NCBI GenBank assembly: GCA_026014875.1
Contig: JAOZHO010000015.1
Location: 1 to 64,000, forward strand
Direction: 5' to 3'
Length of the DNA: 64,000 bases
From: Candidatus Bathyarchaeota archaeon
GTDB lineage: Archaea; Thermoproteota; Bathyarchaeia; TCS64
The notes under the pieces are model-generated. The model had not been told where the DNA came from and did not search any database. It saw only the letters and a list, made by a program, of their open reading frames with translations. The position numbers and the translations under genes were made by a program. Positions within the stretch are counted from its first letter, which is position 1; the number at the start of each line of letters is the position of its first letter. This document shows, piece by piece, positions 1 through 64,000 of this stretch.

Positions 1-207
1 CCTCCGCCCCACCACCGCAGAATAAACGCAGAGCCCCCCAACCCCTCAAGCCAACCAGTAGCTATTCAGTAGCTAAACAGTACCAAACAACACCCCAAAG
101 CAACCAGAAAACACCGCCAAACACCCAAAAAACCCCCCAAACCAACCCAAACAACACCCACCCCCCCAAAAAAAAAATAACGAAGCCCCTAACCCGCCCC
201 CCCAGAC
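1..207. other. Non-coding, extremely C/A-rich (G/T-rich on the minus strand) region
   Basis: No convincing gene is seen here. The plus strand is almost only C and A from about 90 to 180, so RNA made leftward from the pcc1 operon would be G/T-rich. C-runs lie at 124-126, 133-138, 146-148, 157-159 and 161-167. On the minus strand these are closely spaced G-runs that could form a G-quadruplex. The window edge cuts the region, so its full extent is unknown. Confidence 0.6.
168..177 (-). terminator. Oligo-T transcription terminator after the exosome/pcc1 operon
   Basis: Ten consecutive T on the minus strand lie about 30 bases after the pcc1 stop codon. Oligo-T tracts without a hairpin are the usual archaeal terminator. 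A run of seven G follows directly. Confidence 0.5.
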
Positions 208-471
208 TCACCCGACGGCCTCAACCACATCAAGAATAGCCCCCACCCAACGCAGATAACTGTTCAAAGCCGCCCTCAGAGCCACGACATCGGAGGCCTC
301 GATGGATATAACGACTTGGCCCTCTACCTCAGACACAACCACACAAGACCGCTCCGAAGTCGGCCGCTCAACCTCAGGAGACAAACACTCACCGATCAAC
401 CCCGACACCCCCTCAGGCACACCAACACGAACCACAGCGACCACCACCCCCGCAAGAACCATACTACCCAC
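208..471 (-). CDS. pcc1: KEOPS complex subunit Pcc1-like protein
   Basis: Small protein of 87 residues (84 from the second ATG at 462). The C-terminal half matches the CTAG/Pcc1 family: a strand (QVVISIEA) followed by the signature ALRAALNSYLRW helix at about residues 62-73. In KEOPS, Pcc1 is the dimerisation subunit beside Kae1, Bud32 and Cgi121, and the complex makes t6A on ANN-decoding tRNAs. It lies just after L37Ae and the exosome genes, a familiar archaeal order. The rpoP gene often found between L37Ae and pcc1 is absent. Codon use is odd: the sense strand is strongly G/T-biased and the N-terminus is valine-rich, unlike the upstream genes of the same operon. Confidence 0.75.
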   Translation of the reverse strand: MGSMVLAGVVVAVVRVGVPEGVSGLIGECLSPEVERPTSERSCVVVSEVEGQVVISIEASDVVALRAALNSYLRWVGAILDVVEAVG

Positions 472-513
472 TAGGAATCAAAAAGAAGATAAAAAAGGTA
501 GTAGACGTCCGCT

Positions 514-759
514 CTAGGAGCGGATCCTGTGGGAGGCCTGCCCCGTCCTCGTGGAGGGAACGTATGCCCCGCCGGCGAAGCGATAACCACACTTGCGACA
601 GTCCCAGACGCCGACGCTGTCCCTCTTCACCGAGGGGCTCGCGCACCTAGGGCACTTGTGTTTCCGCCTCTTAATCTGGGTGATACGGGTCCACTGCTTC
701 CTGACGGACGTCCCGCCCCGGGTCCTGAGCCTAAGACCGTAGGTCTTCTTCCTCGGCAT
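514..759 (-). CDS. rpl37ae: 50S ribosomal protein L37Ae (eL43)
   Basis: 81-residue basic protein with one C4 zinc ribbon (CPRC near residue 37, CRKC near residue 54) and a basic N-terminus (MPRKKTYGLRLRTRGGTSVR). Length and motif layout are typical of archaeal L37Ae in the large ribosomal subunit. It follows rrp42 by 11 bases and is part of the leftward exosome operon. The C-terminal tail after GGAYVPST is slightly longer than usual. Confidence 0.93.
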   Translation of the reverse strand: MPRKKTYGLRLRTRGGTSVRKQWTRITQIKRRKHKCPRCASPSVKRDSVGVWDCRKCGYRFAGGAYVPSTRTGQASHRIRS

Positions 760-770
760 CGGTCGTTCTC

Positions 771-1565
771 CTAAAGGTACTTCCTGAGCTCCGCCACTTT
801 AACCTGGGCCAGTTCGAGCGCCTTGTGAAGCTCCTCGACAGTGATGCCGTCGGAGCCACCCTTCTGGATGGTACAGATGTTGTCATCCTCGTCGAAGGTG
901 ACCGTGAGCCTCGCATCCAGGACCTCCTCCTCATCGGCCGTCGGATCCACCAGGAAGTTGTCCCCGATCTTCGCCAGGGTGACAGCCAGTGGGCTTTTCC
1001 GGAGCTTGAGGGCCTGGGTTTTCTTGGTCAACTTGATGACGCCGCTCTTGACGGTGTGCACAGGCCTCTTGGTGGTCTTCAGAGCGGCCATCGCGGCCAG
1101 AGATGCAGCGTCGAAGAGGTTCCCGTCGTAGCTTAGGACGTAGATGTCGACGAACACCATGTAGACTTTGCTCCCGTCGATTAGGCTCAGTTTGTCGAAG
1201 TCGAGGATCTCCGCGGAGCGCAGACCCCGGTCTACCACCCTTGCGAGCTCGATGGCGTTCGCCCCGGGACGCCCCGGCTCGAACGTGGGGTGGGCGAGGG
1301 GTGTGAACTCGGCGTTGCACATCAGGACTCCCCTCCCCGGGGTGTCCTCGAAGGGCCTGCCTATCTGAACCTTTACCCCCACGAGCACCCTGCTCTTGCC
1401 TATGGTCACCTCGGCGGAGCCCGAGGTCTTCTCCATCACGCCCGTCTTCAAGGTGATCTCTCTGTACTCGTCGAGGGCTCTCCCGTCCATCCTGTTCCCC
1501 GCTCCGAGGACCTCGTGGATCTTTCTCCGCTTGAGTCTCGATACTATACCGGATTTGCTTGCCAT
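771..1565 (-). CDS. rrp42: Exosome complex subunit Rrp42
   Basis: 264-residue RNase PH-fold protein, the non-catalytic partner of Rrp41 in the hexameric ring of the archaeal exosome (3'-5' RNA decay and tailing). Typical features are the N-terminal RMDGRALDEYREI segment, a GRPFEDTPGRG loop, and a C-terminal strand pair around LDARLTVTFDEDDNICTIQKGG that lacks the catalytic aspartate of Rrp41. The start overlaps the end of rrp41 by one base, implying translational coupling. Order rrp4-rrp41-rrp42-L37Ae-pcc1 is standard for Archaea. Confidence 0.95.
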   Translation of the reverse strand: MASKSGIVSRLKRRKIHEVLGAGNRMDGRALDEYREITLKTGVMEKTSGSAEVTIGKSRVLVGVKVQIGRPFEDTPGRGVLMCNAEFTPLAHPTFEPGRPGANAIELARVVDRGLRSAEILDFDKLSLIDGSKVYMVFVDIYVLSYDGNLFDAASLAAMAALKTTKRPVHTVKSGVIKLTKKTQALKLRKSPLAVTLAKIGDNFLVDPTADEEEVLDARLTVTFDEDDNICTIQKGGSDGITVEELHKALELAQVKVAELRKYL

Positions 1566-2320
1566 TACTCTTCAGCCTCCTCAGAGATACCGTACTTCTT
1601 CTTCAGGGCCTCCCGCTGGATCTCGTTGACCTGCAGGCATCCCTCGATGGCGAGGTCCACGCATTCCGTGAAGGTCTTGACCGGCAGGACGCCGTCCATC
1701 TGGAGGAGAGTGATCTTCCCCAGCTTAGGCATGTAAGCCACAGGAACATCGGCCTCTCCCTCCTTGTCCTCGTAGTCTCCGAGGTCCAGGACTACCTTGC
1801 CGTCCATCACGCCGGCCGCACAGGACGACACGAGATCCCTCATGGGAATCCCCGCGTCGACCAGGGCAACCGTAGCCGCGTTGATGCAAGCGGTACGGGT
1901 TCCCCCGTCGGCCTCCAGCACCTCGCAGTAGACATCGATGACTGATCTCGGATACTTTTCGAGGAAGACGGCGGGCTGAATGGCCCAACTCATCACCATG
2001 CCGATCTCGACATCCCTCCTCGAGGGGGCGGGTGATCTACGCGGGTCGACTGAGAAGGGGGACATGTGATACCTGCACCTCAGCGTAGCCTCGTTGGGCT
2101 TCGCGAAGCGCCTAGGATGCATCTCCCGGGGCCCGAAGACCCCGACGAGAATCTTGTTTCTCCCCATCTCGATGTATGCCGAGCCGTCCGCGTTGGGTAG
2201 GACGCCGCTCTCGATCGTTGTAGGCCTCAGCTCATTGGCCTTCCTTCCGTCGTATCTCGTTTTCGCCTTGGACTTTTTTGTCGTCCTTTTCTTCTTTGTG
2301 GTTTTCTTCGCTTTACTCAT
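1565..2320 (-). CDS. rrp41: Exosome complex catalytic subunit Rrp41
   Basis: 251-residue RNase PH-fold phosphorolytic exoribonuclease subunit. It shows [11 protein letters not shown] at the N-terminal domain, the [10 protein letters not shown] phosphate/RNA-binding loop near residues 93-102, [19 protein letters not shown], and the catalytic acidic stretch [16 protein letters not shown] near residues 178-193. The first about 20 residues are an extra lysine/threonine-rich tail ([14 protein letters not shown]) before the family core, probably an RNA-binding extension. It is co-transcribed with rrp4, whose 3' end overlaps its start by 4 bases. Confidence 0.95.
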
Positions 2321-3012
2321 CTCTTTTCCTCCTTCAATATTCTCAAATATTCTTGCACCCGACTGGTGAGACCCGAAATGTGGGCTTCTTTGTCCACCTT
2401 GTTAATGACCTTGACGGCCATCGCCTCCTGCTCTCGAGTCCTTCCGTGGATTAGGATTCTACCGTTCTGACCGATTACAACGTTGCATCCGGTCTGGTTC
2501 AGGATCATGTTGACCATCGACCCCTTCTTACCAATTAGGCGTGGGATCTTCGAGGGAGTCAACCTCGTGAGGAAGCCCTCGTTGACCCGCCCCAAGCCCC
2601 TGCCAAGGATCGAGAGGATGGGGGTCCTCCTCCGGTCCAAGTCGACGATCTTGGCGACCACCGTATCCCCGATGTCTAGGACCCTCGTCATATCGAAATC
2701 TGGGCGGAACGGGGCGTCGATCGCGTCGATGACATTGAGCGCGGCTACCTCGGCGGTGTCGATGTTCACCATCCACCTCCCGAGCCGGATATCCGTCACT
2801 TCCCCTATTACCAGGTCTCCCGTGAGGGGATTGAACCCCGCCTCTAAGGCGATCACTGAGACCATGTCCCGGTTGTAGTTGACGAGGCCGATGCGGCTGG
2901 CGACCACCTTCCCCTCGGATCTGTGGGTGTTGTCGCCGGTCCTGATCCTCCCCTCGTATAAGACGTCTCCAGGGATCACGAGGTCCCTACTAGAAAATTT
3001 AGCACTTTCCAT
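2317..3012 (-). CDS. rrp4: Exosome complex RNA-binding subunit Rrp4
   Basis: About 231 residues with the three-part layout of Rrp4: an N-terminal beta domain ([20 protein letters not shown]), an S1 domain around [20 protein letters not shown], and a C-terminal KH domain with the GxxG loop at [12 protein letters not shown]. It caps the Rrp41/Rrp42 ring and guides RNA into it. The ATG at 3012 ([11 protein letters not shown]) is chosen because the reading frame upstream (MCQCTWKKAF) has no family similarity. The 3' end overlaps rrp41 by 4 bases. Confidence 0.94.
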
Positions 3013-3121
3013 GATTCTGGTACTCCAAAACGCCTTTTTCCAAGTGCACTGGCACACTTATATCTTGCAAGGGGACCACGAGGTCCCTGCTCTCAAACAG
3101 CGCTGACATTTCAATCAACCA

Positions 3122-3811
3122 TTATTTCATTATCTTGATCTGGAGGTTTCCCTGCGTAGCCTTCCCGAGCCTGTCGATGAGCTCGCCTTGCATAGCGGCC
3201 GATATAGCAACCACAGCCACCCACGAGCCGTCCCCGGTCCACTCGTCCCTCTTGATCTCCGCGAGCTCCTTCACTATCCCATAGGACTTTGACGAGTACT
3301 CGGCGGGGATCTTGATAGCGATCTCAATGGACTCCATGCTCATGGGGAGGACTGGCCTCAGGGCGTCTACGATATCTTTGAGCTGCTCTTCGGCGTCCTT
3401 GAAGGGATCGATGTTGACCTTGACCTCCTCGAGGGCGTTCTCGACCCTGAGGGGCGGGTGGGGAAGCTTCGTGGCGGGGTCGACGTAGTTCCTGGATATG
3501 AGAGTGATGATCTTCCTGAGCGTCTGATCGGTCATATCCTTCCTCTGTTGAGCGGTGAGCAGAAAGACCCCCTTCTCGAACATTATCTCGGCGACCTCGA
3601 TAGGGTCCTTCGTCCCGAAGACCTCCTTGAGTTTCGCCTCCGAGGGTTTCGTGCCCTTGTTGGCGTCTGTGAAAATCGTTTCGATCATCAGAACGTTAGT
3701 GACGTCAGTCCTTTCCCCGTTCTTGTAGGCCAATCCCTTGTCAGGGTCCACTAGGATCTCAAACTTCTCCCCTTGATGGGTGTATCTGACCTTAGTGTAT
3801 CTGTCGCTCAT
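3122..3811 (-). CDS. sbds: Ribosome maturation protein SBDS (Sdo1)
   Basis: 229 residues with the three SBDS domains: the FYSH domain (about 1-90, YTKVRYTHQGEKFEILVDPD), a helical middle domain (about 95-160, with FLLTAQQRKDMTDQTLRKII) and a ferredoxin-like C-terminal domain. The family releases aIF6 from the large ribosomal subunit with an EF-2-like GTPase. It sits between the exosome operon and psmA, 12 bases after psmA. The 109-base gap to rrp4 could hold a separate promoter. Confidence 0.94.
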   Translation of the reverse strand: MSDRYTKVRYTHQGEKFEILVDPDKGLAYKNGERTDVTNVLMIETIFTDANKGTKPSEAKLKEVFGTKDPIEVAEIMFEKGVFLLTAQQRKDMTDQTLRKIITLISRNYVDPATKLPHPPLRVENALEEVKVNIDPFKDAEEQLKDIVDALRPVLPMSMESIEIAIKIPAEYSSKSYGIVKELAEIKRDEWTGDGSWVAVVAISAAMQGELIDRLGKATQGNLQIKIMK

Positions 3812-3823
3812 CCCTCGAGCCTT

Positions 3824-4522
3824 CTACGTGAGGTACCTCTCCACCTCTGACTCGGAGAGCTTCCTGAAGACTCGGGTATCGGCGGGTACGACGGCGACCT
3901 TTACGATCTTCGCCGTCACATCAGCATCAGAGGCCGTCTTTACGGCCTGCACTGCGAGGGCTATCGCCTCGTCGAGGGTAAGCTCCGGATGGTACTCTTC
4001 CTCCAGCAGCTTGTTACCTTCCTCGTTCTTGCGACCGACTGCGACAGCCTTGTACCCCCTGTACGAGCCGCTAGGGTCAACCATGAAGACCCTGCTCCCT
4101 GTCGTGTCCACCCCGGCGAGGATCATGCTAACGCCGTAGGGGCGCACGCCTGCGTGCTGAGTATAAACCTGAGCTTGATCCCCGATCCTCTTGGTGAGAT
4201 TCTCGAGGTCCACCGGCTCGTCATAGAGTAGCCGGTTGCTCTGGCAGTATACCCTGGACTGCTCGATGAGAACCCTCGCGTCGGATATCAGGCCTGCTAC
4301 TGCTGTTCCCACGTGCTCGTCGAGTTGGAAAATCTTCATGAAAAATCTTGGGTCTTCCAGCCTGCTCTCCGGGGTCTCGTTGGCCGCCAGGGCCACGCCT
4401 TCAAGGGAGGATACGCCTACTATCGGGGCGCCTCGTTTAACCAATTCCAGGGCATATTCGACCTGGTAGAGGCGGCCCTCGGGTGAAAATATCGTTATTG
4501 CGCGGTCGTAGGCTCGCGGCAT
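3824..4522 (-). CDS. psmA: 20S proteasome alpha subunit
   Basis: About 232 residues. The alpha-subunit N-terminal gate and signature are clear: AYDRAITIFSPEGRLYQVEYALELVKRG. The family conserves GVDTTGSRVFMVDPSG and a C-terminal helix with EVERYLT. It forms the outer heptameric rings of the proteasome. The ATG at 4522 is preferred over the TTG two codons upstream, because archaeal alpha subunits begin with M-x-R/Q-A-YDRA. No beta subunit or PAN ATPase is in the window. It is first in a leftward unit with sbds. Confidence 0.95.
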   Translation of the reverse strand: MPRAYDRAITIFSPEGRLYQVEYALELVKRGAPIVGVSSLEGVALAANETPESRLEDPRFFMKIFQLDEHVGTAVAGLISDARVLIEQSRVYCQSNRLLYDEPVDLENLTKRIGDQAQVYTQHAGVRPYGVSMILAGVDTTGSRVFMVDPSGSYRGYKAVAVGRKNEEGNKLLEEEYHPELTLDEAIALAVQAVKTASDADVTAKIVKVAVVPADTRVFRKLSESEVERYLT

Positions 4523-4583
4523 GAACAAATCCGAGTCCTCCTGTCTCCTATCAGTGATGTTTCGAGATGTTACCTCATTATGG

Positions 4584-4593
4584 CTATTTAAAG
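4584..4593 (-). promoter_or_regulatory. Probable promoter (TATA box) of psmA
   Basis: The minus strand reads CTTTAAATAG about 62 bases before the psmA start. Transcription would begin near 4560 and give a short leader. Confidence 0.4.
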
Positions 4594-4750
4594 CATACTA
4601 GTTAAAGATTCCATGTTTTTTGGGCTTTCTTGGATACTCGAGATTCGTCGATGTGGCTCGATTCAGTTGATCGGGGTTACTTCACTAGGTATCTTCCGCA
4701 GATTTTTTCGGAAAATAGCATGAAAAAGACTTTCTTAGCCTGTTTCATAA

Positions 4751-4776
4751 CCCTTAAATTTGTTAACGCCGTTAAC
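4751..4776 (+). promoter_or_regulatory. Probable promoter with a GTTAAC repeat before the DsrE-like gene
   Basis: CCCTTAAATTT at 4751-4761 resembles an archaeal BRE/TATA box. It is followed at once by GTTAACGCCGTTAAC (4762-4776), two copies of the palindrome GTTAAC three bases apart. The repeat falls between the TATA box and the expected start site near 4785, where a repressor would block transcription. Operator function is inferred. Confidence 0.4.
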
Positions 4777-4812
4777 ACTCCATAATACCCTCAAAGTAGC
4801 GATGTGTAAAAC

Positions 4813-5325
4813 ATGGTTGAGACCAGTACCGATCAAGAACAGGAAGTCGGGTTCGTTCCCCAGTCCGAGGATCGAAAGAAGCTTCTCATCGTCTGCTCCA
4901 AGGGGACTCTGGACATGGCCTTCCCGCCGTTCATGATGGCGACATCAGCCGCAGCTCTGGATTGGGAGGTCCACCTATACTTTACGTTCTGGGGCATGGA
5001 TATCATCACGAACTCCAAGAGCCTGAAGATATCTCCCCTCGGGAACCCTTCGATGGGGATACCCAACATCCTTAGCGTCATCCCCGGGATGACTTCCGTG
5101 GCGACCTACATGATGAAGAGAAAGATGAAGGAGACAGGCATGCCCACCATCGAACGCCTCATCAAGATGGCCAAGCAGGCGGGGGTCATATTCCACGCAT
5201 GCTCCCCTACGATGAAGCTGTCGGGGATCACCAAGGATGACCTCATCCCCGAGTGCAACGATATCATAGGAGCCGCGACGTTCATAGACATGGCCGGAGA
5301 GGCTGACGTCACGCTCTTCGTCTAA
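4813..5325 (+). CDS. DsrE/DsrF-like family protein
   Basis: 170 residues. After a polar N-terminus of about 20 residues comes a Rossmann-like strand (RKKLLIVCSKGTLDMAFPPFMMATSAAALDWEVHLYFTFWG cannot be missed as the DsrE2 pattern: nucleotide-like loop, helix, then HLYFTFWG). The middle is hydrophobic and methionine-rich and the end carries the FHACSPTMKLSG segment with a conserved cysteine. DsrE-type proteins act as sulfur carriers or small redox partners, often membrane-associated. The natural substrate is not deducible. It is monocistronic, with its own promoter and a possible operator just upstream. Confidence 0.75.
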   Translation: MVETSTDQEQEVGFVPQSEDRKKLLIVCSKGTLDMAFPPFMMATSAAALDWEVHLYFTFWGMDIITNSKSLKISPLGNPSMGIPNILSVIPGMTSVATYMMKRKMKETGMPTIERLIKMAKQAGVIFHACSPTMKLSGITKDDLIPECNDIIGAATFIDMAGEADVTLFV

Positions 5326-5373
5326 TTGGAGATTGGCTCAGCTTTTTCCTAATCCTAACTACTTAAGAATGGA

Positions 5374-5452
5374 TGGCGCCCTGGCCGGGATTCGAACCCG
5401 GGATCTCCGGCGTGACAGGCCAGCATAATAGGCCAGACTATACTACCAGGGC
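5374..5452 (-). tRNA. trnD: tRNA-Asp (GTC)
   Basis: Read on the minus strand, the acceptor stem GCCCTGG pairs perfectly with CCAGGGC. The anticodon stem CTGGC/GCCGG encloses the loop CTGTCAC, giving anticodon GTC. The T arm is CCGGG-TTCGAAT-CCCGG. The discriminator base is G, and the 3' CCA is encoded in DNA (5374-5376). No intron is seen. Confidence 0.95.
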
Positions 5453-5514
5453 AGGATTTCGAAACAAAGAAATCTCTAAAGCAAATAAACGTTGCGCCTA
5501 GGATGGCACCCCGG

Positions 5515-5757
5515 TCACTTGTGCTCCCTTGCGATTATCATCGTCGACGTCATGAAGATGTTGGGTACTGACCTCAACTTAGAACTGATGAAGTCATCGA
5601 GATCGTTCATGTCCTTCGCCGCCACTTTAATTATGGCGTCGTACTCTCCGTAGATGGTGGCAACCTCCTCCACCTCATCGAACTCGACGAGGGCCTTGCT
5701 GACCTCGTCCTCTGTTCCGGTACTCACATTCACTAGTATGTAGGCTTTAACCGTCAT
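5515..5757 (-). CDS. Stand-alone Lrp/AsnC ligand-binding (RAM) domain protein
   Basis: 80 residues made up only of the alpha-beta effector-binding domain of Lrp/AsnC regulators (AYILVNVSTGTEDEVSKAL, then VATIYGEYDAIIKV, ending in STMIIAREHK). There is no helix-turn-helix. Such single-domain proteins form beta-sheet dimers and higher rings that bind amino acids, and may act as sensors for partner Lrp proteins. It is leftward, 30 bases downstream of a winged-helix gene. A second protein of the same kind is at 20383-20610. Confidence 0.88.
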   Translation of the reverse strand: MTVKAYILVNVSTGTEDEVSKALVEFDEVEEVATIYGEYDAIIKVAAKDMNDLDDFISSKLRSVPNIFMTSTMIIAREHK

Positions 5758-5787
5758 GGTGCCTCGACCTATCGATGGAAAACCCGT

Positions 5788-6291
5788 TTAAATGTGTTCC
5801 GTGTTTGTGCTCCATGGCTCCAGATAGTCGGCGAGGGTCTGGCCCATCTCGGTCAGAGCGACGGGGACCCCTTTGTTCTCTTTGTCCCCTGCGAGGATGA
5901 GCCCCGCCTCCCTCAACCCCCGAAGATTCCACCTCACCGTGGACTTTGGTATCCTCCGCTCCTCCGAATAGAGGTCGATGAGCACAGTGTAGACGCAGAA
6001 CTCATCGTCCCTTCTGGCCATCCATCTCAGGAGCGCCTGCTGCTTCTCCGTGAGGCGGCTGGAGGCCGCGGCCATGAGGGCCTGCTCCATGCCGTATATC
6101 TCCTTCGAGTGGAGGACCAGGGACTCCCTGATGGCCTCCAGACTCTCCATGACCCTGCTGTAGAGGGCCGTGTCTCTCTCTCCAGCCCAGCTCCTGGTTA
6201 CAACTGAGTATAGATCATCCGTGGCGTTCAGAACGTTCTTTAACTCGGGAGTAGGGTAGAAGTCGTTTTTATCTGTGGAGGAAACATTCAC
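5788..6291 (-). CDS. Winged-helix transcriptional regulator (family not recognised)
   Basis: 167 residues starting at GTG. The N-terminal half is helical (LYSRVMESLEAIRESLVLHSKEIYG). The C-terminal half looks like a winged-helix domain: LTEKQQALLRWMARRDDEFCV, then IPKSTVRWNLRGLREAGLI as the recognition region and a wing at GDKENKGVPVALTEMG. DNA binding is inferred from this pattern. It lies between the leu operon and the small RAM protein, with which it is probably co-transcribed. A TATA-like TTTTAAATTATT lies upstream near 6330. Confidence 0.65.
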   Translation of the reverse strand: MNVSSTDKNDFYPTPELKNVLNATDDLYSVVTRSWAGERDTALYSRVMESLEAIRESLVLHSKEIYGMEQALMAAASSRLTEKQQALLRWMARRDDEFCVYTVLIDLYSEERRIPKSTVRWNLRGLREAGLILAGDKENKGVPVALTEMGQTLADYLEPWSTNTEHI

Positions 6292-6412
6292 CTGACATTA
6301 TCTTCACTCCAAACCACAATCAGTAACCAAGAATAATTTAAAACCCTTTCCATTCAGCGTTTTCGAAGAAAAAGGGTAAAAGAGACCCTCAAGAAATGGG
6401 GGCCACAAATTA

Positions 6413-7414
6413 TTAGATCTTTTTCTCGATAGCGGCTGCGACCTGCTCCGTAGTGGCACTACCACCCAGATCAGGGGTCAGGGTCTCCGCCTCTTCCAGC
6501 ACCTCGATCACAGCCGTTTCGATGGTCTTGCTTAACTCTGTTTCTCCGAGCCACTCCAGCATCATCGAAGCTGAAAGTATCATCGCAATGGGATTGGCGA
6601 TGCCCTTCCCCGCGATATCAGGAGCGCTCCCGTGGACGGGCTCGAAGATGCCGTTCTTCTCCCCGATGTTACCCGAGGGAGCCATCCCCAGCCCCCCGAC
6701 GATGGCAGCGGCCTCGTCGGAGAGGATATCCCCGAACATGTTGGTGGTCACGAGGACGTCGAACTGCTCCGGGCTCAGGATGAGCTTCATGGCGCATGCG
6801 TCCACGATCATCTCCTGGTACCCTATGCCGGGATAGGACTCCGCAACCCCCCGACAGGCCTCTAGGAACACCCCGCAAGTCAGGTCCAGCACGTTGTTCT
6901 TGTGAACGCTCGTGACCTTGCTCCTTCCGTTCCTGACTGCATACTCGAAGGCGAACCTGGCGATCCTCTCGGAGGCCTGCCTGGTGATGATTCTGAGGTT
7001 GACACCCCAGTCGGGCCCCCTGTGCCCCACCATCTTGTAGAGCCCCTCGGTGTTCTCCCTCACCATGACGATGTCCACTCCCTCCTTCAGCGAGGGGACG
7101 TTGGGATAGACCTTGGTGGGCCGGACGTTGGCGTAGAGCTCCAGCTCCTGCCGGAGGGGCAGGATCACTTCCTTGGCGGTCTCCCCGACCGCTGCGAAGA
7201 GGGCAGCATCGGACTCTCGGATCGCCTCGACGGTTCCCTGGGGCATAGCGATGCCCGTCCTCGCCTTCAGCTCGTCTCCCACAGGGAGCTCCGTGAACTC
7301 GAACGCGATGTCTCCCCGGCTCTCGGCGAGCACCTCCAGGATCGAGACCGCTGTGGTCATGACCTCGGGTCCGATTCCGTCCCCCGGGAGGGTGGCGATC
7401 TTGTATTTGGTCAT
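6413..7414 (-). CDS. leuB: 3-isopropylmalate dehydrogenase (isocitrate/isopropylmalate dehydrogenase family)
   Basis: About 333 residues. It oxidises and decarboxylates 3-isopropylmalate with NAD in leucine synthesis. Visible motifs are the N-terminal [13 protein letters not shown], the substrate loop [26 protein letters not shown] with the catalytic lysine, [14 protein letters not shown] with metal-binding aspartates, and [19 protein letters not shown] near the C-terminus. The ATG at 7414 is two bases after the leuD stop; the longer open frame upstream is non-homologous. It is last in leuA-leuC-leuD-leuB. A homoisocitrate or related dehydrogenase cannot be fully excluded, but the operon argues for LeuB. 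Confidence 0.93.
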
Positions 7415-7416
7415 TT

Positions 7417-7914
7417 TCACCAGGTCTCCATGTTTTTCTTCAGGTAGGGGACCAGGCCTCCGTCGTAGAGGACCTCCACCATGAAATCCGGGAGGGGTGT
7501 GAAGCTCAGCTCGGCACCCGTGCGAGTGATCTTGACGGTGCCCCCTGCGACGTCCACCTCGACGGTGTCCCCCTCCTCGACCGCCTCCGTGATCCCGGGA
7601 CACTCCAGGGCGGGGAGACCGATGTTTATGGAGTTCCTGTAGTAGATGCGGGCGAACGACTCAGCTATGACGGCGCCTATTCCCGCGTATTTCAGTGCCA
7701 GGGGTGCGTGCTCCCTGCTGGAGCCGCATCCGAAGTTGGTTCCTCCTACGACGATGTCTCCTTCCTGAATCTTCTTGGGGAAATCGGGGTCGATGCCCTC
7801 CATCGCGTGCTCCGCCATCTCCTCGGGGTCAATGAGCTCCAGGTATTTCCCGGGGATGATTAGATCGGTGTTTACGTCGTCCCCAAACATCCATACTTTG
7901 CCTTTCTGCTTCAC
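7417..7914 (-). CDS. leuD: 3-isopropylmalate dehydratase small subunit
   Basis: 165 residues beginning at a GTG (VKQKGKVWMFGDDVNTDLI). The aconitase swivel domain is complete: DDVNTDLIIPGKYL, VVGGTNFGCGSSREHAPLAL (substrate-binding serine/arginine loop) and FARIYYRNSINIGLPAL. Together with LeuC it isomerises 2- to 3-isopropylmalate. The GTG is 5 bases after the leuC stop and the gene ends 2 bases before leuB, so translation is likely coupled. A longer frame extending upstream inside leuC is spurious. Confidence 0.94.
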   Translation of the reverse strand: MKQKGKVWMFGDDVNTDLIIPGKYLELIDPEEMAEHAMEGIDPDFPKKIQEGDIVVGGTNFGCGSSREHAPLALKYAGIGAVIAESFARIYYRNSINIGLPALECPGITEAVEEGDTVEVDVAGGTVKITRTGAELSFTPLPDFMVEVLYDGGLVPYLKKNMETW

Positions 7915-7919
7915 ACGTC

Positions 7920-9179
7920 TCACCTCAGGTCCCTGGGGTCCGTGATTACCCCCGTTACCGCTGAAGCCGCGGCGACCGCGGGAGAGGACAGGTAGACGAA
8001 TGCCTCGGGGCTTCCCTGCCTCCCCTGGAAGTTCCTGTTGGAGGTCGTCAACCCTACCTCGCCCGGTGCCAGGAGCCCTATGTGGCCCCCGAAGCAGGCT
8101 CCGCAGCTGGGGTTGCTGAACATCGCTCCCGCCTCGACGAGTGTCTTGATGATCCCTGCCTCGAGAGCGTCGAGGTATACTTCGTGGGATGCGGGGACGA
8201 CGAGGAGCCTTGTATCGGGGTTGATCTTCTTGCCCTTCAATATCGATGCGGCGACTTGGAGGTCCTCCAGCCGGCCGTTGGTGCACGAGCCTATGAAGGA
8301 CTGGTTGATCGCGGTGCCCGCGACCTCGCTGATGGGCTTCACGTTGTCCACCTTGTGAGGGCAGGCTATCTGGGGCTCCAGATCGTCCACAGGGACAGCC
8401 TGGACCATCCTGTACGAGGCGTCCTCATCGGCGAAGACGGGATCAAACACCCCGTCGGTCCTCTCCATTAGATAGGCGTATGTCTTCTCGTCGGGCTCCA
8501 CGATGCCGGCCTTTCCTCCGAGCTCGATGGCCATGTTGCACAGGGTCATCCTCCCGGAGACACTCATATCGGAGATGGTGTCCCCGTGGAACTCAAGGGC
8601 ATTATATGTGGCACCGTCAGCCCCGATGAGCCCAGCCGTCTTCAGGATCACGTCCTTCGGAGCCACGAGCTCGGGAAGTGCACCGTCGACCTGGACCTTG
8701 ATGGTCTCGGGGACCCTGAGCCATATCTTCCCGGTGGCAAGGATCGCCCCCATATCGGTGGAGCCGACACCTGTGGCGAAAGCGCCGAAAGCGCCATGAG
8801 TGCAGGTATGGGAGTCTGCGCCGATGACGAGATACCCGGGCTTGACGTGCCCTTTCTCGGGCAGCACCTGGTGACAGACCCCGGACTCGACGTCGTAGAA
8901 GTTTGTTATCTCCTGCTCCTTGACAAACGCTCGAATGTCTCGGTGGATCGTTGCGGCCATCAATGTTGAAGCGGGGGCGACGTGGTCCAGAATGGGGACG
9001 ATCTTGGTGTTGTCCCAGACCTTCTCCCGACCCATTGCCTTCATGGCTTTCACCGCCAGGATCGTGGTGAGGTCGGGCATCATCGCGACGTCGACCCGAG
9101 CTTTCACGATTTCCCCGGCGGAGGCCTCTTCTAATCCTGAGGCTCTGGCGAGGATTTTTTCCGAGATGGTCTTACCCAT
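7920..9179 (-). CDS. leuC: 3-isopropylmalate dehydratase large subunit
   Basis: About 419 residues of the archaeal LeuC/HacA-type aconitase family. It shows VIGADSHTCTHGAFGAFATG, and the three [4Fe-4S] cysteines occur at SFIGSCTNGR and NPSCGACFGG near the C-terminus. The ATG at 9179 (MGKTISEKILARASG) matches the usual family start. An ATG seven codons upstream (9200) would overlap leuA by 14 bases. It works with the small subunit encoded next. Confidence 0.93.
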   Translation of the reverse strand: MGKTISEKILARASGLEEASAGEIVKARVDVAMMPDLTTILAVKAMKAMGREKVWDNTKIVPILDHVAPASTLMAATIHRDIRAFVKEQEITNFYDVESGVCHQVLPEKGHVKPGYLVIGADSHTCTHGAFGAFATGVGSTDMGAILATGKIWLRVPETIKVQVDGALPELVAPKDVILKTAGLIGADGATYNALEFHGDTISDMSVSGRMTLCNMAIELGGKAGIVEPDEKTYAYLMERTDGVFDPVFADEDASYRMVQAVPVDDLEPQIACPHKVDNVKPISEVAGTAINQSFIGSCTNGRLEDLQVAASILKGKKINPDTRLLVVPASHEVYLDALEAGIIKTLVEAGAMFSNPSCGACFGGHIGLLAPGEVGLTTSNRNFQGRQGSPEAFVYLSSPAVAAASAVTGVITDPRDLR

Positions 9180-9186
9180 CCGATTT

Positions 9187-10737
9187 TCACTCGGTGACAT
9201 GATTTTCCTTGGAGAGGAGCCTGTTCATCCCTTTTAAGATTGCGTCCACGCTCGCCATCACGGTGTCCCCGCTCACACCGTTCGCGGTCACGAACTTCTC
9301 TCCCCGCTTGAGGTGAACGGTCACATCGGCTACCGCATCGGTGCCCCCGGTTATCGCCTTCATTGTGAACTTTTCTAATGTGATTTCGGCGAATCCGTTA
9401 ACGACGTTTCTGATGGCGTTGATCGCGGAGTCTATGGGGCCGTTGCCCACTCCCGAACCCGTGTACTCCTCGCCGTCCACGATGAGGGTGACGGAGGCCG
9501 TCGGGGTGATGGTGTTCCCGCTGACCACGAGGAGCTGCTTGAGCTTGACATAGTCCTCGTCCTTGAGGTCCATAACGTGCTTCGCTATAGCGTAGAGGTC
9601 CGCATCAGTCACTGCCTTACCTGTGTCCCCGAGCTTCTTCACCTCGGCCGCAATAGCCTTCAGCTGATCCCTGGAGGGGTCGAGACCCAAGTCCTCGATC
9701 ATGTTGGAGATCCCGTGCCTCCCTGCGTGCTTCCCGGCCACCAGCCTGCTCCTTTTACCGACGAACTCGGGGCTCAGGATCTCGTAGTTGCCCGAGTGGC
9801 TCAGGACCCCGTGTACGTGGATGCCGGCCTCGTGGGAGAACGCGTTGTCCCCGATGATGGGGGTGGAGGGGGGCATGTAGATGCCGCTGAGCCTCTGCAC
9901 GAGGGCTGACGTATCGGCAATCTTCTTGGTGTCGATCCCTGTGTCGATCTCGTACTGGGCAGCGAGGCAGACCACCACCTCCTCGAGGGATGTGTTTCCC
10001 GCCCTCTCCCCCAAGCCGTTGACGCAGACGTGGGCCTGCTCCGCACCCGCCTCTATGGCGGCGAGTGTGTTGGCGGTGGCCTGTCCAAGGTCGTTGTGGG
10101 CGTGGGCGCTGAGGGGGACCCGGGTCGAGGCTTTGAGCTCCTTGAAGAACTCGTAGGTCATCCGGGGGGTCATGACGCCGACGGTGTCCGGAATGTTCAG
10201 CATCTCGGCGCCGGCGTCCTCCGCTGCGTTGCAGATCTCGATGAGGTAGTTCATGTCGGTGCGGGTGGCGTCCTGGGGGCTGTACTCGACGAAGACGCCG
10301 TGCTCTTTGGCGTACTCGATGCCCTCAACCGTCTGCTTTAAGACTTCTTCCCTCGTGGTCTTCATCATCGTCTCGATGTGGAGGTCGCTGGTCGAGATGA
10401 ATATGTGAATGTAGGGCACATCGCATTTGAGGGCCCTGTCGATGTCCTCCCTGAGGGGCCTAGAGAGGGCCACAATCTGGGCGTCGAGGCCGAGAGCGGC
10501 TATCTTCTTGACGGACTCTGTCTCCCCCTTGGAGGTGATGGGAAATCCCGCCTCGATCCTGGGGACCCTCAACTCGTCGAGCTGTTGTGCTATCAGAATC
10601 TTCTCGTCGATGGTGTATGTGACACCGGGCATCTGTTCCCCGTCCCTGAGGGTGGTGTCGAATATCCACACTTTGTCAGGGGCGTGACGCTCCAGATCGG
10701 ACTTGTACTGGCTCAGATAGAATCCTTCTTCGCTCAT
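9187..10737 (-). CDS. leuA: 2-isopropylmalate synthase
   Basis: 516 residues. The HMGL-like TIM barrel has the DTTLRDGEQMPGV catalytic/metal motif near residue 27 and HAHNDLGQATANTLAAIEAGA with metal-binding histidines near 218. GDNAFSHEAGIHVHG follows near 295. The last about 130 residues form the LeuA dimer regulatory domain (GEEYTGSGVGNGPIDSAINAI), which in the family binds leucine for feedback inhibition. An SD-like GAGGTG lies 8 bases before the ATG. It is first in the leu operon. Citramalate synthase is the closest alternative; presence of leuB/C/D fits either use. Confidence 0.92.
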   Translation of the reverse strand: MSEEGFYLSQYKSDLERHAPDKVWIFDTTLRDGEQMPGVTYTIDEKILIAQQLDELRVPRIEAGFPITSKGETESVKKIAALGLDAQIVALSRPLREDIDRALKCDVPYIHIFISTSDLHIETMMKTTREEVLKQTVEGIEYAKEHGVFVEYSPQDATRTDMNYLIEICNAAEDAGAEMLNIPDTVGVMTPRMTYEFFKELKASTRVPLSAHAHNDLGQATANTLAAIEAGAEQAHVCVNGLGERAGNTSLEEVVVCLAAQYEIDTGIDTKKIADTSALVQRLSGIYMPPSTPIIGDNAFSHEAGIHVHGVLSHSGNYEILSPEFVGKRSRLVAGKHAGRHGISNMIEDLGLDPSRDQLKAIAAEVKKLGDTGKAVTDADLYAIAKHVMDLKDEDYVKLKQLLVVSGNTITPTASVTLIVDGEEYTGSGVGNGPIDSAINAIRNVVNGFAEITLEKFTMKAITGGTDAVADVTVHLKRGEKFVTANGVSGDTVMASVDAILKGMNRLLSKENHVTE

Positions 10738-10820
10738 CTAGGACACCTCGAATTGACCAAAAAGTCCTCTTCTCACGCTAATAACCATTATGAGCAAGGA
10801 ATGTTGCGCATGCTGGCTAA

Positions 10821-10830
10821 GTTTAAATTG
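10821..10830 (-). promoter_or_regulatory. Probable promoter (TATA box) of the leu operon
   Basis: The minus strand reads CAATTTAAAC about 85 bases before the leuA start, placing transcription near 10797 with a leader of about 60 bases. The leader contains a GCGCATGC element. No attenuator-like peptide was seen. Confidence 0.35.
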
Positions 10831-10932
10831 TGGACGATTTGAAGAAAAATTCGATATGATTCTATTAAATTGGCATCAATAATACGCCGGATATTATAAA
10901 AAGGGAGGAAAAGTAAGAAAATATTTATTCGT

Positions 10933-11292
10933 TTATTCTCTTATGATTTGCTCGGTTTGGGGGAAGATTGTTTTTAGTTTATCGTTGATCGACCTAACGA
11001 CGTAAGCAGAGAACTCGTCTCTATTCATGTTAGGAAAATAGACTCTATGGTGACCGCCTTTGCCGGTTCTTTCCTCGTATGTTAGTATCTCTTCTTCCAC
11101 GAGGTCGTTGAGGAAGAAGATGACTGATGCCCTGGATTTGCTTTCGCTTGTGTCCTGTAGATATTGGTGGGCTTTGTTGGAATTTACTCCTATTCGTTGA
11201 TGTTCGTTTATTTCCCATATCCACTCAAGCAGGAGCGCCTGATACGGTTTGAACAGAGTTTCCAATCCTTCCTGTTTAGTGTCAAATTTCAT
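10933..11292 (-). CDS. Winged-helix (BlaI/PadR-like) DNA-binding protein
   Basis: 119 residues with the pattern of archaeal winged-helix repressors: YQALLLEWIWEINEHQRIGVNSNKAHQYL as the first helices, SRASVIFFLNDLVEEEILTYEERTGKGGHHRVYF as recognition helix and wing, and a C-terminal helix for dimerisation. The gene and its flanks are clearly more AT-rich than the leu and acyl-CoA genes around it, a possible sign of separate origin. The target is unknown. An inverted repeat at 11401-11417 upstream is a candidate binding site. Confidence 0.65.
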   Translation of the reverse strand: MKFDTKQEGLETLFKPYQALLLEWIWEINEHQRIGVNSNKAHQYLQDTSESKSRASVIFFLNDLVEEEILTYEERTGKGGHHRVYFPNMNRDEFSAYVVRSINDKLKTIFPQTEQIIRE

Positions 11293-11400
11293 TATATCGA
11301 GACTCGGATTTGAGATAAATAAACCTTGTCATTTAGTAGTTAATGTTACTTATGATTTCATGTAAATTTAGTCTCTATATGTTAAAAAGTAGTTTAGCTT

Positions 11401-11417
11401 ACAGAAGAAACTTCTGT
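11401..11417. promoter_or_regulatory. Perfect 7-bp inverted repeat in an AT-rich intergenic region
   Basis: ACAGAAG-AAA-CTTCTGT is a perfect dyad with a 3-base centre, about 109 bases before the winged-helix gene and about 100 after the acyl-CoA dehydrogenase stop. TTTTAT follows on the plus strand. It may be an operator or a structure in the dehydrogenase mRNA tail. Confidence 0.3.
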
Positions 11418-11519
11418 TTTATAGGGAATTCACACTAATATTACACAATTTGTAAAAAGTAAAGGTAAATGAAGAGAAAAAAGAACGGAGTTAAGAGATG
11501 GATCAGCAAAAAATAAGGG

Positions 11520-12725
11520 TTATCTCCGTGTCCACTCTCGACCCAGAGTCTCCCTGGCGATAACGATCTTCTGGATGTTGGCTGTGCCTTCTGCCCCGAT
11601 GCAGTAGCTCATTACTCCTCGGATCCCCATCTCGAGGGGACACTCCTTGGTGTAGCCGTAGGCTCCCATCCAAAGCATCACCCGTCTAAATATGTCGAGG
11701 GCGTGATGGGGTGCAAGATACTTGCACATCGCAATGTATTTGGAGACTTCGAGAGGTGTGAAGGTTCCGTGCTGGTACTTCTGGTCCATCATCCAAGCCG
11801 TCTTGTAGATGAGCAGCTTGATGGCCTCGTGGTGAGCGGCCATGTCAGCGAGGTCGAACTGGACCCCCTGGTATTTGGCGATGGGCTGCCCGAATACATG
11901 GCGCTCCTTGATGTAGTCCATCCCGATCTCCATGGCCCTCTCGGCGGCACCGATGCAGCTCGCCGAGACCAAGACCCTAGCGGCGTCGAAGCCCTCCATC
12001 GTGAGGTAGAAGCCCCGGCCGGTCTCCCCGAGCTGGTACTCTTCGGGGACCTTGACGTCGGTCATCTTGAACCCTCCTGTGCTGATGGCCATCCTTCCGT
12101 AGTTGTCGAACCGTTTGGAGACTTCGACTCCCTCTAAGTCCAGGGGGAGGTAGACGGCGGACATACCCCTGTGCCCTTGAGACCGGTCGTTGAACCCCGT
12201 GACGAAGTACCCGCCCCCCATCTGCTGGCACTCGTGCGTGCCGCTGATGTAGGTCTTCTCGCCGTTGAGGGTCCAGTTGCCTTCGCCCTTAACGAATGTG
12301 GTCTGGTAACCTGAGACATCCGAGCCTCCACCCGGCTCAGTGACTCCGATCCCGATGAAGCCCTCTCCCCGGGCCGCCTGCCTGAGGCAGATATCCCGGA
12401 CCACATCCTGGCAGTACTTATCCACGACAAAACCCCAGCTCGCCTGGACGAGGAAGAAGACAGGCAGAGAGACAGAGATGTCTGCATAGCCCAGCTCCTC
12501 CGCCGCGATGGTGGCGGTAACCCAGTCCGCCCCGGCGCCCCCGTGGTCTTCGGGGAGGGTCATGCAGAGTAGGCCCAGGTCCCCGAGCCCGCGGATGAGG
12601 TCTTTACCAAGCGTGTGGTTGGTGTCGTTTTCCCTCACCCTCTCCAGGGGGAGGTTCTTGGCCAGCCATTCCCGGATGGCCTCACGGAACAGATCCTGTT
12701 CCTCAGTGAAAGAGAAATCGATCAA
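11520..12725 (-). CDS. Acyl-CoA dehydrogenase
   Basis: 401 residues, a normal length for this FAD enzyme. The N-terminal helical domain begins FSFTEEQDLFREAIREWL. The FAD/substrate region is seen at GIGVTEPGGGSDVSG and GEKTYISG, and the C-terminal helical domain includes GMDYIKERHVFGQPIAKYQGVQFDLADMA (two parts). The catalytic glutamate is present in CIGAEGTANIQKIVI. It introduces the alpha-beta double bond in acyl-CoA and passes electrons to ETF, encoded 3 kb away. Translation starts at TTG with a GGTGA SD. Chain length or branched substrate cannot be told. Confidence 0.92.
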   Translation of the reverse strand: MIDFSFTEEQDLFREAIREWLAKNLPLERVRENDTNHTLGKDLIRGLGDLGLLCMTLPEDHGGAGADWVTATIAAEELGYADISVSLPVFFLVQASWGFVVDKYCQDVVRDICLRQAARGEGFIGIGVTEPGGGSDVSGYQTTFVKGEGNWTLNGEKTYISGTHECQQMGGGYFVTGFNDRSQGHRGMSAVYLPLDLEGVEVSKRFDNYGRMAISTGGFKMTDVKVPEEYQLGETGRGFYLTMEGFDAARVLVSASCIGAAERAMEIGMDYIKERHVFGQPIAKYQGVQFDLADMAAHHEAIKLLIYKTAWMMDQKYQHGTFTPLEVSKYIAMCKYLAPHHALDIFRRVMLWMGAYGYTKECPLEMGIRGVMSYCIGAEGTANIQKIVIARETLGREWTRR

Positions 12726-12853
12726 ACTAATTCACCTTTCTCAGGATATACTGATACAAGCTTTATTAAAAGTCTGATACCGTCCACGAGATGACTCGAT
12801 ATCCACCCGGAAGGCCTTATACGGTTATACCCCAAGGTTTCCCCGTGAAGCGC

Positions 12854-14026
12854 ATGAGCAAAATAATGGTCCTAGGATGCGGCCTCATGGGGCCCACCAT
12901 CGCTCGAGACTGCGCCGAGAGCGGCGAGGTCTCCAAGGTCGTGATAGGGGACATCGATGAAAAAAAGCTGGAGAAGGCCGAGAAGAGCATCGCCAACCCG
13001 AAGCTCGAGACGGCCAAGCTCAGCGTCACCGATCACGAGGGACTCGTTGAACGTTTGAAGGGATTCGACGTCGTCGTGAACGCCACCGCCTCGAGGTTCG
13101 CATTGGGCGTGCTGGAGGCGGCGATGGAGGCGGGCGTCAACGTCGTGGATCTCTCAGGTGGCGTGTACCCCCTGGAAGGGGAGATATACGGAAAAGTCGA
13201 AGCGGCGGGCATCACTGCGATCCCCGGGTGCGGAGTCGACCCAGGCCTCATCGACATCGTCTCCGGGTACGGGATGGACCTCATGGACGAGGTGGAGGGG
13301 GTCTACTTCGCCTGCGGAGGCTTACCCAAAGATCCGGAGCCTCCGTTGGATTACAAGATCGTGTTCGGGGGGACCCGTATGCCCATCCGCCCCGGGAAGG
13401 TCCCCGTGATCCTGGAGGGCGAGAGGGTCCAGGTTGACAGGTACGACGATCTGGAGCCGGTCTACATCGAGGGGTTGAAGGATATGGAGGCGTTCTACGA
13501 TGGGTTCCCCTCCTCCCTCCTCGTGCTGTGCGAGGAGCGGGGCGTCAAGACATTCAAGGCGAAGACCATCAGGTACGAGGGGTTCGTCGACAAGCTCATG
13601 TTCCTCCTGGACCTTGGGGTAATTGGAGACGCCCCCGTGGAATATGGGGGTCAAAAGATCGTCCCCCTCGACTTCTTCCACGAGCTCATCTATCCCATCG
13701 TAAAGTTCGACGAGGAAGAAGGAGACAGAGACATCACCGTCCTCCTGGTAAGGGTTGAAGGGAAGAAAGGAGACTCGGAAATCGCCGTCAACTACGAGAT
13801 GGTTGACTACTACGACGAGGAGAAGGGAGTCACGTCCATGGCCAAGACCACGGGATACACCGCCGCCCTCATCGCCCGGATGCTGGCCAGGGGAAACATC
13901 AAAGAGAAGGGTATCCACTGGCCCGTGAGGCTGATACGAGGAGAACTCTTCGATGAACTCATGAGGGGCCTCAGGGAGAGGGGAGTGGAGGTCACCGAGA
14001 ACATCCTCAAAATCACAGATCTCTGA
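12854..14026 (+). CDS. Saccharopine dehydrogenase-like oxidoreductase
   Basis: About 390 residues. The N-terminus is a Rossmann fold (KIMVLGCGLMGPTIARDCAESG). It continues with the family pattern of substrate-domain residues (GCGVDPGLIDIVSGYG, then YEGFVDKLMFLLDLGVI). Relatives include saccharopine dehydrogenase and lysine 6-dehydrogenase. The ATG at 12854 is preferred because the frame upstream (MTRYPPGRPY) is not family-like. It is followed 46 bases later by a polysaccharide-deacetylase gene on the same strand. The substrate is unknown. Confidence 0.8.
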   Translation: MSKIMVLGCGLMGPTIARDCAESGEVSKVVIGDIDEKKLEKAEKSIANPKLETAKLSVTDHEGLVERLKGFDVVVNATASRFALGVLEAAMEAGVNVVDLSGGVYPLEGEIYGKVEAAGITAIPGCGVDPGLIDIVSGYGMDLMDEVEGVYFACGGLPKDPEPPLDYKIVFGGTRMPIRPGKVPVILEGERVQVDRYDDLEPVYIEGLKDMEAFYDGFPSSLLVLCEERGVKTFKAKTIRYEGFVDKLMFLLDLGVIGDAPVEYGGQKIVPLDFFHELIYPIVKFDEEEGDRDITVLLVRVEGKKGDSEIAVNYEMVDYYDEEKGVTSMAKTTGYTAALIARMLARGNIKEKGIHWPVRLIRGELFDELMRGLRERGVEVTENILKITDL

Positions 14027-14072
14027 CCAACACCATCAAATAGATGCCGAGAATACGAGAAGCGGTGATCAC

Positions 14073-14855
14073 ATGGATTTCTGGCCTGAAGGATACAGGT
14101 GCTGCGTGAACATCAGCTTCGACTACGACTCCAACAGCGCCCTGATGAGGCGCGCGCCCCTCGACATCGTGGCCCAGAGCCGGGGCAGATTCGCCCCCAA
14201 CGTGGCCATCCCCCGGATACTGGACCTCCTCGACAAGCACGAGATACCCGCCACTTTCTTCACACCGGGATGGACCGTAGACCAGTTCACCGAATCCGTC
14301 GAGGACATCGTGGGCAAGGGCCACGAGCTCGCAGCCCACGGATACCTCCACGAGAGGCTCGCCGAGATATCCAAGGAGGCCGAGGAGAGCGTATTCCAGA
14401 GGGGGCTCGAAGCCTTCGAGAAGGTGGGTGTGAAGCCCGTGGGCTTCAGGGCGCCCTACTGGCTCATCAGCGACAGGACCCTGAAGCTCGTCCAGAGACT
14501 GGGATTCAAGTACGACTCCAACATGATGGACTCCGACATGCCCTACATGCTGAAGTGGAGGGGGAAGGAGACGGGGCTCGTGGAGCTCCCCGTGGAGTGG
14601 ATGCTCGACGACTGGCCCCAGTTCGAGACCCACCGCAGGAGCCCTGAGGCGGCATACGCCGTCTGGAAACCCGAGTTCGAGGGCCTATACGAGCTCGGGA
14701 GATACTTCGGCCTCACCTGCCACCCCCAGGCCATCGGGCGCATCTCCAGAATCAACATGTTGGACAAGCTGTTAACCGAGATGAAGGCGAAGGGCGACGT
14801 CTGGTTCGCCTCATGCAAAGACATCGCTGATTGGACCCGTAAAAAGCTGGCATGA
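14073..14855 (+). CDS. Polysaccharide deacetylase family (NodB/PuuE-like) hydrolase
   Basis: 260 residues. The NodB-type catalytic sites are visible: SFDYDS near residue 16 (catalytic base aspartate), ELAAHGYLHERL near residue 86 (two metal histidines), FRAPYW near residue 124, and a histidine in TCHPQ near residue 216. There is no signal peptide, so it acts in the cytoplasm. In cytoplasmic members the substrate is often a small amide (as in PuuE, allantoinase-like) rather than a polymer. It probably forms an operon with the upstream dehydrogenase-like gene. Confidence 0.82.
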   Translation: MDFWPEGYRCCVNISFDYDSNSALMRRAPLDIVAQSRGRFAPNVAIPRILDLLDKHEIPATFFTPGWTVDQFTESVEDIVGKGHELAAHGYLHERLAEISKEAEESVFQRGLEAFEKVGVKPVGFRAPYWLISDRTLKLVQRLGFKYDSNMMDSDMPYMLKWRGKETGLVELPVEWMLDDWPQFETHRRSPEAAYAVWKPEFEGLYELGRYFGLTCHPQAIGRISRINMLDKLLTEMKAKGDVWFASCKDIADWTRKKLA

Positions 14856-15638
14856 CTATCCTAGCCTCTCCTTGAGCCGGGAGACCAGGATCGGCAGAGA
14901 CTCCCCAGAGGGCGCCCTCACCGTCACGTCGCAGACCCCGCTCAGCTCCGACTCCCTTGGGTTGAACTCTATGAGGACACCGCCGTTCCTCTTCACGTTG
15001 ATGGGCAGCGCCGCCGCCGGGAAGACCATCGCCGATGTCCCTATGACCAGCATGCAGTCGGAGCGATCCGCCTCGGCCAGGCACGTGTTCAGCGTCGGGA
15101 CGGGGATGGGCTCCCCGAACATCACGGTGTCGTTCTTAATCACTCCGCCGCAGGAGGGGCATCTCGGGGGAAGCTCTGAGACATCGAATCCCTCAACGGG
15201 GTATCGCGTATTGCAGTTTATGCAGCGGAGTTTGTGGACGTTGCCGTGGATCTCGTGGACATTGATGCTTCCGGCCGCTATGTGGAGGTTGTCGATGTTC
15301 TGGGTAATCAGGCTCTTCAGGACCCCCATCTCCTCCAACTCGGAGAGGGCGAGATGCCCAGGATTGGGCTGAGCCTCGTGCATCGATCTTCCGAAACCTC
15401 GCCTCCTCTCCGGATCGAGGCGCCTCTCCCAGTAGCCCTTCGGATCCTCCATGAACCTGGTATAACCGTCCATGGGGGGCTCGCCCCTCTCAGTCCAGAG
15501 CCCGTCTGGTCCCCTGAAGGGGCGGATGCCGCTCTCCACGGAGACCCCTGCTCCCGTCAACGCCACAACGTATTCAGCCGAGAGGATCAGCGCAGCGGCT
15601 TCATGGATAGCCCTCTCGAGATCATTGTCCTTGGCCAA
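14856..15638 (-). CDS. NAD-dependent protein deacylase, Sir2 family
   Basis: About 260 residues, starting at TTG (LAKDNDLERAIHEAA). Sirtuin motifs are complete: GAGVSVESGIRPFRG (NAD binding), TQNIDNLH, the catalytic histidine in EIHGNVH, the zinc cysteines CINC and CPSC, and VIGTSAMVFPAA. It removes acyl groups from lysine using NAD. It lies directly downstream of etfA on the same strand, inside an acyl-CoA oxidation region. An open frame running farther upstream overlaps etfA and is not real. Confidence 0.92.
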   Translation of the reverse strand: MAKDNDLERAIHEAAALILSAEYVVALTGAGVSVESGIRPFRGPDGLWTERGEPPMDGYTRFMEDPKGYWERRLDPERRRGFGRSMHEAQPNPGHLALSELEEMGVLKSLITQNIDNLHIAAGSINVHEIHGNVHKLRCINCNTRYPVEGFDVSELPPRCPSCGGVIKNDTVMFGEPIPVPTLNTCLAEADRSDCMLVIGTSAMVFPAAALPINVKRNGGVLIEFNPRESELSGVCDVTVRAPSGESLPILVSRLKERLG

Positions 15639-15676
15639 TTTCGTCGTGTAATATTCTAAAAAGGGATAGAAAAGGT

Positions 15677-16633
15677 CTACCCGAGCTTTTCTTTGAGGGC
15701 CTTGATCAGGGCGGGGAGCACTGTGTAGAGATCCCCTACGATGGAGTAATCGGAGATCTCGTGGATGTTGGCGTTCTCGTCCTCGTTTATGGCGACGAGG
15801 ATCTGCGAGTTCCTGATGCCGGCTGCGTGCTGAATAGTACCCGAGATACCGCAAGCCAGGTAGAGCTTCGGTGAGACTTTCCGGCCGCTGATCCCGATCC
15901 AATCATCCATCCAACCCATGTCAGCCGAAATGGGCCTCGAGCATCCCACTTTCGCCCCTAAGACTTCCGCCAGCTCCTCCAGGATTTTCAGGTCCTCCTT
16001 AGCTTTGAATCCCCTTCCCGCTGAGACGATGATGGGGGCGCCCTCAAGGTCCACGTCCCCCTTCGTTTTCTCCCTCCTCTCGACGACCTTGACTCTCGGC
16101 TCGGGGATCGACACATCGAGTGTGACAATTTCGCCAACTCCCTCACCCGGCTCTGGCGCCTCGAACGCCCTCGAAGGGATGGTGACGATGTGAGGGGCCC
16201 TCCTGCTGACCTCGGTGGCTATCGTTGAGCCCGCATACGTGAGTCGCTCGCTAACTAGATTGCCCTCCTCGTCCACCTCGAGGGTCATGCATTCAGTCAT
16301 GCAGCCCGTATCCAGAGCAGCGGCTACCCGAGCGGCCAGCTCCTTCCCCCTCTTCGTGGCCCCAATGAGTATTATCCCTGGATCGGAGGCTTCTACTGCC
16401 TTCAGGAAGGCCGCCTTGTAGGCCTCGACGCTGAAATGCTCGAATCCGGGACCGTCAGCGACCAATGTTTTCTTGGAACCATATTGAGCCAGTTCTCCGG
16501 AATCAGAGATGTTCGAGCCCACGAGCAGTGCGTTCAGTTCTCCGCCTAGGCTATCCGCGAGTTCCTTTCCCTTCCCAAGGAGCTGGATCAGAAGCTCTCT
16601 GTCCTCGGAGAATGCCAGAACGTTCTGAGCCAT
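15677..16633 (-). CDS. etfA: Electron transfer flavoprotein alpha subunit
   Basis: About 318 residues. The C-terminal FAD-binding domain is clear: IIVSAGRGFKAKEDLKILEELAEVLGA, ACGISGTIQHAAGI and INEDENANIHEISDYSIVGDL. The N-terminal domain is the usual Rossmann-like ETF fold. It accepts electrons from acyl-CoA dehydrogenase. The ATG at 16633 (MAQNVLAFSED) is preferred; it lies just after the end of etfB. No ETF:quinone oxidoreductase gene is in the window. Confidence 0.93.
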   Translation of the reverse strand: MAQNVLAFSEDRELLIQLLGKGKELADSLGGELNALLVGSNISDSGELAQYGSKKTLVADGPGFEHFSVEAYKAAFLKAVEASDPGIILIGATKRGKELAARVAAALDTGCMTECMTLEVDEEGNLVSERLTYAGSTIATEVSRRAPHIVTIPSRAFEAPEPGEGVGEIVTLDVSIPEPRVKVVERREKTKGDVDLEGAPIIVSAGRGFKAKEDLKILEELAEVLGAKVGCSRPISADMGWMDDWIGISGRKVSPKLYLACGISGTIQHAAGIRNSQILVAINEDENANIHEISDYSIVGDLYTVLPALIKALKEKLG

Positions 16634-16638
16634 CGCGC

Positions 16639-17430
16639 TCACCTCTCTAGCACCCCCTCGGAGACGATGGCCTCGGCTAGCTGCGCTGCAGCATCTTCAA
16701 CGGTATCGGCTTTGATGACTATCCGTTTCCTGTCGACCTTGGGGGCCATGACGTTCAGTATCTCCACGGAGGATGAGGCTTTGACCTCCTCCGCGGATAG
16801 GCCCACAGCCTCGGCGTCCCACTCCTCGGTGGGCTTCCTCTTCGCCTTCATGATGTTCATGAGGGAGGGGATCCTAGGCTCGTTGACCTCCCTCACCACG
16901 GCCACCACCGCGGGGAGGTCAACCTCCACGACCTCGTCCACATCCTCCAGGTCCCTCACGGCCCTGAGAGCCCCCTCTCCGAGCTCGATCTCTTTGACGT
17001 ATGTCACCTGGGGGAGATCCAGGAGCTCCGCAAGCCTCGGAATTACCTGAGCGGAGAGGCTGTCGAGAGTCATCTCCCCTCCGATGATAAGATCATAATC
17101 CCCTATCTTCTCTACCGCGGCCTTCAGCACTTTGGAGGTCGCCAGAGCGTCGACTCCTGCCAGCGCCTCGTCGTTGATTATGTACGCCGCATCAGCGCCC
17201 ATGGCTAGAGCCGCGAGGAGAGCAACCCTCGTCCCCGATCCGCCCATGGAGAGGGCTATGACCTCCCCCTCGCCGGACTCTTTCAGCTGGATGGCCGTCT
17301 CGAGGGCCCGCTTGTCGAGCTCACTTATTCTCCTCTTGACGCCCTCGGTCACGGGCTGCCTCGTTTCGGGGTCGACCTTCATCTCGGTGAGATCGACGAT
17401 GTCCTTCAACAGTACGATAATACGCGCCAA
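16639..17430 (-). CDS. etfB: Electron transfer flavoprotein beta subunit
   Basis: 263 residues. It shows the beta-subunit pattern: an opening LLKDIVDLTEMKVDPETRQP, the YDLIIGGEMTLDSLSAQVIPRLAELL segment (two parts), and the signature region near VDLPAVVAVVREVNEPRIPS. It forms a heterodimer with EtfA, encoded immediately downstream. Its start faces the 3-hydroxyacyl-CoA dehydrogenase across a 127-base divergent promoter region. Confidence 0.93.
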   Translation of the reverse strand: MARIIVLLKDIVDLTEMKVDPETRQPVTEGVKRRISELDKRALETAIQLKESGEGEVIALSMGGSGTRVALLAALAMGADAAYIINDEALAGVDALATSKVLKAAVEKIGDYDLIIGGEMTLDSLSAQVIPRLAELLDLPQVTYVKEIELGEGALRAVRDLEDVDEVVEVDLPAVVAVVREVNEPRIPSLMNIMKAKRKPTEEWDAEAVGLSAEEVKASSSVEILNVMAPKVDRKRIVIKADTVEDAAAQLAEAIVSEGVLER

Positions 17431-17557
17431 TATGTTGTCTCCTGAACAGGTTGAATACCCGAGGGAATATTATTAACATTTATTCGAAAACGTCCAGCTA
17501 ATTCCCCTGATTCTGATAAATGCTTTAAACATCGGGAGACAACCTCCAAAGATTCTA

Positions 17558-18604
17558 ATGGGAACCGAGACGGAGAGAATCACGGTTCTAGGAGCGGGGG
17601 TCATGGGTCAAGGGATCGCCCAGATCGCCGCCGCAGCAGGGTTCCATGTCGTCATCCGGGACATCTCCCAAGAGTTCATCGACAAGGCCAGAAACGGGAT
17701 CGAGAGGAATCTGAAGCGCCAAGTCGAGAGAGGAAGAATGGCCGAGGAGGACGCCAAGCGGGTCCTTGAAAAGGTCTCCTTCACCCTCAACCTGGAGGAC
17801 GCAGTGAGAGAAGCTGACATCATCATCGAGGCGATCCCCGAGAGAATGGAGCTCAAGAAGAGGGTCTGGGCCAAGGTTTCGAGTCATGCGAGGGAGGACG
17901 CCATCCTCGCCACCAACACCTCCAGCCTGAGCATCTCCGAGATCGCCGAGGCCGTCGACCGCCCCGAACGCTTCGTGGGGATGCACTTCTTCAACCCCCC
18001 GACGATCATGCGCCTCGTGGAGGTCATCCCGGGGAAAAAGACCGGGAGAGAAGCAGTTGAAAAAACCATTTCCCTATCGGAGCGGCTGGGAAAAACGCCC
18101 GTCGAGGTCAAACGAGACGTGGTCGGGTTCATCGTGAACAGAATCCTGGTCACATACCTCAACGAGGCCACCAAGCTCCTCGAGACAGGAAAATATTCGA
18201 AGGGGCAGATCGACGGAGCGATGCAGCACGAGGCCGGGATGCCCCTGGGGCCTTTCATGCTCTCAGACCTCATCGGCATCGACATCGTCCGCCACGTCCT
18301 CAAGGTCTTCGAAGAGAACCTGGGCCCCCAATACAAACCCGCGGACTCGATCGAGAACCTCTTCCAGGAGAAAAACCTCGGGAGGAAGACGGGGAGAGGC
18401 TTCTACAGCTATGTGGATAGGCCTTCAGTAACTCCCCAGGATGGAGAAGGATTCGACGTCGACCTGCTGCTGGACCCGTTCATTGCTGAGGCGGAGCTAG
18501 TCGTCGCGGAAGGGATCGCAGACGAGGAGTCGGTTGACACGGCGGTCAAGCTAGGGGGAAATATCCCGAAAGGCCCATTCGAGATGAAGAAGGATAGAGG
18601 CTAG
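17558..18604 (+). CDS. 3-hydroxyacyl-CoA dehydrogenase
   Basis: 348 residues. The NAD-binding domain has ITVLGAGVMGQGIAQIAA. The catalytic-site region includes MHFFNPPTIMRLVEVIPG with the catalytic histidine, and VVGFIVNRI follows. The C-terminal domain includes AGMPLGPFMLSDLIGIDI and KTGRGFYSY. It carries out the third step of beta-oxidation or its reverse. A second short C-terminal repeat (about 300-348) follows, as in some longer archaeal forms. It is divergent from etfBA. No enoyl-CoA hydratase is fused or adjacent. Confidence 0.93.
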   Translation: MGTETERITVLGAGVMGQGIAQIAAAAGFHVVIRDISQEFIDKARNGIERNLKRQVERGRMAEEDAKRVLEKVSFTLNLEDAVREADIIIEAIPERMELKKRVWAKVSSHAREDAILATNTSSLSISEIAEAVDRPERFVGMHFFNPPTIMRLVEVIPGKKTGREAVEKTISLSERLGKTPVEVKRDVVGFIVNRILVTYLNEATKLLETGKYSKGQIDGAMQHEAGMPLGPFMLSDLIGIDIVRHVLKVFEENLGPQYKPADSIENLFQEKNLGRKTGRGFYSYVDRPSVTPQDGEGFDVDLLLDPFIAEAELVVAEGIADEESVDTAVKLGGNIPKGPFEMKKDRG

Positions 18605-18628
18605 GCTAAGACCCCACTCCGGAAGCGG

Positions 18629-19006
18629 TTAGACAAGCTTGAAGCAGAGAGCAGTCTTCTCTCCCTCTTTCACGAACTCGGCGACAACCCGTGCACCAAC
18701 GGATAGCGTATCGCCGTCGTCCACCTCCAGGACCAGACCCGTGACGCTCAGGCCATCATCGAGCTTCACCACAGCAACCGCGTAGGGCGAGCTCCCCACC
18801 ATGGTGGAGAGGGGCACATGGACAACGGTGAAAGCCCGGATAACTCCATCCCCAGAGACATCCTCCCAGGTCATCTCAGATCCGCCACACCCTGGACAAA
18901 CGGGTCGAGGAGGGAGATGAAGGGCACCGCATTTCGCACACTTTGAGCCCCTGATCTTTCCCTCAACCAGATAGTCCGCGTAGTTCTTCGAAGTGAATTC
19001 AGACAT
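18629..19006 (-). CDS. DUF35 OB-fold/zinc-ribbon acyl-CoA-associated protein
   Basis: 125 residues. A rubredoxin-like zinc ribbon (CAKCGALHLPPRPVCPGCGG, near residues 22-41) is followed by an OB-fold domain (VIRAFTVVHVPLSTMVGSSP). Such proteins act with thiolases or HMG-CoA synthase and help channel acyl-CoA between enzymes. The ATG at 19006 is preceded by GGAGGTGA, whose final TGA is the stop of the thiolase gene, so the two are coupled. A GTG 9 bases upstream is less likely. Confidence 0.92.
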   Translation of the reverse strand: MSEFTSKNYADYLVEGKIRGSKCAKCGALHLPPRPVCPGCGGSEMTWEDVSGDGVIRAFTVVHVPLSTMVGSSPYAVAVVKLDDGLSVTGLVLEVDDGDTLSVGARVVAEFVKEGEKTALCFKLV

Positions 19007-19011
19007 ACACG

Positions 19012-20247
19012 TCACCTCCCGTATACCTGGACGGACACCGTCGCCCCTGACGCCCCGACATTGTGGGCCAAGCCAATCTCCGCCCCCGCAACTTGATGCC
19101 TCCCCGCCTCTCCCCGTAACTGCTTGAAAATCTCGTATGCCATCGCCGCCCCCGTCGCCCCCACGGGATGCCCCTTAGCCTTGAGCCCGCCATCGGGATT
19201 CACGGATATTTCCCCATCCAACCCCGTCCTTCCCTCAACTGCGGCTCTACCTCCCTCCCCCTTCGGGAAGAATCCCAGATCCTCTGTAGCCATCAGCTCC
19301 GCTATCGTGAAGCAGTCGTGGACATCAGCCACGTCTATGTCATCTGCCTGGACTCCCGCAATCTTGTATGCCTGATCCGATGCCAACCGTGTTGCCCTGA
19401 GAGAGGTCAGACTCTCCCTGTCGTGGAGGGCCATGGCGTCGGAGGCCTGACCGATCCCACGGATATATACCGGGGAGTCGGTGAACTCCCGCACCCTTTC
19501 ACCCGCCGCGAGGATCAAGACAGATGCGCCGTCGGATATGGGGCAACAGTCAAACAAGCGTAGGGGATATGCGATGTACGGATTCAGGGATGATCTGAGG
19601 AACTCGAGCTCGTCTCCGAAGCTCATTTGGTTCCTTTCCCCCAGACTCGAGGCGATATCCATGACCTCCCGCTGGAAATGCGCCTTGGGATTCAACGAGC
19701 CGTTGTGATGGTTCTTGATGGCTATAGCAGCCAACTGCTCCCAGCTAGAACCATACTCGGCGAAGTGGGCGCTCGCCAGAGCCGCATAGAGTCCCGGGAA
19801 CGTGAACCCGGCGCCTACCTCGTATACCGCGTCCGCAGCCATCGCGAGGGTGTCAGTGACCCCCTCAGTGGTCAACCCCCTCATCTTCTCCACGCCTCCC
19901 ACCATCACGACGTCGTAGGCACCCGAAGCGATCGCCATCGCTGCCAAGTTGACTGCGACCCCAGAGCTGGCGCAGGCATCCTCGATCCTCGACGCGGCAA
20001 CGGGGGTTATCCCCACCCAGTCAGCCATGAGGGCGGCCGTGTGGGACTGCCCCTCGAAAGCGTCACTTGAGAAGTTCCCGACGAAGAGGGCTTCCACGTC
20101 CTTGAGATCGAATCCGTTGTCCACCGAACACTTCGCCTCGAGGGCGGCCTCCACGAAGAGCTCCCTGCTGGTCCTTTCAGCGTGTATCCTATGATGGAAA
20201 CGGGTCATCCCCCCTCCGACGACCGCGACATCCCTTGAAAGTCTCAT
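19012..20247 (-). CDS. Thiolase family protein (acetyl-CoA C-acyltransferase, SCP-x-like)
   Basis: About 411 residues. The nucleophilic cysteine is in IEDACASSGVAVNLA, and the other thiolase active-site regions are VADVHDCFTIAELM, GGLKAKGHPVGATGAA and NVGASGATVSV. It would cleave 3-ketoacyl-CoA or condense two acyl-CoAs with the help of the DUF35 partner. The ATG at 20247 (MRLSRDVAVVGGGMTRF) fits the family start; the upstream frame does not. It is divergent from a RAM-domain gene. Confidence 0.92.
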   Translation of the reverse strand: MRLSRDVAVVGGGMTRFHHRIHAERTSRELFVEAALEAKCSVDNGFDLKDVEALFVGNFSSDAFEGQSHTAALMADWVGITPVAASRIEDACASSGVAVNLAAMAIASGAYDVVMVGGVEKMRGLTTEGVTDTLAMAADAVYEVGAGFTFPGLYAALASAHFAEYGSSWEQLAAIAIKNHHNGSLNPKAHFQREVMDIASSLGERNQMSFGDELEFLRSSLNPYIAYPLRLFDCCPISDGASVLILAAGERVREFTDSPVYIRGIGQASDAMALHDRESLTSLRATRLASDQAYKIAGVQADDIDVADVHDCFTIAELMATEDLGFFPKGEGGRAAVEGRTGLDGEISVNPDGGLKAKGHPVGATGAAMAYEIFKQLRGEAGRHQVAGAEIGLAHNVGASGATVSVQVYGR

Positions 20248-20382
20248 CTTTCCCCTCGGTTCTTCCTTCGGAGGACCGAAATTAAGAGTTGTGACGAAAT
20301 CGAGTTCGACATATGTCGAAATCATCCTGGGGGTTTCCCTAGAAAACCTTAAACCGTCTGAAACTATGGATCACGAGAGATT

Positions 20383-20610
20383 ATGAACGTGGCCTTCGTT
20401 TTAATAAACACGGACTTGGGTGCCGATGCAGAGGTAGGCGAAGCGCTCCGCAAGATCGATGAGGTCAAAGAGGTCTACGGTGTCTACGGTGTCTATGACA
20501 TCGTCGTGAGGATCGAGGCCGACACCCTAGAGCTGCTCAAGGACACCATCAGCTCCAAGATAAGGACTCTGGATAACGTGAAATCGACACTCACCATGAT
20601 TGTCGTCTAG
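20383..20610 (+). CDS. Stand-alone Lrp/AsnC ligand-binding (RAM) domain protein
   Basis: 75 residues with only the alpha-beta RAM domain (AFVLINTDLGADAEVGEAL, then GVYDIVVRIEADTLELLKD, ending STLTMIVV). There is no DNA-binding domain. It shares the plan of the protein at 5515-5757 but differs in sequence. It is divergent from the thiolase/DUF35 pair and could sense a metabolite for it; this is inferred from position only. Confidence 0.86.
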   Translation: MNVAFVLINTDLGADAEVGEALRKIDEVKEVYGVYGVYDIVVRIEADTLELLKDTISSKIRTLDNVKSTLTMIVV

Positions 20611-20696
20611 CCTTCTCACGATCCATCCGATTGTCCAACTTTGCGTTGCAGCAGGTATCCAGTTAAATACTTGAAGCCAGTCAGTTGGTGGATTCG

Positions 20697-21230
20697 ATGA
20701 AGGATCAAAGAGGCTTCACGGCGTGGTTCACGGGCCTCCCATGCTCGGGGAAGACAACCGTAGCAGACGTCGTGGCTGAAGGACTCAAGGAGAGAGGGTA
20801 CAGAGTCGAGAGGCTCGACGGGGACATCGTGCGGAAGGGCCTGACGAGCGACCTCGGGTTCTCCAAGGAGGACAGGGACGAGAACATCAAGCGCGTCACC
20901 TTCGTAGCGAAACTTCTCACAAGGAACGAAGTAGCCGTCCTGGCTACCTTCGTCTCCCCTTATCGCGCTAGGAGAGCGAAGACCCGAGAGGAGATAGGGG
21001 AGTTCGTCGAGGTCTACACACGCACCCCGGTTGAGGTCTGCATAGAGCGAGATGTCAAGGGCATGTACAAAAAGGCCTTGGCCGGTGAGATATCCAACTT
21101 CACGGGGGTCGACGATCCCTACGAGGAACCTGAAAATCCCGAGCTCATCCTGGACACCGATAAAGAGTCCATCGAGGAGAGCGCCGGGAAAGTCCTAGAC
21201 AAGCTCGTCGAAATGGGATATATCGAATAG
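20697..21230 (+). CDS. cysC: Adenylylsulfate (APS) kinase
   Basis: About 177 residues. The P-loop is FTGLPCSGKTTVAD. Other family motifs are RLDGDIVRKGLTSDLGFSKEDRDENI and ATFVSPYRARR. The family phosphorylates adenylylsulfate to PAPS. No ATP sulfurylase is in the window, so the pathway cannot be confirmed; some archaeal relatives act on other substrates. The ATG at 20697 is taken over a GTG four codons upstream. Confidence 0.88.
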   Translation: MKDQRGFTAWFTGLPCSGKTTVADVVAEGLKERGYRVERLDGDIVRKGLTSDLGFSKEDRDENIKRVTFVAKLLTRNEVAVLATFVSPYRARRAKTREEIGEFVEVYTRTPVEVCIERDVKGMYKKALAGEISNFTGVDDPYEEPENPELILDTDKESIEESAGKVLDKLVEMGYIE

Positions 21231-21272
21231 CTCTATCATTCTATTTCATGTGTATCAGGGCACATGAACATT

Positions 21273-22238
21273 TTATGAGCCGAGCTGTTCGAGTCTAAAT
21301 TTTATTATCTGCTCGATTCCCGCAGGGATACCCCAACTGGGTTTGTATCCTAGGCCCTTTCTGATCTTTTCCAAGTTGTAGCTGAATTCCTTGGTCTCCC
21401 CAGCCCGGGGGGGCTGATTGACGATGCAAACTTCTTTCCCGGTGGATTTTCTGAGGGAATCGACGATTCGCTTGGCCAGGACGCCGATCTCCATGGTCTC
21501 TCCCCCGACGTTGTAGACCTCACTCCCTTTGGCCTTGGATTTGAGGGCGAGGATGAGGGCTCGGGCGATGTCCTCGACGTGTACGAAGTCCCTGGTGCTT
21601 GAGCCGTCCCCGTAGACGGTGAGGTCCTCCCCGTTCAGCCCCATCCTGACAAACTTGGGTATCACGGTATCATAGTTGGTGAAGAGGCCCACGCCGAAGA
21701 CGTTCCCGAAGCGGAGGCTTATGGTGGCGATCCCGTGGTTGTCGCTGAAGACATCCATCAGCCTCTCCCCCGCGAGCTTTGTGACTCCGTAAAGGTTGAG
21801 GGGCCTCAAGGGGACGCCCTCGGTGACGGGCATCTCGGCGGGCTTTCCGTAGACCGCCGCAGTTGAACAGAATACCACTTTCCCGATGCCGAGCCTCCTC
21901 GCGGCTTCGAGGACGTTGTAGGTGCCGTATACGTTGATGGAGGTGGCTTCGTCGGGTCGCTCCCTGCATTTGACGAGACCCGGGAGGGCGGCGAGGTGGG
22001 CTATCGCGTCACAGCCCTCGAAAGCCTCCACCATGAACTCTAGGTCCCTTATATCCCCCTCGAGTAAATTGGCTTCATCGCCTGCTCCCTGGGTCCTCAG
22101 GGGGCCATAGTCGCCGTTCATCAAGTTGTCGATTGAAACGACTTTGTTCTTCCCTGCAATGAGGCTCTTCACGAGTTTAGATCCGACGTATCCTGCTCCG
22201 CCTGTTACGCCGATTTTCAAAGCGATCAAGGGTTTCAT
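21273..22238 (-). CDS. NAD-dependent epimerase/dehydratase (UDP-glucose 4-epimerase-like)
   Basis: 321 residues of the extended short-chain dehydrogenase family. The NAD-binding site is GVTGGAGYVGSKLVKSL. The catalytic serine/threonine lies in FCSTAAVYG and the YxxxK pair in YGVTKLAGE. The C-terminal substrate region includes GDGSSTRDFVHVEDIARA. It likely epimerises or dehydrates a nucleotide sugar used for surface glycans. The exact sugar is unknown. A damaged porB fragment lies just upstream on the other strand. Confidence 0.88.
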   Translation of the reverse strand: MKPLIALKIGVTGGAGYVGSKLVKSLIAGKNKVVSIDNLMNGDYGPLRTQGAGDEANLLEGDIRDLEFMVEAFEGCDAIAHLAALPGLVKCRERPDEATSINVYGTYNVLEAARRLGIGKVVFCSTAAVYGKPAEMPVTEGVPLRPLNLYGVTKLAGERLMDVFSDNHGIATISLRFGNVFGVGLFTNYDTVIPKFVRMGLNGEDLTVYGDGSSTRDFVHVEDIARALILALKSKAKGSEVYNVGGETMEIGVLAKRIVDSLRKSTGKEVCIVNQPPRAGETKEFSYNLEKIRKGLGYKPSWGIPAGIEQIIKFRLEQLGS

Positions 22239-22332
22239 GGCTCAGGGGAAATATAAGATGGATTGATGGCTACAGCTAGGAGTGGCTACATGGAATAGGT
22301 ATTTCCGGTGAAACTAAAGGGAAATTAGACAA

Positions 22333-22583
22333 AGCGAAAAAGGGGTGAAGAGCATCGAGGTGATACGCCTCGGGGTTCAGACAGGGCTTGGCCCCTCTAC
22401 GAGATCGAGGGCGGAATCCTGAAGCTGACGATGAAGCCCAAGCAGAGGCCCATGGAGGACTACCTCAAGGCCCAGAACAGGTTCAGGCATCTGACGAATG
22501 ATCAGGCGAAGTACATCCAGGCCGAGACTGATCAGAAGCGGGAGAGGCTCCTCGAGCAGGACATCAAGAGGATCGTCTTCTAA
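22333..22583 (+). pseudogene. C-terminal remnant of pyruvate:ferredoxin oxidoreductase beta subunit (PorB), frameshifted
   Basis: Two adjacent frames together read like the PorB C-terminus. Frame one (22333-22388) gives SIEVIRLGVQTGL; after loss of one base near 22389, frame two gives WPLYEIEGG, KPKQRPMEDYLKAQNRFRHL and a charged helical tail ending KRIVF-stop (22581-22583). PorB proteins have the same order (IEIxRLAVQTG, WPLxEYE, KPVEDYLKLQGRF). The N-terminal thiamine-diphosphate domain is absent: a stop and the epimerase gene lie just upstream. No other POR subunit is in the window. This is a decayed relic, or a misassembly. Confidence 0.75.
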
Positions 22584-22636
22584 TCTTCTATTTTTCATCC
22601 CGAAACTATTTGTACATTCAAGTAGACCTCTTTCCG

Positions 22637-23521
22637 ATGACTAAGATCGCTGTCATCGGGCACATAGCGATCGACAAGGTCATTGATGAGACTGGGGAGA
22701 GGGTCCAGCTCGGGGGCCCCCCATCCTACATTGCTCTCTCCTTCGGGATTTTAGGAGATAGAATCCATGCGGTTTCCAAGATTGGTGATGACATCTCAAA
22801 GAAGTTCCTTAGGCAGCTAAGAGACCTCGGTATGAATGCCGGTAATATGATCGTCGATGGGGCAGAGACCACCAGGTTCATCCTCGATTACACCCAGGAA
22901 ATGAGAGTTTTAGGCGTGGAGAGCGTCTGCGAAAAGATTGGCTCAAATGACATCGAGGACCTTCCCGATGCAGCGCTGATAACGCCGATAATAGGGGAGC
23001 TCACGGAGAGCGCGGTTGAAGCCATCCAGTCGGACGTTTTGGCTTTGGATCCCCAAGGGTTTCTGAGGAGGCCCCTTGATGATGGTTCGATTCAGCTCCA
23101 GCCTTGGCGTGATAGAGAGCTACTGGGCAGGTTGGACGTGTTGAAGGCCTCCGCTGACGAGGTAGAGCTAATGACCGGGGAGTCTGACCCACGGAGAGGG
23201 ATCGAGAAGATAAGGAGGTTAGGGGCGAGTGTGGCGGTCACCACTCTGGGTCAGAAGGGTTCGCTCGTCGCTTTTGGAGGGAGGCTGTCCCAGGTGCCGG
23301 CTTACGATAACGATGTGCGGGACTCCACGGGAGCCGGGGACATCTTCCTCGGGTCGTTCATGTCAGAGTACCTCAGGGGCGAGGACCCCGTATGGTGCGC
23401 CTGCGTGGGATCGGCCGTGGCTTCTCTGGTCGTTGAAACTTTTGGTGCAAGGATAGATTCATCGAAAAGGGATGTGTTTCGCCGTGCAGAAGAGCTGCTC
23501 GACAGTGTCGTGAGAGTCTAG
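22637..23521 (+). CDS. PfkB-family carbohydrate/nucleoside kinase
   Basis: About 294 residues. The N-terminus has the glycine pair (GGPPSYIALSFGILG) typical of ribokinase-type enzymes, and the C-terminal signature with the catalytic aspartate is DSTGAGDIFLGSFMSEYL near residue 232. The substrate (sugar or nucleoside) is not clear. The ATG at 22637 is chosen over a TTG nine codons upstream. Its 3' end overlaps the convergent small membrane-protein gene by 4 bases. Confidence 0.87.
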   Translation: MTKIAVIGHIAIDKVIDETGERVQLGGPPSYIALSFGILGDRIHAVSKIGDDISKKFLRQLRDLGMNAGNMIVDGAETTRFILDYTQEMRVLGVESVCEKIGSNDIEDLPDAALITPIIGELTESAVEAIQSDVLALDPQGFLRRPLDDGSIQLQPWRDRELLGRLDVLKASADEVELMTGESDPRRGIEKIRRLGASVAVTTLGQKGSLVAFGGRLSQVPAYDNDVRDSTGAGDIFLGSFMSEYLRGEDPVWCACVGSAVASLVVETFGARIDSSKRDVFRRAEELLDSVVRV

Positions 23522-23874
23522 GAGAATCTGCGTCTGGCGATAAAGTAGACTCCGAGGGCGAAGAGCAGGTTGACGCTCCAGGTTCCGAAGACGGATATCA
23601 CCAGGTTACCAGAGCCGTCTCCAGCGACTAGGACGTCTCCTTGAGCTTCCGCCGCATCTCCGGAGAATGTTCCATCTGGCTCGGTTGCCGAGGCAGAGGC
23701 ATCATCAATTGGAGCCTCCGCGTTCTCCTGTCCGGGTGCCTTCACCAGCTCACGGTCTCCACCGGACTCGCCGAACATGGGGGTGGCCAACTGGCTGGGG
23801 ACCGCAGATACCAAGAGGTAGCCCAGGGATATCGCGAGCACTGCGTAGACTAGGGCCCTGTTCTGCATCGTCAT
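23518..23874 (-). CDS. Small secreted/membrane protein with N- and C-terminal hydrophobic segments
   Basis: 118 residues, family not recognised. A hydrophobic segment (about residues 7-25, ALVYAVLAISLGYLLVSAVP) looks like a signal peptide or membrane anchor. A polar, acidic, low-complexity stretch follows (about 30-85). A second hydrophobic segment (about 92-113) ends in ARRRFS. This plan resembles surface proteins anchored by a C-terminal helix and basic tail, but no PGF- or PEF-type sorting motif is seen. It lies downstream of a membrane-tethered regulator on the same strand. Confidence 0.55.
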   Translation of the reverse strand: MTMQNRALVYAVLAISLGYLLVSAVPSQLATPMFGESGGDRELVKAPGQENAEAPIDDASASATEPDGTFSGDAAEAQGDVLVAGDGSGNLVISVFGTWSVNLLFALGVYFIARRRFS

Positions 23875-23940
23875 TCACTATCCGCAGCGTCGGTCTTAAT
23901 ACTACAGTTTAGAACAGTGAATGTCTCCTCGTGAAGGGGC

Positions 23941-23958
23941 TGTTCGAATAGTAGAACA
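23941..23958. promoter_or_regulatory. Inverted repeat TGTTC-N8-GAACA
   Basis: The dyad sits 67 bases before the start of the small membrane protein. A related GAACA occurs in TTTAGAACAG near 23912, within the presumed promoter. It could be an operator; this is inference from symmetry and position. Confidence 0.25.
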
Positions 23959-23977
23959 AAACCTCGCGAGAATTTAC

Positions 23978-24418
23978 TCACCGCGGCCTATCCCTCCATA
24001 GCCGATATGTTTCGTACCACAGTATCACGAGGGGCACGAGCCCGAAGATCACCGTCGTGATATACATCTCCGTTGGATTGAACGGGTTCTGGAGCAGAAA
24101 AGTCGCTAGCATCGTGGTCACGAGCACGGCGTAGAAGAGGTAGCGGGGGAGCATCACCCCTCCGACGGAGACGAACTGCTTCAGTACGCCCACCCGGACC
24201 TCCCGGATGAGGCTGTAATCTCCCCTGATGCTCTCGACGAGCCCCAAGTCCTTGAGCTTGTTGAGGTGATACGATGAGACACTGGGGCTGCTGAACCCCA
24301 AGGCCCTCTGGACCGCCCGAACCCCCACAGATGACTCTTTCGATTTGAGGATGTGCATGTAGACGAGGAGCGTCTTCCCCTTGAGCTCCGACTCGATGAT
24401 TTCCTCGTCAGAAGCCAA
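23978..24418 (-). CDS. Membrane-anchored winged-helix regulator
   Basis: 146 residues. The N-terminal about 75 residues form an ArsR/MarR-like winged helix: LLVYMHILKSKESSVGVRAV, the recognition segment SSPSVSSYHLNKLKDLGLV, and a short wing. Two transmembrane helices follow (about 92-110 and 117-135). DNA-binding domains tethered this way are common in Archaea and may signal membrane or redox state. The gene downstream encodes a secreted/membrane protein, a natural candidate target. Confidence 0.75.
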   Translation of the reverse strand: MASDEEIIESELKGKTLLVYMHILKSKESSVGVRAVQRALGFSSPSVSSYHLNKLKDLGLVESIRGDYSLIREVRVGVLKQFVSVGGVMLPRYLFYAVLVTTMLATFLLQNPFNPTEMYITTVIFGLVPLVILWYETYRLWRDRPR

Positions 24419-24469
24419 GCTGAAACCTCTCTAAACTAGGCTGACGCCTGAAATAAAACCGTTGGGTCC

Positions 24470-25315
24470 TCAGCGGAGCATCCCGATGAGGGCGAGGGCG
24501 GCGCTCAGGACCTCCTCGGGCCTCACATTCGCGCTCCCCTGCTCCGGGATCACGTTCGCAGTGAAATCGAAGACCTTACCCACTTCCAGTTTTTCCCTGG
24601 ATAGTATCTCTTGGAGCCCTTCTCGGGGTGAACTAAAGGCGATCAAGACGCTCTTCGCCTCAGATAAACGAGCTCTGAACTCAGGTTCGAGGTCCCTGAA
24701 AGGAGGGCCAAGGTTCGATGTCGCAAGCGTTAGATCGAAATCTCCTTTTGAGGCGAGCTTTCCCAGTCCTCCGCCAATTATGTGGATACCGAAGCCCCAA
24801 TAAGAATTAATGTCCTTTCTCTTGGCGAATCTCCCTAGTAGCATCGGCTGGACGCGTATTATGCATACTGTCGTCCGCCCGCCAATGGAGGGCCCACGCC
24901 CGGTTACCCTTACGGGAGTCTCGACGCCTATCTCGATGAGATATTCTCCGTTTTCCTCCGAGAGCACGACCCCCTCCCTGAACTCTCCTACATCGATATT
25001 GCTTAAGTTTCGCTCCAAGGGGTGGTGAGGGGTCCTGAGGGGCGGGAGGATACCGACGAATTTCAGTTCCTCCATCATCCTAAAGAGGTTCTTCCGGAGA
25101 TATTGCGGGGTCTCAATATAGCTTAGGATGAGCCGGATTAGTCTGGACTCGTCCGGGGAGTCCCTGTAGATGTATATGTCCTCGACTCTGTGGATGGCCG
25201 CAAGCCTGGCGACTTGGCCGATGACAATCGTCTTCTCCTTCAGGGGGGGAGCCTCGGAGACGATGGATGAGGGGATCGCTATTGATAGTTTGTAGTCTCT
25301 TCGATTCGGAATCAT
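24470..25315 (-). CDS. SPOUT-family (DUF171, SPOUT1-like) putative RNA methyltransferase
   Basis: 281 residues. The opening KLSIAIPSSIVSEAPPLKEKT, the VEDIYIYRD strand, the QYLRKNLF motif, the LPPLRTPHHP loop and an inserted beta domain (GEFREGVVL to IGVETPVRVTGRG) match the DUF171 family of SPOUT proteins. The C-terminal knotted region has SVLIAFSSPREGLQEIL. The methyl donor would be SAM and the substrate RNA, by family. It overlaps the downstream RNase-H-fold-like gene by 4 bases. Confidence 0.82.
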   Translation of the reverse strand: MIPNRRDYKLSIAIPSSIVSEAPPLKEKTIVIGQVARLAAIHRVEDIYIYRDSPDESRLIRLILSYIETPQYLRKNLFRMMEELKFVGILPPLRTPHHPLERNLSNIDVGEFREGVVLSEENGEYLIEIGVETPVRVTGRGPSIGGRTTVCIIRVQPMLLGRFAKRKDINSYWGFGIHIIGGGLGKLASKGDFDLTLATSNLGPPFRDLEPEFRARLSEAKSVLIAFSSPREGLQEILSREKLEVGKVFDFTANVIPEQGSANVRPEEVLSAALALIGMLR

Positions 25316-25776
25316 TTGGAAACCCTTCCTTCTCTCAATCTAGGCCATGAAGCCCAGCCGGTCTTAACGAACCGCTCCCTCTCCACGAGGTCCTCGTGCA
25401 CCCATGCGAGGAAAGAGTTGAAGCTCCGCATCGAAGCGACAGTGGTCATGTCTCCGATACCGAGGCGGACGAGGCTCTTAAGGAATTCCCTCTCGGCCAG
25501 CTCCTGGGTCGGGCCCACAATCTTGGCACCCTCCACGGTGTAGCCCTCCTCGATCAACGCCTCCCGGGCCCTCGAGAAGATATATCCGGTGCAGATGTGG
25601 ATGGGCTCATCCTGGGAGACGCGAAGCCTTTCCATGCCCTCCGCCACCACCTTGAGAGCCTGGACGAGATACGCTTTCGTCTTGAATATACCACCCTGAA
25701 ACAGAGTCAGGGATATCTCTCCAGAGTAGGATTCCCCCGTCTCGACCCGGCGCATCACCACGACGGCGCCGCCCAA
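25312..25776 (-). CDS. Uncharacterised protein, RNase-H-fold-like, probably lacking its true N-terminus
   Basis: The open frame gives 154 residues from a TTG, or 147 from the ATG at 25755. The order of elements (GGAVVVMRRVETGE strand, ISLTLFQGG strand, a long helix with YLVQALKVVAEGMERL, then IHICTGYIFSRAREAL) resembles an RNase H-type fold. In the same frame upstream, an ATG at 25836 starts MVVEVDDTR, followed by TGA (25807-25809), GGR, TAA (25795-25797) and SGWGDLLGG. Since a TATA box is correctly spaced for 25836, the gene may once have started there. No family name can be given. Confidence 0.55.
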   Translation of the reverse strand: MGGAVVVMRRVETGESYSGEISLTLFQGGIFKTKAYLVQALKVVAEGMERLRVSQDEPIHICTGYIFSRAREALIEEGYTVEGAKIVGPTQELAEREFLKSLVRLGIGDMTTVASMRSFNSFLAWVHEDLVERERFVKTGWASWPRLREGRVSK

Positions 25777-25800
25777 CAGGTCGCCCCAGCCTGATTAACG

Positions 25801-25814
25801 CCCGCCTCAGCGGG
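25801..25814. repeat. Small hairpin interrupting an N-terminal coding frame
   Basis: CCCGC-CTCA-GCGGG is a 5-bp perfect dyad. It holds or adjoins two stop codons (25807-25809 and 25795-25797 on the minus strand) in the frame that otherwise joins MVVEVDDTR to SGWGDLL. It could be a short insertion. Confidence 0.35.
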
Positions 25815-25862
25815 TATCGTCCACCTCGACGACCATAACACTCTGCCAAAGAGGTTACGTGA

Positions 25863-25873
25863 GATTATAAAAA
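25863..25873 (-). promoter_or_regulatory. TATA box positioned for a start at 25836
   Basis: The minus strand reads TTTTTATAATC. The expected transcription start, about 26 bases on, is near 25843, only a few bases before the ATG at 25836. That gives a nearly leaderless message, common in Archaea. Confidence 0.4.
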
Positions 25874-25886
25874 TTGGAATCCCGCC

Positions 25887-26033
25887 ATGAGGCGTTTTGT
25901 CAAGGAACTCGGTTTCAGACCGTCGTTTATCCCCGATCATAACAGCTGGAGGGAAACTTCGTTTTATGCAGACATCCTCATTAAGCTTCCAGAAAATGCG
26001 AAAGAACTCGGTGACAGCGAACATGTTATGTGA
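25887..26033 (+). CDS. Small hypothetical protein (48 residues)
   Basis: ATG to TGA frame with a mixed, protein-like composition (MRRFVKELGFRPSF, ADILIKLPENAKELGD, ending SEHVM). An AT-rich TATA-like sequence lies directly upstream, but it reads equally well for the opposite gene. No family is recognised. It might be real, or a relic of a longer gene. Confidence 0.25.
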   Translation: MRRFVKELGFRPSFIPDHNSWRETSFYADILIKLPENAKELGDSEHVM

Positions 26034-26065
26034 AGGAACGGGGGGATAGGGAGACGCAAAACTTC

Positions 26066-27121
26066 TCAAACTTGTTTCAGCTTATCAATCGACAAGTTGG
26101 AGCTGGGATCATGACCGTAGAGTAGCCCCAGATACGTTGAGACATAATCCCCGATATAGACGAGGGAAAGAATCCGGGCGAGCCTCCCAGAGCCCCTCGT
26201 CTCCAGCTCGATTATCTCACCGGCCTTGGGAATGAAGAGCTCTTTGAATCTCTCGATCTTCCTTTTTACTCCCTCATCGTCTCCACCGTCCCTGAGCAAC
26301 AGCAGAGCCAGATCCCCAAGAGCCTCCGAATCCCACTCACTGCCAAGGACCGCATTGTGGAAAACCTCCGGGAAACTCCCCGATCCCGACGGGACCTTGC
26401 TGTTCTCGTTCAACTGGGACCCCAACCGGTAGGCCACACCCTCAAGCAGCGAGGACCCGTACACCAGCGGAATCTTGCCGAGGAGTCTCAGGGCAGCCTT
26501 CTTCGCCAAGTTTTGATCTTGGGGCACGTCCATCGAGATCTCGTCCCTGATGACTTCAAGGGTTGACAATGCCTCAGGGACCTCTCCCCACAAGGTTCCC
26601 ACGAGATCCATCGCGTTCATCGCTGTAGCCAAGCTGAAGAACTGGTGGGAAATCGCGGCCCTCGGTCTGTATCCGTCTGGCAGGGATATCAGCGGGAGAC
26701 CATTGTCCATCGCAATTTCGCCCATGGTGCCCCCTGAGGTCACCGCGATGGTGGGAGCTCCCTCTCTCAAAGCTTCCGCGAGCATACACAGAGTCTCCTC
26801 CGTGTTCCCCGAGTAGCTTACCGTGAAGACCAAGGTCTCATCGTCGACGAAGGCGGGGAGATGATACCCCCGGGAAAGCACCAGCGGAACAGCACACTCC
26901 CTCCAGAGCCAGTCAATAACAAGCCTCCCACCGATGGATGAGCCACCCACTCCCGCGAACACGATTTTGTTGAACCGCTTACGGGAGATGCCTTCCAGCG
27001 AGGCCTTTTTAGCTCGTTTTATTGCAGATCGGCAATCCTCCGGAAACCTCTCCAGAACCTGTAGCATGCCGGATTCGTCCAGAGCCTCGATGTGTCTGAG
27101 ATCGTCGAGGGGGTTGTCCAT
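26066..27121 (-). CDS. Bifunctional phosphoglucose/phosphomannose isomerase
   Basis: 351 residues with two SIS domains. Family motifs: KIVFAGVGGSSIGGRLVIDW near residue 52, FTVSYSGNTEETL (phosphosugar binding), SGGTMGEIA, and the C-terminal active-site segment GSQLNENSKVPS with SFPEVFHN. It interconverts glucose-6-P, mannose-6-P and fructose-6-P. It is followed downstream by the damaged ferredoxin gene's end on the opposite side, 96 bases upstream of the start. Confidence 0.92.
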   Translation of the reverse strand: MDNPLDDLRHIEALDESGMLQVLERFPEDCRSAIKRAKKASLEGISRKRFNKIVFAGVGGSSIGGRLVIDWLWRECAVPLVLSRGYHLPAFVDDETLVFTVSYSGNTEETLCMLAEALREGAPTIAVTSGGTMGEIAMDNGLPLISLPDGYRPRAAISHQFFSLATAMNAMDLVGTLWGEVPEALSTLEVIRDEISMDVPQDQNLAKKAALRLLGKIPLVYGSSLLEGVAYRLGSQLNENSKVPSGSGSFPEVFHNAVLGSEWDSEALGDLALLLLRDGGDDEGVKRKIERFKELFIPKAGEIIELETRGSGRLARILSLVYIGDYVSTYLGLLYGHDPSSNLSIDKLKQV

Positions 27122-27217
27122 CAGCTATGGTTAGGTCTAGATCGAGATAAAAACTCTTCATGCCGACTGGAGAACCGTAGATGGCAAAGATATGCTCCGG
27201 CTTGGAATGTGTATCTG

Positions 27218-27400
27218 TTAATTTTCGACCAATATAGAGCCTGAGGGGCATGTGGCCTCGCAGGCTCGGCAGATGAGGCGCAGATTAGGCTCAACGACGG
27301 CGATCACGTCCCCCTGTTACGCGAAAACTCCCACCGGGCAGGCCTTGAAGCAGTTCTGGCAGGCAGTACATGTGTCGAGATCCAGGGTCACATATGGCAT
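27218..27400 (-). pseudogene. 2[4Fe-4S] ferredoxin gene with in-frame TAA and a lost cluster cysteine
   Basis: The frame starts at ATG 27400 (MPYVTLDLDTCTACQNC) and ends at TAA 27218-27220, 60 codons. The first cluster motif is complete: C11, C14, C17, C21-P. Codon 28, just after PVGVFA, is TAA (27317-27319). The frame then continues QGDVIAVVEPNLRLICRACEATCPSG. In the second motif the first of four cysteines is arginine (CGC, one change from TGC). An SD-like GAGGCG and a TATA box precede it. Either a recently broken ferredoxin or, less likely, a stop that is read through; TAA has no known recoding amino acid in Archaea. Confidence 0.8.
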
Positions 27401-27440
27401 TTTTTTCGCCTCGATAGAAACCGGGGTACTGTTGACCTGC

Positions 27441-27450
27441 GATATTAAAA
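27441..27450 (-). promoter_or_regulatory. Probable promoter (TATA box) of the ferredoxin gene
   Basis: The minus strand reads TTTTAATATC, placing transcription near 27420, 20 bases before the ATG at 27400. The promoter looks intact although the coding frame is interrupted. Confidence 0.4.
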
Positions 27451-27470
27451 GACGGGGGTGGCGGATTTTC

Positions 27471-29123
27471 TCAGCCGCTCAGTGATTCAATGGCTTTCTC
27501 GATCTTCTTGATCGCGAGGCCTCTCCTGCGGAATCTTTCCCTCTTGCGCCTCTCGTAGTCCCTCCTCGAGACCCGTCTGGTTCTCAGCCTCACCTCTAGG
27601 TTCCGAAGGTCCGAAGCGATCCGGGTGAACTCCCCCTCAGCCTGTTTGATCTCATTTAAGGGCTCGGAGAGCTTGGGCTCATCAGCGAGGTCTCTCCCTA
27701 ACTGCTTTAGGGAGTCGGCGAGATTGCTCACGCCTCGACTGTGCTCAGCCGCAAGCTTCTCATATTGATCCTTCTCTATCTTCCCCTCCTGAAGCTCCTC
27801 CTCGATGGACCCTAACGCCCTAAAGAGGCTGATCCTTTCGCGCTGCTTCTCGATGAACTCTTTGAGAGTCGGAACCTCGGCTTCGAGGGTCACCTCCACT
27901 TTGGAGGGCTTTTCCCGTCGCCTCAGGAAGATTACAGCGGCGACGACCAACACGAACGCCGCGATGATGGCGATTGGCCTGAGGAAAGGCATGATGGATC
28001 CGGATGGGATCTCGGCCTCGATGGCGGACCTCTCCGATTGGAGCGTGGCACCATATGTGAGGCGGACGACGTCGCTCTCAACCCTGCTGACTGTCGCCTC
28101 GAGATCTCGGATGAAATGAGGCAGCTCGATGTTGGGATATGAGAGGTGAGATGAACCTCCTGCGGTCGAGACGTGCTCTCCGTTCTCCGTGGTGTATGTT
28201 ACGCTGAAGACCCATCTGTCTCTGGGCATAATGGGGGACCGGGGGATAATGGTCACCTCTTTCGACTCATCTGACTCCGTGGCTGTGGTCTCGAGTGGGC
28301 CAACCCCGTCTCTCGCCTTGATGTTGGATGCGTCGGGGGGGAGCTCGAGGGGGAATCCGAAGAAGATGGGTCCCTTGTTGGTGAGAGCGTAGGAGTCTTC
28401 GACGACTAGGCTGCTTGACTTGACAGTGATGCTCCGAGACGCATCCTCTACTACCAACAGAAGCTCGTCGTCCGTCGAATGGGTGTACAGGATGCTTGCG
28501 TAAACCCCGGAGTCAGCGACGATATTCTCCCCCAGATACATTACATTCCAGTGATCGCCAACCTCGACTTGTGTCATGTTTATCGGAGAGATGACTTGGT
28601 CGAAAATGGCGCCGGGGGGCAGCTCCACCTCCAGCCGATACTGGGAGATAGTGTAATCGATAACGGGAAAAACAGACAGGACAGCTGCATATGAAACGCT
28701 GGTACCGCTTACGCGATCCAGAAAGAGATATGACGCCCTAAGTGTCAGGGACGTTCCCGCTCTCAAGGTTACTGGGACTGTGAACTCAACGCGGGAGCCC
28801 TGGATTCCCTGAACATCAATGCCCGACGCATCTACCTGCCTCCAGCTATCGGACTCCCACACCTCGAAGATCGATCTCTCGGGGGTGATTGTATCTGAGA
28901 ACCCCATCCAGAAATCTGTGACTATGGCTTCGGAGCCCTCGGGGGCGGAGAGGGTGAATGTATCATTCAGGAAAACGATGCCTCCATTGACGACCTTCAC
29001 ACGCCTATCTACATCGACGATAAGTTGCTCCGTTTCACCGCTGACCATGTAGGCATAGGACGACAGCATTGAGGCACAGAGCAGAACCATGAGAATCAGC
29101 GTTTTTACCTTGGATATCTTCAT
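27471..29123 (-). CDS. Secreted, membrane-anchored protein with large ectodomain and cytoplasmic coiled coil
   Basis: About 550 residues from the ATG at 29123 (MKISKVKTLILMVLLCASML), which starts a signal peptide. An ectodomain of about 350 residues, rich in beta strands, follows. A transmembrane helix lies near the middle (PIAIIAAFVLVVAAVIFL), then a basic stop-transfer RRREK and a charged, helical cytoplasmic tail (coiled coil). The ectodomain opening (IVDVDRRVKVVNGGIVFLND) and the ELPPGA turn are loosely like ribophorin I, the OST subunit, but this is a weak impression. Function is unknown. Confidence 0.65.
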   Translation of the reverse strand: MKISKVKTLILMVLLCASMLSSYAYMVSGETEQLIVDVDRRVKVVNGGIVFLNDTFTLSAPEGSEAIVTDFWMGFSDTITPERSIFEVWESDSWRQVDASGIDVQGIQGSRVEFTVPVTLRAGTSLTLRASYLFLDRVSGTSVSYAAVLSVFPVIDYTISQYRLEVELPPGAIFDQVISPINMTQVEVGDHWNVMYLGENIVADSGVYASILYTHSTDDELLLVVEDASRSITVKSSSLVVEDSYALTNKGPIFFGFPLELPPDASNIKARDGVGPLETTATESDESKEVTIIPRSPIMPRDRWVFSVTYTTENGEHVSTAGGSSHLSYPNIELPHFIRDLEATVSRVESDVVRLTYGATLQSERSAIEAEIPSGSIMPFLRPIAIIAAFVLVVAAVIFLRRREKPSKVEVTLEAEVPTLKEFIEKQRERISLFRALGSIEEELQEGKIEKDQYEKLAAEHSRGVSNLADSLKQLGRDLADEPKLSEPLNEIKQAEGEFTRIASDLRNLEVRLRTRRVSRRDYERRKRERFRRRGLAIKKIEKAIESLSG

Positions 29124-29260
29124 CGGGGACATCATACCAGAGTAAAGACACATATCCCAGATTTAAAAAGTGGGGCATGATCCAGCCTGAACACCGGGAT
29201 AAGCTAACATTATTAAAGAAGATAGGGATGATGAATCGTGTTCAACCGGAGGAATTGCAT

Positions 29261-30643
29261 ATGAACAAGCCTCATCCGTATTTACCCAACAGCGTCCCCT
29301 ACATCAAGGAGAAGATGATGGAGGAGATGGGGATCAAGTCCATCGACGACCTCTACGTCGATATCCCGGCGGACCTCAGATTCGAAAAAGAGCTGGATGT
29401 GCCCGGACCATTCACCGAGGCCGAGGTGAAGAAACATGTCTCGGGCCTCCTAGAGAAGAATTGGAGTCTCGCTGCCCCACCCTTCCTAGGGGGAGGCGTC
29501 TGGCCCCACTACGTCCCGGCTGTAGTCGACGAGATCGTCCACAGGGCCGAGTTTCTCACCAGCTACACCCCCTACCAGCCCGAGATCAGCCAGGGTATAC
29601 TCCAGGCGATCTTCGAGTACCAGAGCCTGATCTGTGAGCTCGTGGGCATGGACGTCGCCAACGCCTCGATGTATGACTGGGCCACCGCCCTCGGGGAAGC
29701 CTCCCGCATGGCTTGCCGCCTCACGCGGAGGAGCAGGGTTCTGGTGCCCAATATAATCAGCCCCCGCAGACTCTCAGTCCTCAAGTCATACACGGAGCCC
29801 GCGGACATCGAGATAACCCAAGTGGGCTACGATAAGACAAGCGGTCAGCTTGACCTAGAGGACCTCAAGGAGAAGATCGGGAGCGATTCAGCATCAGTAT
29901 ACATCGAGAATCCCTCGTACCTTGGCTTCGTCGAGGAGGGAGTCGAGGCGATAGCCGAGATCGCCCATGACGCCAAGGCCCTTTTCATAGTCGGCGTGGA
30001 CCCCATCTCCCTGGGCTTGATTAAACCCCCAGGAGACTACGATGCTGACATAGTCATCGGGGAGGGTCAGCCCCTCGGTAATCACATGAATTTCGGGGGT
30101 CCCCTTCTCGGGATGATTGCTTGTAAGAGTGATACCAAGATCATCAGGCAGATGCCGGGGAGACTAATTGGTATGACCCAGACCCTTGATGACGATAGAC
30201 GGGCTTTCACGATGACCCTCCAGACAAGGGAGCAGCACATCAGGAGAGAGAAGGCGACCAGCAACATCTGCTCCAATCAAGCTCTGAATGCCCTAGCGAG
30301 CGCCGTCTACCTGTCCCTCATGGGGCCCCAGGGGATCAAGGATCTGAGCGAGCTCGTGGCGGGGAGGGCACACTACGCCATGAGGCGGCTGGGGGCGCTG
30401 CCCGGGGTCAGGGCTCCGGTGTTCAGCAGCTTCCACTTCAAGGAGTTCACGGTACAGTTCGTGGATAAGACGGTCGAGGAGGTCAACCAGAGCCTCCTTG
30501 ATAACAGGCTTCACGGCGGGAAGTCGATTGTAGGAGAGTTCCCCGATCTGGGGGAGACGGCGCTATTCTGTGTCACGGAGAGCCATACAAAGGAGGACAT
30601 AGACAGATTGGCATACACCCTCGAGGAGGCGCTGGAGGGATGA
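29261..30643 (+). CDS. gcvPA: Glycine dehydrogenase (decarboxylating) subunit 1
   Basis: About 460 residues, the N-terminal half of the split P-protein. It shows HPYLPNSVPYIKEKMMEEMGI at the start and SYTPYQPEISQGILQAIFEYQ, then MYDWATALGEA. Paired with subunit 2 it decarboxylates glycine with PLP and loads the H-protein. A GGAGG SD (29248-29252) lies 8 bases before the ATG at 29261, so the start 28 codons upstream is rejected. The stop overlaps the gcvPB start (ATGA). Confidence 0.94.
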   Translation: MNKPHPYLPNSVPYIKEKMMEEMGIKSIDDLYVDIPADLRFEKELDVPGPFTEAEVKKHVSGLLEKNWSLAAPPFLGGGVWPHYVPAVVDEIVHRAEFLTSYTPYQPEISQGILQAIFEYQSLICELVGMDVANASMYDWATALGEASRMACRLTRRSRVLVPNIISPRRLSVLKSYTEPADIEITQVGYDKTSGQLDLEDLKEKIGSDSASVYIENPSYLGFVEEGVEAIAEIAHDAKALFIVGVDPISLGLIKPPGDYDADIVIGEGQPLGNHMNFGGPLLGMIACKSDTKIIRQMPGRLIGMTQTLDDDRRAFTMTLQTREQHIRREKATSNICSNQALNALASAVYLSLMGPQGIKDLSELVAGRAHYAMRRLGALPGVRAPVFSSFHFKEFTVQFVDKTVEEVNQSLLDNRLHGGKSIVGEFPDLGETALFCVTESHTKEDIDRLAYTLEEALEG

Positions 30644-32175
30644 CCATGAGGAAGTTCAGACAGGCTCAATGGGAGGAGCCCATCATCTTCGAACTGAGCC
30701 GGGAGGAGCGGGTAGGCTTCAGCGTCCCTGACCTGGAGCCTGAGATAGAGGATGCAATAGATAACATCGCGGGTCTCGTCCCCAACGGGATGCTGCGAGA
30801 GAAGCCCCCTGGGCTCCCCGAGGTCTCGGAGCTGGAGGTCCTCCGCCACTTCATCCACCTATCCCAGATGAACTACGGCGTTAACTCCGGCAGATTCTAT
30901 CCCCTCGGAAGCTGCACCATGAAATACAACCCGGTCATCAACGAGGTCCTCGCAGGCCACCCGAAGGTCACGGGGATCCACCCCGATCAGGAGGAGGCGT
31001 CTATCCAGGGGATCCTCGCGATGCTCCACGGGCTGAAGCAGGGTTATCTCGAGATAACGGGGATGGACGACGCGAGCCTCCAACCCGCAGCGGGAGCCCA
31101 CGGAGAGTACCTGGGAGTACTCCTGATAAGAGCATACCACGCAGACAGGTGCGATCTGGAGGGACGGACGGAGATCATCATCCCCGACTCAGCCCATGGC
31201 ACCAATCCAGCGACAGCCATCATGGCAGGATTCAAGACCATCGAGGTTCCATCCGACGAGGACGGGGGCGTCGATCTGGAGGCACTTGCGAGCGTCGTGG
31301 GCCCTCAGACCGCGGGTCTGATGCTCACCAACCCCAACACCCTGGGGATATTCGACAGCAACATCTCCAAGATAGCTGGAATAGTCCACGATGCGGGGGG
31401 GCTCATGTACTACGACGGTGCTAACCTTAACGCCATCATGGGGAAGTGTCGCCCAGGAGACATGGGATTCGACGTGGTCCACGTCAACCTCCACAAGACC
31501 TTCAGCACGCCCCACGGCGGTGGGGGTCCGGGGTCCGGGCCGGTTGGGGTAAAGTCTTTCCTAGCGGACTATCTGCCCGTACCCGACATCGTCGAGAGCG
31601 ACGGCGTCTACAGCCTAAACTGGGATCGACCCAAGACCGTCGGGAAGATCCACGGATACCATGGGAACGTGGGCCCCATGCTCAGAGCATATACCTACAT
31701 GGCCACCCTGGGCGGGGAGGGTCTCAAGGAGGCCTCGGAGCTATCGGTGCTCAACTCGAATTATATCGCTGCGAAGCTCAAGGACGTCAGGGGTTATTCC
31801 CTGCCTTTCGCGGAGGGGAAGCCCAGGATGCACGAGGCTGTGCTGAGCGCAGAGAAGATGAACGAGGAGACCGGTGTAAGGGCCCTCAATGTCTCCAAGA
31901 AGCTCCTAGACTACGGCTTACACGCCCCCACGACCTACTTCCCCCTCATCGTCCCCGAGGCCCTCATGATAGAGCCCACGGAGACGGAGCCCGTGGAGGT
32001 CCTCGACGAGTTCATCGAGGCGATGAAGGAGATCTCGGATCTGGCGTACTCTGATCCGGACGACGTCCTCGGCGCCCCGAGGATGACCGTGGTGGGGAAG
32101 CTCGACGAGGCGCGGGCGGCCCATCCGAGGACCATCTGCCTGAGTTGGAAGGCCTACTGTAGGATGTTCCCCTAG
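30640..32175 (+). CDS. gcvPB: Glycine dehydrogenase (decarboxylating) subunit 2
   Basis: 511 residues. It has FYPLGSCTMKYNP, the substrate/PLP region PDSAHGTNPATA, and the PLP lysine in HVNLHKTFSTPHGGGGPG. It forms the PLP-binding half of the split P-protein with gcvPA. The start overlaps gcvPA by 4 bases. Genes for T, H and L proteins are not in the window, so the rest of the glycine cleavage system must be elsewhere. Confidence 0.95.
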   Translation: MTMRKFRQAQWEEPIIFELSREERVGFSVPDLEPEIEDAIDNIAGLVPNGMLREKPPGLPEVSELEVLRHFIHLSQMNYGVNSGRFYPLGSCTMKYNPVINEVLAGHPKVTGIHPDQEEASIQGILAMLHGLKQGYLEITGMDDASLQPAAGAHGEYLGVLLIRAYHADRCDLEGRTEIIIPDSAHGTNPATAIMAGFKTIEVPSDEDGGVDLEALASVVGPQTAGLMLTNPNTLGIFDSNISKIAGIVHDAGGLMYYDGANLNAIMGKCRPGDMGFDVVHVNLHKTFSTPHGGGGPGSGPVGVKSFLADYLPVPDIVESDGVYSLNWDRPKTVGKIHGYHGNVGPMLRAYTYMATLGGEGLKEASELSVLNSNYIAAKLKDVRGYSLPFAEGKPRMHEAVLSAEKMNEETGVRALNVSKKLLDYGLHAPTTYFPLIVPEALMIEPTETEPVEVLDEFIEAMKEISDLAYSDPDDVLGAPRMTVVGKLDEARAAHPRTICLSWKAYCRMFP

Positions 32176-32226
32176 CAGGGGCATCTTTTTATTTCATTGA
32201 TGCGATTGAGGGCTGAAGGTAGCCAA

Positions 32227-32742
32227 ATGTTGAGCACCATATCAAGCCTCGTATCCCTTAACATTGATTTCCTGAAGCAGCCTCCTTGGGCCACACTGTT
32301 CATCCTGGTGCTCACGCTTGCGATCAACATGGTGATGAGCTACGCCAACAAGAGATCCATGGACCTGCCTGCCTACCGGAAGATGATGATTGGATCCGCG
32401 CGGGCTCGTAAGGAACTCATGGAAGCGACAAAGTCGGGGAACCAGAGGAGAATATCAAAGGCGCAGACCAAACAGAGTGAGCTCATGAAGGCGCAGCAGA
32501 AAGCGTCCAGTGGGAGGATGAAGCTCACCATGTACGTCATGATCCCATTCATACTCATCTGGCAGGTCCTCAACGGCTTCTTCGGAAAGACCATCATCGC
32601 ATATATGCCCTTCAACGCCCCCTTCTTCCCTGAGGAACTCACCATAGGCAGCTGGTACCTCCTCTGCTCCCTCTCGGTGAACATAGTCCTCTCCAGGATT
32701 ATAGGGCTCACCTTCGAGATCGACCCTGATGAAAGCGAATAA
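32227..32742 (+). CDS. DUF106 (Oxa1/YidC/EMC3-like) membrane protein
   Basis: About 171 residues with three transmembrane segments: near residues 25-40 (ATLFILVLTLAINMVMSYA), near 100-120 (MYVMIPFILIWQVLNGFFG) and near 140-158 (WYLLCSLSVNIVLSRIIG). A basic coiled-coil hairpin lies between the first two (KQSELMKAQQKASSGRMK). The family inserts membrane proteins and is related to YidC, EMC3 and TMCO1. It precedes cmk, as in the secY-adk-DUF106-L34e-cmk gene string of Archaea; L34e is absent. The ATG at 32227 is taken, though one at 32197 is possible. Confidence 0.88.
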   Translation: MLSTISSLVSLNIDFLKQPPWATLFILVLTLAINMVMSYANKRSMDLPAYRKMMIGSARARKELMEATKSGNQRRISKAQTKQSELMKAQQKASSGRMKLTMYVMIPFILIWQVLNGFFGKTIIAYMPFNAPFFPEELTIGSWYLLCSLSVNIVLSRIIGLTFEIDPDESE

Positions 32743-32754
32743 CAGTGCTTCAAT

Positions 32755-33315
32755 ATGACGGGGAAACCCAAAAAGTTCGAGAACCTCGTAATAACGGTCA
32801 GCGGATACCATGGCTCCGGGCGATCAACTCACGCGACAAGGCTCGCCGAGACTTTCGGCCTGAGATATGTCTCATCGGGAACCATCTTCAGGCAGTTAGC
32901 CAAGGAAAGAGGCCTCAGCCTCGAGGAGATGTCCAAGCTCACCGAAGAGGACTCTGAGATTGACAGGCAGATCGACGAGAGAGCCAAGGAGGAGTCCAAG
33001 AAGCCTGGAGTCGTGATCGACGCCACCCTTGCAGGGTGGATGGCCGAGGACCCTGATATACGCATATTCCTGTTAACCTCCTTCGAGGAGAGGATCAGGA
33101 GGATCGCAGACAGGGAGGATACCTCGTTCGAGGAAGCCGAGAAAGAGACCGTGGCGAGAGAGGAGAGCGAGAAAGAGAGGTTCCGTATATACTACAATGT
33201 CGATATAGAGAACCTCTCGATATACGATGTGATCATCAACACCGAGCTCTTCGAGGAGGATGCGACGGCGCGAATCCTTAAAAGCGTTGTAGTGGAATAC
33301 TGCTCGGCGAAGTGA
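32755..33315 (+). CDS. cmk: Cytidylate kinase
   Basis: 186 residues. It makes CDP/dCDP from CMP/dCMP. The P-loop region is SGYHGSGRSTHAT, where arginine replaces the usual lysine; archaeal Cmk proteins are known to vary at this place. Other features are the CMP-binding SSGTIFRQLAKERG, DRQIDERAKEESKK and the lid segment around RIRRIADREDTSFEEAEKET. It overlaps the L14e gene by 4 bases and follows DUF106 by 12 bases. Confidence 0.9.
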   Translation: MTGKPKKFENLVITVSGYHGSGRSTHATRLAETFGLRYVSSGTIFRQLAKERGLSLEEMSKLTEEDSEIDRQIDERAKEESKKPGVVIDATLAGWMAEDPDIRIFLLTSFEERIRRIADREDTSFEEAEKETVAREESEKERFRIYYNVDIENLSIYDVIINTELFEEDATARILKSVVVEYCSAK

Positions 33316-33554
33316 TTCTGTTGTCAGCGATGGATGTTGGTCGGATCTGCGTGAAACTGAAAGGTCGCGAGGCGGAGAAGCGCTGCGTCATCGTGGACGT
33401 CGTCGACAGGAACTATGTGATCGTCACGGGGCCCCCCGAGGTCACGGGAGTCAGACGGAGACGAGTGAACATGAGCCACCTGCAGCCCCTCGACGAGGTC
33501 ATTGAAATAAGCAGGAACGCCTCCGACGAGGAGATAGCCAAGTTACTGGGCTAG
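33312..33554 (+). CDS. rpl14e: 50S ribosomal protein L14e (eL14)
   Basis: 80 residues if the GTG at 33312 is used, 74 from the ATG at 33330 (MDVGRICVKLKGREAEKRC). The KOW-type SH3 barrel is clear: VGRICVKLKGREAEKRCVIV and NYVIVTGPPEVTGVRRRRVN. It is a large-subunit protein present in most Archaea. It is the last gene of the DUF106-cmk-L14e unit; truB, often next, is absent. Confidence 0.92.
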   Translation: MILLSAMDVGRICVKLKGREAEKRCVIVDVVDRNYVIVTGPPEVTGVRRRRVNMSHLQPLDEVIEISRNASDEEIAKLLG

Positions 33555-33653
33555 CCATAATTGGTTTTTTAAAAAGCTGTTTTAATCGAATCGCTTTTCC
33601 TTTAAAATTCAGTCTCGCGCCAGTATTGAAAGATATTGTCCTCAATGTGGAAT

Positions 33654-34577
33654 TCAGGTACTCCTCTCGATCCGGGGGGCTGCTCCGGGATCTTGGCCGT
33701 TCATCAGGCTTGAGATGATGAGATGGATGATGGCGAGGAGGTTCTCGTCGTTGGAGAATACCGCGGCCTCTAGGGGATCGTCCCCGTTGATGTCGGTGAC
33801 CTTGGCCAGGATGAAGCTCTTGTGATCCGAGTCGACGAACAGGAGGGGGGAGGATATATCCACCTTTCTGACGTCGAAGAGGTAAGACAATTCTCTTGCG
33901 AGAGGGTTCGCCTTGGGGTCGAGGGGGGAGAAGATCTTCACGTCGACCCCGATGTTTTGCATCTGATCGAGGAGATTCGGGGCTGAGTTGAAGAATAGTG
34001 TGAGGCCGTCCGCGCTTGCTACGACTTCGAGGGTCTCCTTGGCCTGCCTCACGATCTCGTGGAACTTGCTTATGATATTGTCGTCGCTGTCGATGTACCA
34101 TAATGTCTTCTGCTGGGGGGACGCCTCTTTCCTGCTCGTTTCATGGGTATCCACCAGGGATTCTAGGATCTCGGAGAAGTCGAGGGCTTTATTGAGGTTT
34201 CTCTTCACGGTGGAGCCGAACGCATTCAAGGGGGAGGTGGGGGTGAAACATTTGGGGACCCCGGGAATCTCGATAACTAGGCCAAAGTCGACTAGTTTCT
34301 TCAGGGTTCCGTAGACTTTGGTCCGGGGAACTTTGCAGTTGATGCTGAGCTTCCTTGCTCCGGAGCTGCCGAGGCCGATCAGGCTAAGATATACCTTGGC
34401 CTCGTATTCTGAGAGGCCGGCGTATTCCACGATTTTAGGCCAGTTGACTTGTAGATCCGGTGCGTTCGGATCTTGTTTTTCATGCATTGTGGTGGATGTC
34501 TCGAAGGTCCTTCGCTTGAAGTCGTTCTCCTTTTCTTTGAGAAAGAGTATGCGGGCGTTGACGTTTTCAGCAGTCAT
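33654..34577 (-). CDS. TrmB-family transcriptional regulator
   Basis: 307 residues. The TrmB-type winged helix is near residues 45-115: GLSEYEAKVYLSLIGLGSSGARKLS, the recognition helix at VPRTKVYGTLKKLVDFGLV, and the wing at PGVPKCFTPTSP. A helical linker follows, then an effector domain like phospholipase-D-fold TrmB domains (IVRQAKETLEVVASADGL, DVKIFSPLD). TrmB proteins usually regulate sugar or central metabolism. The target genes are unknown; its neighbours give no clear hint. Confidence 0.83.
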   Translation of the reverse strand: MTAENVNARILFLKEKENDFKRRTFETSTTMHEKQDPNAPDLQVNWPKIVEYAGLSEYEAKVYLSLIGLGSSGARKLSINCKVPRTKVYGTLKKLVDFGLVIEIPGVPKCFTPTSPLNAFGSTVKRNLNKALDFSEILESLVDTHETSRKEASPQQKTLWYIDSDDNIISKFHEIVRQAKETLEVVASADGLTLFFNSAPNLLDQMQNIGVDVKIFSPLDPKANPLARELSYLFDVRKVDISSPLLFVDSDHKSFILAKVTDINGDDPLEAAVFSNDENLLAIIHLIISSLMNGQDPGAAPRIERST

Positions 34578-34845
34578 GTACTATCACTCATCTTAGGGGT
34601 TTGTTTGTCGGTCGGTTGCGAGGTGTGTCCCAATTGTACCCCCGGACAAGATACATGTTGAGTTTAGATTTCCATTTTTTCGAACATGAAAACCGATCTT
34701 TAGATACTTGAATTGTTTTAAGTTACAAAATTTATGTACAAGATTTAACTGAAAATTGTTCTATTCAGTACTTTTAGAATATCCTGTATCTTAAATATCC
34801 GATACCTCATTTACATAATATCAAGATTTCAGATGGGAATGAATC
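34578..34845. other. AT-rich intergenic region between divergent regulator genes
   Basis: No coding frame stands out. A TATA-like CTTAAATATC near 34790 could serve the ArsR-like gene. The stretch is much more AT-rich than its surroundings. Confidence 0.4.
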
Positions 34846-35157
34846 GTGGATGATATCCGAGGGCAGCTAAGGGCCCTATCGAAACGTCATTCATTGGAGA
34901 TGATCAGCATACTCCTCGATGGGCCAAAGCACATATCTCAACTCTCAAATATTCTCGGGATTCCTTACACGACCGCTCAGCAAAGAGTAGCGGAACTTGA
35001 GAGAGAAGGGTTGCTGAACGTCATTCCTGGCGTCGATGATGCCTCGAAGAGGGCAATTAAACGCGTTCACCTCGCCAACTTCAGGGTGGAACTCACACCG
35101 AGGACAATACGCAACATTGTCCATAAAGAACAGACCACGGGCATGTCTTCGGGCTAG
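34846..35157 (+). CDS. ArsR-like winged-helix regulator
   Basis: 103 residues starting at GTG (VDDIRGQLRALSKRHS). The winged helix is compact: HSLEMISILLDGPKHISQLSNILG, recognition helix PYTTAQQRVAELEREGLL, wing RAIKRVHLA. No metal-binding cysteines are seen. It ends 4 bases into the convergent cysteine-synthase gene. The gene is more AT-rich at its 5' end than the flanking ones. Confidence 0.75.
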   Translation: MDDIRGQLRALSKRHSLEMISILLDGPKHISQLSNILGIPYTTAQQRVAELEREGLLNVIPGVDDASKRAIKRVHLANFRVELTPRTIRNIVHKEQTTGMSSG

Positions 35158-36110
35158 GTCGTGTATTTTTTTTCGGAGAGATACCTGTCCCTGTTATCGG
35201 GGAGCACCGTGGCGACCCTTTTCCCGGGGCCCATCTCTGCGGCAACCTTCAGGGCATGATAGACGTTGGCGCCCGAGGAGATCCCGCAGAATAGCCCCTC
35301 CTCCTTGACGAGCCTGTCAGACATCTCGACCGCGTCCCGGTTGGTCACCTTGACGACCTCGTCCACGATGCCGCTCTCCATCATCTCCTCGATGATGCCC
35401 CCCGTGATCTCGTCGCTGAAACCCGGCATCCTGTAGTGCCCCTCGCTGATGGGATAGTTGGCCGATGCGGGTTCGACGCCCACGATACGGACACCCGGAT
35501 TCTCCTCTTTAAGGGCCTTGGCGACACCGTAGAGTGTGCCCCCGACTCCGATGGAAGCGACGAAGGCGTCCACCTTGCCCTCCATTTGTTGGTAGATCTC
35601 TCGTCCGGTCTTGTAATGTGCCCTCGTGTTGGCGGGGTTGCTGAACTGGCGGGCCCACCAGGTCTTAGGTCGGGTCCTCTCGAGCTCCAGACATCTCTGC
35701 CTTGTCCCGATCTCAACCTCGGCCCCCGCGACGCTCTCGTCCTCGGAGTTGGACTCGAGCTCGAGCTGGTGGACCTCGGCGCCGTAGCTCTCCATGAGGC
35801 GTATCCTCTCAAGGGTCATGCCTTCTGGCATGTAGATCTCCACATTGTACCCTAGGTAGCCCCCTATGAAGCTCACCGAGGTTCCCGTGTTCCCGGTGCT
35901 GGCTTCGATGATCGTGTACCCGGGTTTCAGGTTCCCCTCCGCCTCGGCATCCCGGATCATCTCGAGGACGATCCTGTCCTTCAGGCTGCCGCTGGGGTTC
36001 ATATTCTCGCATTTAACGTAAACATCAGCGATGCCTTCGCTTGTGACTTTGTTGAGCTTGACCATGGGCGTGTTCCCGATGAGATCCAGGACGCTGTCGA
36101 CGACCCTCAT
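35154..36110 (-). CDS. PLP-dependent cysteine synthase family protein
   Basis: 318 residues of fold-type II PLP enzymes. The PLP lysine is in NPSGSLKDRIVLEM near residue 44, the phosphate loop is SIGVGGTLYG, the substrate loop is EASTGNTGTS and the cofactor-ring serine is in FCGISSGAN. It could use O-acetylserine or O-phosphoserine, or act as cystathionine beta-synthase; sequence alone does not decide. No serine acetyltransferase is nearby. It is convergent with the ArsR-like gene. Confidence 0.88.
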   Translation of the reverse strand: MRVVDSVLDLIGNTPMVKLNKVTSEGIADVYVKCENMNPSGSLKDRIVLEMIRDAEAEGNLKPGYTIIEASTGNTGTSVSFIGGYLGYNVEIYMPEGMTLERIRLMESYGAEVHQLELESNSEDESVAGAEVEIGTRQRCLELERTRPKTWWARQFSNPANTRAHYKTGREIYQQMEGKVDAFVASIGVGGTLYGVAKALKEENPGVRIVGVEPASANYPISEGHYRMPGFSDEITGGIIEEMMESGIVDEVVKVTNRDAVEMSDRLVKEEGLFCGISSGANVYHALKVAAEMGPGKRVATVLPDNRDRYLSEKKYTT

Positions 36111-36212
36111 TCCAATTCCCAGCCCTAGTAAGTTGATGAGCGGATAACAGTTTCCACCCCTCGCAAGGATTATTACGGCCTGAATTGTAATGGTTGAGAG
36201 GTGTAAGCCAGG

Positions 36213-36971
36213 ATGATGCCTGAAGGGAGCCCGAGCGAGTTCACCAAGACGCTGTATGGTTGCGAGCCCGAGGACATCTCGGAGGTCGTGATCCTGACGC
36301 CGTTTGATTCAACTCTTGATGACCTCAAAGGGAGGGCTGACCGGGTTAAGGAGTTCAGGGGGTTCATCGCGGGATTCACGGGGCAATTCAATGGCTCGCG
36401 GGGTACGGTGCTGAACTCCCGGATTGGGAGCCCCGCGGCAAGCGACTGCACATACTATCTCAGGTTCACCCCTTGCAGGAGCATCATCTACACGGGTCTC
36501 ATAGGCTCCCTCCAGCCAGAGATCAGAGTGGGCGACATCATAGTCCCGACGGCCGCCCTCAGAGGAGAAGGGGCGTCCAAATACTTTGTCGATGAAGCTT
36601 ATCCCGCAGTCGCCGATTTCAGGCTCCTCCGGACCACCTCAGACGTCCTCGAAAGTGCGTTCAGGGATACCGAAACGGGGCTGCACTATGGCCCAATTTA
36701 CACCACAGATGCCTTTGCAGCGGAGACGAAGGAGTTCCTCGAGGAGTGGAGTGCTAAACGCCTGCTGGGAATCGAGATGGAGACATCAGCGATCTACGTC
36801 CTCGCAAGCCTCTACGGGATGAAAGCTGCAGCTATCCACATCGTGAGCGACAACCCCGTCATGAAAAAGAGCTTCTTCGACAAGCTAAACGAGGAGGACA
36901 TCAAAAAACGTGAGAAGTCTTACGATCTTCTTCTTGATGTCCTGGTGGAGCTCGTAGCTAAAGCAAGTTAG
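36213..36971 (+). CDS. Phosphorylase of the PNP/UDP family (nucleoside phosphorylase-like)
   Basis: 252 residues. The family core is visible: an anion-binding IIYTGLIGSLQPEIRVGDIIVP, then GPIYTTDAFAAET, and LLGIEMETSAIYVLASLYGMKAAAIHIVSDNP, where the EMET motif binds ribose and the aspartate may protonate the base. It splits purine or uridine nucleosides, or a related compound such as AMP or methylthioadenosine. Substrate preference is not evident. Its 3' end overlaps the convergent flavodoxin gene by 4 bases. Confidence 0.82.
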   Translation: MMPEGSPSEFTKTLYGCEPEDISEVVILTPFDSTLDDLKGRADRVKEFRGFIAGFTGQFNGSRGTVLNSRIGSPAASDCTYYLRFTPCRSIIYTGLIGSLQPEIRVGDIIVPTAALRGEGASKYFVDEAYPAVADFRLLRTTSDVLESAFRDTETGLHYGPIYTTDAFAAETKEFLEEWSAKRLLGIEMETSAIYVLASLYGMKAAAIHIVSDNPVMKKSFFDKLNEEDIKKREKSYDLLLDVLVELVAKAS

Positions 36972-37441
36972 CTTTTGAGTTTCTTCACTAGCCTTGCTAC
37001 CCTGGCCCCGAGTTTCCTGCAGTTCTCCTTATCATTCTCGTCGGGGGCTCCCACCGAAGCTGCACCATAATGGTTGCTCCCCGATGTGCCCTGGATCACC
37101 ATCCCGTGGATGAGCAGGGCCTCGTTCAATGCGATTATCGTAGTCTCGGCTCCAGTGTGAGGTCCGCCGGCGCTAGCGAAAGCGCCCCCCACTTTGCCGT
37201 CGAGTTTCCCGTGGTATTTTACAGACTCATCGATGTACTGTTTCATCTTCGCAGTTGGAAGCCCATAGTACACGGGTGATCCGAGGATCACACCGTCGAC
37301 CATCGGGAGATCGTCGATGGAGGCTTCATCCACTCTCTTAACCTCCACGTCGATCCCCTCGTCTTCGACACCCTCCGAGACTGCATGTGCCATTGCTTCA
37401 GTGTTCCCGGATTTCGAGTCGTAGACGATAAGAACCTTCAA
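36968..37441 (-). CDS. Flavodoxin / WrbA-like flavoprotein
   Basis: 157 residues. The FMN phosphate loop is VYDSKSGNTEAMAHAV near residue 4-19, followed by DGVILGSPVYYGLPTAKMKQ and GKVGGAFASAGGPHTGAETT, as in WrbA-type proteins. It likely carries electrons or reduces quinones. It follows the flavin-reductase gene by 27 bases on the same strand, so the two are probably co-expressed. Confidence 0.88.
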   Translation of the reverse strand: MKVLIVYDSKSGNTEAMAHAVSEGVEDEGIDVEVKRVDEASIDDLPMVDGVILGSPVYYGLPTAKMKQYIDESVKYHGKLDGKVGGAFASAGGPHTGAETTIIALNEALLIHGMVIQGTSGSNHYGAASVGAPDENDKENCRKLGARVARLVKKLKS

Positions 37442-37468
37442 ACGGTCACCTCAGGGAAGATACCGGAA

Positions 37469-38002
37469 TCAAGGAAGTTTGTCCTTTACGTCTTTCGTAG
37501 CATAGACGCCCAGGATATGCCCGTAGTAGAGGACGTGGTAGTCCTTGTTGGGATAGGCGTCATCCTCGATTTCTCTGGGGAGAGCCCCCTGAGTCACTTC
37601 GGACTTGAAAGCAATCTTGCACTCGTAGTGCACAGGGCACTCCTCGATATAAGGCGCCTCAACCTGGAGACCCTTCTTGGCCGTGAACCCTAGTTCCTTA
37701 AACTTATCATAGTCTCTCCCGGACTTTGTCCCGCAAAAATCAAGGGCCTCGGCCATCCCCTTCGAGGGGAGGCATACGGTGAAGCTGTCGGACTCCTCCA
37801 AGAGCTTGTATGTATGCCTAGAGAACCTGACCGCCACTATGAAGAAAGGCCTCCTCCACATGGTCCCGACGAGCCCCCAGCCTATGGTCATCGCGTTTGC
37901 TGGCCCATCCTTCCCCTTTGCCACGAGGTATAAACCACCTCCCCGCATTAGGCCATGGGTCTCGTCCCCGAACTGGAAATCTCCAACTTTCTCTCTTGCC
38001 AT
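37469..38002 (-). CDS. Flavin reductase-like FMN-binding protein
   Basis: 177 residues of the flavin reductase-like (FMN-binding split barrel) family: KDGPANAMTIGWGLVGTMWRRP, VRFSRHTYKLLEESDSFTV and DFCGTKSGRDYDKFKELGF are typical. It binds FMN and may transfer electrons to the flavodoxin encoded next. It is leftward, with its start facing a zinc-binding protein gene on the other strand. Confidence 0.85.
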   Translation of the reverse strand: MAREKVGDFQFGDETHGLMRGGGLYLVAKGKDGPANAMTIGWGLVGTMWRRPFFIVAVRFSRHTYKLLEESDSFTVCLPSKGMAEALDFCGTKSGRDYDKFKELGFTAKKGLQVEAPYIEECPVHYECKIAFKSEVTQGALPREIEDDAYPNKDYHVLYYGHILGVYATKDVKDKLP

Positions 38003-38158
38003 TCAGATCGAGTTAGGTTAGGAGGATATCGTGTAAAACATTTTCCAGCTCAGATATCTCGAAAGCACGTAAACCCCCGATACTTGTTACTTCAACCTCC
38101 TCTTAACAGTCACAGAAGCAAAATCAGGTCTGACCATGATTTCAGGCCGGAGATCAGC

Positions 38159-38512
38159 GTGCCCAGCGACAATCAGCCTTCCGATGGAATCAGCGAAATC
38201 GGTGATCTCGAAGATATTTACGGGAACACAGCGAATAATCCACGCCTCCATGAAAATATCATCGAAAACAGGCGTAGCTCAGTGTTGAGCCTCCCCCTCC
38301 TGAGGCGCCTAGAACTAAAGTTATTCGGATACGCTTACATCGGCCATCGGCGACAGCCCGGTTGGAAGGGACCTTTACCCTTCTACGCATTCAAATGCGG
38401 AGTCCACGGCCTCGTCGAAGATTACCCGCATGGATACAACAAGCGCCTCGATTGTCCATTATGCATCAGAGAGGACGAACTCATCAGAGTCTTCGATGAA
38501 AGAGAAGGATAA
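38159..38512 (+). CDS. Small zinc-binding (C-x2-H ... C-x2-C) protein
   Basis: 117 residues from the in-frame GTG at 38159; the frame is open back to 37955 but the 5' part overlaps the flavin reductase gene antisense. The C-terminal part is striking: FYAFKCGVHGLVEDYPHGYNKRLDCPLC, printed here in two pieces as FYAFKCGVHGLVEDYP and HGYNKRLDCPLC. It gives one likely zinc site (C, H, C, C). It is preceded by a basic amphipathic stretch. No named family is recognised. The true start is uncertain. Confidence 0.55.
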   Translation: MPSDNQPSDGISEIGDLEDIYGNTANNPRLHENIIENRRSSVLSLPLLRRLELKLFGYAYIGHRRQPGWKGPLPFYAFKCGVHGLVEDYPHGYNKRLDCPLCIREDELIRVFDEREG

Positions 38513-38530
38513 ACAGAAGAATTAAGATTC

Positions 38531-39019
38531 TCAGATGATGTAGCCGCTATCGATCCTCTCGAAATCCCTGACCCGCTCCAGCTCCATCTCCTCTCCGAGA
38601 GACTCGAAAGCCTCAGGGTTAAGATTGACCCAGGGACCCGAGACTGAGGCGTCGGTGACGGGATGGTCGCTCCCAAAGTTGTCCATGCAGATCCGGTATG
38701 TGAGGCCCCGCACCCGTCTCTCGTCCATGTATCCCAGGGTGTGGAGGTACTCGTGGAGGAGGATCGAGAAAGCGTATGCTTTCCACTTGGTCCTCGTGTT
38801 AGCGGCGGCCTTCAGGAGTTTACGGTTAAGGACGATGTCGTTGGTGCCCATGGGGTGGAACGCCCCCACGTTCATGGGGAGGTTGCCCAGGTAGAGCATC
38901 AGGCCTACCCTGTGCTCTTTAAGCGTCTTCTTCACGGACTTTTTAACTAGGGAGAATATATCCCCGTAAGATTTAGCCCTCTCGAGTTCTTTTATGAGCA
39001 GCATCGCGACTGATTTCAC
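38531..39019 (-). CDS. Putative zinc metallopeptidase-like protein (HEYLH motif)
   Basis: 162 residues. The segment FSILLHEYLHTLGYMDERRV near residues 84-103 contains a zincin HExxH motif, and a third ligand may lie in the downstream helix. The N-terminal part has a strand pair (RVGLMLYLGNL, NVGAFHPMGTNDIVLN) typical of small archaeal metallopeptidase-like proteins. No signal peptide is seen. The 3' region overlaps nothing, and the start overlaps the nfu-like gene end by 4 bases. Substrate unknown. Confidence 0.7.
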   Translation of the reverse strand: MKSVAMLLIKELERAKSYGDIFSLVKKSVKKTLKEHRVGLMLYLGNLPMNVGAFHPMGTNDIVLNRKLLKAAANTRTKWKAYAFSILLHEYLHTLGYMDERRVRGLTYRICMDNFGSDHPVTDASVSGPWVNLNPEAFESLGEEMELERVRDFERIDSGYII

Positions 39020-39237
39020 GGGACTGACTCGACTGATTTGACTCCGGGCACCTTCTTCTTAAGGTAGCTCTCGATGCCCATCTTGAGGGTCATCTGGGAC
39101 ATGGGGCATCCGGCGCATTGGCCTAGGAGCCTCACCTTGACGACTCCGTCCACGACGTCCACGAGCTCGACGTCTCCTCCGTCTACCTGGAGGCTGGGGC
39201 GAACTTCCTCGAGCGCCTGAGAAACTTCAGTTTTCAA
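39016..39237 (-). CDS. NifU C-terminal domain (Nfu-type) Fe-S carrier
   Basis: 73 residues from a TTG at 39237 (LKTEVSQALEEVRPSLQVDGG). The Nfu signature with the two cluster cysteines is present: RLLGQCAGCPMSQMTLKMGIE. The protein transfers [4Fe-4S] clusters to target proteins. The open frame extends 32 codons farther upstream, but that part has no family similarity. No clear SD precedes the TTG, so the start remains tentative. It overlaps the metallopeptidase-like gene by 4 bases. Confidence 0.88.
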   Translation of the reverse strand: MKTEVSQALEEVRPSLQVDGGDVELVDVVDGVVKVRLLGQCAGCPMSQMTLKMGIESYLKKKVPGVKSVESVP

Positions 39238-39315
39238 ATATACACCGCTCTGAAAGGGATAGACTACAGTATATAAACCTTGATGATGAATCGGTTGTCC
39301 GATATGTGAAAGAAA

Positions 39316-39402
39316 ATGCATCAAACAGCACACTTCACCATAATCGGGCTAGAGGATTCTCTGCATCAGGTTAAAATGGCACTCCTCCAGATAATTCTAT
39401 GA
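39316..39402 (+). CDS. Possible small upstream ORF (28 residues) before thioredoxin
   Basis: A TATA box (TATATAAACC, about 39270-39279) would start transcription near 39300, and the first ATG is at 39316. It opens a 28-codon frame (MHQTAHFTIIGLEDSLHQV) that stops at TGA 39400-39402, 6 bases before the thioredoxin TTG. The thioredoxin gene has no clear SD, so it could be reached by reinitiation. Coding status is uncertain. Confidence 0.3.
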   Translation: MHQTAHFTIIGLEDSLHQVKMALLQIIL

Positions 39403-39408
39403 ACAGCC

Positions 39409-39819
39409 TTGGCTTCAGACGACGAACTCGAGAAGATCAAAGAGAGAATGCTTGCTCGTATGATGGCAGCACCGGACCCAGGACCCTGGAAAGACGGAAT
39501 TATCCTGGAGCTCACCGATTCGAACTTCAATGACGCCATTGGCAAGGCTAGACTCCCCGTGTTCATCGATTTCTGGGCTGACTGGTGCGCTCCCTGTAAG
39601 ATGATGAGTCCCATCTTCCAAGCGATGGCACGGGAGTACTCTGGGAAGGCTTATTTCGCGAAAATAGACGTCGATGCGAACCAGATTACCGCCCGGAGAT
39701 ACGGCGTGATGAGCATCCCCAACTTCCTCATCTTCAAAGGTGGTCAACCCGTGGAAAGAGTCGTGGGTGCTGTTGGGAGGCCAGGTCTAGAGATGGCGTT
39801 GAGGAAACATCTAGGTTGA
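39409..39819 (+). CDS. trxA: Thioredoxin
   Basis: 136 residues from TTG. After a charged helical N-terminal extension of about 38 residues (SDDELEKIKERMLARMMAAP) comes a normal thioredoxin domain with FIDFWADWCAPCKMMSPIF (WCAPC active site) and the cis-proline YGVMSIPNFLIFKGG. The extension is longer than in bacterial thioredoxin. A thioredoxin reductase is encoded at 54780-55709 and could serve it. Confidence 0.92.
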   Translation: MASDDELEKIKERMLARMMAAPDPGPWKDGIILELTDSNFNDAIGKARLPVFIDFWADWCAPCKMMSPIFQAMAREYSGKAYFAKIDVDANQITARRYGVMSIPNFLIFKGGQPVERVVGAVGRPGLEMALRKHLG

Positions 39820-39832
39820 TCCACATCCCTTC

Positions 39833-40807
39833 TTAGTATCCCACCAATTGAGAGATGGCTTTCACAATCTTCTCCTTCGAGGGCAGCAAGTGTTTCTCGA
39901 GCACGGGGCTGTAGGGGATCGGGACGTTAGGTGTTGCTACTCTGACGACCGGCGCATCCAGGTGTTGGAACCCCTTCTCAGCAGCTATCGCCGCCACCTC
40001 GGCGCTGAAGCCGCACCTTTCATAGTCCTCGTCGACGATCACCAGTCTCCCTGTTTTCCTGAGGGAGCGGAGAATCGCCTCCTCGTCCAGGGGAACTATT
40101 GTCCGAGGGTCGATGACCTCGACGCTGCACTTGGGACCAAGCTCGTCAGCAGCCTCCACCGCCTTACCCACCATTAGGCCCGTGGCCACAACAGTGACAT
40201 CGGATCCCTCTCTCACCAGGTTCGCCATTCCGAATGGAACAGTGTAAGCCTCCTCGGGGACGACCCCCTCCATAGGATAGAGGAGGCGGTGCTCCATGAA
40301 GAGAACCGGGTCGTCACCCCTGATGCTCTCAATCAGCAGACCCTTGGCGTCGTATGGATTGGAGGGGATGACTACTTTGAGCCCCGGCATGTGAGCGAAA
40401 AGGGAGTAGAGGCTCTCCGAGTGGGTGGCCGCGGATGAGGTCCCCGCTCCATAGGTTGCCCTGAGGGTCATGGGGACCTTCACGGCGCCCCCCGACATGT
40501 AGTGGCTCTTCGCCATCTGGTTCAGTATCTGGTCCATCGCTACTAGCCCGAAGTCGACGAGCATCAGCTCCACCACGGGTTTCAGTCCCATTATGGCGGC
40601 CCCGACGCCCATCCCGATGAAGGCGGTCTCCGTGATGGGGGCGTCACGGACCCGCTCCCTCCCGAACTCCTCCTTGAGCCCCTTGGTCACCTGCCTCCAG
40701 CCGCTGGAGACGTTCTCCCCGAACACCACCACGTCCGGGTTCGATGCCATCTCAAGTCTGTGGGCCTCGTTCAGTGCTTCGCTGTAGGTGATGAGTCTCT
40801 CAGCCAT
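39833..40807 (-). CDS. 2-oxoacid dehydrogenase E1 beta subunit
   Basis: About 324 residues. It opens MAERLITYSEALNEAHRLEM. Family motifs: VFGENVSSGWRQVTKGL, DAPITETAFIGMGVGAAIMG, YGAGTSSAATHSESLYSLFAHMPGLKV (in part) and PSNPYDAKGLL; the C-terminal transketolase domain has VVDEDYERCGFSAEVAA-like sequence. Paired with the alpha subunit it uses thiamine diphosphate to decarboxylate a 2-oxoacid or acetoin. The ATG at 40807 lies 2 bases from the alpha gene. No E2 or E3 gene is here. Confidence 0.9.
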   Translation of the reverse strand: MAERLITYSEALNEAHRLEMASNPDVVVFGENVSSGWRQVTKGLKEEFGRERVRDAPITETAFIGMGVGAAIMGLKPVVELMLVDFGLVAMDQILNQMAKSHYMSGGAVKVPMTLRATYGAGTSSAATHSESLYSLFAHMPGLKVVIPSNPYDAKGLLIESIRGDDPVLFMEHRLLYPMEGVVPEEAYTVPFGMANLVREGSDVTVVATGLMVGKAVEAADELGPKCSVEVIDPRTIVPLDEEAILRSLRKTGRLVIVDEDYERCGFSAEVAAIAAEKGFQHLDAPVVRVATPNVPIPYSPVLEKHLLPSKEKIVKAISQLVGY

Positions 40808-40808
40808 C

Positions 40809-41783
40809 TCAGGGTCCTCCCGCGAAGACGCCTTTGAAAGCCTCAATGGGCGCGGGAACGGTGCTCCTAAGCGCGAATTCCGCTGCTTCCTCGACTTTTG
40901 ACTTCTCCTTGTCACGGATCTTCTCATCGAGTTCCGTCGTCAAGATGCCTTCATCGGTTATTCTCTCCTTGAATCGATGTATGGGGCACCAGATCCTTTC
41001 ATCATCCCTGACCTCGATCCGCCCCTCTAGGTTCCCCTCTATTTGGTGTACATTGAACTCGAGAAGCGTGGGGCCGTTACCCTCTCTAGCCCATTTTACC
41101 GCATCACCAACCGCATTGTAGACCTCCAGAACGTCCCAGCCATCGTAGGTCGCGCCGGGGATGCCGTAGGCTTGGGCTCTGTCTGACACCCTCTCGATGC
41201 TTAGCTGGGGATAGTCGATCTCGTGGCCCAGCATCCTCTGGACCTCGGGGGAGCTGTTCTCGCAGACGAAGACCAGGGGCAGGTTCCAGCATGCGGCGAG
41301 GTTCAATGTCTCCTGGATGCCTCCCTGGTTAGAGGCTCCTTCACCATAGAAGGATACGGCGACTCCCCCATCGTCCCTCAATTGATGGGTTAAAGCGTAC
41401 CCGGCGACCATGGGCACGCTCCCCCCGACTATGCCGTTGGCCCCCAAAGCGCCCACGGAGGGATCGAATATGTGGTAAGGTCCGGCCTTCCCCTTGTTGA
41501 GCCCTGAGCTCATCCCGCAGAGCTCCGCCATGAGCCCCTTTAAATCGCAGCCTTTCGCAATGAGATGCCCCAGCGCCCTGTGGGTGCTCCCGATCTGGTC
41601 CGATGGGCTCAGGTGGGCGCAGACCCCTGCGGCAACAGCCTCCTGCCCCGTGTAGAAACCTGACCTGGCGGGGATCTCCCCGTCCCGAATTAGAATCCTG
41701 GCTCGGTTCTCGAAGGTCCGGATCCTTACCATGGTCGTGTAAAGTTCGATCTTTGTCTCCTCGTCGATCTCCAAATCGAACAC
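40809..41783 (-). CDS. 2-oxoacid dehydrogenase E1 alpha subunit
   Basis: 324 residues, starting at GTG. It shows YTGQEAVAAGVCAHLSPSDQIGSTHR, HIFDPSVGALGANGIVGG, and the ThDP/magnesium motif as FYGEGASNQGGIQETLNLA. In most relatives this begins GDG; here it is GEG, a conservative change at a metal-binding place. The C-terminal part carries the family's ENSSPEVQRMLG and loop region. It is first in a two-gene unit with E1 beta. Pyruvate, branched-chain or acetoin dehydrogenase are all possible. Confidence 0.9.
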   Translation of the reverse strand: MFDLEIDEETKIELYTTMVRIRTFENRARILIRDGEIPARSGFYTGQEAVAAGVCAHLSPSDQIGSTHRALGHLIAKGCDLKGLMAELCGMSSGLNKGKAGPYHIFDPSVGALGANGIVGGSVPMVAGYALTHQLRDDGGVAVSFYGEGASNQGGIQETLNLAACWNLPLVFVCENSSPEVQRMLGHEIDYPQLSIERVSDRAQAYGIPGATYDGWDVLEVYNAVGDAVKWAREGNGPTLLEFNVHQIEGNLEGRIEVRDDERIWCPIHRFKERITDEGILTTELDEKIRDKEKSKVEEAAEFALRSTVPAPIEAFKGVFAGGP

Positions 41784-41945
41784 TGGTGGATTACTGAATG
41801 ATGATCATTTAGCGCTTGTCATTTATGGGAAAAGGATTTTAACGGCGTTGATCCTGGCGGTGGCGATGGCTCAGTACATCGCGCCCTTCGCTTGAATGCC
41901 AATCCTCTTCACTCTTTCTGTAACTCTTGCGATTCCATGGACGGT

Positions 41946-43169
41946 TCACGTCACGCCGAAGAGTTTCAGCACATACATCACGGGAGTTACTGCGAGGGTC
42001 ACCACGGAGTCAGATGTGGTCGTGATGGCGGGGATCACGATGTTGTCAGGGTTGAGTCCTCGCTGGAACGAAAAGTAGGCTATCATCAGGGCGAAGATCC
42101 CGATGATTAGGAATGTCGAGATGTTTGTTGTGACTGCGACGCTCACGAGGAACATGAGGCTTACCCCGGGGGAAGCAGGGCTCACTATCAGGTATGCGAC
42201 GACTCCGAAGATTACGTGTATCCCTAAGGCGACTGCCTCCACCTGGAGGATGCTGGAGACGACGCTCCTGAGCTCCTCCCTGAGGCTCTGCGCATAGCCG
42301 AGGGCGAGGGACGTTGTCTTCGTTGAGCCGATGATCGATCCAATGTTACCCAGGGCGTTGGTGAGTGCGGGGTAGAGGACGACGAGCCCCGGGTTACTCT
42401 GGAGGCGGGCCCCCATGCTCGACAGAAAGAAGCCGTTAATGCTCCCGAAGATGCTCGACAGGATGACGATGGCGGTCCCCTCCCGGATGGTCTGATAGAA
42501 GAATCTGATTCTACGGTTCGTCCATGCGAGGTATACCGCTATGCCCAGAATGAGGAAGAGAAGACCTGCGAGGAGATAGTTGAAGACCCCCCCGGCAAGG
42601 ACCATGAGGATCGTGGTGACAAAGGCAGCGGTCACGACTATGTCGTTGATGGACGCCAGGATCGGGTAGACCAGGATGTCGGGGTCGAGTCCTCTCCTGA
42701 AGGTCACTATCGCGATGATCGTTGTGAGGGGAATCGAGAGGGCGAGGGCCATGACACAGGCGACCGGGGGGACAACGGCGAAGACGTAAAACTGCCCCAT
42801 GGTTGCCCTCCCCAATGCGAGGTTGAGGACGAATGCGAATAGACCCATGACCACGGTGTCGATGACCGTGATAACATAACTGGCACTGATGAGCTGCCAG
42901 TATACCCGTGTATTGTCCCTGATCTGGGGCTTGATGAGGCCAAGGTGGAGCATCGTGGCGAGGTTGCCCGAGAAGAGGCCACCGATGCCTCCTCTGATGG
43001 TGAGTATGGGGGGGAAGAGGGCGAGTATCCACGGGGCCTCCTGGAACAGGGGGGTGAAGATTGAGATGAGGCCCCCCGCGAAGAGGCTGATGTTGTTGAA
43101 CGAGAGGGCTATCAGGGTCTGGACTGGGATTGAGTCATAGAAACGCCTTTTCGGCCCAGTGTCCCTCAC
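41946..43169 (-). CDS. Divalent cation transporter of the MgtE/SLC41 type
   Basis: 407 residues starting at GTG, almost wholly hydrophobic, about ten transmembrane helices. Two homologous halves are visible: FRRGLDPDILVYPILASINDI near residue 155 and FQRGLNPDNIVIPAITTTSDS near residue 367, each following a GN-containing helix (LFSGNLATMLHLG; NALGNIGSIIGSTKTT). This is the duplicated MgtE membrane domain as in eukaryotic SLC41. No cytoplasmic N- or CBS domains are present, so gating must differ from bacterial MgtE. A TATA-like CTTTTAAATGC lies about 85 bases upstream. Confidence 0.85.
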   Translation of the reverse strand: MRDTGPKRRFYDSIPVQTLIALSFNNISLFAGGLISIFTPLFQEAPWILALFPPILTIRGGIGGLFSGNLATMLHLGLIKPQIRDNTRVYWQLISASYVITVIDTVVMGLFAFVLNLALGRATMGQFYVFAVVPPVACVMALALSIPLTTIIAIVTFRRGLDPDILVYPILASINDIVVTAAFVTTILMVLAGGVFNYLLAGLLFLILGIAVYLAWTNRRIRFFYQTIREGTAIVILSSIFGSINGFFLSSMGARLQSNPGLVVLYPALTNALGNIGSIIGSTKTTSLALGYAQSLREELRSVVSSILQVEAVALGIHVIFGVVAYLIVSPASPGVSLMFLVSVAVTTNISTFLIIGIFALMIAYFSFQRGLNPDNIVIPAITTTSDSVVTLAVTPVMYVLKLFGVT

Positions 43170-43339
43170 TGTTGCCCCATGGGTCTGACTTCCCTATATC
43201 GCTCGGCAGGGTTTTCTCCCGTCCTAGCCTAGGTTAAATTACCTTGCATTTAAAAGTGTAACTGGGGCAGCATCGGGGGCTGCTCCGCCGCTGAGACCAT
43301 TTATTAGCATGATTTATGGAAAAAAGGATGAAATGGGGT

Positions 43340-44449
43340 CTATTCTCCCCAGATCATCTTGAAGTACCTGAGCCAGTTCCCGCCGAGGATCTTCATGATC
43401 TCCTGGTCGGAGTAGCCCCGGGCCACGAGCCCCTCAGTGATGTACTTGATGTTGCTCACGGTCTCCAGCCCGAAGACGTAATAGTGCTCGTAAGGATGCT
43501 TCCTCCGGGTGTGGCTGGTGGGGTCGGCCTGGAACCGGGCCTCGTAGGTCTGGTTGTTGACGCCGTAGTAGTCCTCGGGGGTGAGCCCCTCGTTTATGTC
43601 GAGGCCGATGCCCACGTGGTCGACCCCGATGAGGTTGACGGCGTAGTCGATGTGGTCCAGGTAGTGGTTGAGGGTGGAGCCCTCGAGGTCCCCCTCCTCC
43701 CGGACGAAGCGGGCGATGCACGTCATCCCGGCGACGCCCCCACGCTCGGCCATGGCCTGGAGGTCCTCGTCGCTCTTACCCCGCATGAACTTGAAGCCGT
43801 AGGTGCCGTGGCAGTTGGTGTGGGTGAACGTGGGGGGCTGCTTGGAGAGCTCCAGGGCATCCATCGTCGTGGCGTGCCCCACGTGGCTGAGGTCCACGAC
43901 GATCCTGAGCTTGTTGAGCCGCTCCACGACGCTGACCCCGAAGTCGGTGAGGCCTGCGGCGTCTGCCCTCCGGGAGCCGCAGCCGTCCCCCACGAGGTTC
44001 GCCTTCTGGTAGGTGAGCTGCATGATCCTGAGACCGAGCCTGTGGAACAGGTCGATGGGGGAGAGCTTCCCCTCGAGGTTGGCCGTGTTCTGGAAGTTGA
44101 TGATGTACCCGGATTTGCCCTCTCTCTTGGTCTCCTCTATGTCCTTCGCCGACAGGATTTTCCTGCCCTTGTCCTGGATTGACGCCATCATGTTGTCCCA
44201 CTCGACGATGGAGAGGGCCGCCCCGTGGATGCTGTCGCCCCCGAGAGAGAGGCTGTTCGCGGTGAGGCCCCCCTTGAGCCCCATCTCGATGAGATTGTGG
44301 GATCGCTTCCTCCCAAACTCCCTCCACCTCGACGTCCAGCCGTGGCAGCCCGTCAGGGTGTTTATCACGAAAGCCTTCCCGTGGACCTCGTCGACCCTGT
44401 CCTTCTGGTTCTTGTCCAGACTAAATTCTATGAGCTTCTCTCCGACCAT
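43340..44449 (-). CDS. Membrane dipeptidase-like (peptidase M19) protein
   Basis: 369 residues with the M19 TIM-barrel plan: VVDLSHVGHATTMDALELS, FTHTNCHGTYGF, HVGIGLDINEG and the closing IMKILGGNWLRYFK. The usual N-terminal zinc motif DgHnD is replaced by AFVINTLTGCHGW, so at least one metal ligand pair is missing or changed; a subgroup may use one metal or a different ligand. No signal peptide is seen, so it is cytoplasmic. It lies divergent from an amidohydrolase gene. Confidence 0.8.
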   Translation of the reverse strand: MVGEKLIEFSLDKNQKDRVDEVHGKAFVINTLTGCHGWTSRWREFGRKRSHNLIEMGLKGGLTANSLSLGGDSIHGAALSIVEWDNMMASIQDKGRKILSAKDIEETKREGKSGYIINFQNTANLEGKLSPIDLFHRLGLRIMQLTYQKANLVGDGCGSRRADAAGLTDFGVSVVERLNKLRIVVDLSHVGHATTMDALELSKQPPTFTHTNCHGTYGFKFMRGKSDEDLQAMAERGGVAGMTCIARFVREEGDLEGSTLNHYLDHIDYAVNLIGVDHVGIGLDINEGLTPEDYYGVNNQTYEARFQADPTSHTRRKHPYEHYYVFGLETVSNIKYITEGLVARGYSDQEIMKILGGNWLRYFKMIWGE

Positions 44450-44496
44450 TTCTTGTCACAAATTAATACGGTTTGACGACTTTAACAAATGACCGG

Positions 44497-44559
44497 GTCG
44501 AGCTCGTCGATGGCAAGTACACCGGAGAGCTCGCAGGAAAGATGCTGAGGCTAAACTAG
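44497..44559 (+). pseudogene. Possible C-terminal stub of an amidohydrolase (D-aminoacylase-like)
   Basis: A short frame ending at TAG 44557-44559 reads VELVDGKYTGELAGKMLRLN. It resembles the end of N-acyl-D-amino-acid deacylases and related amidohydrolases, where a G-x-x-TG-x-L-x-G-x-hR tail is common. Nothing of the rest of such a protein is present upstream. The match is short, so chance remains possible. Confidence 0.35.
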
Positions 44560-44560
44560 A

Positions 44561-44586
44561 GGGGCCTGCGCCCCCCCAACTTTTTT
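44561..44586 (+). terminator. Hairpin plus T-run terminator
   Basis: GGGGC-CTGC-GCCCC is followed by a C-run, AAC and six T. It lies directly after the amidohydrolase-like stub, as the terminator of its former gene would. Confidence 0.35.
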
Positions 44587-44623
44587 ACAGCTTTCAGCCC
44601 TAGAGGGAACCGAGAGTGCAGCG

Positions 44624-46015
44624 ATGAAAGAGCATGTAGACCTCATGATATCGGGGGCCACCCTCGTCACGGTGAACCCAAAGAGGCACATCATAAAAGA
44701 CGGGGCGGTGGCCGTCCATGACGGCAGGATCGTCTCGGCGGGCAAATCGAAGGACCTTGACGCAAAATACGCCTCGAAGAAGACTATCGACGGCAAGGGG
44801 AAGGTGGTTCTCCCCGGAATCTTCGACAGCCACGTCCACCTCGGCTCATCCCTCGTGAAGGGCCTCATCTACGGGGAGCCAATACCCCTGGGCCTCACGT
44901 ACATGCCCTTCGGCGAAGCCCTCGACGAGGAGGGGACACGCATCGCCACACTCCTCTCCTGCATCGACCGCCTGAAGAATGGGGTCACATACATCGGGGA
45001 CGTCGGGAGCAAGCACCCCGACACCGTGGCGGCGGCCCTGGGCGAGACGGGGATGAAGGGCACCGTCAGCTTCGGGATGCGGGACAAGGAGATCCCCGGG
45101 TTCCCGTACTCCCGCCCCCTCCCACCAGGCCAGACGCTGGAGAAAGCCCTGAGGGACTCCCGGGGATTCCACGGGAGATGGGAGGGCACATTCAACAGGA
45201 GAATCAGGGCGGCTTACTCCACCAACATCTGGTCCACATCGGACGAGCTCTACAAGGAGACCAAGAAGGCCGCCGACGATTCGGGGGCGGTGATCAATGA
45301 TCACCTGGACCAGCACAGGTACGAGATCGAGTACGCGATAAGGACCTGGAAGGAGAGGCCCGTGGAGCATCTCGACGGCCTCGGGGTCCTGGGGCCCAAC
45401 TTCAACGCCCACCACATGGTCTTCGTTGCGGACAGGGAGATCCCCATCGTCAAGGAGCGGGGCGTATCCGTCTGCCACTGCCCCAGGGCCGCCCTCAACA
45501 GCCACGGCATCGCCAAGTTCCCCCTCTTCAACGCCCTGGGGATCAACTGCATCCTGGGCACGGACATGAGGATCTCCGACGTCTTCGAGCTCACCCGCCT
45601 CGCCTCTTACGTCTTCCACGGGATATCGGGGCTCTACTACTATGACCCCCTCGTGCTCCCGGCGGAGAGCCTCATAGAGATGATCACCGTCAACGCGGCT
45701 AGAGCCTTCGGTGTCGAGGAGGAGACGGGCTCCATCGAGGCGGGGAAGAAGGCCGACCTCACCATCATAGACTTCAACAAGCCCCACCTCACACCCTCCT
45801 TCGACGTGGCGGCGGAACTCACACGATACGTCTACGGCTCCGACGTCGAGACGGTCATCATCGACGGCAAGATCGTGATGGAGGACAGGGTCATCAAAAC
45901 CCTGGATGAGAGCGAGATCCTGGCCGAGGCGAAGAGGATAGGGGAGGAGGTCTACGAGGAGACCAAGGACAGGATGTCCAAGACGGTCCCCGTGAACCGG
46001 TGGAAAGTCATCTAA
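44624..46015 (+). CDS. Metal-dependent amidohydrolase (cytosine deaminase/SsnA-like)
   Basis: 463 residues. The composite domain has VLPGIFDSHVHLGSSLVKGL (HxH metal motif near residue 71), a later metal histidine near HLDQHRYE, and NFNAHHMVF, then the catalytic aspartate in LGTDMRISDVFEL. The C-terminus shows GSIEAGKKADLTIIDFNKPH, diagnostic for the superfamily. It would hydrolyse a ring amide or deaminate a base-like compound. It is divergent from the M19 protein and convergent with the MmgE/PrpD gene. Confidence 0.87.
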   Translation: MKEHVDLMISGATLVTVNPKRHIIKDGAVAVHDGRIVSAGKSKDLDAKYASKKTIDGKGKVVLPGIFDSHVHLGSSLVKGLIYGEPIPLGLTYMPFGEALDEEGTRIATLLSCIDRLKNGVTYIGDVGSKHPDTVAAALGETGMKGTVSFGMRDKEIPGFPYSRPLPPGQTLEKALRDSRGFHGRWEGTFNRRIRAAYSTNIWSTSDELYKETKKAADDSGAVINDHLDQHRYEIEYAIRTWKERPVEHLDGLGVLGPNFNAHHMVFVADREIPIVKERGVSVCHCPRAALNSHGIAKFPLFNALGINCILGTDMRISDVFELTRLASYVFHGISGLYYYDPLVLPAESLIEMITVNAARAFGVEEETGSIEAGKKADLTIIDFNKPHLTPSFDVAAELTRYVYGSDVETVIIDGKIVMEDRVIKTLDESEILAEAKRIGEEVYEETKDRMSKTVPVNRWKVI

Positions 46016-46031
46016 AATAAAATGAGGGGGC

Positions 46032-47363
46032 TCAAAGAAGCCCCATGAACTCCGAGACATCGTCGAACTCCTCGAGCCTGAAGAGGGCTTCCCTTATCCT
46101 CTCGGCCTTTTCTGGGCTCAGGCTTGGACCCGACCACTTCACGAATTTCTCATAGAGCTCGTCATCAGTCAGCGGGCGCCTGGGCTCCCCCTTCGGGTAA
46201 TCCACACGCTTCGTGTAGGTCTTCCCGTCCTTGGTCTTCACCTCGACCGTTGTGGGCCTGCACTCCTCGGGGTAGATGGAGTCTAGGCCCTCGTCGGCGA
46301 CGACCTTGATCTTCTCGGCGAGTTCGTGGATTCCGGGGTCTGCGATTCTCTCCTTGGTGAACTGGGCTTCGGTCACGTCCCCGTCGGCTATGGCGCATGC
46401 GGCGATGTAGGGGAGGTTGAACTGGCACGACTTGTAGTAGCTGTCGGTTCCCACCTTATCGTCAGCTATGTACATCCCATGGGTGAGCTGGCTCACAGTC
46501 ACCTTCTCCACGTTCTCCGGGGTGATCTCCGCCTCCTGCTTCAGCTCCAGGATGGCCTCCACAGCCCCGTGGGTCATCCTGCACGTGGGCCAGGGCTTGA
46601 TGTAGACATTCATCACCTCGAACTCCTCGCCGAGCCCCCGGGTCTTGAACCTCGTGGAGAGCCTGTTGTCGTCCCCCAGCTTGGGGCCGTTCAACCCCTG
46701 CCTCGCCATCAGGGCGGCCTCGATCCCCACCTTAGCCTGGTATCCGTTGGCCAGGAAATTGGTGTCAAGCCCCCGGGTGCTCGGGAAGACCTTGGGGCTA
46801 TGATAGCCGGAGATCCCCATGGCGAAACGGGTCTGGTCAACATCGAGGCCCAGGAGCTTGCTCGCGATGGCAGCCGTGCAGTAAGCCCCCGAAGGAGGCC
46901 TCTCCTTCATGCCTCTAAGCTTCGTCGCGACATCGTAGCCTGCAACGATTGCCGCGATCACATCCTTCCCCGAGGAGGAGAGATCCTCTCCCATCGTCAG
47001 GGCTGTCGGCACCGCGACCCTCCCGGGATGAGATGAGCCCCCGTATGCCGCGGCCTTCCGGTGTCCGTCGTTGCAGTCGTGAACCTGGCTATACGCAGCG
47101 TTCGCCCATGCCGCCCACAGGACGCTCGACTTGGACCCTGCGCCAATAACAGTGCATTCCCCCTCCCCGAGACCCTCCAGGAGCTTCGCCACGCCGGCGG
47201 CCTCCTCCTTCCTCACCCCCATATAGATCGTCCCAAGACAGTCAAGGATGACCCTCTTGACTTGGTGGACCACGTCGGATGGAAGGTCGTCGTAGGAGAG
47301 GGCGGTGATGTACTCCGCCAGCTCCTCGCCGACCCTCAGGACCTTGTCAACCTCTTTAACCAT
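46032..47363 (-). CDS. MmgE/PrpD family protein
   Basis: About 443 residues from the ATG at 47363 (MVKEVDKVLRVGEELAEYI). Family landmarks: VILDCLGTIYMGV, AAWANAAYSQVHDCNDGHRKA, SSHPGRVAVPTALTMGE, IVAGYDVATKLRG and WPTCRMTHGAVEAIL. Members include 2-methylcitrate dehydratase, cis-aconitate decarboxylase and other lyases or isomerases, so the reaction is open. An upstream extension of the open frame is not family-like. It may join the dipeptidase and amidohydrolase in one catabolic route. Confidence 0.85.
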   Translation of the reverse strand: MVKEVDKVLRVGEELAEYITALSYDDLPSDVVHQVKRVILDCLGTIYMGVRKEEAAGVAKLLEGLGEGECTVIGAGSKSSVLWAAWANAAYSQVHDCNDGHRKAAAYGGSSHPGRVAVPTALTMGEDLSSSGKDVIAAIVAGYDVATKLRGMKERPPSGAYCTAAIASKLLGLDVDQTRFAMGISGYHSPKVFPSTRGLDTNFLANGYQAKVGIEAALMARQGLNGPKLGDDNRLSTRFKTRGLGEEFEVMNVYIKPWPTCRMTHGAVEAILELKQEAEITPENVEKVTVSQLTHGMYIADDKVGTDSYYKSCQFNLPYIAACAIADGDVTEAQFTKERIADPGIHELAEKIKVVADEGLDSIYPEECRPTTVEVKTKDGKTYTKRVDYPKGEPRRPLTDDELYEKFVKWSGPSLSPEKAERIREALFRLEEFDDVSEFMGLL

Positions 47364-47487
47364 GATATATTCACAGAATAATATCTCCGCCAAGCCGTTA
47401 AAAGCTGGCGCATCAACCTCCCGAAGCGGTGATATCCTTTTCAAGGGCGCTATAAGTTCTAAATAGCAAGTCCGGGGGAGAGCAGTC

Positions 47488-48843
47488 TTGGAAATCGTCG
47501 TAGTCGGCATGGGATATGTGGGCATACCGGTGGCCGCCCTCTTCGCAGACGTGGAGGGGTTTAACGTCACGGGCGTCCAGAGGAGGTCCAAGCGGTCGGG
47601 ATGGAAGATCGACCACATCAACCGCGGCAAAACCCCCATCGAAGGCGAGGAACCCGGCCTCGCAGAGCTAATCAAGAGAGTCGTGGAAAAAGGGACATTC
47701 AAAGCCACCGACGACAAGTCGGTCTACCGTGAAGCAGACGCTATTCTCATCGCAGTCCAGACCCCCGTCGATGAGAACCATATCCCTCGATATGAGTCGC
47801 TCAGGCAGGTCGCCCAGAACATTGGAAGACACATGAAAAAAGGGGCTCTCGTGATCCTGGAGTCCACCGTCGCGCCCGGGACAACCGACAATGTGGTGAA
47901 GCCGATCCTCGAGGAGCAATCTGGGATGAAGGCGGGAGTGGACTTCAACCTCGTCTTCTCTTATGAGCGAGTCATGCTGGGCCGCCTACTCCACAACCTC
48001 ACTAAACTCGACAGAATCGTCGGAGGGATCACCCCCGAGTGCACCAGGAGGGGGGTCGAGCTCTACTCCCACATCGTCGAGGCCAAGCTCCACGCCACCG
48101 ACAGCCTCACCGCAGAGGTATCCAAGGTCACGGAGAATACCTACAGGGACGTCAACATCGCCTTCGCCAACGAGGTGGCCCTCATATGCGAGAGCCTCGG
48201 CGTCGACGTCCACGAGGTCCGACGATACGTCAACTCCCTCCCCAACATCCCCGGGGACCCTGCGAAGAACCCCCTCAGGATGATGCACATCCCGGGGGCC
48301 GGGGTTGGGGGCCACTGCCTCCCCAAGGACCCCTGGCTCCTCAAGTATGGTCTAGACGCGTATGGCGACTTCAAATTCGAGCCCAAGGTGATAGTCGAGA
48401 GCCGGCGCATCAACGATTCTATGCCAAGCCACATGGTGAAGCTTATCGGGGATGCCTTGAACGAGAAGAATCTCGAGATGGGGGACGCCAAGATCACCTT
48501 ATTGGGGGTCGCGTTTCTCCCCAACTCCGATGACACCCGGAATACCCCGACATATCCCCTATACAAACTGCTCAAGGAGCGGTGTGCGGACGTCAGAGTC
48601 CACGATCCCTACGTCGAGGAGTATGAGGACATGAAGATAGGTAACGACCTCGAGGCCACCGTTAAAGGCAGTGACGCCATCGCCCTCGTCACACGACACA
48701 ACGAGTACAAAGAGTTACCCCTGGAATGGTTGAAGGAAAAGATGAAGACCCCCGTAATAGTAGACGGACGCAATAATTTCAAGAGGGAGAAATGTCTCAA
48801 GGCGGGCTTTGCGTTCCGGGGCGTGGGAATCCCACGCAAATGA
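47488..48843 (+). CDS. Nucleotide-sugar dehydrogenase (UDP-ManNAc/UDP-glucose dehydrogenase family)
   Basis: 451 residues starting at TTG (EIVVVGMGYVGIPVAALFAD). Motifs: VQTPVDEN, LESTVAPGTTDNVV, the central helix with KVTENTYRDVNIAFANEVA, and the catalytic cysteine in GAGVGGHCLPKDPW. It oxidises a UDP-sugar to the uronic acid using NAD. Closest in look to WecC/WbpA enzymes acting on N-acetylated sugars. It is followed 72 bases later by a DegT-type aminotransferase on the same strand. Confidence 0.9.
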   Translation: MEIVVVGMGYVGIPVAALFADVEGFNVTGVQRRSKRSGWKIDHINRGKTPIEGEEPGLAELIKRVVEKGTFKATDDKSVYREADAILIAVQTPVDENHIPRYESLRQVAQNIGRHMKKGALVILESTVAPGTTDNVVKPILEEQSGMKAGVDFNLVFSYERVMLGRLLHNLTKLDRIVGGITPECTRRGVELYSHIVEAKLHATDSLTAEVSKVTENTYRDVNIAFANEVALICESLGVDVHEVRRYVNSLPNIPGDPAKNPLRMMHIPGAGVGGHCLPKDPWLLKYGLDAYGDFKFEPKVIVESRRINDSMPSHMVKLIGDALNEKNLEMGDAKITLLGVAFLPNSDDTRNTPTYPLYKLLKERCADVRVHDPYVEEYEDMKIGNDLEATVKGSDAIALVTRHNEYKELPLEWLKEKMKTPVIVDGRNNFKREKCLKAGFAFRGVGIPRK

Positions 48844-48921
48844 GGTTACGCGCCTATCAATCTGTAGGTAGAGCCGCCATCCCCAACGACTTTTAAAAGC
48901 AGAGAGACGATGTAGTTGACC

Positions 48922-50073
48922 ATGGATAAACTGGCCATTCACGGGGGCAAGCCCGCCTCAGAGAAACGGATCCAGATCGCAAAGCCCGTCTTCGACAAGA
49001 AGACCATCCAGGATGTCGAGGCGGTCATCAGGTCTGGGTACCTGAGGCAGGGACCCAAGACAAAGCTCTTCGAGGATAACTTCGCTGAGAGGGTCGGGGC
49101 GAAATACGCGTACGCGGTCTACACGGGAACGGCTGCTTTACATGTCACCTATCTCTCCGTCGTCAAGCCTGGGGATGAGATCATCGTCCCGTCATTCACT
49201 TTCTTCGCGACTGCCAGCATGGCCCTCCATTCAAACGCGAAGCCCGTCTTCGCTGATATCGATCCTGGGACGTTCGTCATCGATCCAGAAGACGTGAAGG
49301 AGAAGATCACGGCCAAGACGAAGGCGATAGTCCCAGTTCACTTGTTCGGGAACGCGGCGGACATGGATGCCCTATCCGACCTCTCAGAGGACCACGGCAT
49401 CAAGATCATCAGCGATTCCGCTCAAGCCCATGGAACAGAGTACGCAGGGAGAGACCTCGGCTCCTATGACGATCTTAACTGCTACAGCTTCTACCCGTCG
49501 AAGACTCTCACCACGGGGGAGGGGGGGATGGTCACGACCAACGATAAAGAGCTAGACAGGGTCGGTCGCCTCCTGAGGAGCCATGGGGATGACGGTCGAT
49601 ACCACCACGTCATGGTGGGGCTCAATTACCGGATGAGCGACATCATGGGGGCCATCGGTGTCAACCAGCTCTCCAGACTCGACGAGTTCCTGAAGATACG
49701 GAGACATCTGGGTAAACAGTATCTCGAAGGGGTCGCGAAGATACCCGGGATCACCCCACAGAAAGTTGAGGCAAAAGTCAACCACAGTTACTGTTACTTC
49801 TCATCGGTTCTGGAACTGGACGAGTTCAAATGCACTCGAGACGAGTTCATCGAAGCCGTGAACGCGGAGAACATCGACTGCGCAGTCCACTACCCGGTAC
49901 CATTGAACATGCAGCCCGTGATAATGGACATCATGAAGCCTGAGCCCTGCCCCGTCTCCGAGGATGTTTCGACGAGGATCTTCTCGCTTCCGATGCACGC
50001 CGAACTGACGGATGCAGACCTCGAGAACATCTTAGCGGGAGTGGAGAAAGTGGTCTCCCACTACCTAAAATAA
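48922..50073 (+). CDS. DegT/DnrJ/EryC1/StrS sugar aminotransferase
   Basis: About 383 residues. PLP-binding features are clear: YTGTAALHVTYLSVVKPGDE, VPSFTFFATASMALHSNAKP, ISDSAQAHGTEY and the PLP lysine in SFYPSKTLTTGEGG. The C-terminal part has VHYPVPLNMQPV. It transfers an amino group from glutamate to a keto nucleotide sugar. Start by ATG 48922; a TTG two codons upstream is possible. Together with the dehydrogenase before it and the hexapeptide transferase at 50550, it fits a pathway to an N-acylated amino-uronic acid. Confidence 0.92.
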   Translation: MDKLAIHGGKPASEKRIQIAKPVFDKKTIQDVEAVIRSGYLRQGPKTKLFEDNFAERVGAKYAYAVYTGTAALHVTYLSVVKPGDEIIVPSFTFFATASMALHSNAKPVFADIDPGTFVIDPEDVKEKITAKTKAIVPVHLFGNAADMDALSDLSEDHGIKIISDSAQAHGTEYAGRDLGSYDDLNCYSFYPSKTLTTGEGGMVTTNDKELDRVGRLLRSHGDDGRYHHVMVGLNYRMSDIMGAIGVNQLSRLDEFLKIRRHLGKQYLEGVAKIPGITPQKVEAKVNHSYCYFSSVLELDEFKCTRDEFIEAVNAENIDCAVHYPVPLNMQPVIMDIMKPEPCPVSEDVSTRIFSLPMHAELTDADLENILAGVEKVVSHYLK

Positions 50074-50115
50074 GGGGTATCACCGAGAACTGAATACCGG
50101 GTCTAAAACTGAAGA

Positions 50116-50469
50116 TTAACCTCGAAATGTAGATTGTTTATTTCTCGCCGCTCTTCGCGCGAAAATTGATTTCAGTATGGCTCCGCCGACCAAGGCCATT
50201 GATGAACTCATCCCAACGACTATGAAACCGGCGTCAACGAAATAATAACCGTGGAAGAACATGAAGAGGACATAGGTGAAACAGAGGGCAGACGATCCAT
50301 AGAATATCAGGATCAGCGCTAGAAGGGAGATTACGGCCGCGGAGGTGTATAAACCGGGTGGAACGCCCAGCGAGGTGAATGTCCGGAATGATATGACTGT
50401 GAGTAGGCTTGTGACGAAACCCCCGGCTATGCTTACGAGAGCTTCAGGGATGGGATCCGAAACCATCAT
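50116..50469 (-). CDS. Hypothetical integral membrane protein
   Basis: 117 residues with about four hydrophobic segments (near 8-28, 42-60, 62-76, 80-100) and a basic C-terminus (FARRAARNKQSTFRG). No family is recognised. It lies leftward between the aminotransferase and the hexapeptide transferase. Confidence 0.5.
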   Translation of the reverse strand: MMVSDPIPEALVSIAGGFVTSLLTVISFRTFTSLGVPPGLYTSAAVISLLALILIFYGSSALCFTYVLFMFFHGYYFVDAGFIVVGMSSSMALVGGAILKSIFARRAARNKQSTFRG

Positions 50470-50549
50470 CTTTAAAAATAGACTAATAGGTTAAGACTTT
50501 ACTCATTTCCGCGCAAGCAAAAAAACCCGAGTCCCTGAAAGCGTCTGGG

Positions 50550-51029
50550 TCAGGTGGGGTAGCCCTTCTCCCAATCTCTCTTCTTTTCGAGATATTCTTC
50601 TAAAGAGTATCTAACCCGAGCGGGATTACCGTAGACCACCACATCCGGTGGAACATCCCTCGTGACCACAGAGCCCATCCCCACAACGGAGCGGGCTCCG
50701 ACCCTGATCCCAGCTTTGAGGACAGCCCCGGCGCATATGACGGCTCCATCCTCGACGGTGACCCCCACCATCTTGGGAGACATGGGGAACGGGTCGTTGG
50801 TGAATATCGCCCCGGGGCCCACGAAGACTCCATCACCGATCACCGTGAGAGGCGGAAGGTAGGCGCTCCCCTCGATCTTGCAGTCCCGACCGATCCTGAC
50901 TCCGTAGTCGATATGGACGAGGCTCCCGATCTTGGTGTTGTCCCCAATCTCAGCACCGTCCCCAATGTATGTGAAGTGCCACATCCTGACGTTGTCGCCA
51001 AGCTTCACGTTCTTCCCGACGTGGTTCAT
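50550..51029 (-). CDS. Hexapeptide-repeat acyltransferase
   Basis: About 159 residues made mainly of left-handed beta-helix repeats (IGDGAEIGDNTKIGSLVHID, VEDGAVICAGAVLKAGIRV) and a final NPARVRYS motif. It is closest in look to the sugar N-acetyltransferases (WlbB/WbpD/PglD-like). The active-site histidine may be in the first repeats, NVRMWHFTYIG. The ATG at 51029 (MNHVGKNVKLGDN) is chosen because the upstream frame is non-family. It lies on the opposite strand to the sugar genes but 0.5 kb away. Confidence 0.85.
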   Translation of the reverse strand: MNHVGKNVKLGDNVRMWHFTYIGDGAEIGDNTKIGSLVHIDYGVRIGRDCKIEGSAYLPPLTVIGDGVFVGPGAIFTNDPFPMSPKMVGVTVEDGAVICAGAVLKAGIRVGARSVVGMGSVVTRDVPPDVVVYGNPARVRYSLEEYLEKKRDWEKGYPT

Positions 51030-51321
51030 AACCCCGGACACATTAAACACTACATTCTGAACCGACGGTCGGAGATAAAAAAACTTCGAGGAAAAAGTTG
51101 AACGATACACCGGGGAGTAGACCTTTCCCTGCTAATCGCTTGGGATAAGGGTCGTTTCCATGATGGAGATTCTCGCGAATTTCGGGAAATTCTCTTTTTT
51201 CTCGTCGATGCGCTGATACGCACACTCATCCATTAAGTACAGGGATTTATTGAATATTGTACACATTTGTTAATAGATTCGTGAAACCGGGTTAAGAAAA
51301 GGGGCCCAATAATAGGAAATC

Positions 51322-52824
51322 TTAGATTTGGTACGTTTCACCTCGTTCAACCAGCATTATATTATGAGAAAAATCGTGAAACAACTCTGGATGTTCAGTG
51401 TGAATCGGTATTACATTCTTTGGTCTGATTTTATGAAGAATATCTTTCAGTTCAGGACCAGAAGCATGGCCCGAAGCATGTAATTTGTCCTCGGATTCCA
51501 TGCCATACAGGTCTAGCTTGAAAAGGTCCAGCCAGTTTTGTACTCTCTCGGCATCCAGTCTCATTTCATCGCTAAAGGGTTCAGTGACACTTCTGAGATA
51601 TTTGCTTCCTTCAACTGGTTTTACGTCGATTAATTGGTTTAGCTGGAAATAGCTTATGACTAAAAGATACTCCTTCTGGTCTTGGAGGTCCTGAAAGTTA
51701 ACTGTGTTTTCTCTGTGCAGGTATTCGCGCTCCCATGTTCCGTAATCTTGGTCACGAATATTTCCGGGATAACACAGACCATCAATGTTACTGGGCACAT
51801 TGTCTCTTCCTGCGATTCCCCACGATTTTCTCGCAGCGAACAGGCAGATATTGGGATCATCCGACTTGGGATAGCGATCAGATACACTGCTGAACTGCTC
51901 CAACAGGTACGCTTGAGTGAAGTCGATCACAAGCTTTCTCCCGGTTTCACACGCAATCCTATAGAATGTAGATAAACGCGTCAGGTCTCTTGCGGGGAAT
52001 GTGGTTACTACGAGACCGGGGGTGCTCTCGGTCAACTTTTTCGCATGCGTGTAGACTTCGGCTTCTGATGTTCCTGTTTCCTGGTTGACCCGGGTTCCCT
52101 CGGTGATAACGGCCGCGATATCCTCTTTGGATACTTCTTCTACCATTTCACGGGTCTTATCGCCGAGATATCCGTGGAACCGAAAATCTCCTGTGTATAG
52201 GATACTTCCTTCAGAAGCGTGGATTAAATACGCGGCAGCACCGGGTAAACTGTGGTCTACCTCGTAAGCCACTACATCAATGTCCCCTACTTTGAATTTG
52301 TTACCGTATTCGAAAACCTTGGTTGGTCTAACGTCGTGTCTATCCTTTTTAGATACACGGGTATAGCCTCCCCCTCTTTTACTGGGTCTCATCTGGAAAG
52401 CGGGGGCCATAATGAGGAGGTCGTTTAATCCGCCTGACCGTGTATCTTGGAAGGTCTTCAAGATTGCATGCGATCCTTTGCTCATCACGAGTTCGACCTC
52501 TTTTCTCAGGTGGTGAATGTAGCTCATATGGTCCATGTGGGCGTGGCTGATGAGAACCGCATCTACTGCCTGGTCTTCTTCGGGTCTTCCCATGTGTCGT
52601 AGATAGTCTTGGCGGTAGACCCCTGGGATGTCGGGTAATAGACCTGTTTTAAAATAATCTCCCAGTCCGTTACAGTTTCTGGGATTCAGAAACTCGCTGA
52701 AAAACATGCCGGACTGTCGAAAACTCATCCCAAAATCGAGGAAGATCCGAGTATCTTGGTCTTCAAGCAAGATCTTGTTTCCACCGATTTCACCGATGCC
52801 GCCATAAAATGTGAGGGAGGTCAT
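51322..52824 (-). CDS. RNase J-like metallo-beta-lactamase protein
   Basis: 500 residues. Metal motifs: LISHAHMDHMSYI (HxHxDH), YEVDHSLPGAAAYLIH, YTGDFRFHG and, at the C-terminus, SGHASGPELKD with IPIHTEHPELF, as in the beta-CASP/RNase J group. By family it is a ribonuclease. Inserted charged loops are present, and the gene is clearly more AT-rich than the enolase and sugar genes around it, which suggests acquisition from elsewhere. It is monocistronic, with its start near the tRNA-Arg gene. Confidence 0.82.
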   Translation of the reverse strand: MTSLTFYGGIGEIGGNKILLEDQDTRIFLDFGMSFRQSGMFFSEFLNPRNCNGLGDYFKTGLLPDIPGVYRQDYLRHMGRPEEDQAVDAVLISHAHMDHMSYIHHLRKEVELVMSKGSHAILKTFQDTRSGGLNDLLIMAPAFQMRPSKRGGGYTRVSKKDRHDVRPTKVFEYGNKFKVGDIDVVAYEVDHSLPGAAAYLIHASEGSILYTGDFRFHGYLGDKTREMVEEVSKEDIAAVITEGTRVNQETGTSEAEVYTHAKKLTESTPGLVVTTFPARDLTRLSTFYRIACETGRKLVIDFTQAYLLEQFSSVSDRYPKSDDPNICLFAARKSWGIAGRDNVPSNIDGLCYPGNIRDQDYGTWEREYLHRENTVNFQDLQDQKEYLLVISYFQLNQLIDVKPVEGSKYLRSVTEPFSDEMRLDAERVQNWLDLFKLDLYGMESEDKLHASGHASGPELKDILHKIRPKNVIPIHTEHPELFHDFSHNIMLVERGETYQI

Positions 52825-52894
52825 TGATCCTTCATATAATTAAGTTTGAAATAAAATCATATTGTTTTAACTGGATAAAGTATAGTGGAAATAG

Positions 52895-52969
52895 CGGGCC
52901 CGGGGGGATTTGAACCCTCGTTCTCCGGATTAGAAGTCCGGTGCCTTATCCAAACTTGGCCACGGGCCC
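52895..52969 (-). tRNA. trnR: tRNA-Arg (TCT)
   Basis: Read on the minus strand, the acceptor stem GGGCCCG pairs perfectly with CGGGCCC. The anticodon stem CCGGA/TCCGG encloses CTTCTAA, anticodon TCT. The discriminator is G and no CCA is encoded. The T stem GAGGG/CCCCC contains an A50-C64 mismatch. No intron is seen. Confidence 0.92.
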
Positions 52970-53023
52970 CCACTGAGAACCACTTCCCGTCGATATAAGA
53001 GTTTCAGAGCCCCACGAAGCATC

Positions 53024-54280
53024 TCAACCGAAGAGTTTAGAGGGATAACGGGCCCTCTCCCCGAGCCAATCCTCGATCCTGAGAAGTTGGTTGTACTTCG
53101 CAGTCCTCTCCCCCCTCGCCGGCGCCCCGGCCTTGATCTGACCGCACCCAATAGCTACGGCGAGGTCAGCCACGAAAGGGTCCTCGGTGTCCCCGGACCG
53201 GTGGGAGGCCATGACATTGTAACCGTGCTCATACGCGATGCTTGCGGCCTCGAGGGCCTCGGTTAGGGTTCCCACCTGGTTCACCTTCCAGAGGAGGGCG
53301 TTGCAGGCCCCCAACTCGATGCCCCTCCTGAGGCGGGAGGCGGTGGTGACGAAGAGATCGTCCCCCACAATCTGGACGGGGACCCTCCGAGTGACCTCCG
53401 CGAAGCCCTCAAAGTCCTCCTCCTGGAGGGGGTCCTCTATGGAGACCAGAGGATATGCATCCACGAGCTCTTTATAGAGGTCGACCATCTCCCCCGTATC
53501 CAGTTTCTCTCCGGCAACCATGTAACCGCCCTCTGCGTAGAAGGAGCTCGCCGCGACGTCCATCGCCAGGGATACCGTTCCGCTGTATCCCATCTCCTCG
53601 ATGGCGGCGCTCACGGCGTCGAGGGCCTCCTCGGACCTGCTCAGCGGAGGGCTGAAGCCTCCCTCGTCCCCTACGTTAATTGCTGTATCCCCATGGCGAT
53701 CTTTTAGCTGGCCCTTAAGGCAGTGATATATCTCGGAGCCGATTCTGAGCGCCTCGCTGAAGCTTCCCGCCCCGAGGGGGGCGATCATGAACTCCTGGAA
53801 GTCAAGGTCGTTCCCGGCGTGCTGCCCCCCGTTGATGACGTTGAAGAAGGGAACCGGGAGGAGTACAGCGTCACCCCCGCTCACGTGCTCGTAGAGCCTC
53901 ACGCCTTCTGCGGCGGCTGCGGCCTTCGCCGAAGCCAGCGAGACCCCTAGGAGGGCGTTCCCCCCTAGCCTCGCCTTGTTCTGCGTCCCGTCGAGCTCGA
54001 TCATCAGCCGGTCGATGGATTTCTGATCCCCGACCTCCATCCCTATCATTTTCTCTGCTATGGACTCCACGGAGGATATTGCCTTGAGCACTCCTTTCCC
54101 GTGGTAGCGGGGCCCTCCATCCCTGAGCTCGACCGCTTCGTAAATGCCTGTTGAGGCTCCGCTGGGGACCATGGCCCTCCCCGAGGCGCCCCCTCCTGTC
54201 GTGACCTCGACCTCCAATGTTGGGTTGCCCCTGGAGTCCAGAACCTCACGAGCCCTGATCGTGGCTATAGAATTGTTCAT
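53024..54280 (-). CDS. eno: Enolase
   Basis: 418 residues. It interconverts 2-phosphoglycerate and phosphoenolpyruvate. Motifs: REVLDSRGNPTLEVEV at the start, MVPSGASTGIYEAVELRDG, PFFNVINGGQHAGNDLDFQEFM (in part), NVGDEGGFSPPL, the metal aspartates in SLAMDVAASSF and SIEDPLQEEDF, LLWKVNQVGTLTEA with the catalytic lysine, and MASHRSGDTED. Length is usual for archaeal enolase. A tRNA-Arg gene lies 54 bases downstream. Confidence 0.96.
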   Translation of the reverse strand: MNNSIATIRAREVLDSRGNPTLEVEVTTGGGASGRAMVPSGASTGIYEAVELRDGGPRYHGKGVLKAISSVESIAEKMIGMEVGDQKSIDRLMIELDGTQNKARLGGNALLGVSLASAKAAAAAEGVRLYEHVSGGDAVLLPVPFFNVINGGQHAGNDLDFQEFMIAPLGAGSFSEALRIGSEIYHCLKGQLKDRHGDTAINVGDEGGFSPPLSRSEEALDAVSAAIEEMGYSGTVSLAMDVAASSFYAEGGYMVAGEKLDTGEMVDLYKELVDAYPLVSIEDPLQEEDFEGFAEVTRRVPVQIVGDDLFVTTASRLRRGIELGACNALLWKVNQVGTLTEALEAASIAYEHGYNVMASHRSGDTEDPFVADLAVAIGCGQIKAGAPARGERTAKYNQLLRIEDWLGERARYPSKLFG

Positions 54281-54307
54281 CGTTCATCCTTCCTCTCGAT
54301 TTCATAT

Positions 54308-54415
54308 TTATGGGCTGCCCTCGATCACCGGGTCAATCTTCCCCCTTTCAATCTCCCTCACAACGCTCTTGGTCACGGCCGCGATGACGTCTAGGATTTC
54401 TACATCGCCAGACAT
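54308..54415 (-). CDS. Possible small protein (35 residues)
   Basis: ATG to TAA frame between enolase and the glutaredoxin-like gene: MSGDVEILDVIAAVTKSVV, then REIERGKIDPVIEGSP. The first 25 residues would make one amphipathic helix. It fits neatly into the gap (27 bases from the enolase start). Archaeal enolase genes often stand near small RNA-polymerase subunit genes, but this is not RpoK or RpoN. Coding status is uncertain. Confidence 0.35.
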   Translation of the reverse strand: MSGDVEILDVIAAVTKSVVREIERGKIDPVIEGSP

Positions 54416-54457
54416 TTTAGGGCCTCTCGGATCAAAAGGGCCTCGGCTTTTTTAGGG

Positions 54458-54724
54458 CTACCGGGCGAGGGCGGCCTCGATGGAGGCGACGAGGTCCCCC
54501 TCGGGGAACGGATAGCCCACGAAGCGCTTCCCCCCGTCGATGATCACCGTGGGGACGGACATCACCTCATTGGCCATCCCCCTCTTGATCCCCTCCGCGG
54601 TGTAAGTGTTCACCTCTTCCACCTCGACCTTTCCACCGTACCTTGCGGCTACCTCGGCGACGAGCTTCTTCGCTCTGGGGCAGTGGGGGCAGACAGGGGA
54701 GAAATAGACCTCTATCTTGACCAA
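54458..54724 (-). CDS. Glutaredoxin/thioredoxin-like protein (CPHC)
   Basis: 88 residues. The N-terminus has the active site VYFSPVCPHCPRAKKLV, and the cis-proline is at MSVPTVIIDG, followed by GYPFPEGDL. It resembles the small archaeal redoxins of the glutaredoxin/thioredoxin superfamily. It lies 55 bases downstream of the thioredoxin reductase gene on the same strand, so it is its likely partner. Confidence 0.87.
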   Translation of the reverse strand: MVKIEVYFSPVCPHCPRAKKLVAEVAARYGGKVEVEEVNTYTAEGIKRGMANEVMSVPTVIIDGGKRFVGYPFPEGDLVASIEAALAR

Positions 54725-54779
54725 ACAGGCTCACTCGAAAGGGATGACTGCAGTGGAGAATAAAAATGGGTTCCCGGCG

Positions 54780-55709
54780 TCAGTCTGACTTGGCGGATTT
54801 GATGTATCGGAGAGCGGCGAGGCCCGCCATCCCCCCCTCCCCGGCGGCGGTGACCACCTGCATCCCCCCGCAGACGCAGTCCCCCGCGGCGAACACCCCC
54901 TCCACGTTGGTGGTCTGATTCTTATCCACGAGGATGCAGCTTCTGGCGTCGGTTCCGATGCCGGCGTCGGTGAGGAGGCTGGTCGTGGGGACAGTCTCCA
55001 GGATGATGAAGACTCCGTCGACCTTGAGGCGGTCTATTTCGCCCCCTTTCAATGCGATGTGTTCTACTAAGGCGTTCCCCCCTATAGACTCGGGGTCCGC
55101 CCCCTCTATGAGCATGACCTTCTCGTGGCCCAGGAGCTCGTGGAGCTCTTTGAGCCCCGCCTTGTAGCCCTCTCCCCCGGGGATGGCGTAGATCTTGTCG
55201 GCAAAGTCCGTCAGCTTGAGGGCGTCCTCCACGGCCTCCTCCCCCGCCCCAACCACCGCGACGGTCTTCCCTCTGAAGAAGGGGGCGTCGCAGATGGCGC
55301 AGTATGAGACCCCCCTGCCCTTGTACTCCATCTCCCCGGGGATGCTCAGCTGCTTCTTCTGGATCCCCGTGGCCACGACCACGGCTTTGGCCTCGTAGAA
55401 TCCCCCTCGCGTTTGCACCATCTGTGAGCCCCCCATGGGGAGGAGCCCTACGACTGTCTCCTTCTTGAACTCGGTGCCGAACTTTTTTGCCTGCTCAATG
55501 AACTTGTCCATGAGCTCCGTTCCCGTGATCCCCTCGGGGAACCCGGGATAGTTCTCTATCCTGTGGGGCCCCCAGGACTTTCCCCCGAGGCGATCCCCGT
55601 CAACGATGAGGGTCCTGAGTCCGAATCGGGCGGTGTAGATAGCGGCGGTGAGCCCCGCCGGGCCTCCGCCCAGGACGATGACGTCGTAGGAGTCTTCCTT
55701 CTGAGCCAT
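54780..55709 (-). CDS. trxB: Thioredoxin reductase
   Basis: About 309 residues. FAD-binding VIVLGGGPAGLTAAIYTARFG, the redox-active CAIC in GVSYCAICDAPFF (canonical is CATC), NADPH-binding VAVVGAGEEAVEDAL and the closing FAD motif VFAAGDCVCGGMQVVTAAGEG are present. It reduces thioredoxin-like proteins. The ATG at 55709 is chosen over a codon three residues upstream. The adjacent CPHC redoxin is the probable substrate. Confidence 0.93.
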   Translation of the reverse strand: MAQKEDSYDVIVLGGGPAGLTAAIYTARFGLRTLIVDGDRLGGKSWGPHRIENYPGFPEGITGTELMDKFIEQAKKFGTEFKKETVVGLLPMGGSQMVQTRGGFYEAKAVVVATGIQKKQLSIPGEMEYKGRGVSYCAICDAPFFRGKTVAVVGAGEEAVEDALKLTDFADKIYAIPGGEGYKAGLKELHELLGHEKVMLIEGADPESIGGNALVEHIALKGGEIDRLKVDGVFIILETVPTTSLLTDAGIGTDARSCILVDKNQTTNVEGVFAAGDCVCGGMQVVTAAGEGGMAGLAALRYIKSAKSD

Positions 55710-55753
55710 CGGTATCAATCAATAGAAAAGCGGGTATCAGAAAAAGGGTGCGG

Positions 55754-58141
55754 CTAGGCCTTGTATTCCTTGATGAGTTCGGCCATCTTGTCCAGACGGT
55801 CTTGGACGATCTGGTGGATGGTGCCTTCGGGGTAGCTGCCGTCGTGCTGCATCTCTCCGGCCTCGACCCCTGTGAGGACCTCGATGCCCTCGTCGATGGT
55901 TTTCACGGGCCAGATGTGGAACCTTCCCTCCTTGATGGCCTCCACTACCTCCTCCTTGAGCATCAGGTTCCGGATGTTGCTATGGGGGATCATGCACCCC
56001 TCCTTCCCGGTGAGCCCCTTGGATTTGCAGACCGCGTAGAATCCCTCCAGCTTCTCGTTGACTCCCCCGATGGCCTGGACCTCCCCCTTCTGGTTCACGG
56101 AGCCCGTGACGGCGATGTACTGCCTGAGGGGCTTCCCCGAGAGGGCGGAGAGCATGGCGTAGAGCTCGGTGCTCGAGGCGCTGTCCCCGTCGACCCCGGA
56201 GTAGCTCTGCTCGAAGGCCAGGCGGGCGGTGAGGCTGAGGGGCTTCTCCCTCGCGTACTTGCCGTTGAGGTAGCCGCTCAGGATGAGGACGCCCTTTGTG
56301 TGGGTCTGGCCCCCCATCTGGGCCTCCCTCTCGATGTCGATGATCCCCTCCCGGCCGACGCCGACGCTCGCGGTGATCCTGCTGGGTTTCCCGAAGCCGT
56401 AGTCCCCAAGGCTGAGGACTGCGAGGCCGTTGACTTGGCCCACCTTCTCCCCGGCTGTGTCGATCTTGACGATGTCCCTGGAGATCATCTCCTCGATCTT
56501 TTTCTCGATGAGGTTGGAGCGGTAGACCTTTTCCTCGAGGGCCTTGTTGATGTGCTTCCGGCCCAAGAGCTTGACGCCCTCCTCCTGGGCGTAGAAGTTG
56601 GCCTCCCGGATGATATCGGAGACCGAGGCGAACTGGGTGGAGAGCTTCGTCTGGTCCGCTGCGAGTCGGCTGCTGTACTCGATGACGGCGGCGATGCCCG
56701 CTGAGTCCAGGTGGCATAGATTCTCCTTGTTGCAGAGGGTGCAGATGAACTGGGCGTACTTTTTGATGTTCTCCTCGTTCTTTTCCATCGTCGTGTCAAA
56801 GTCGGCCTTGACCTTGAATAGCTCCTTGAACTCCCGGTCCCTCGCGAACAGGATCTGGTAGACCTGGGGGTCTCCGACGATTATCACCTTCGTGTTGAAG
56901 GGGATGGGTTCGGGGCTCAGTGTCCCCGTGAGCATGAAGCCGAGGCGGGCCGTCGGCTCCTCGATCTCCAGCTTCTCGTTGGAGATGGCCCGCTTCAGGG
57001 TCTCGTAGATTAGGGGGTTCGCGAACAGTCCCTCGACGGGGACCAAGAGATATCCCCCGTTTGCCCGGTGAGCCGAACCCGCCCTGATCATGGTGTAGTT
57101 GGTCACTAGGGCACCAAACTGAGCCTCCTTCTCGATGGCCCCGAACAGCCGGGAGTAGGTGGGGTTGAGCTCCATGATCACGGGAGCCCCTTTCAGCTCA
57201 GAGTTGTCGACGACAAGGTTCACGATGTACCTTTCAGTAGGGTCTCTTCTCGCTCCAGGCATCTGGAAGGTGAGCTGGGACTGCTGAGGGGCGCCCCCTC
57301 GGAGGATCGTCTGGAGGTTGTCGAGGATATCCGCCTCCACTTGCTCGATGTACTCCACGACTTCCTCGCTGTCGCTGAACTTCTCCTTGAGGACGGAGCT
57401 GATGGGCTCCAGGGCGAAGGTCGCGGCGCTCCGGTTCAATTCTTTGATCGCGTCGGCCATCTTCCCCTCGAGTATCCTGAACTGTTTGAGGGGGCCCCTG
57501 AGCTCCACCTGGAGGGCCTCCCGCCTCTCCTGTATCTGGGCTTGAAGCGGAGGGGAAAGCTTTGCGAACTCTTGCTCGTTTATGGGCCGCCCGTCCTGTA
57601 TCGGGATTAGCACGAGGCCTATGGGGGACCTCTGGAGGAGGAACCCGGCGTTCCCGGCCAGGGTGTTCACCTGCTTGGTGACCTCGTCCCTCTCTGTCTC
57701 GATGGCCTTCAGTGTCTCACTCCTCCTCCTCGAGTACTCTTCGCTTTCGAAGGCGACGGAGAGGGCCCTCTTCATCTCTGTGACGAAGAGCTCCATGTCC
57801 TTCTTGAAGGCGGAGCCGCTCCCGGCCTTGAGCCTCAGAGCGTTGGGCTTGTTGGGGTCACTGAAGTCGTAGACGTAGCACCAGTCGTCGGGGATGGGCC
57901 TCTCCCTCGCGACCTCTTCAAGGTAGCTGATGATCGCGGTCTTCCTGCCCGTCCCGGGCATCCCGGAGATGTAGATGTTGAAGCCCTTGCTCTCGATCTT
58001 GAGCCCGAACTGGAGCGCCCTCAACGCCCTGTCCTGGCCGATGATCTCTGTGAGGGGCAAGAGATCCGCTGACGAATCGCACGAGAACTCCATCCCGGAG
58101 AGGGTTCCCCTCACATCCTTGTAAGATAATTCTTGGACCAT
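55754..58141 (-). CDS. Lon-family ATP-dependent protease (AAA_32 type)
   Basis: 795 residues. The N-terminal ATPase has the P-loop-like ISGMPGTGRKTAIISYLEE (arginine where lysine is usual, followed by a lysine), a long helical insertion (about 120-300), and a sensor/Walker B part around AHRANGGYLLVPVEGLFANP. The Lon protease domain has the catalytic serine in GVDGDSASSTELYAMLSAL and the catalytic lysine in GGVNEKLEGFYAV, so it should be active. This is the soluble AAA_32 type, unlike the membrane LonB common in Archaea. A LonB is not in the window. Confidence 0.9.
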   Translation of the reverse strand: MVQELSYKDVRGTLSGMEFSCDSSADLLPLTEIIGQDRALRALQFGLKIESKGFNIYISGMPGTGRKTAIISYLEEVARERPIPDDWCYVYDFSDPNKPNALRLKAGSGSAFKKDMELFVTEMKRALSVAFESEEYSRRRSETLKAIETERDEVTKQVNTLAGNAGFLLQRSPIGLVLIPIQDGRPINEQEFAKLSPPLQAQIQERREALQVELRGPLKQFRILEGKMADAIKELNRSAATFALEPISSVLKEKFSDSEEVVEYIEQVEADILDNLQTILRGGAPQQSQLTFQMPGARRDPTERYIVNLVVDNSELKGAPVIMELNPTYSRLFGAIEKEAQFGALVTNYTMIRAGSAHRANGGYLLVPVEGLFANPLIYETLKRAISNEKLEIEEPTARLGFMLTGTLSPEPIPFNTKVIIVGDPQVYQILFARDREFKELFKVKADFDTTMEKNEENIKKYAQFICTLCNKENLCHLDSAGIAAVIEYSSRLAADQTKLSTQFASVSDIIREANFYAQEEGVKLLGRKHINKALEEKVYRSNLIEKKIEEMISRDIVKIDTAGEKVGQVNGLAVLSLGDYGFGKPSRITASVGVGREGIIDIEREAQMGGQTHTKGVLILSGYLNGKYAREKPLSLTARLAFEQSYSGVDGDSASSTELYAMLSALSGKPLRQYIAVTGSVNQKGEVQAIGGVNEKLEGFYAVCKSKGLTGKEGCMIPHSNIRNLMLKEEVVEAIKEGRFHIWPVKTIDEGIEVLTGVEAGEMQHDGSYPEGTIHQIVQDRLDKMAELIKEYKA

Positions 58142-58210
58142 CAGAATCAGCCTCTAGTCAATCGTATGGATGATTCTGAGGACGTTATTTAAACGTCCCA
58201 TTTCCCCGGC

Positions 58211-58666
58211 TCAATCGACCCTCTTCATGAGCTCGTGGAAGCTGATGCCCCCCCCGATCCTGAGGGAGTAATCGCCTGTCTTCTCGGGTATCATGAAGAC
58301 CCAGCCCTTGTACCTGAACTTGGCTGCGAGGATTGCGTAGCGTCTGGGGTAGATCTTGTGGATGTCGAGGAACTCGAAGAGCTTGGTCACCTGCTTCCTC
58401 TTGTAGTAGACGTAGCGTACCTGGCTCTTCACCTCGCAGGAGAGGATGGTCTTGTCCTTGATCGCGAAGACGTCTGGGAGAGGCTCGTTGCTGGGGGCGC
58501 TCACGGGGATCCGGAGGGCGTGGAAACCCGCACCTCGGAACTTCTTCACGAGCTCCCGCTCGGCGTCGTATCCCCGTTTCTTCATCCTCCTGACCTGGTC
58601 CCGATTGAGGGTACGGGTGAACCGTTGCCGCTTAGGCTTCGCCTTGACCAGGTCTCGGAGGGACAA
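58211..58666 (-). CDS. hjc: Holliday junction resolvase Hjc
   Basis: 151 residues with the archaeal Hjc nuclease plan: KRGYDAERELVKKFRGAGF, HALRIPVSAPSNEPLPDVFAI, then LSCEVKSQVRYVYYKRKQV; the E, D and E-x-K catalytic residues are present. An extra basic N-terminal stretch of about 30 residues precedes the core. It cuts four-way DNA junctions. It lies 11 bases downstream of a winged-helix gene on the same strand. Confidence 0.9.
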   Translation of the reverse strand: MSLRDLVKAKPKRQRFTRTLNRDQVRRMKKRGYDAERELVKKFRGAGFHALRIPVSAPSNEPLPDVFAIKDKTILSCEVKSQVRYVYYKRKQVTKLFEFLDIHKIYPRRYAILAAKFRYKGWVFMIPEKTGDYSLRIGGGISFHELMKRVD

Positions 58667-58677
58667 GGGCTCCCCGC

Positions 58678-58995
58678 CTACTCCTCCTCGGATATCTTGA
58701 GGGCGCCGGTTTCGAGGGGGATCACAGCGAGCTTTAGGACGTCTTTGAGCCAGTCGGAGAAGATGTTGGCGTTGGCGTACTTTTGGTATCGTCTCTTGTG
58801 GGGGACCTTGGTGATCATCCTGAGCTCCACCATCTTGTTGAGGTAGAACTTGGCGGAGGAGCGGCTGATGTCGCAGATCCGGGCCAGGTCTCCGCTCGTG
58901 AAGACGGGGTCGAGGTGTGCGTATGCTACGATGACCTTGGCGGGTAGGGAGAAGGTCTTCTCGACGATGGTCACGAGCGCGTTTTCCTTTGACAT
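58678..58995 (-). CDS. Winged-helix transcriptional regulator
   Basis: 105 residues. The DNA-binding region is VIVAYAHLDPVFTSGDLARICDI (in part), the recognition helix SRSSAKFYLNKMVELRMITK and a basic wing HKRRYQKYANAN. It lies upstream of hjc in the same unit. A TATA-like CGATATAATCC and an inverted repeat TCCCTG-N6-CAGGGA directly before its start suggest self-regulation. Confidence 0.7.
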   Translation of the reverse strand: MSKENALVTIVEKTFSLPAKVIVAYAHLDPVFTSGDLARICDISRSSAKFYLNKMVELRMITKVPHKRRYQKYANANIFSDWLKDVLKLAVIPLETGALKISEEE

Positions 58996-59002
58996 TTAGA
59001 AG

Positions 59003-59020
59003 TCCCTGCTTGAACAGGGA
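59003..59020. promoter_or_regulatory. Operator candidate TCCCTG-N6-CAGGGA
   Basis: A perfect 6-bp dyad lies just before the winged-helix gene and right after its TATA-like box (about 59018-59028 on the minus strand). The part TTGAACAGGG (59010-59019) recurs exactly at 59172-59181, upstream of the secreted coiled-coil gene. Confidence 0.4.
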
Positions 59021-59038
59021 TTATATCGTGCCTGGGTT

Positions 59039-59156
59039 AATAAAAAGGGGGTTGGGCTCGCTCGATGAGGGGCCGGTGGGGCAGACCGTTCTGGGCGTGC
59101 ATACTGTTCCCGGCCTGATCGAAGACCACTGACTGAGAAGAGTCCATCACGCCGTC
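59039..59156 (-). pseudogene. Diverged copy of the argF 3' end (left direct repeat)
   Basis: The minus strand reads DGVMDSSQSVVFDQAGNSMHAQNGL, here cut as DGVMDSSQSVVFDQAG and NSMHAQNGL, nearly the argF C-terminus (DGVMDSPQSVVFDQAG, NRMHAQNGL). Over 59070-59156 against 60455-60541, about 85 percent of bases match, and the likeness continues weakly into the oligo-T terminator. The stop codon and last residues are degraded. It is in direct orientation, about 1.4 kb from the intact copy. Confidence 0.8.
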
Positions 59157-59245
59157 GCACGCGCGAAATCTTTGAACAGGGTTTTAGTTTGCGGGTATAA
59201 TAAAACTTATTCGATGATGTGTCCCATACAATGGAGGGATAAAAC

Positions 59246-60313
59246 TTGGGGTCTTTTAATTTAAGGACTATCTCCATCGCTGTTGTTATCTCACTCATAG
59301 TAGGAGCCGGGGCGGGATACATGGTTGGCAATTCACCCGTATCGAGTTTAATAGAAGAGAAAGACGGGCTAGAGGCAGAATATGATTCCTTAGATTTGAT
59401 CTTTCAAAGCCTTGAAGCCGAGTTAGATTCTACTCAGGAGTTGCTTGTTAAAGAACAGAAAGACAATGCACTTCTTCAAGAGAGATATCTGGAAATGCTT
59501 GCGCTTGATCAGGAAAACCAATTGCTTAAACAACAGGTTATCGACCTTGAATCGGAGATAACTAGCCTGCAAAATTCATATGATGAACTTGAAATAGAAA
59601 ATGAAGAAATTGATAATCTAAAAATGCAACTGGAATCCTTGAATGAGACATATCAAGAGCTTATTCTCGCATATTCTTCAAAGTTCGTAATTTCTGACCT
59701 CGAAGTTAATCCAGAGGAAATTGAAATCAACCAACCAGTCACAATATCTGTTATTATTCAAAATATAGGCGGTCTGGAGGGCAGTTACAATCTACAATTA
59801 AAAATTGGCGATATCTTAGAGGCCTCAAAAGAAGTAACTCTTATTGGCGGTGAATCTATAACAACATCATTTGATGTGATTAAAGACGAGGCAAACACAT
59901 ATAATTTTACATTAAATGGTTTTTCAGGAACCTTCAAGTTTATTAGACCATTATGGTGTGAAATTGGACTTCCTTATGTAGCTCCTGATGGCTTAACGGT
60001 TACATTAACAAGTCTAACAATTACAGAAAAAGTAGGAAGCTATCAATATACAATTTGGTATACACTGAAAAATGAACAGCCAGACAGGGCAATAGATGAG
60101 GGTACCTTTAAAATGTACTATGAAAGCGAATCTGGTGGCCTACCTCAATATGGCTTCTTCGGAATTTTATTCCCTGGTGATTCATTATCCAGAACTTATA
60201 CCTTTGAAGAATTAAAAGGTAAACTGTTCGGTATATTAGCATACCATCACGAACAATTCTTCAGCTCAGAACCTTTAGAAGATTCTCTCAAATGGAAAGT
60301 TGAAATCCCTTAG
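59246..60313 (+). CDS. Secreted coiled-coil protein with CARDB-like domain, on an AT-rich island
   Basis: 355 residues starting at TTG with GGAGG upstream. A hydrophobic N-terminal anchor (ISIAVVISLIVGAGAGYMVG) is followed by a long coiled coil (about residues 33-150). A beta domain like CARDB/archaeal adhesion domains follows (SDLEVNPEEIEINQPVTISV, QNIGGLEGSYNLQLKIGD), then a second beta domain. The DNA is far more AT-rich than argF or hjc and codon use differs (many AAT, ATA, AGA). It is flanked by direct repeats of the argF 3' end. Function unknown; a surface protein is likely. Confidence 0.7.
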   Translation: MGSFNLRTISIAVVISLIVGAGAGYMVGNSPVSSLIEEKDGLEAEYDSLDLIFQSLEAELDSTQELLVKEQKDNALLQERYLEMLALDQENQLLKQQVIDLESEITSLQNSYDELEIENEEIDNLKMQLESLNETYQELILAYSSKFVISDLEVNPEEIEINQPVTISVIIQNIGGLEGSYNLQLKIGDILEASKEVTLIGGESITTSFDVIKDEANTYNFTLNGFSGTFKFIRPLWCEIGLPYVAPDGLTVTLTSLTITEKVGSYQYTIWYTLKNEQPDRAIDEGTFKMYYESESGGLPQYGFFGILFPGDSLSRTYTFEELKGKLFGILAYHHEQFFSSEPLEDSLKWKVEIP

Positions 60314-60428
60314 ATCAAACTCTTCCCTTTTTTCTCGTAAGTTTTGAGTGGTGATATACCCCCTGGAAAATCAGCAAACAGGGCTTTTTCTCTTCGCGCG
60401 CGTTCGCGAGTGACTAAAACACTCAAAT

Positions 60429-60435
60429 AAAAAAA
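60429..60435 (-). terminator. Oligo-T terminator of argF
   Basis: Seven consecutive T on the minus strand, 5 bases after the argF stop codon. A matching degraded tract is present in the left repeat near 59042-59046. Confidence 0.4.
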
Positions 60436-60439
60436 GGGA

Positions 60440-61354
60440 TTATTGTTCATTAAGGAGCCAGTGGAGCAGCCCGTTCTGGGCGTGCATCCTGTTCCCCGCC
60501 TGGTCGAAGACCACCGACTGCGGGGAGTCCATCACACCGTCTGTGATCTCGTAGCCCCTGTGGGCTGGTAGGCAGTGCATCACGATGCAGTCGGGCTCTG
60601 CCTTCTTGACGAGCGCCATGTCCACTTTGAACGGGGGGAAGGCCTCCATCCGCATCTTCGCCTCCTCCTCCATACCTGCGCTGATCCAGACGTCGGTGTA
60701 GATGACGTCCGCCCCGGCGACGCCCTTAGCGGGGTCATGGGAGACCTCGACTACTCCTCCGGAGTGTTCCTTGATCTTCGCCAGTATCTCGGGGTTGGGG
60801 CTGTACTTGGGGTTATCGGGGCAGACCACTGTGACGTCCATGCCGACGCTGCTGCAGCCGATCATGGTGGAGTTCGCGGTGTTGCATCCCCCGTCCCCCA
60901 CGTAGGCGATCTTGAGCCCCTCCAGCTTCCCCTTGTACTCCTGGATGGTGAGGAGGTCCGCGAGGTTCTGGCAGGGGTGATAGGCTTCGGTCATCCCGTT
61001 GATTATGGGTATCGTGGCGGCTGCCCCGATCCTCTCCACGGCCTCATGCTTCAGGGCCCGGATCATGACGACGTCCACGTACTTGTTCAGGTTCTTCACG
61101 CCGTCCTCCAGGGTCTCGCTCCGGGTGAACTTGCCCCCCTCGATGCTGTAGAATATCGCGTGGCCCCCCAGGCGGTTCATCCCGGCCTCGAAGCTGATCC
61201 GGGTCCTCAGGGACGGTAACTCGAAGAGCATTATCAGCGTCTTGTTCTTCATGGAGTCGCCGTATTTCCCGGGGTTCGCCTTTATCTCGGTGGAGAGGTT
61301 CAGTATCTCGTGGATCTGGTCCTTGGTCAGGTCGAAATCTGTTAACAGATGCAT
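60440..61354 (-). CDS. argF: Ornithine carbamoyltransferase
   Basis: 304 residues. It makes citrulline from ornithine and carbamoyl phosphate. Motifs: the carbamoyl-phosphate loop LPSLRTRISFEAGM (usual STRTR), MIRALKHEAVERI, the HPCQNLADLL segment, VGDGGCNTANS, and the catalytic cysteine in MHCLPAHRGYEI. It is downstream of argG on the same strand (50 bases). A diverged copy of its last about 30 codons lies 1.4 kb beyond, across an AT-rich insert. Confidence 0.94.
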   Translation of the reverse strand: MHLLTDFDLTKDQIHEILNLSTEIKANPGKYGDSMKNKTLIMLFELPSLRTRISFEAGMNRLGGHAIFYSIEGGKFTRSETLEDGVKNLNKYVDVVMIRALKHEAVERIGAAATIPIINGMTEAYHPCQNLADLLTIQEYKGKLEGLKIAYVGDGGCNTANSTMIGCSSVGMDVTVVCPDNPKYSPNPEILAKIKEHSGGVVEVSHDPAKGVAGADVIYTDVWISAGMEEEAKMRMEAFPPFKVDMALVKKAEPDCIVMHCLPAHRGYEITDGVMDSPQSVVFDQAGNRMHAQNGLLHWLLNEQ

Positions 61355-61404
61355 TCAATCACCATTTGAAACAATCATTCATCGGGAATAAAAAGAGGGG
61401 TGGA

Positions 61405-62667
61405 TCAAGAGTCCCCCGTGGGCACGGGGACCACCTTCTTCTTGAGTTCCGGGATTCCCTCGTCCGCGATCTTCCGTTTCAGGTTCCAGGCCGAGACGCT
61501 GGGGAGCCCCCAGAGGTTGATGAATCCCACGGCGTCTCCCTGGTCGTAGTGGGTGTTGATGTCGAAGCTCGCCAGGTTATAGTCGTAGAGGCTGAAAGGC
61601 GACTCCCGGGCCACGGGCTTCGCGGCGCCCTTGAAGAGTTTCATGGTCACCACCCCGGTGACGTTCTGCTGGGTGCTGTCGATGAATGCGTCCAGGTCCT
61701 GCTTGAAGGGGTCGATCCAGAGCCCCTGGTAGACGATGCTGGCCCAGGTGTGCTCCACCTGGAACTTGAAGGCCTTCTGATGCTTGGTGAGCACCATCTT
61801 CTCCAAGTCCTGGTGAGCGTTGATTATGATCTCGGCGGCGGGGATCTCGTAGGTCTCCCGGGTCTTCAGGCCGACCACGCGGTCCTCCATGTGCTCGATC
61901 CTCCCAATCCCGTGCTCTCCCCCCTTCTTGTTGAGCAGCTGGAGTATCTCAACGGGGCCGGTGTCCTCTCCGTCGATGCTGGAGGGCACCCCCTCGTGGA
62001 AACCGATCTTCACGTACTCGGGCACATCGGGGGCGTCCTCGATGTCGACGGTCCACTCCCAGACTCCCTCGTCTGGAACCATCTGGTCGGGATGCTCCAG
62101 GATTCCCCCCTCGATGCTCCTGCCCCAAAGGTTCTGGTCGACGCTGTAGGGGCTGTCCACAGTCACGGGAATGGGGATCCCGTGCTCCTTGGCCCACTCG
62201 ATCTGGCCGTTCCTGTCGAATTTCCACTCCCTGACGGGGGCGATGATCTGGAGGCCGGGGTTCAGCGCCTTGAAGGTGAGGTCGAACCTGACCTGGTCGT
62301 TCCCTTTCCCCGTGCATCCGTGGGCCACCGCATCCGCGTCCTCCATCTCAGCCACCTCCACCACCTTCTTGGCGATGAGGGGCCTGCTGAGGCTGCTGCT
62401 AACGGGATAGGTGCCCATGTAGAGGGCGTTGGCCTTCACGGCCGGGAAGACGTATTCCCTCGCGAACTCCTCCTTCCCGTCGAATGTGTAGTGGTTGAGG
62501 ACTCCGAGGCTCCAGGCCTTCTCCTCCACCTCCTTGAGATCCGTCTGCTGCCCCACGTCCATGATGCAGCTGATTACGTCCATCCCGTACTCCGCCTGGA
62601 TCCACTTCAACATCATGGATGTGTCCAGGCCGCCGGAGTAGGCGAGGACGACTTTCTTCTTGACCAT
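61405..62667 (-). CDS. argG: Argininosuccinate synthase
   Basis: 420 residues. It joins citrulline and aspartate with ATP. The PP-loop is VLAYSGGLDTSMMLKWIQ. Other motifs are AHGCTGKGNDQVRFDL, DSPYSVDQNLWGRSIEGG and SPFSLYDYNLASFD. It is first in the argG-argF unit and divergent from an ACT-domain gene. argH is not in the window. Confidence 0.95.
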   Translation of the reverse strand: MVKKKVVLAYSGGLDTSMMLKWIQAEYGMDVISCIMDVGQQTDLKEVEEKAWSLGVLNHYTFDGKEEFAREYVFPAVKANALYMGTYPVSSSLSRPLIAKKVVEVAEMEDADAVAHGCTGKGNDQVRFDLTFKALNPGLQIIAPVREWKFDRNGQIEWAKEHGIPIPVTVDSPYSVDQNLWGRSIEGGILEHPDQMVPDEGVWEWTVDIEDAPDVPEYVKIGFHEGVPSSIDGEDTGPVEILQLLNKKGGEHGIGRIEHMEDRVVGLKTRETYEIPAAEIIINAHQDLEKMVLTKHQKAFKFQVEHTWASIVYQGLWIDPFKQDLDAFIDSTQQNVTGVVTMKLFKGAAKPVARESPFSLYDYNLASFDINTHYDQGDAVGFINLWGLPSVSAWNLKRKIADEGIPELKKKVVPVPTGDS

Positions 62668-62715
62668 TGCGCATGCAACTCCAAACTTGGAATGGGAGTT
62701 AGCACCGGGGCAAAG

Positions 62716-62727
62716 CTATATATTTTA
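62716..62727 (-). promoter_or_regulatory. Probable promoter (TATA box) of argG-argF
   Basis: The minus strand has an AT-rich TAAAATATATAG sequence about 50 bases before the argG start, giving transcription near 62692. Confidence 0.4.
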
Positions 62728-62731
62728 CGAC

Positions 62732-63352
62732 ATGAATGTTGCAGATATGCTCAAAGATAGCACAGATGGGACAAAATCGGTGGCCCAGGTCGTCAGGGAG
62801 ACCATCAGCATGAGGCCCTCCCTCTTAGACGCACTGAAAATGCGGATAGTCAATTATTCAGCTCTAGCCCGGATGCTCCAATCCGAGATCGGGGAGGGGA
62901 GCCTCGAGGCCGTCAAAGCGGCCATCATCAGGGTGAGCGAGGAACTGGAATCCGAGACAGGACTCCAGGAGGAGAAGATCCGGAGCATCCTGAGAGAGTC
63001 CGTCGTGAGGCTCCAGGACAAGATCTCAGTCATCATCTCCCCCGAGATGCTGGACATCCCCTATATCGTCACGGCCTACCTCACGGACAGCTACGTCTAC
63101 ATGCTTGACCAGACGATGCTCAAGACAGAGATTCCCGACTATGCTCATGAGACCAGGAACTTGGTCGCCCTCATCCTCATCAGCCCTGACAGGGTCGAGA
63201 CCACACCGGGATTCGTCGCATTCATCACTAACCTCCTCGCGAGCAGGGAGATCAACATCGTCGAGTTCATCAGCTGCTCCACCAACACAGTCATCGTCCT
63301 CGACGCTGCGGACGCCATTAACGCCTTCTCTCTCCTCCAGAACTTCACTTAA
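62732..63352 (+). CDS. ACT-domain regulatory protein
   Basis: About 206 residues from the ATG at 62732 (MNVADMLKDSTDGTKSVAQ). The first part is helical, with a winged-helix-like look (VAQVVRETISMRPSLLDALK, NYSALARMLQSEIGEGSLE). The C-terminal half contains strands and helices of an ACT-like domain (VALILISPDRVETTPGFVAFI, REINIVEFISCSTNTVIVLD). Such archaeal proteins are found near amino-acid genes and are probably regulators of them. The longer frame upstream overlaps argG and is rejected. Confidence 0.7.
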   Translation: MNVADMLKDSTDGTKSVAQVVRETISMRPSLLDALKMRIVNYSALARMLQSEIGEGSLEAVKAAIIRVSEELESETGLQEEKIRSILRESVVRLQDKISVIISPEMLDIPYIVTAYLTDSYVYMLDQTMLKTEIPDYAHETRNLVALILISPDRVETTPGFVAFITNLLASREINIVEFISCSTNTVIVLDAADAINAFSLLQNFT

Positions 63353-63411
63353 CACTTCAAATCCTCTTTCATGGGAAAGCTTTAGTACCCAGGACGTTTC
63401 ATGGAATAGTA

Positions 63412-63720
63412 ATGGCGGAAATTTGCCCCGTCTGTGGCCTGCCGACAGATCTCTGCGTTTGTGAGGAGATGAGCAGGGAGGCCCAGAGGATACGGATTCG
63501 GATCGAGCTTCGGAAATGGGGAAAGAAATACACCATCGTCGACGGTATAGATTCTAAGGAGGTACGCCTAGACAAACTCGCGGCCACCCTGAAGTCGAAA
63601 TGCGCCTGCGGGGGCTCGGCGAAGAACGAGCAGATCCTCCTCCAGGGCGACCACAGGGCGATCGTAAAGGAAGTGCTGGTTGGGATGGGCTTCCCCTTGG
63701 AGAATATCGAGGTCCAATAG
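63412..63720 (+). CDS. Translation initiation factor aIF1 (SUI1)
   Basis: 102 residues. After a short CPVCGLPTDLCVC zinc-binding start typical of archaeal aIF1 comes the SUI1 core: RIRIELRKWGKKYTIVDGID, LAATLKSKCACGGSAKN and ILLQGDHRAIVKEVLVGMGF. It helps start-codon selection on the small ribosomal subunit. It is followed one base later by a zinc-ribbon gene. Confidence 0.94.
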   Translation: MAEICPVCGLPTDLCVCEEMSREAQRIRIRIELRKWGKKYTIVDGIDSKEVRLDKLAATLKSKCACGGSAKNEQILLQGDHRAIVKEVLVGMGFPLENIEVQ

Positions 63721-63721
63721 A

Positions 63722-63940
63722 GTGAAAAGGGTGAGAGAGTTCTTGGATATACTTAAACAGGTCAAGCATGAGAGCCCTCAACCTATTTTCTGTCCGAAAT
63801 GCAGGAGCCACAACATCTATCCCAAGGACACATATGGCCTGTTCCCTTCTACATACAGCTGCAGGGATTGTGGCTACGAGGGAAACGTCGTACTCGAATT
63901 AGACCTCAAGGATAAGGATGAGCCCCCCATCACTCCCTAG
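63722..63940 (+). CDS. Small zinc-ribbon protein
   Basis: 72 residues from a GTG (VKRVREFLDILKQVKHE) located one base after the aIF1 stop. A C4 zinc ribbon is present: FCPKCRSHNIYPKDTYGLFP with a second pair YSCRDCGYEGNV. Related small zinc-ribbon proteins often follow aIF1 in Archaea. Function unknown, perhaps linked to translation. The last 60 bases of the window after it show nothing recognisable. Confidence 0.75.
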   Translation: MKRVREFLDILKQVKHESPQPIFCPKCRSHNIYPKDTYGLFPSTYSCRDCGYEGNVVLELDLKDKDEPPITP

Positions 63941-64000
63941 CCGGGTACAGAAAATCCATAGCCGTGCAACCGATGGAATCTCAGGAAACCGGCTCGTAAT

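Follow-up and report, generated by a model that had tools for sequence, protein, structure and literature searches.

Two kinds of described system come closest to the arrangement discussed here. Of 68 mapped integrated elements of the Thaumarchaeota, 14 lie in the 3′-distal parts of protein genes, one of which replaces the stop codon with its own, and the att sites of crenarchaeal elements are given as spanning 29–69 bp (PMC6563490). Gene ends can also be duplicated through homology. In E. coli, a single crossover between a circle and the chromosome leaves partial duplications of 109–950 bp (PMC3240628), and the stranded gene pieces at Vibrio T6SS and Rhs loci have been explained by homology-facilitated illegitimate recombination (PMC5361080). 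The locus described here lies within a 64-kb stretch of a metagenome-assembled bathyarchaeal genome (the window, meaning the whole stretch analyzed) and has features of both, in that a partial duplication of an anchor gene, argF, flanks foreign-looking DNA in the form of a repeat and an island.

The argF gene (60440..61354, minus strand), recognized from the list of open reading frames and an ortholog search, is intact and encodes an ornithine carbamoyltransferase (OTC) of 304 aa (Pfam OTCace; 60% GC) that closes with LNEQ-stop. Codons 272–300 of this gene (60453..60541, minus strand), which start just past the conserved OTC motif IVMHCLPAHRGYEIT (residues 257–271), are matched without gaps and in direct orientation by 59068..59156 (minus strand) at an offset of 1385, with 77/89 bases identical; the last 13 bases of argF (60440–60452) fall outside the repeat. 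A blastn search within the 64-kb window recovers the pair at E = 4e-26, and the runner-up ungapped match to the segment in the same window reaches 46/89. The first-pass annotation had placed a match of about 85% between 59070–59156 and 60455–60541, and the alignment agrees (75/87). It was also right to call the right copy the intact argF end and the left copy degraded, as the latter carries disabling, nonsynonymous changes (P>S, R>S, L>P, W>R, L>P) with no argF stop; this remnant of the old argF 3′ end is dead, a pseudogene fragment. That annotation had counted a complete second argF at the left repeat as evidence against integration, and none was seen in this genome. Arg-cluster or argF sequence is otherwise missing to the left of the repeat, where similarity stops at 59156, and in a whole-genome search the left-side argF sequence covers only codons ~268–301.

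Beyond 59156 and 60541 the similarity between the copies is immediately at background, and towards the stop it fades across the last four codons. Because the break at codon 272 is sharp, decay by point mutation alone is disfavored. The differences are distributed 2/2/8 over codon positions 1/2/3, with eight third-position differences observed against approximately four expected from post-insertion decay alone. This distribution hints that both argF ends were formerly under selection in separate lineages, though the sample is too small to decide.

The position of the left copy can be read against the gene order argG-argF-HTH-hjc-lon found in Bathyarchaeia relatives. In the window, argG (61405..62667, minus strand) anchors the synteny on the argF side, and on the other side are HTH, a small winged-helix gene (58678..58995, minus strand) by which the native site of the left copy is recognized, and the Holliday-junction resolvase gene hjc (58211..58666, minus strand; Pfam Hjc), a second anchor and a normal archaeal gene outside the insert. 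The empty site that the first-pass annotation had proposed seeking in the argF-hjc interval is present in several relatives, with HTH directly after argF and no more than some tens of bases between them in G006 (copy a), G010, G026, G028, and G029; in G009 and G014 the gap is ~180–190 bp. Against G006 copy a, the left copy and its flank align with only single-base gaps, beginning in the argF end and continuing across the HTH promoter. Because it is continuous with this promoter region and sits at the native site of the relatives, the left copy represents the original argF end, still where it was ancestrally, and therefore the functional right end and the 37.5%-GC island are the addition. Alignment with G006 and others continues the old end through 59058..59067 (minus strand; CTC ATC GAG CGA), and the CGA at 59058–59060, near the stop position of argF in the relatives, is most simply a mutated TGA and a probable stop loss. 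The functional right end is the newly joined one, and it may have an outside origin. A foreign source was also looked for in the right end itself, where third-position identity between the window and G016 is high (83%) but inside the range of other pairs and thus gives no sign of a foreign origin. Codons 1–256 of argF are native-looking for the genus throughout, with no mosaic signal.

Close relatives show an unstable argF-HTH junction, and several of them have a disrupted or changed argF end, with no integrase in the stretches examined. In G016 a secreted-protein-like ORF and an HTH regulator separate argF from HTH and no argF repeat is present, the extra genes at argF in G025 are carAB, and a different gene lies upstream of HTH in G012. 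In G001, from the same genus, argF and HTH-hjc are on separate contigs and a peptidase gene precedes HTH, and the contigs of G002, G005, and G007 terminate at or near the junction. G006 (CP070784) carries two argG-argF copies; in one the native end lies next to HTH, and the other (copy b) has a new end. The argF genes of G001 and G006b have in common another type of 3′ part, in which 15 residues are inserted where the conserved motif IVMHCLPAHRGYEIT begins, just before HCLP, and these altered ends join at residues 256–259, compared with codon 272 in the window. Over 155 bp the tails of the two genes reach 80% identity, compared with ~70% for the gene bodies, which group with different relatives. 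The tail reads KVDLxKxPIVMHCLPAHRGYEITDE... (L045 6214–7173, L048 7923–8876) and is foreign-looking; this type was found nowhere else among 257 genomes of the class at E 1e-20. An ancient argGF paralogy, in which the right end would descend from copy 2 and the left from copy 1, was considered and rejected, as the window groups with G001, and the two G006 copies with one another, in trees of argF codons 1–256 and of argG alike.

Between the old and new argF ends lies an AT-rich island of 1283 bp (59157..60439; 37.5% GC). AT-richness alone does not make the island unique because the window has further AT-rich stretches at ~10.7–11.3 kb and 34.5–34.7 kb. The composition of the island is nonetheless foreign relative to the neighboring genes, with a GC3 of 0.31 for its single gene compared with 0.86–0.90 for argF, argG, hjc, lon, and HTH. 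This gene (59246..60313, plus strand; convergent with argF) is the only ORF of the island and encodes a predicted exported, membrane-anchored protein of 355 aa with a coiled coil and a CARDB-like region (Pfam, sub-threshold), matching the earlier description of AT-rich DNA with one secreted coiled-coil gene. The same island was found in none of the relatives compared, and by eye its ends offer only weak CGCG-rich matches, in the wrong order, as terminal inverted repeats. Among relatives, matches to the coiled-coil gene are confined to the CARDB-like part, apart from the N-terminal half, which has a counterpart elsewhere in G016 (contig C58; 63% amino acid and 77% DNA identity). That DNA match begins ~40 bp ahead of the start codon and extends to the end of the coiled coil, after which the C-terminal parts differ. 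Because the G016 match ends in a different C-terminus, the gene likely belongs to a module-swapped family of surface-type proteins that is mobile within these archaea. L104 (592–1980) and the window gene (59246–60313) have the leader, signal/TM segment, and coiled coil in common and unrelated C-terminal parts, and this pair is a probable case of domain swapping in bathyarchaeal surface proteins.

The explanation favored here, tentatively and at somewhat short of an even chance, is homologous recombination, by a single crossover or one-sided, between the chromosome and incoming DNA bearing an argF end. It builds on the repeat, which breaks off sharply upstream, on a left copy that is decayed and lies at the native site, on the empty sites, and on the foreign composition of the insert. 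From the ancestral order argG-argF-HTH-hjc-lon, incoming DNA with an argF 3′ end beside an AT-rich surface-protein gene would have recombined with the resident argF, either within its last ~33 codons or upstream of them. The incoming 3′ end would have become attached to the body of the resident gene, with the incoming gene placed after it, and argF would have stayed functional because of this joining. The resident 3′ end (codons 272 to stop) would have been stranded by the HTH promoter and then have decayed as a pseudogene fragment. The joining may have been a Campbell-type single crossover of a circle, or homology-facilitated illegitimate recombination with an illegitimate second junction; the illegitimate form would have 3–10 bp of microhomology, and none is evident at the left junction (59156/59157). 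On this reconstruction the right end and the island would both have come from outside, in one event, through homologous rather than integrase joining. The homologous route is favored because there is no integrase or mobile gene, the repeat is ordinary coding homology, and the breaks in the relatives vary around the motif.

The first-pass annotation had proposed instead the remnant of an integrating element, specifically one that inserted at the end of a protein gene, or else a decayed tandem duplicate. In the element form considered here, a tyrosine-recombinase-type element would have used the argF 3′ end as attB and brought its own argF end, with the integrase and core genes later lost. The geometry is exactly as expected of such an element, with the repeat confined to the gene end, the frame restored with a new stop, the old end still at its ancestral place beyond the insert, and relatives with an empty site, and the thaumarchaeal and crenarchaeal precedents above point the same way. 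This much of the proposal stands, but the remainder found no counterpart at the locus. As the annotation itself recorded, no integrase lies between the repeats: the single ORF of the 1.28-kb island has no recombinase match, and replication, capsid, and conjugation genes are likewise missing between the repeats. The three PF00589 matches of the genome are outside the island, on the window's own contig, C24, ~83 kb past the window and on contigs C45 and C13. No att-like core is separable from ordinary argF homology. The larger elements that might have been expected at argF in relatives did not appear; the flanks examined hold ordinary chromosomal genes and no larger or integrase-bearing element, and the altered ends of G001 and G006b join away from codon 272. 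Neither the coiled-coil gene (IMG/VR, PLSDB) nor the argF tails (IMG/VR) had relatives in the mobile-element collections searched. Two INPHARED records matching the OTC tail were examined and are uninformative because each is a whole bacterial-type OTC among chromosomal-looking genes. An element remnant is thus unlikely, though it deserves to be kept in view.

A decayed partial or tandem duplication of argF is likewise doubtful. Both ends would be native to the lineage, an AT-rich gene would have been inserted between them, and most of the second copy would have been deleted. Third-position identity between the two repeat copies (21/29) exceeds that between the window genome and G001 over argF codons 1–250 (55%), which dates the separation of the copies to after the divergence from G001, as a duplication would have it. 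G006 offers a possible parallel in its two argG-argF copies, both of which abut 100-N scaffold gaps (L047 6571–6670, L048 7309–7408; CP070784) that would face each other if the copies were in tandem. In a tandem order their topology would be that of the window, except that the second copy would be almost whole. The order of the G006 copies is uncertain, however, because each adjoins a gap, and a tandem order drawn from those gaps could equally reflect mis-scaffolding or a strain mixture. Duplication also requires two to three events, the left copy breaks off abruptly on its upstream side with no gradient of decay, and the island is not composed of arg-cluster sequence.

The flanks of the island raise a further explanation. 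The leader upstream of the coiled-coil gene (59166..59238, plus strand) matches a dispersed bathyarchaeal intergenic repeat, as a linker and a diverged TTAAGCGGTGATG motif, and a second piece of the same repeat (CTCGTAAGTTTTgAGtGGTGATatacCCCCTGGAAAATCAGCaAAcAGGGCTTT) lies downstream of the gene (60335..60388, plus strand), with diverged copies in the window at 59207 and 60344. The consensus from an alignment of the 54 best copies is CTCGTAAGTTTTAAGCGGTGATGCGCCCCA. A 17-base core, allowing at most one mismatch, occurs 12 times in the window genome, 21 times in G013, nine in G012, four each in G002 and G003, and three in G006; it is absent from most other family members, and a control search with the pattern reversed gives 0 occurrences. 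Most copies lie between genes, often in runs of two to three spaced ~40–65 bp apart (loci include L163, L164, L167, L168, and L169), and are patchy among Bathyarchaeia genomes. With no Rfam family and no exact 19-base match in IMG/VR, the repeat is apparently undescribed. Some copies in the window's own genome (L168 3516–3760, L169 2483 and 10753, L172 170–474) have behind them a longer, conserved and RNA-like sequence, GTGCGTGAGGG...GCGGCGGAG...CTCTGGTCA...CGCGTCGTAACCGC...CGCACCCTCACGC, and a second type of conserved stretch reads GGTGGGGAGGGCTAGGGGCC...GGCCGGCAACACTCCCC; from their sequences these look like structured RNAs or mobile hairpins.

A search of relatives with the island DNA returned short right-flank matches in G013 and G012, which are part of the dispersed repeat. 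In G013 both repeat halves are adjacent, right then left, joined through GAAYAGGGYTTT, which is found at both island ends. Aligned with each other, the island ends score 20 against a shuffle maximum of 24, within chance; aligned with the G013 copy they score 70 and 58 against 26 for shuffles, well above it. This hints that the island is a unit cut between two copies of the repeat, and alternatively the accessory genes of these genomes could simply carry the repeat as a leader. Extended to the locus as a whole, the argF 3′ end at IVMHCLPAHRGYEIT would be a recurrent insertion point for accessory DNA in this bathyarchaeal family, with gene units bounded by the dispersed repeat (CTCGTAAGTTTTAAGCGGTGATGCGCCCC) and the island as one cassette, excised and inserted between repeat halves by some recombination system; this wider reading is very unlikely. 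The dispersed repeat family is perhaps the more open question. A chimeric contig, finally, is barely credible: the genome is metagenome-assembled and the G002, G005, and G007 contigs break at or near the junction, but the copies differ at 12/89 bases, the left one is decayed and continuous with orthologous HTH promoter sequence, argF is intact, and the window contains zero Ns.

Should recombination with incoming DNA be the correct explanation, this single locus from one metagenome-assembled genome would be a datable case of an uncultured archaeon gaining one accessory gene with no mobile element left behind. The conserved gene end would have served as a landing pad and the old end would be its scar, and a systematic search for scars of this kind could serve to trace gene gain.

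Compared with thaumarchaeal iMGEs in the 3′ parts of protein genes (e.g., NitEve-E2), as far as these are covered in the portion of PMC6563490 drawn on here, the window locus is alike in its direct repeats, the reconstituted frame with a new stop, the empty site, and the conserved gene 3′ end. It differs in having no integrase or mobile genes, an insert of only 1.3 kb, and a repeat of 89 bp at 87% where iMGE att sites are mostly short, and argF is absent from the iMGE targets named there. Set against the Vibrio T6SS effector/immunity arrays and Rhs orphan ends (PMC5361080, PMC3240628), the locus has a housekeeping enzyme in an archaeon as its anchor instead of a toxin gene, and there is no second array member. 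The likeness to these systems is in the outcome: the conserved 5′ part of the gene is kept, a new 3′ end and an accessory gene are inserted, and the old end or neighbor is stranded downstream, a displacement for which no recombinase gene is needed.
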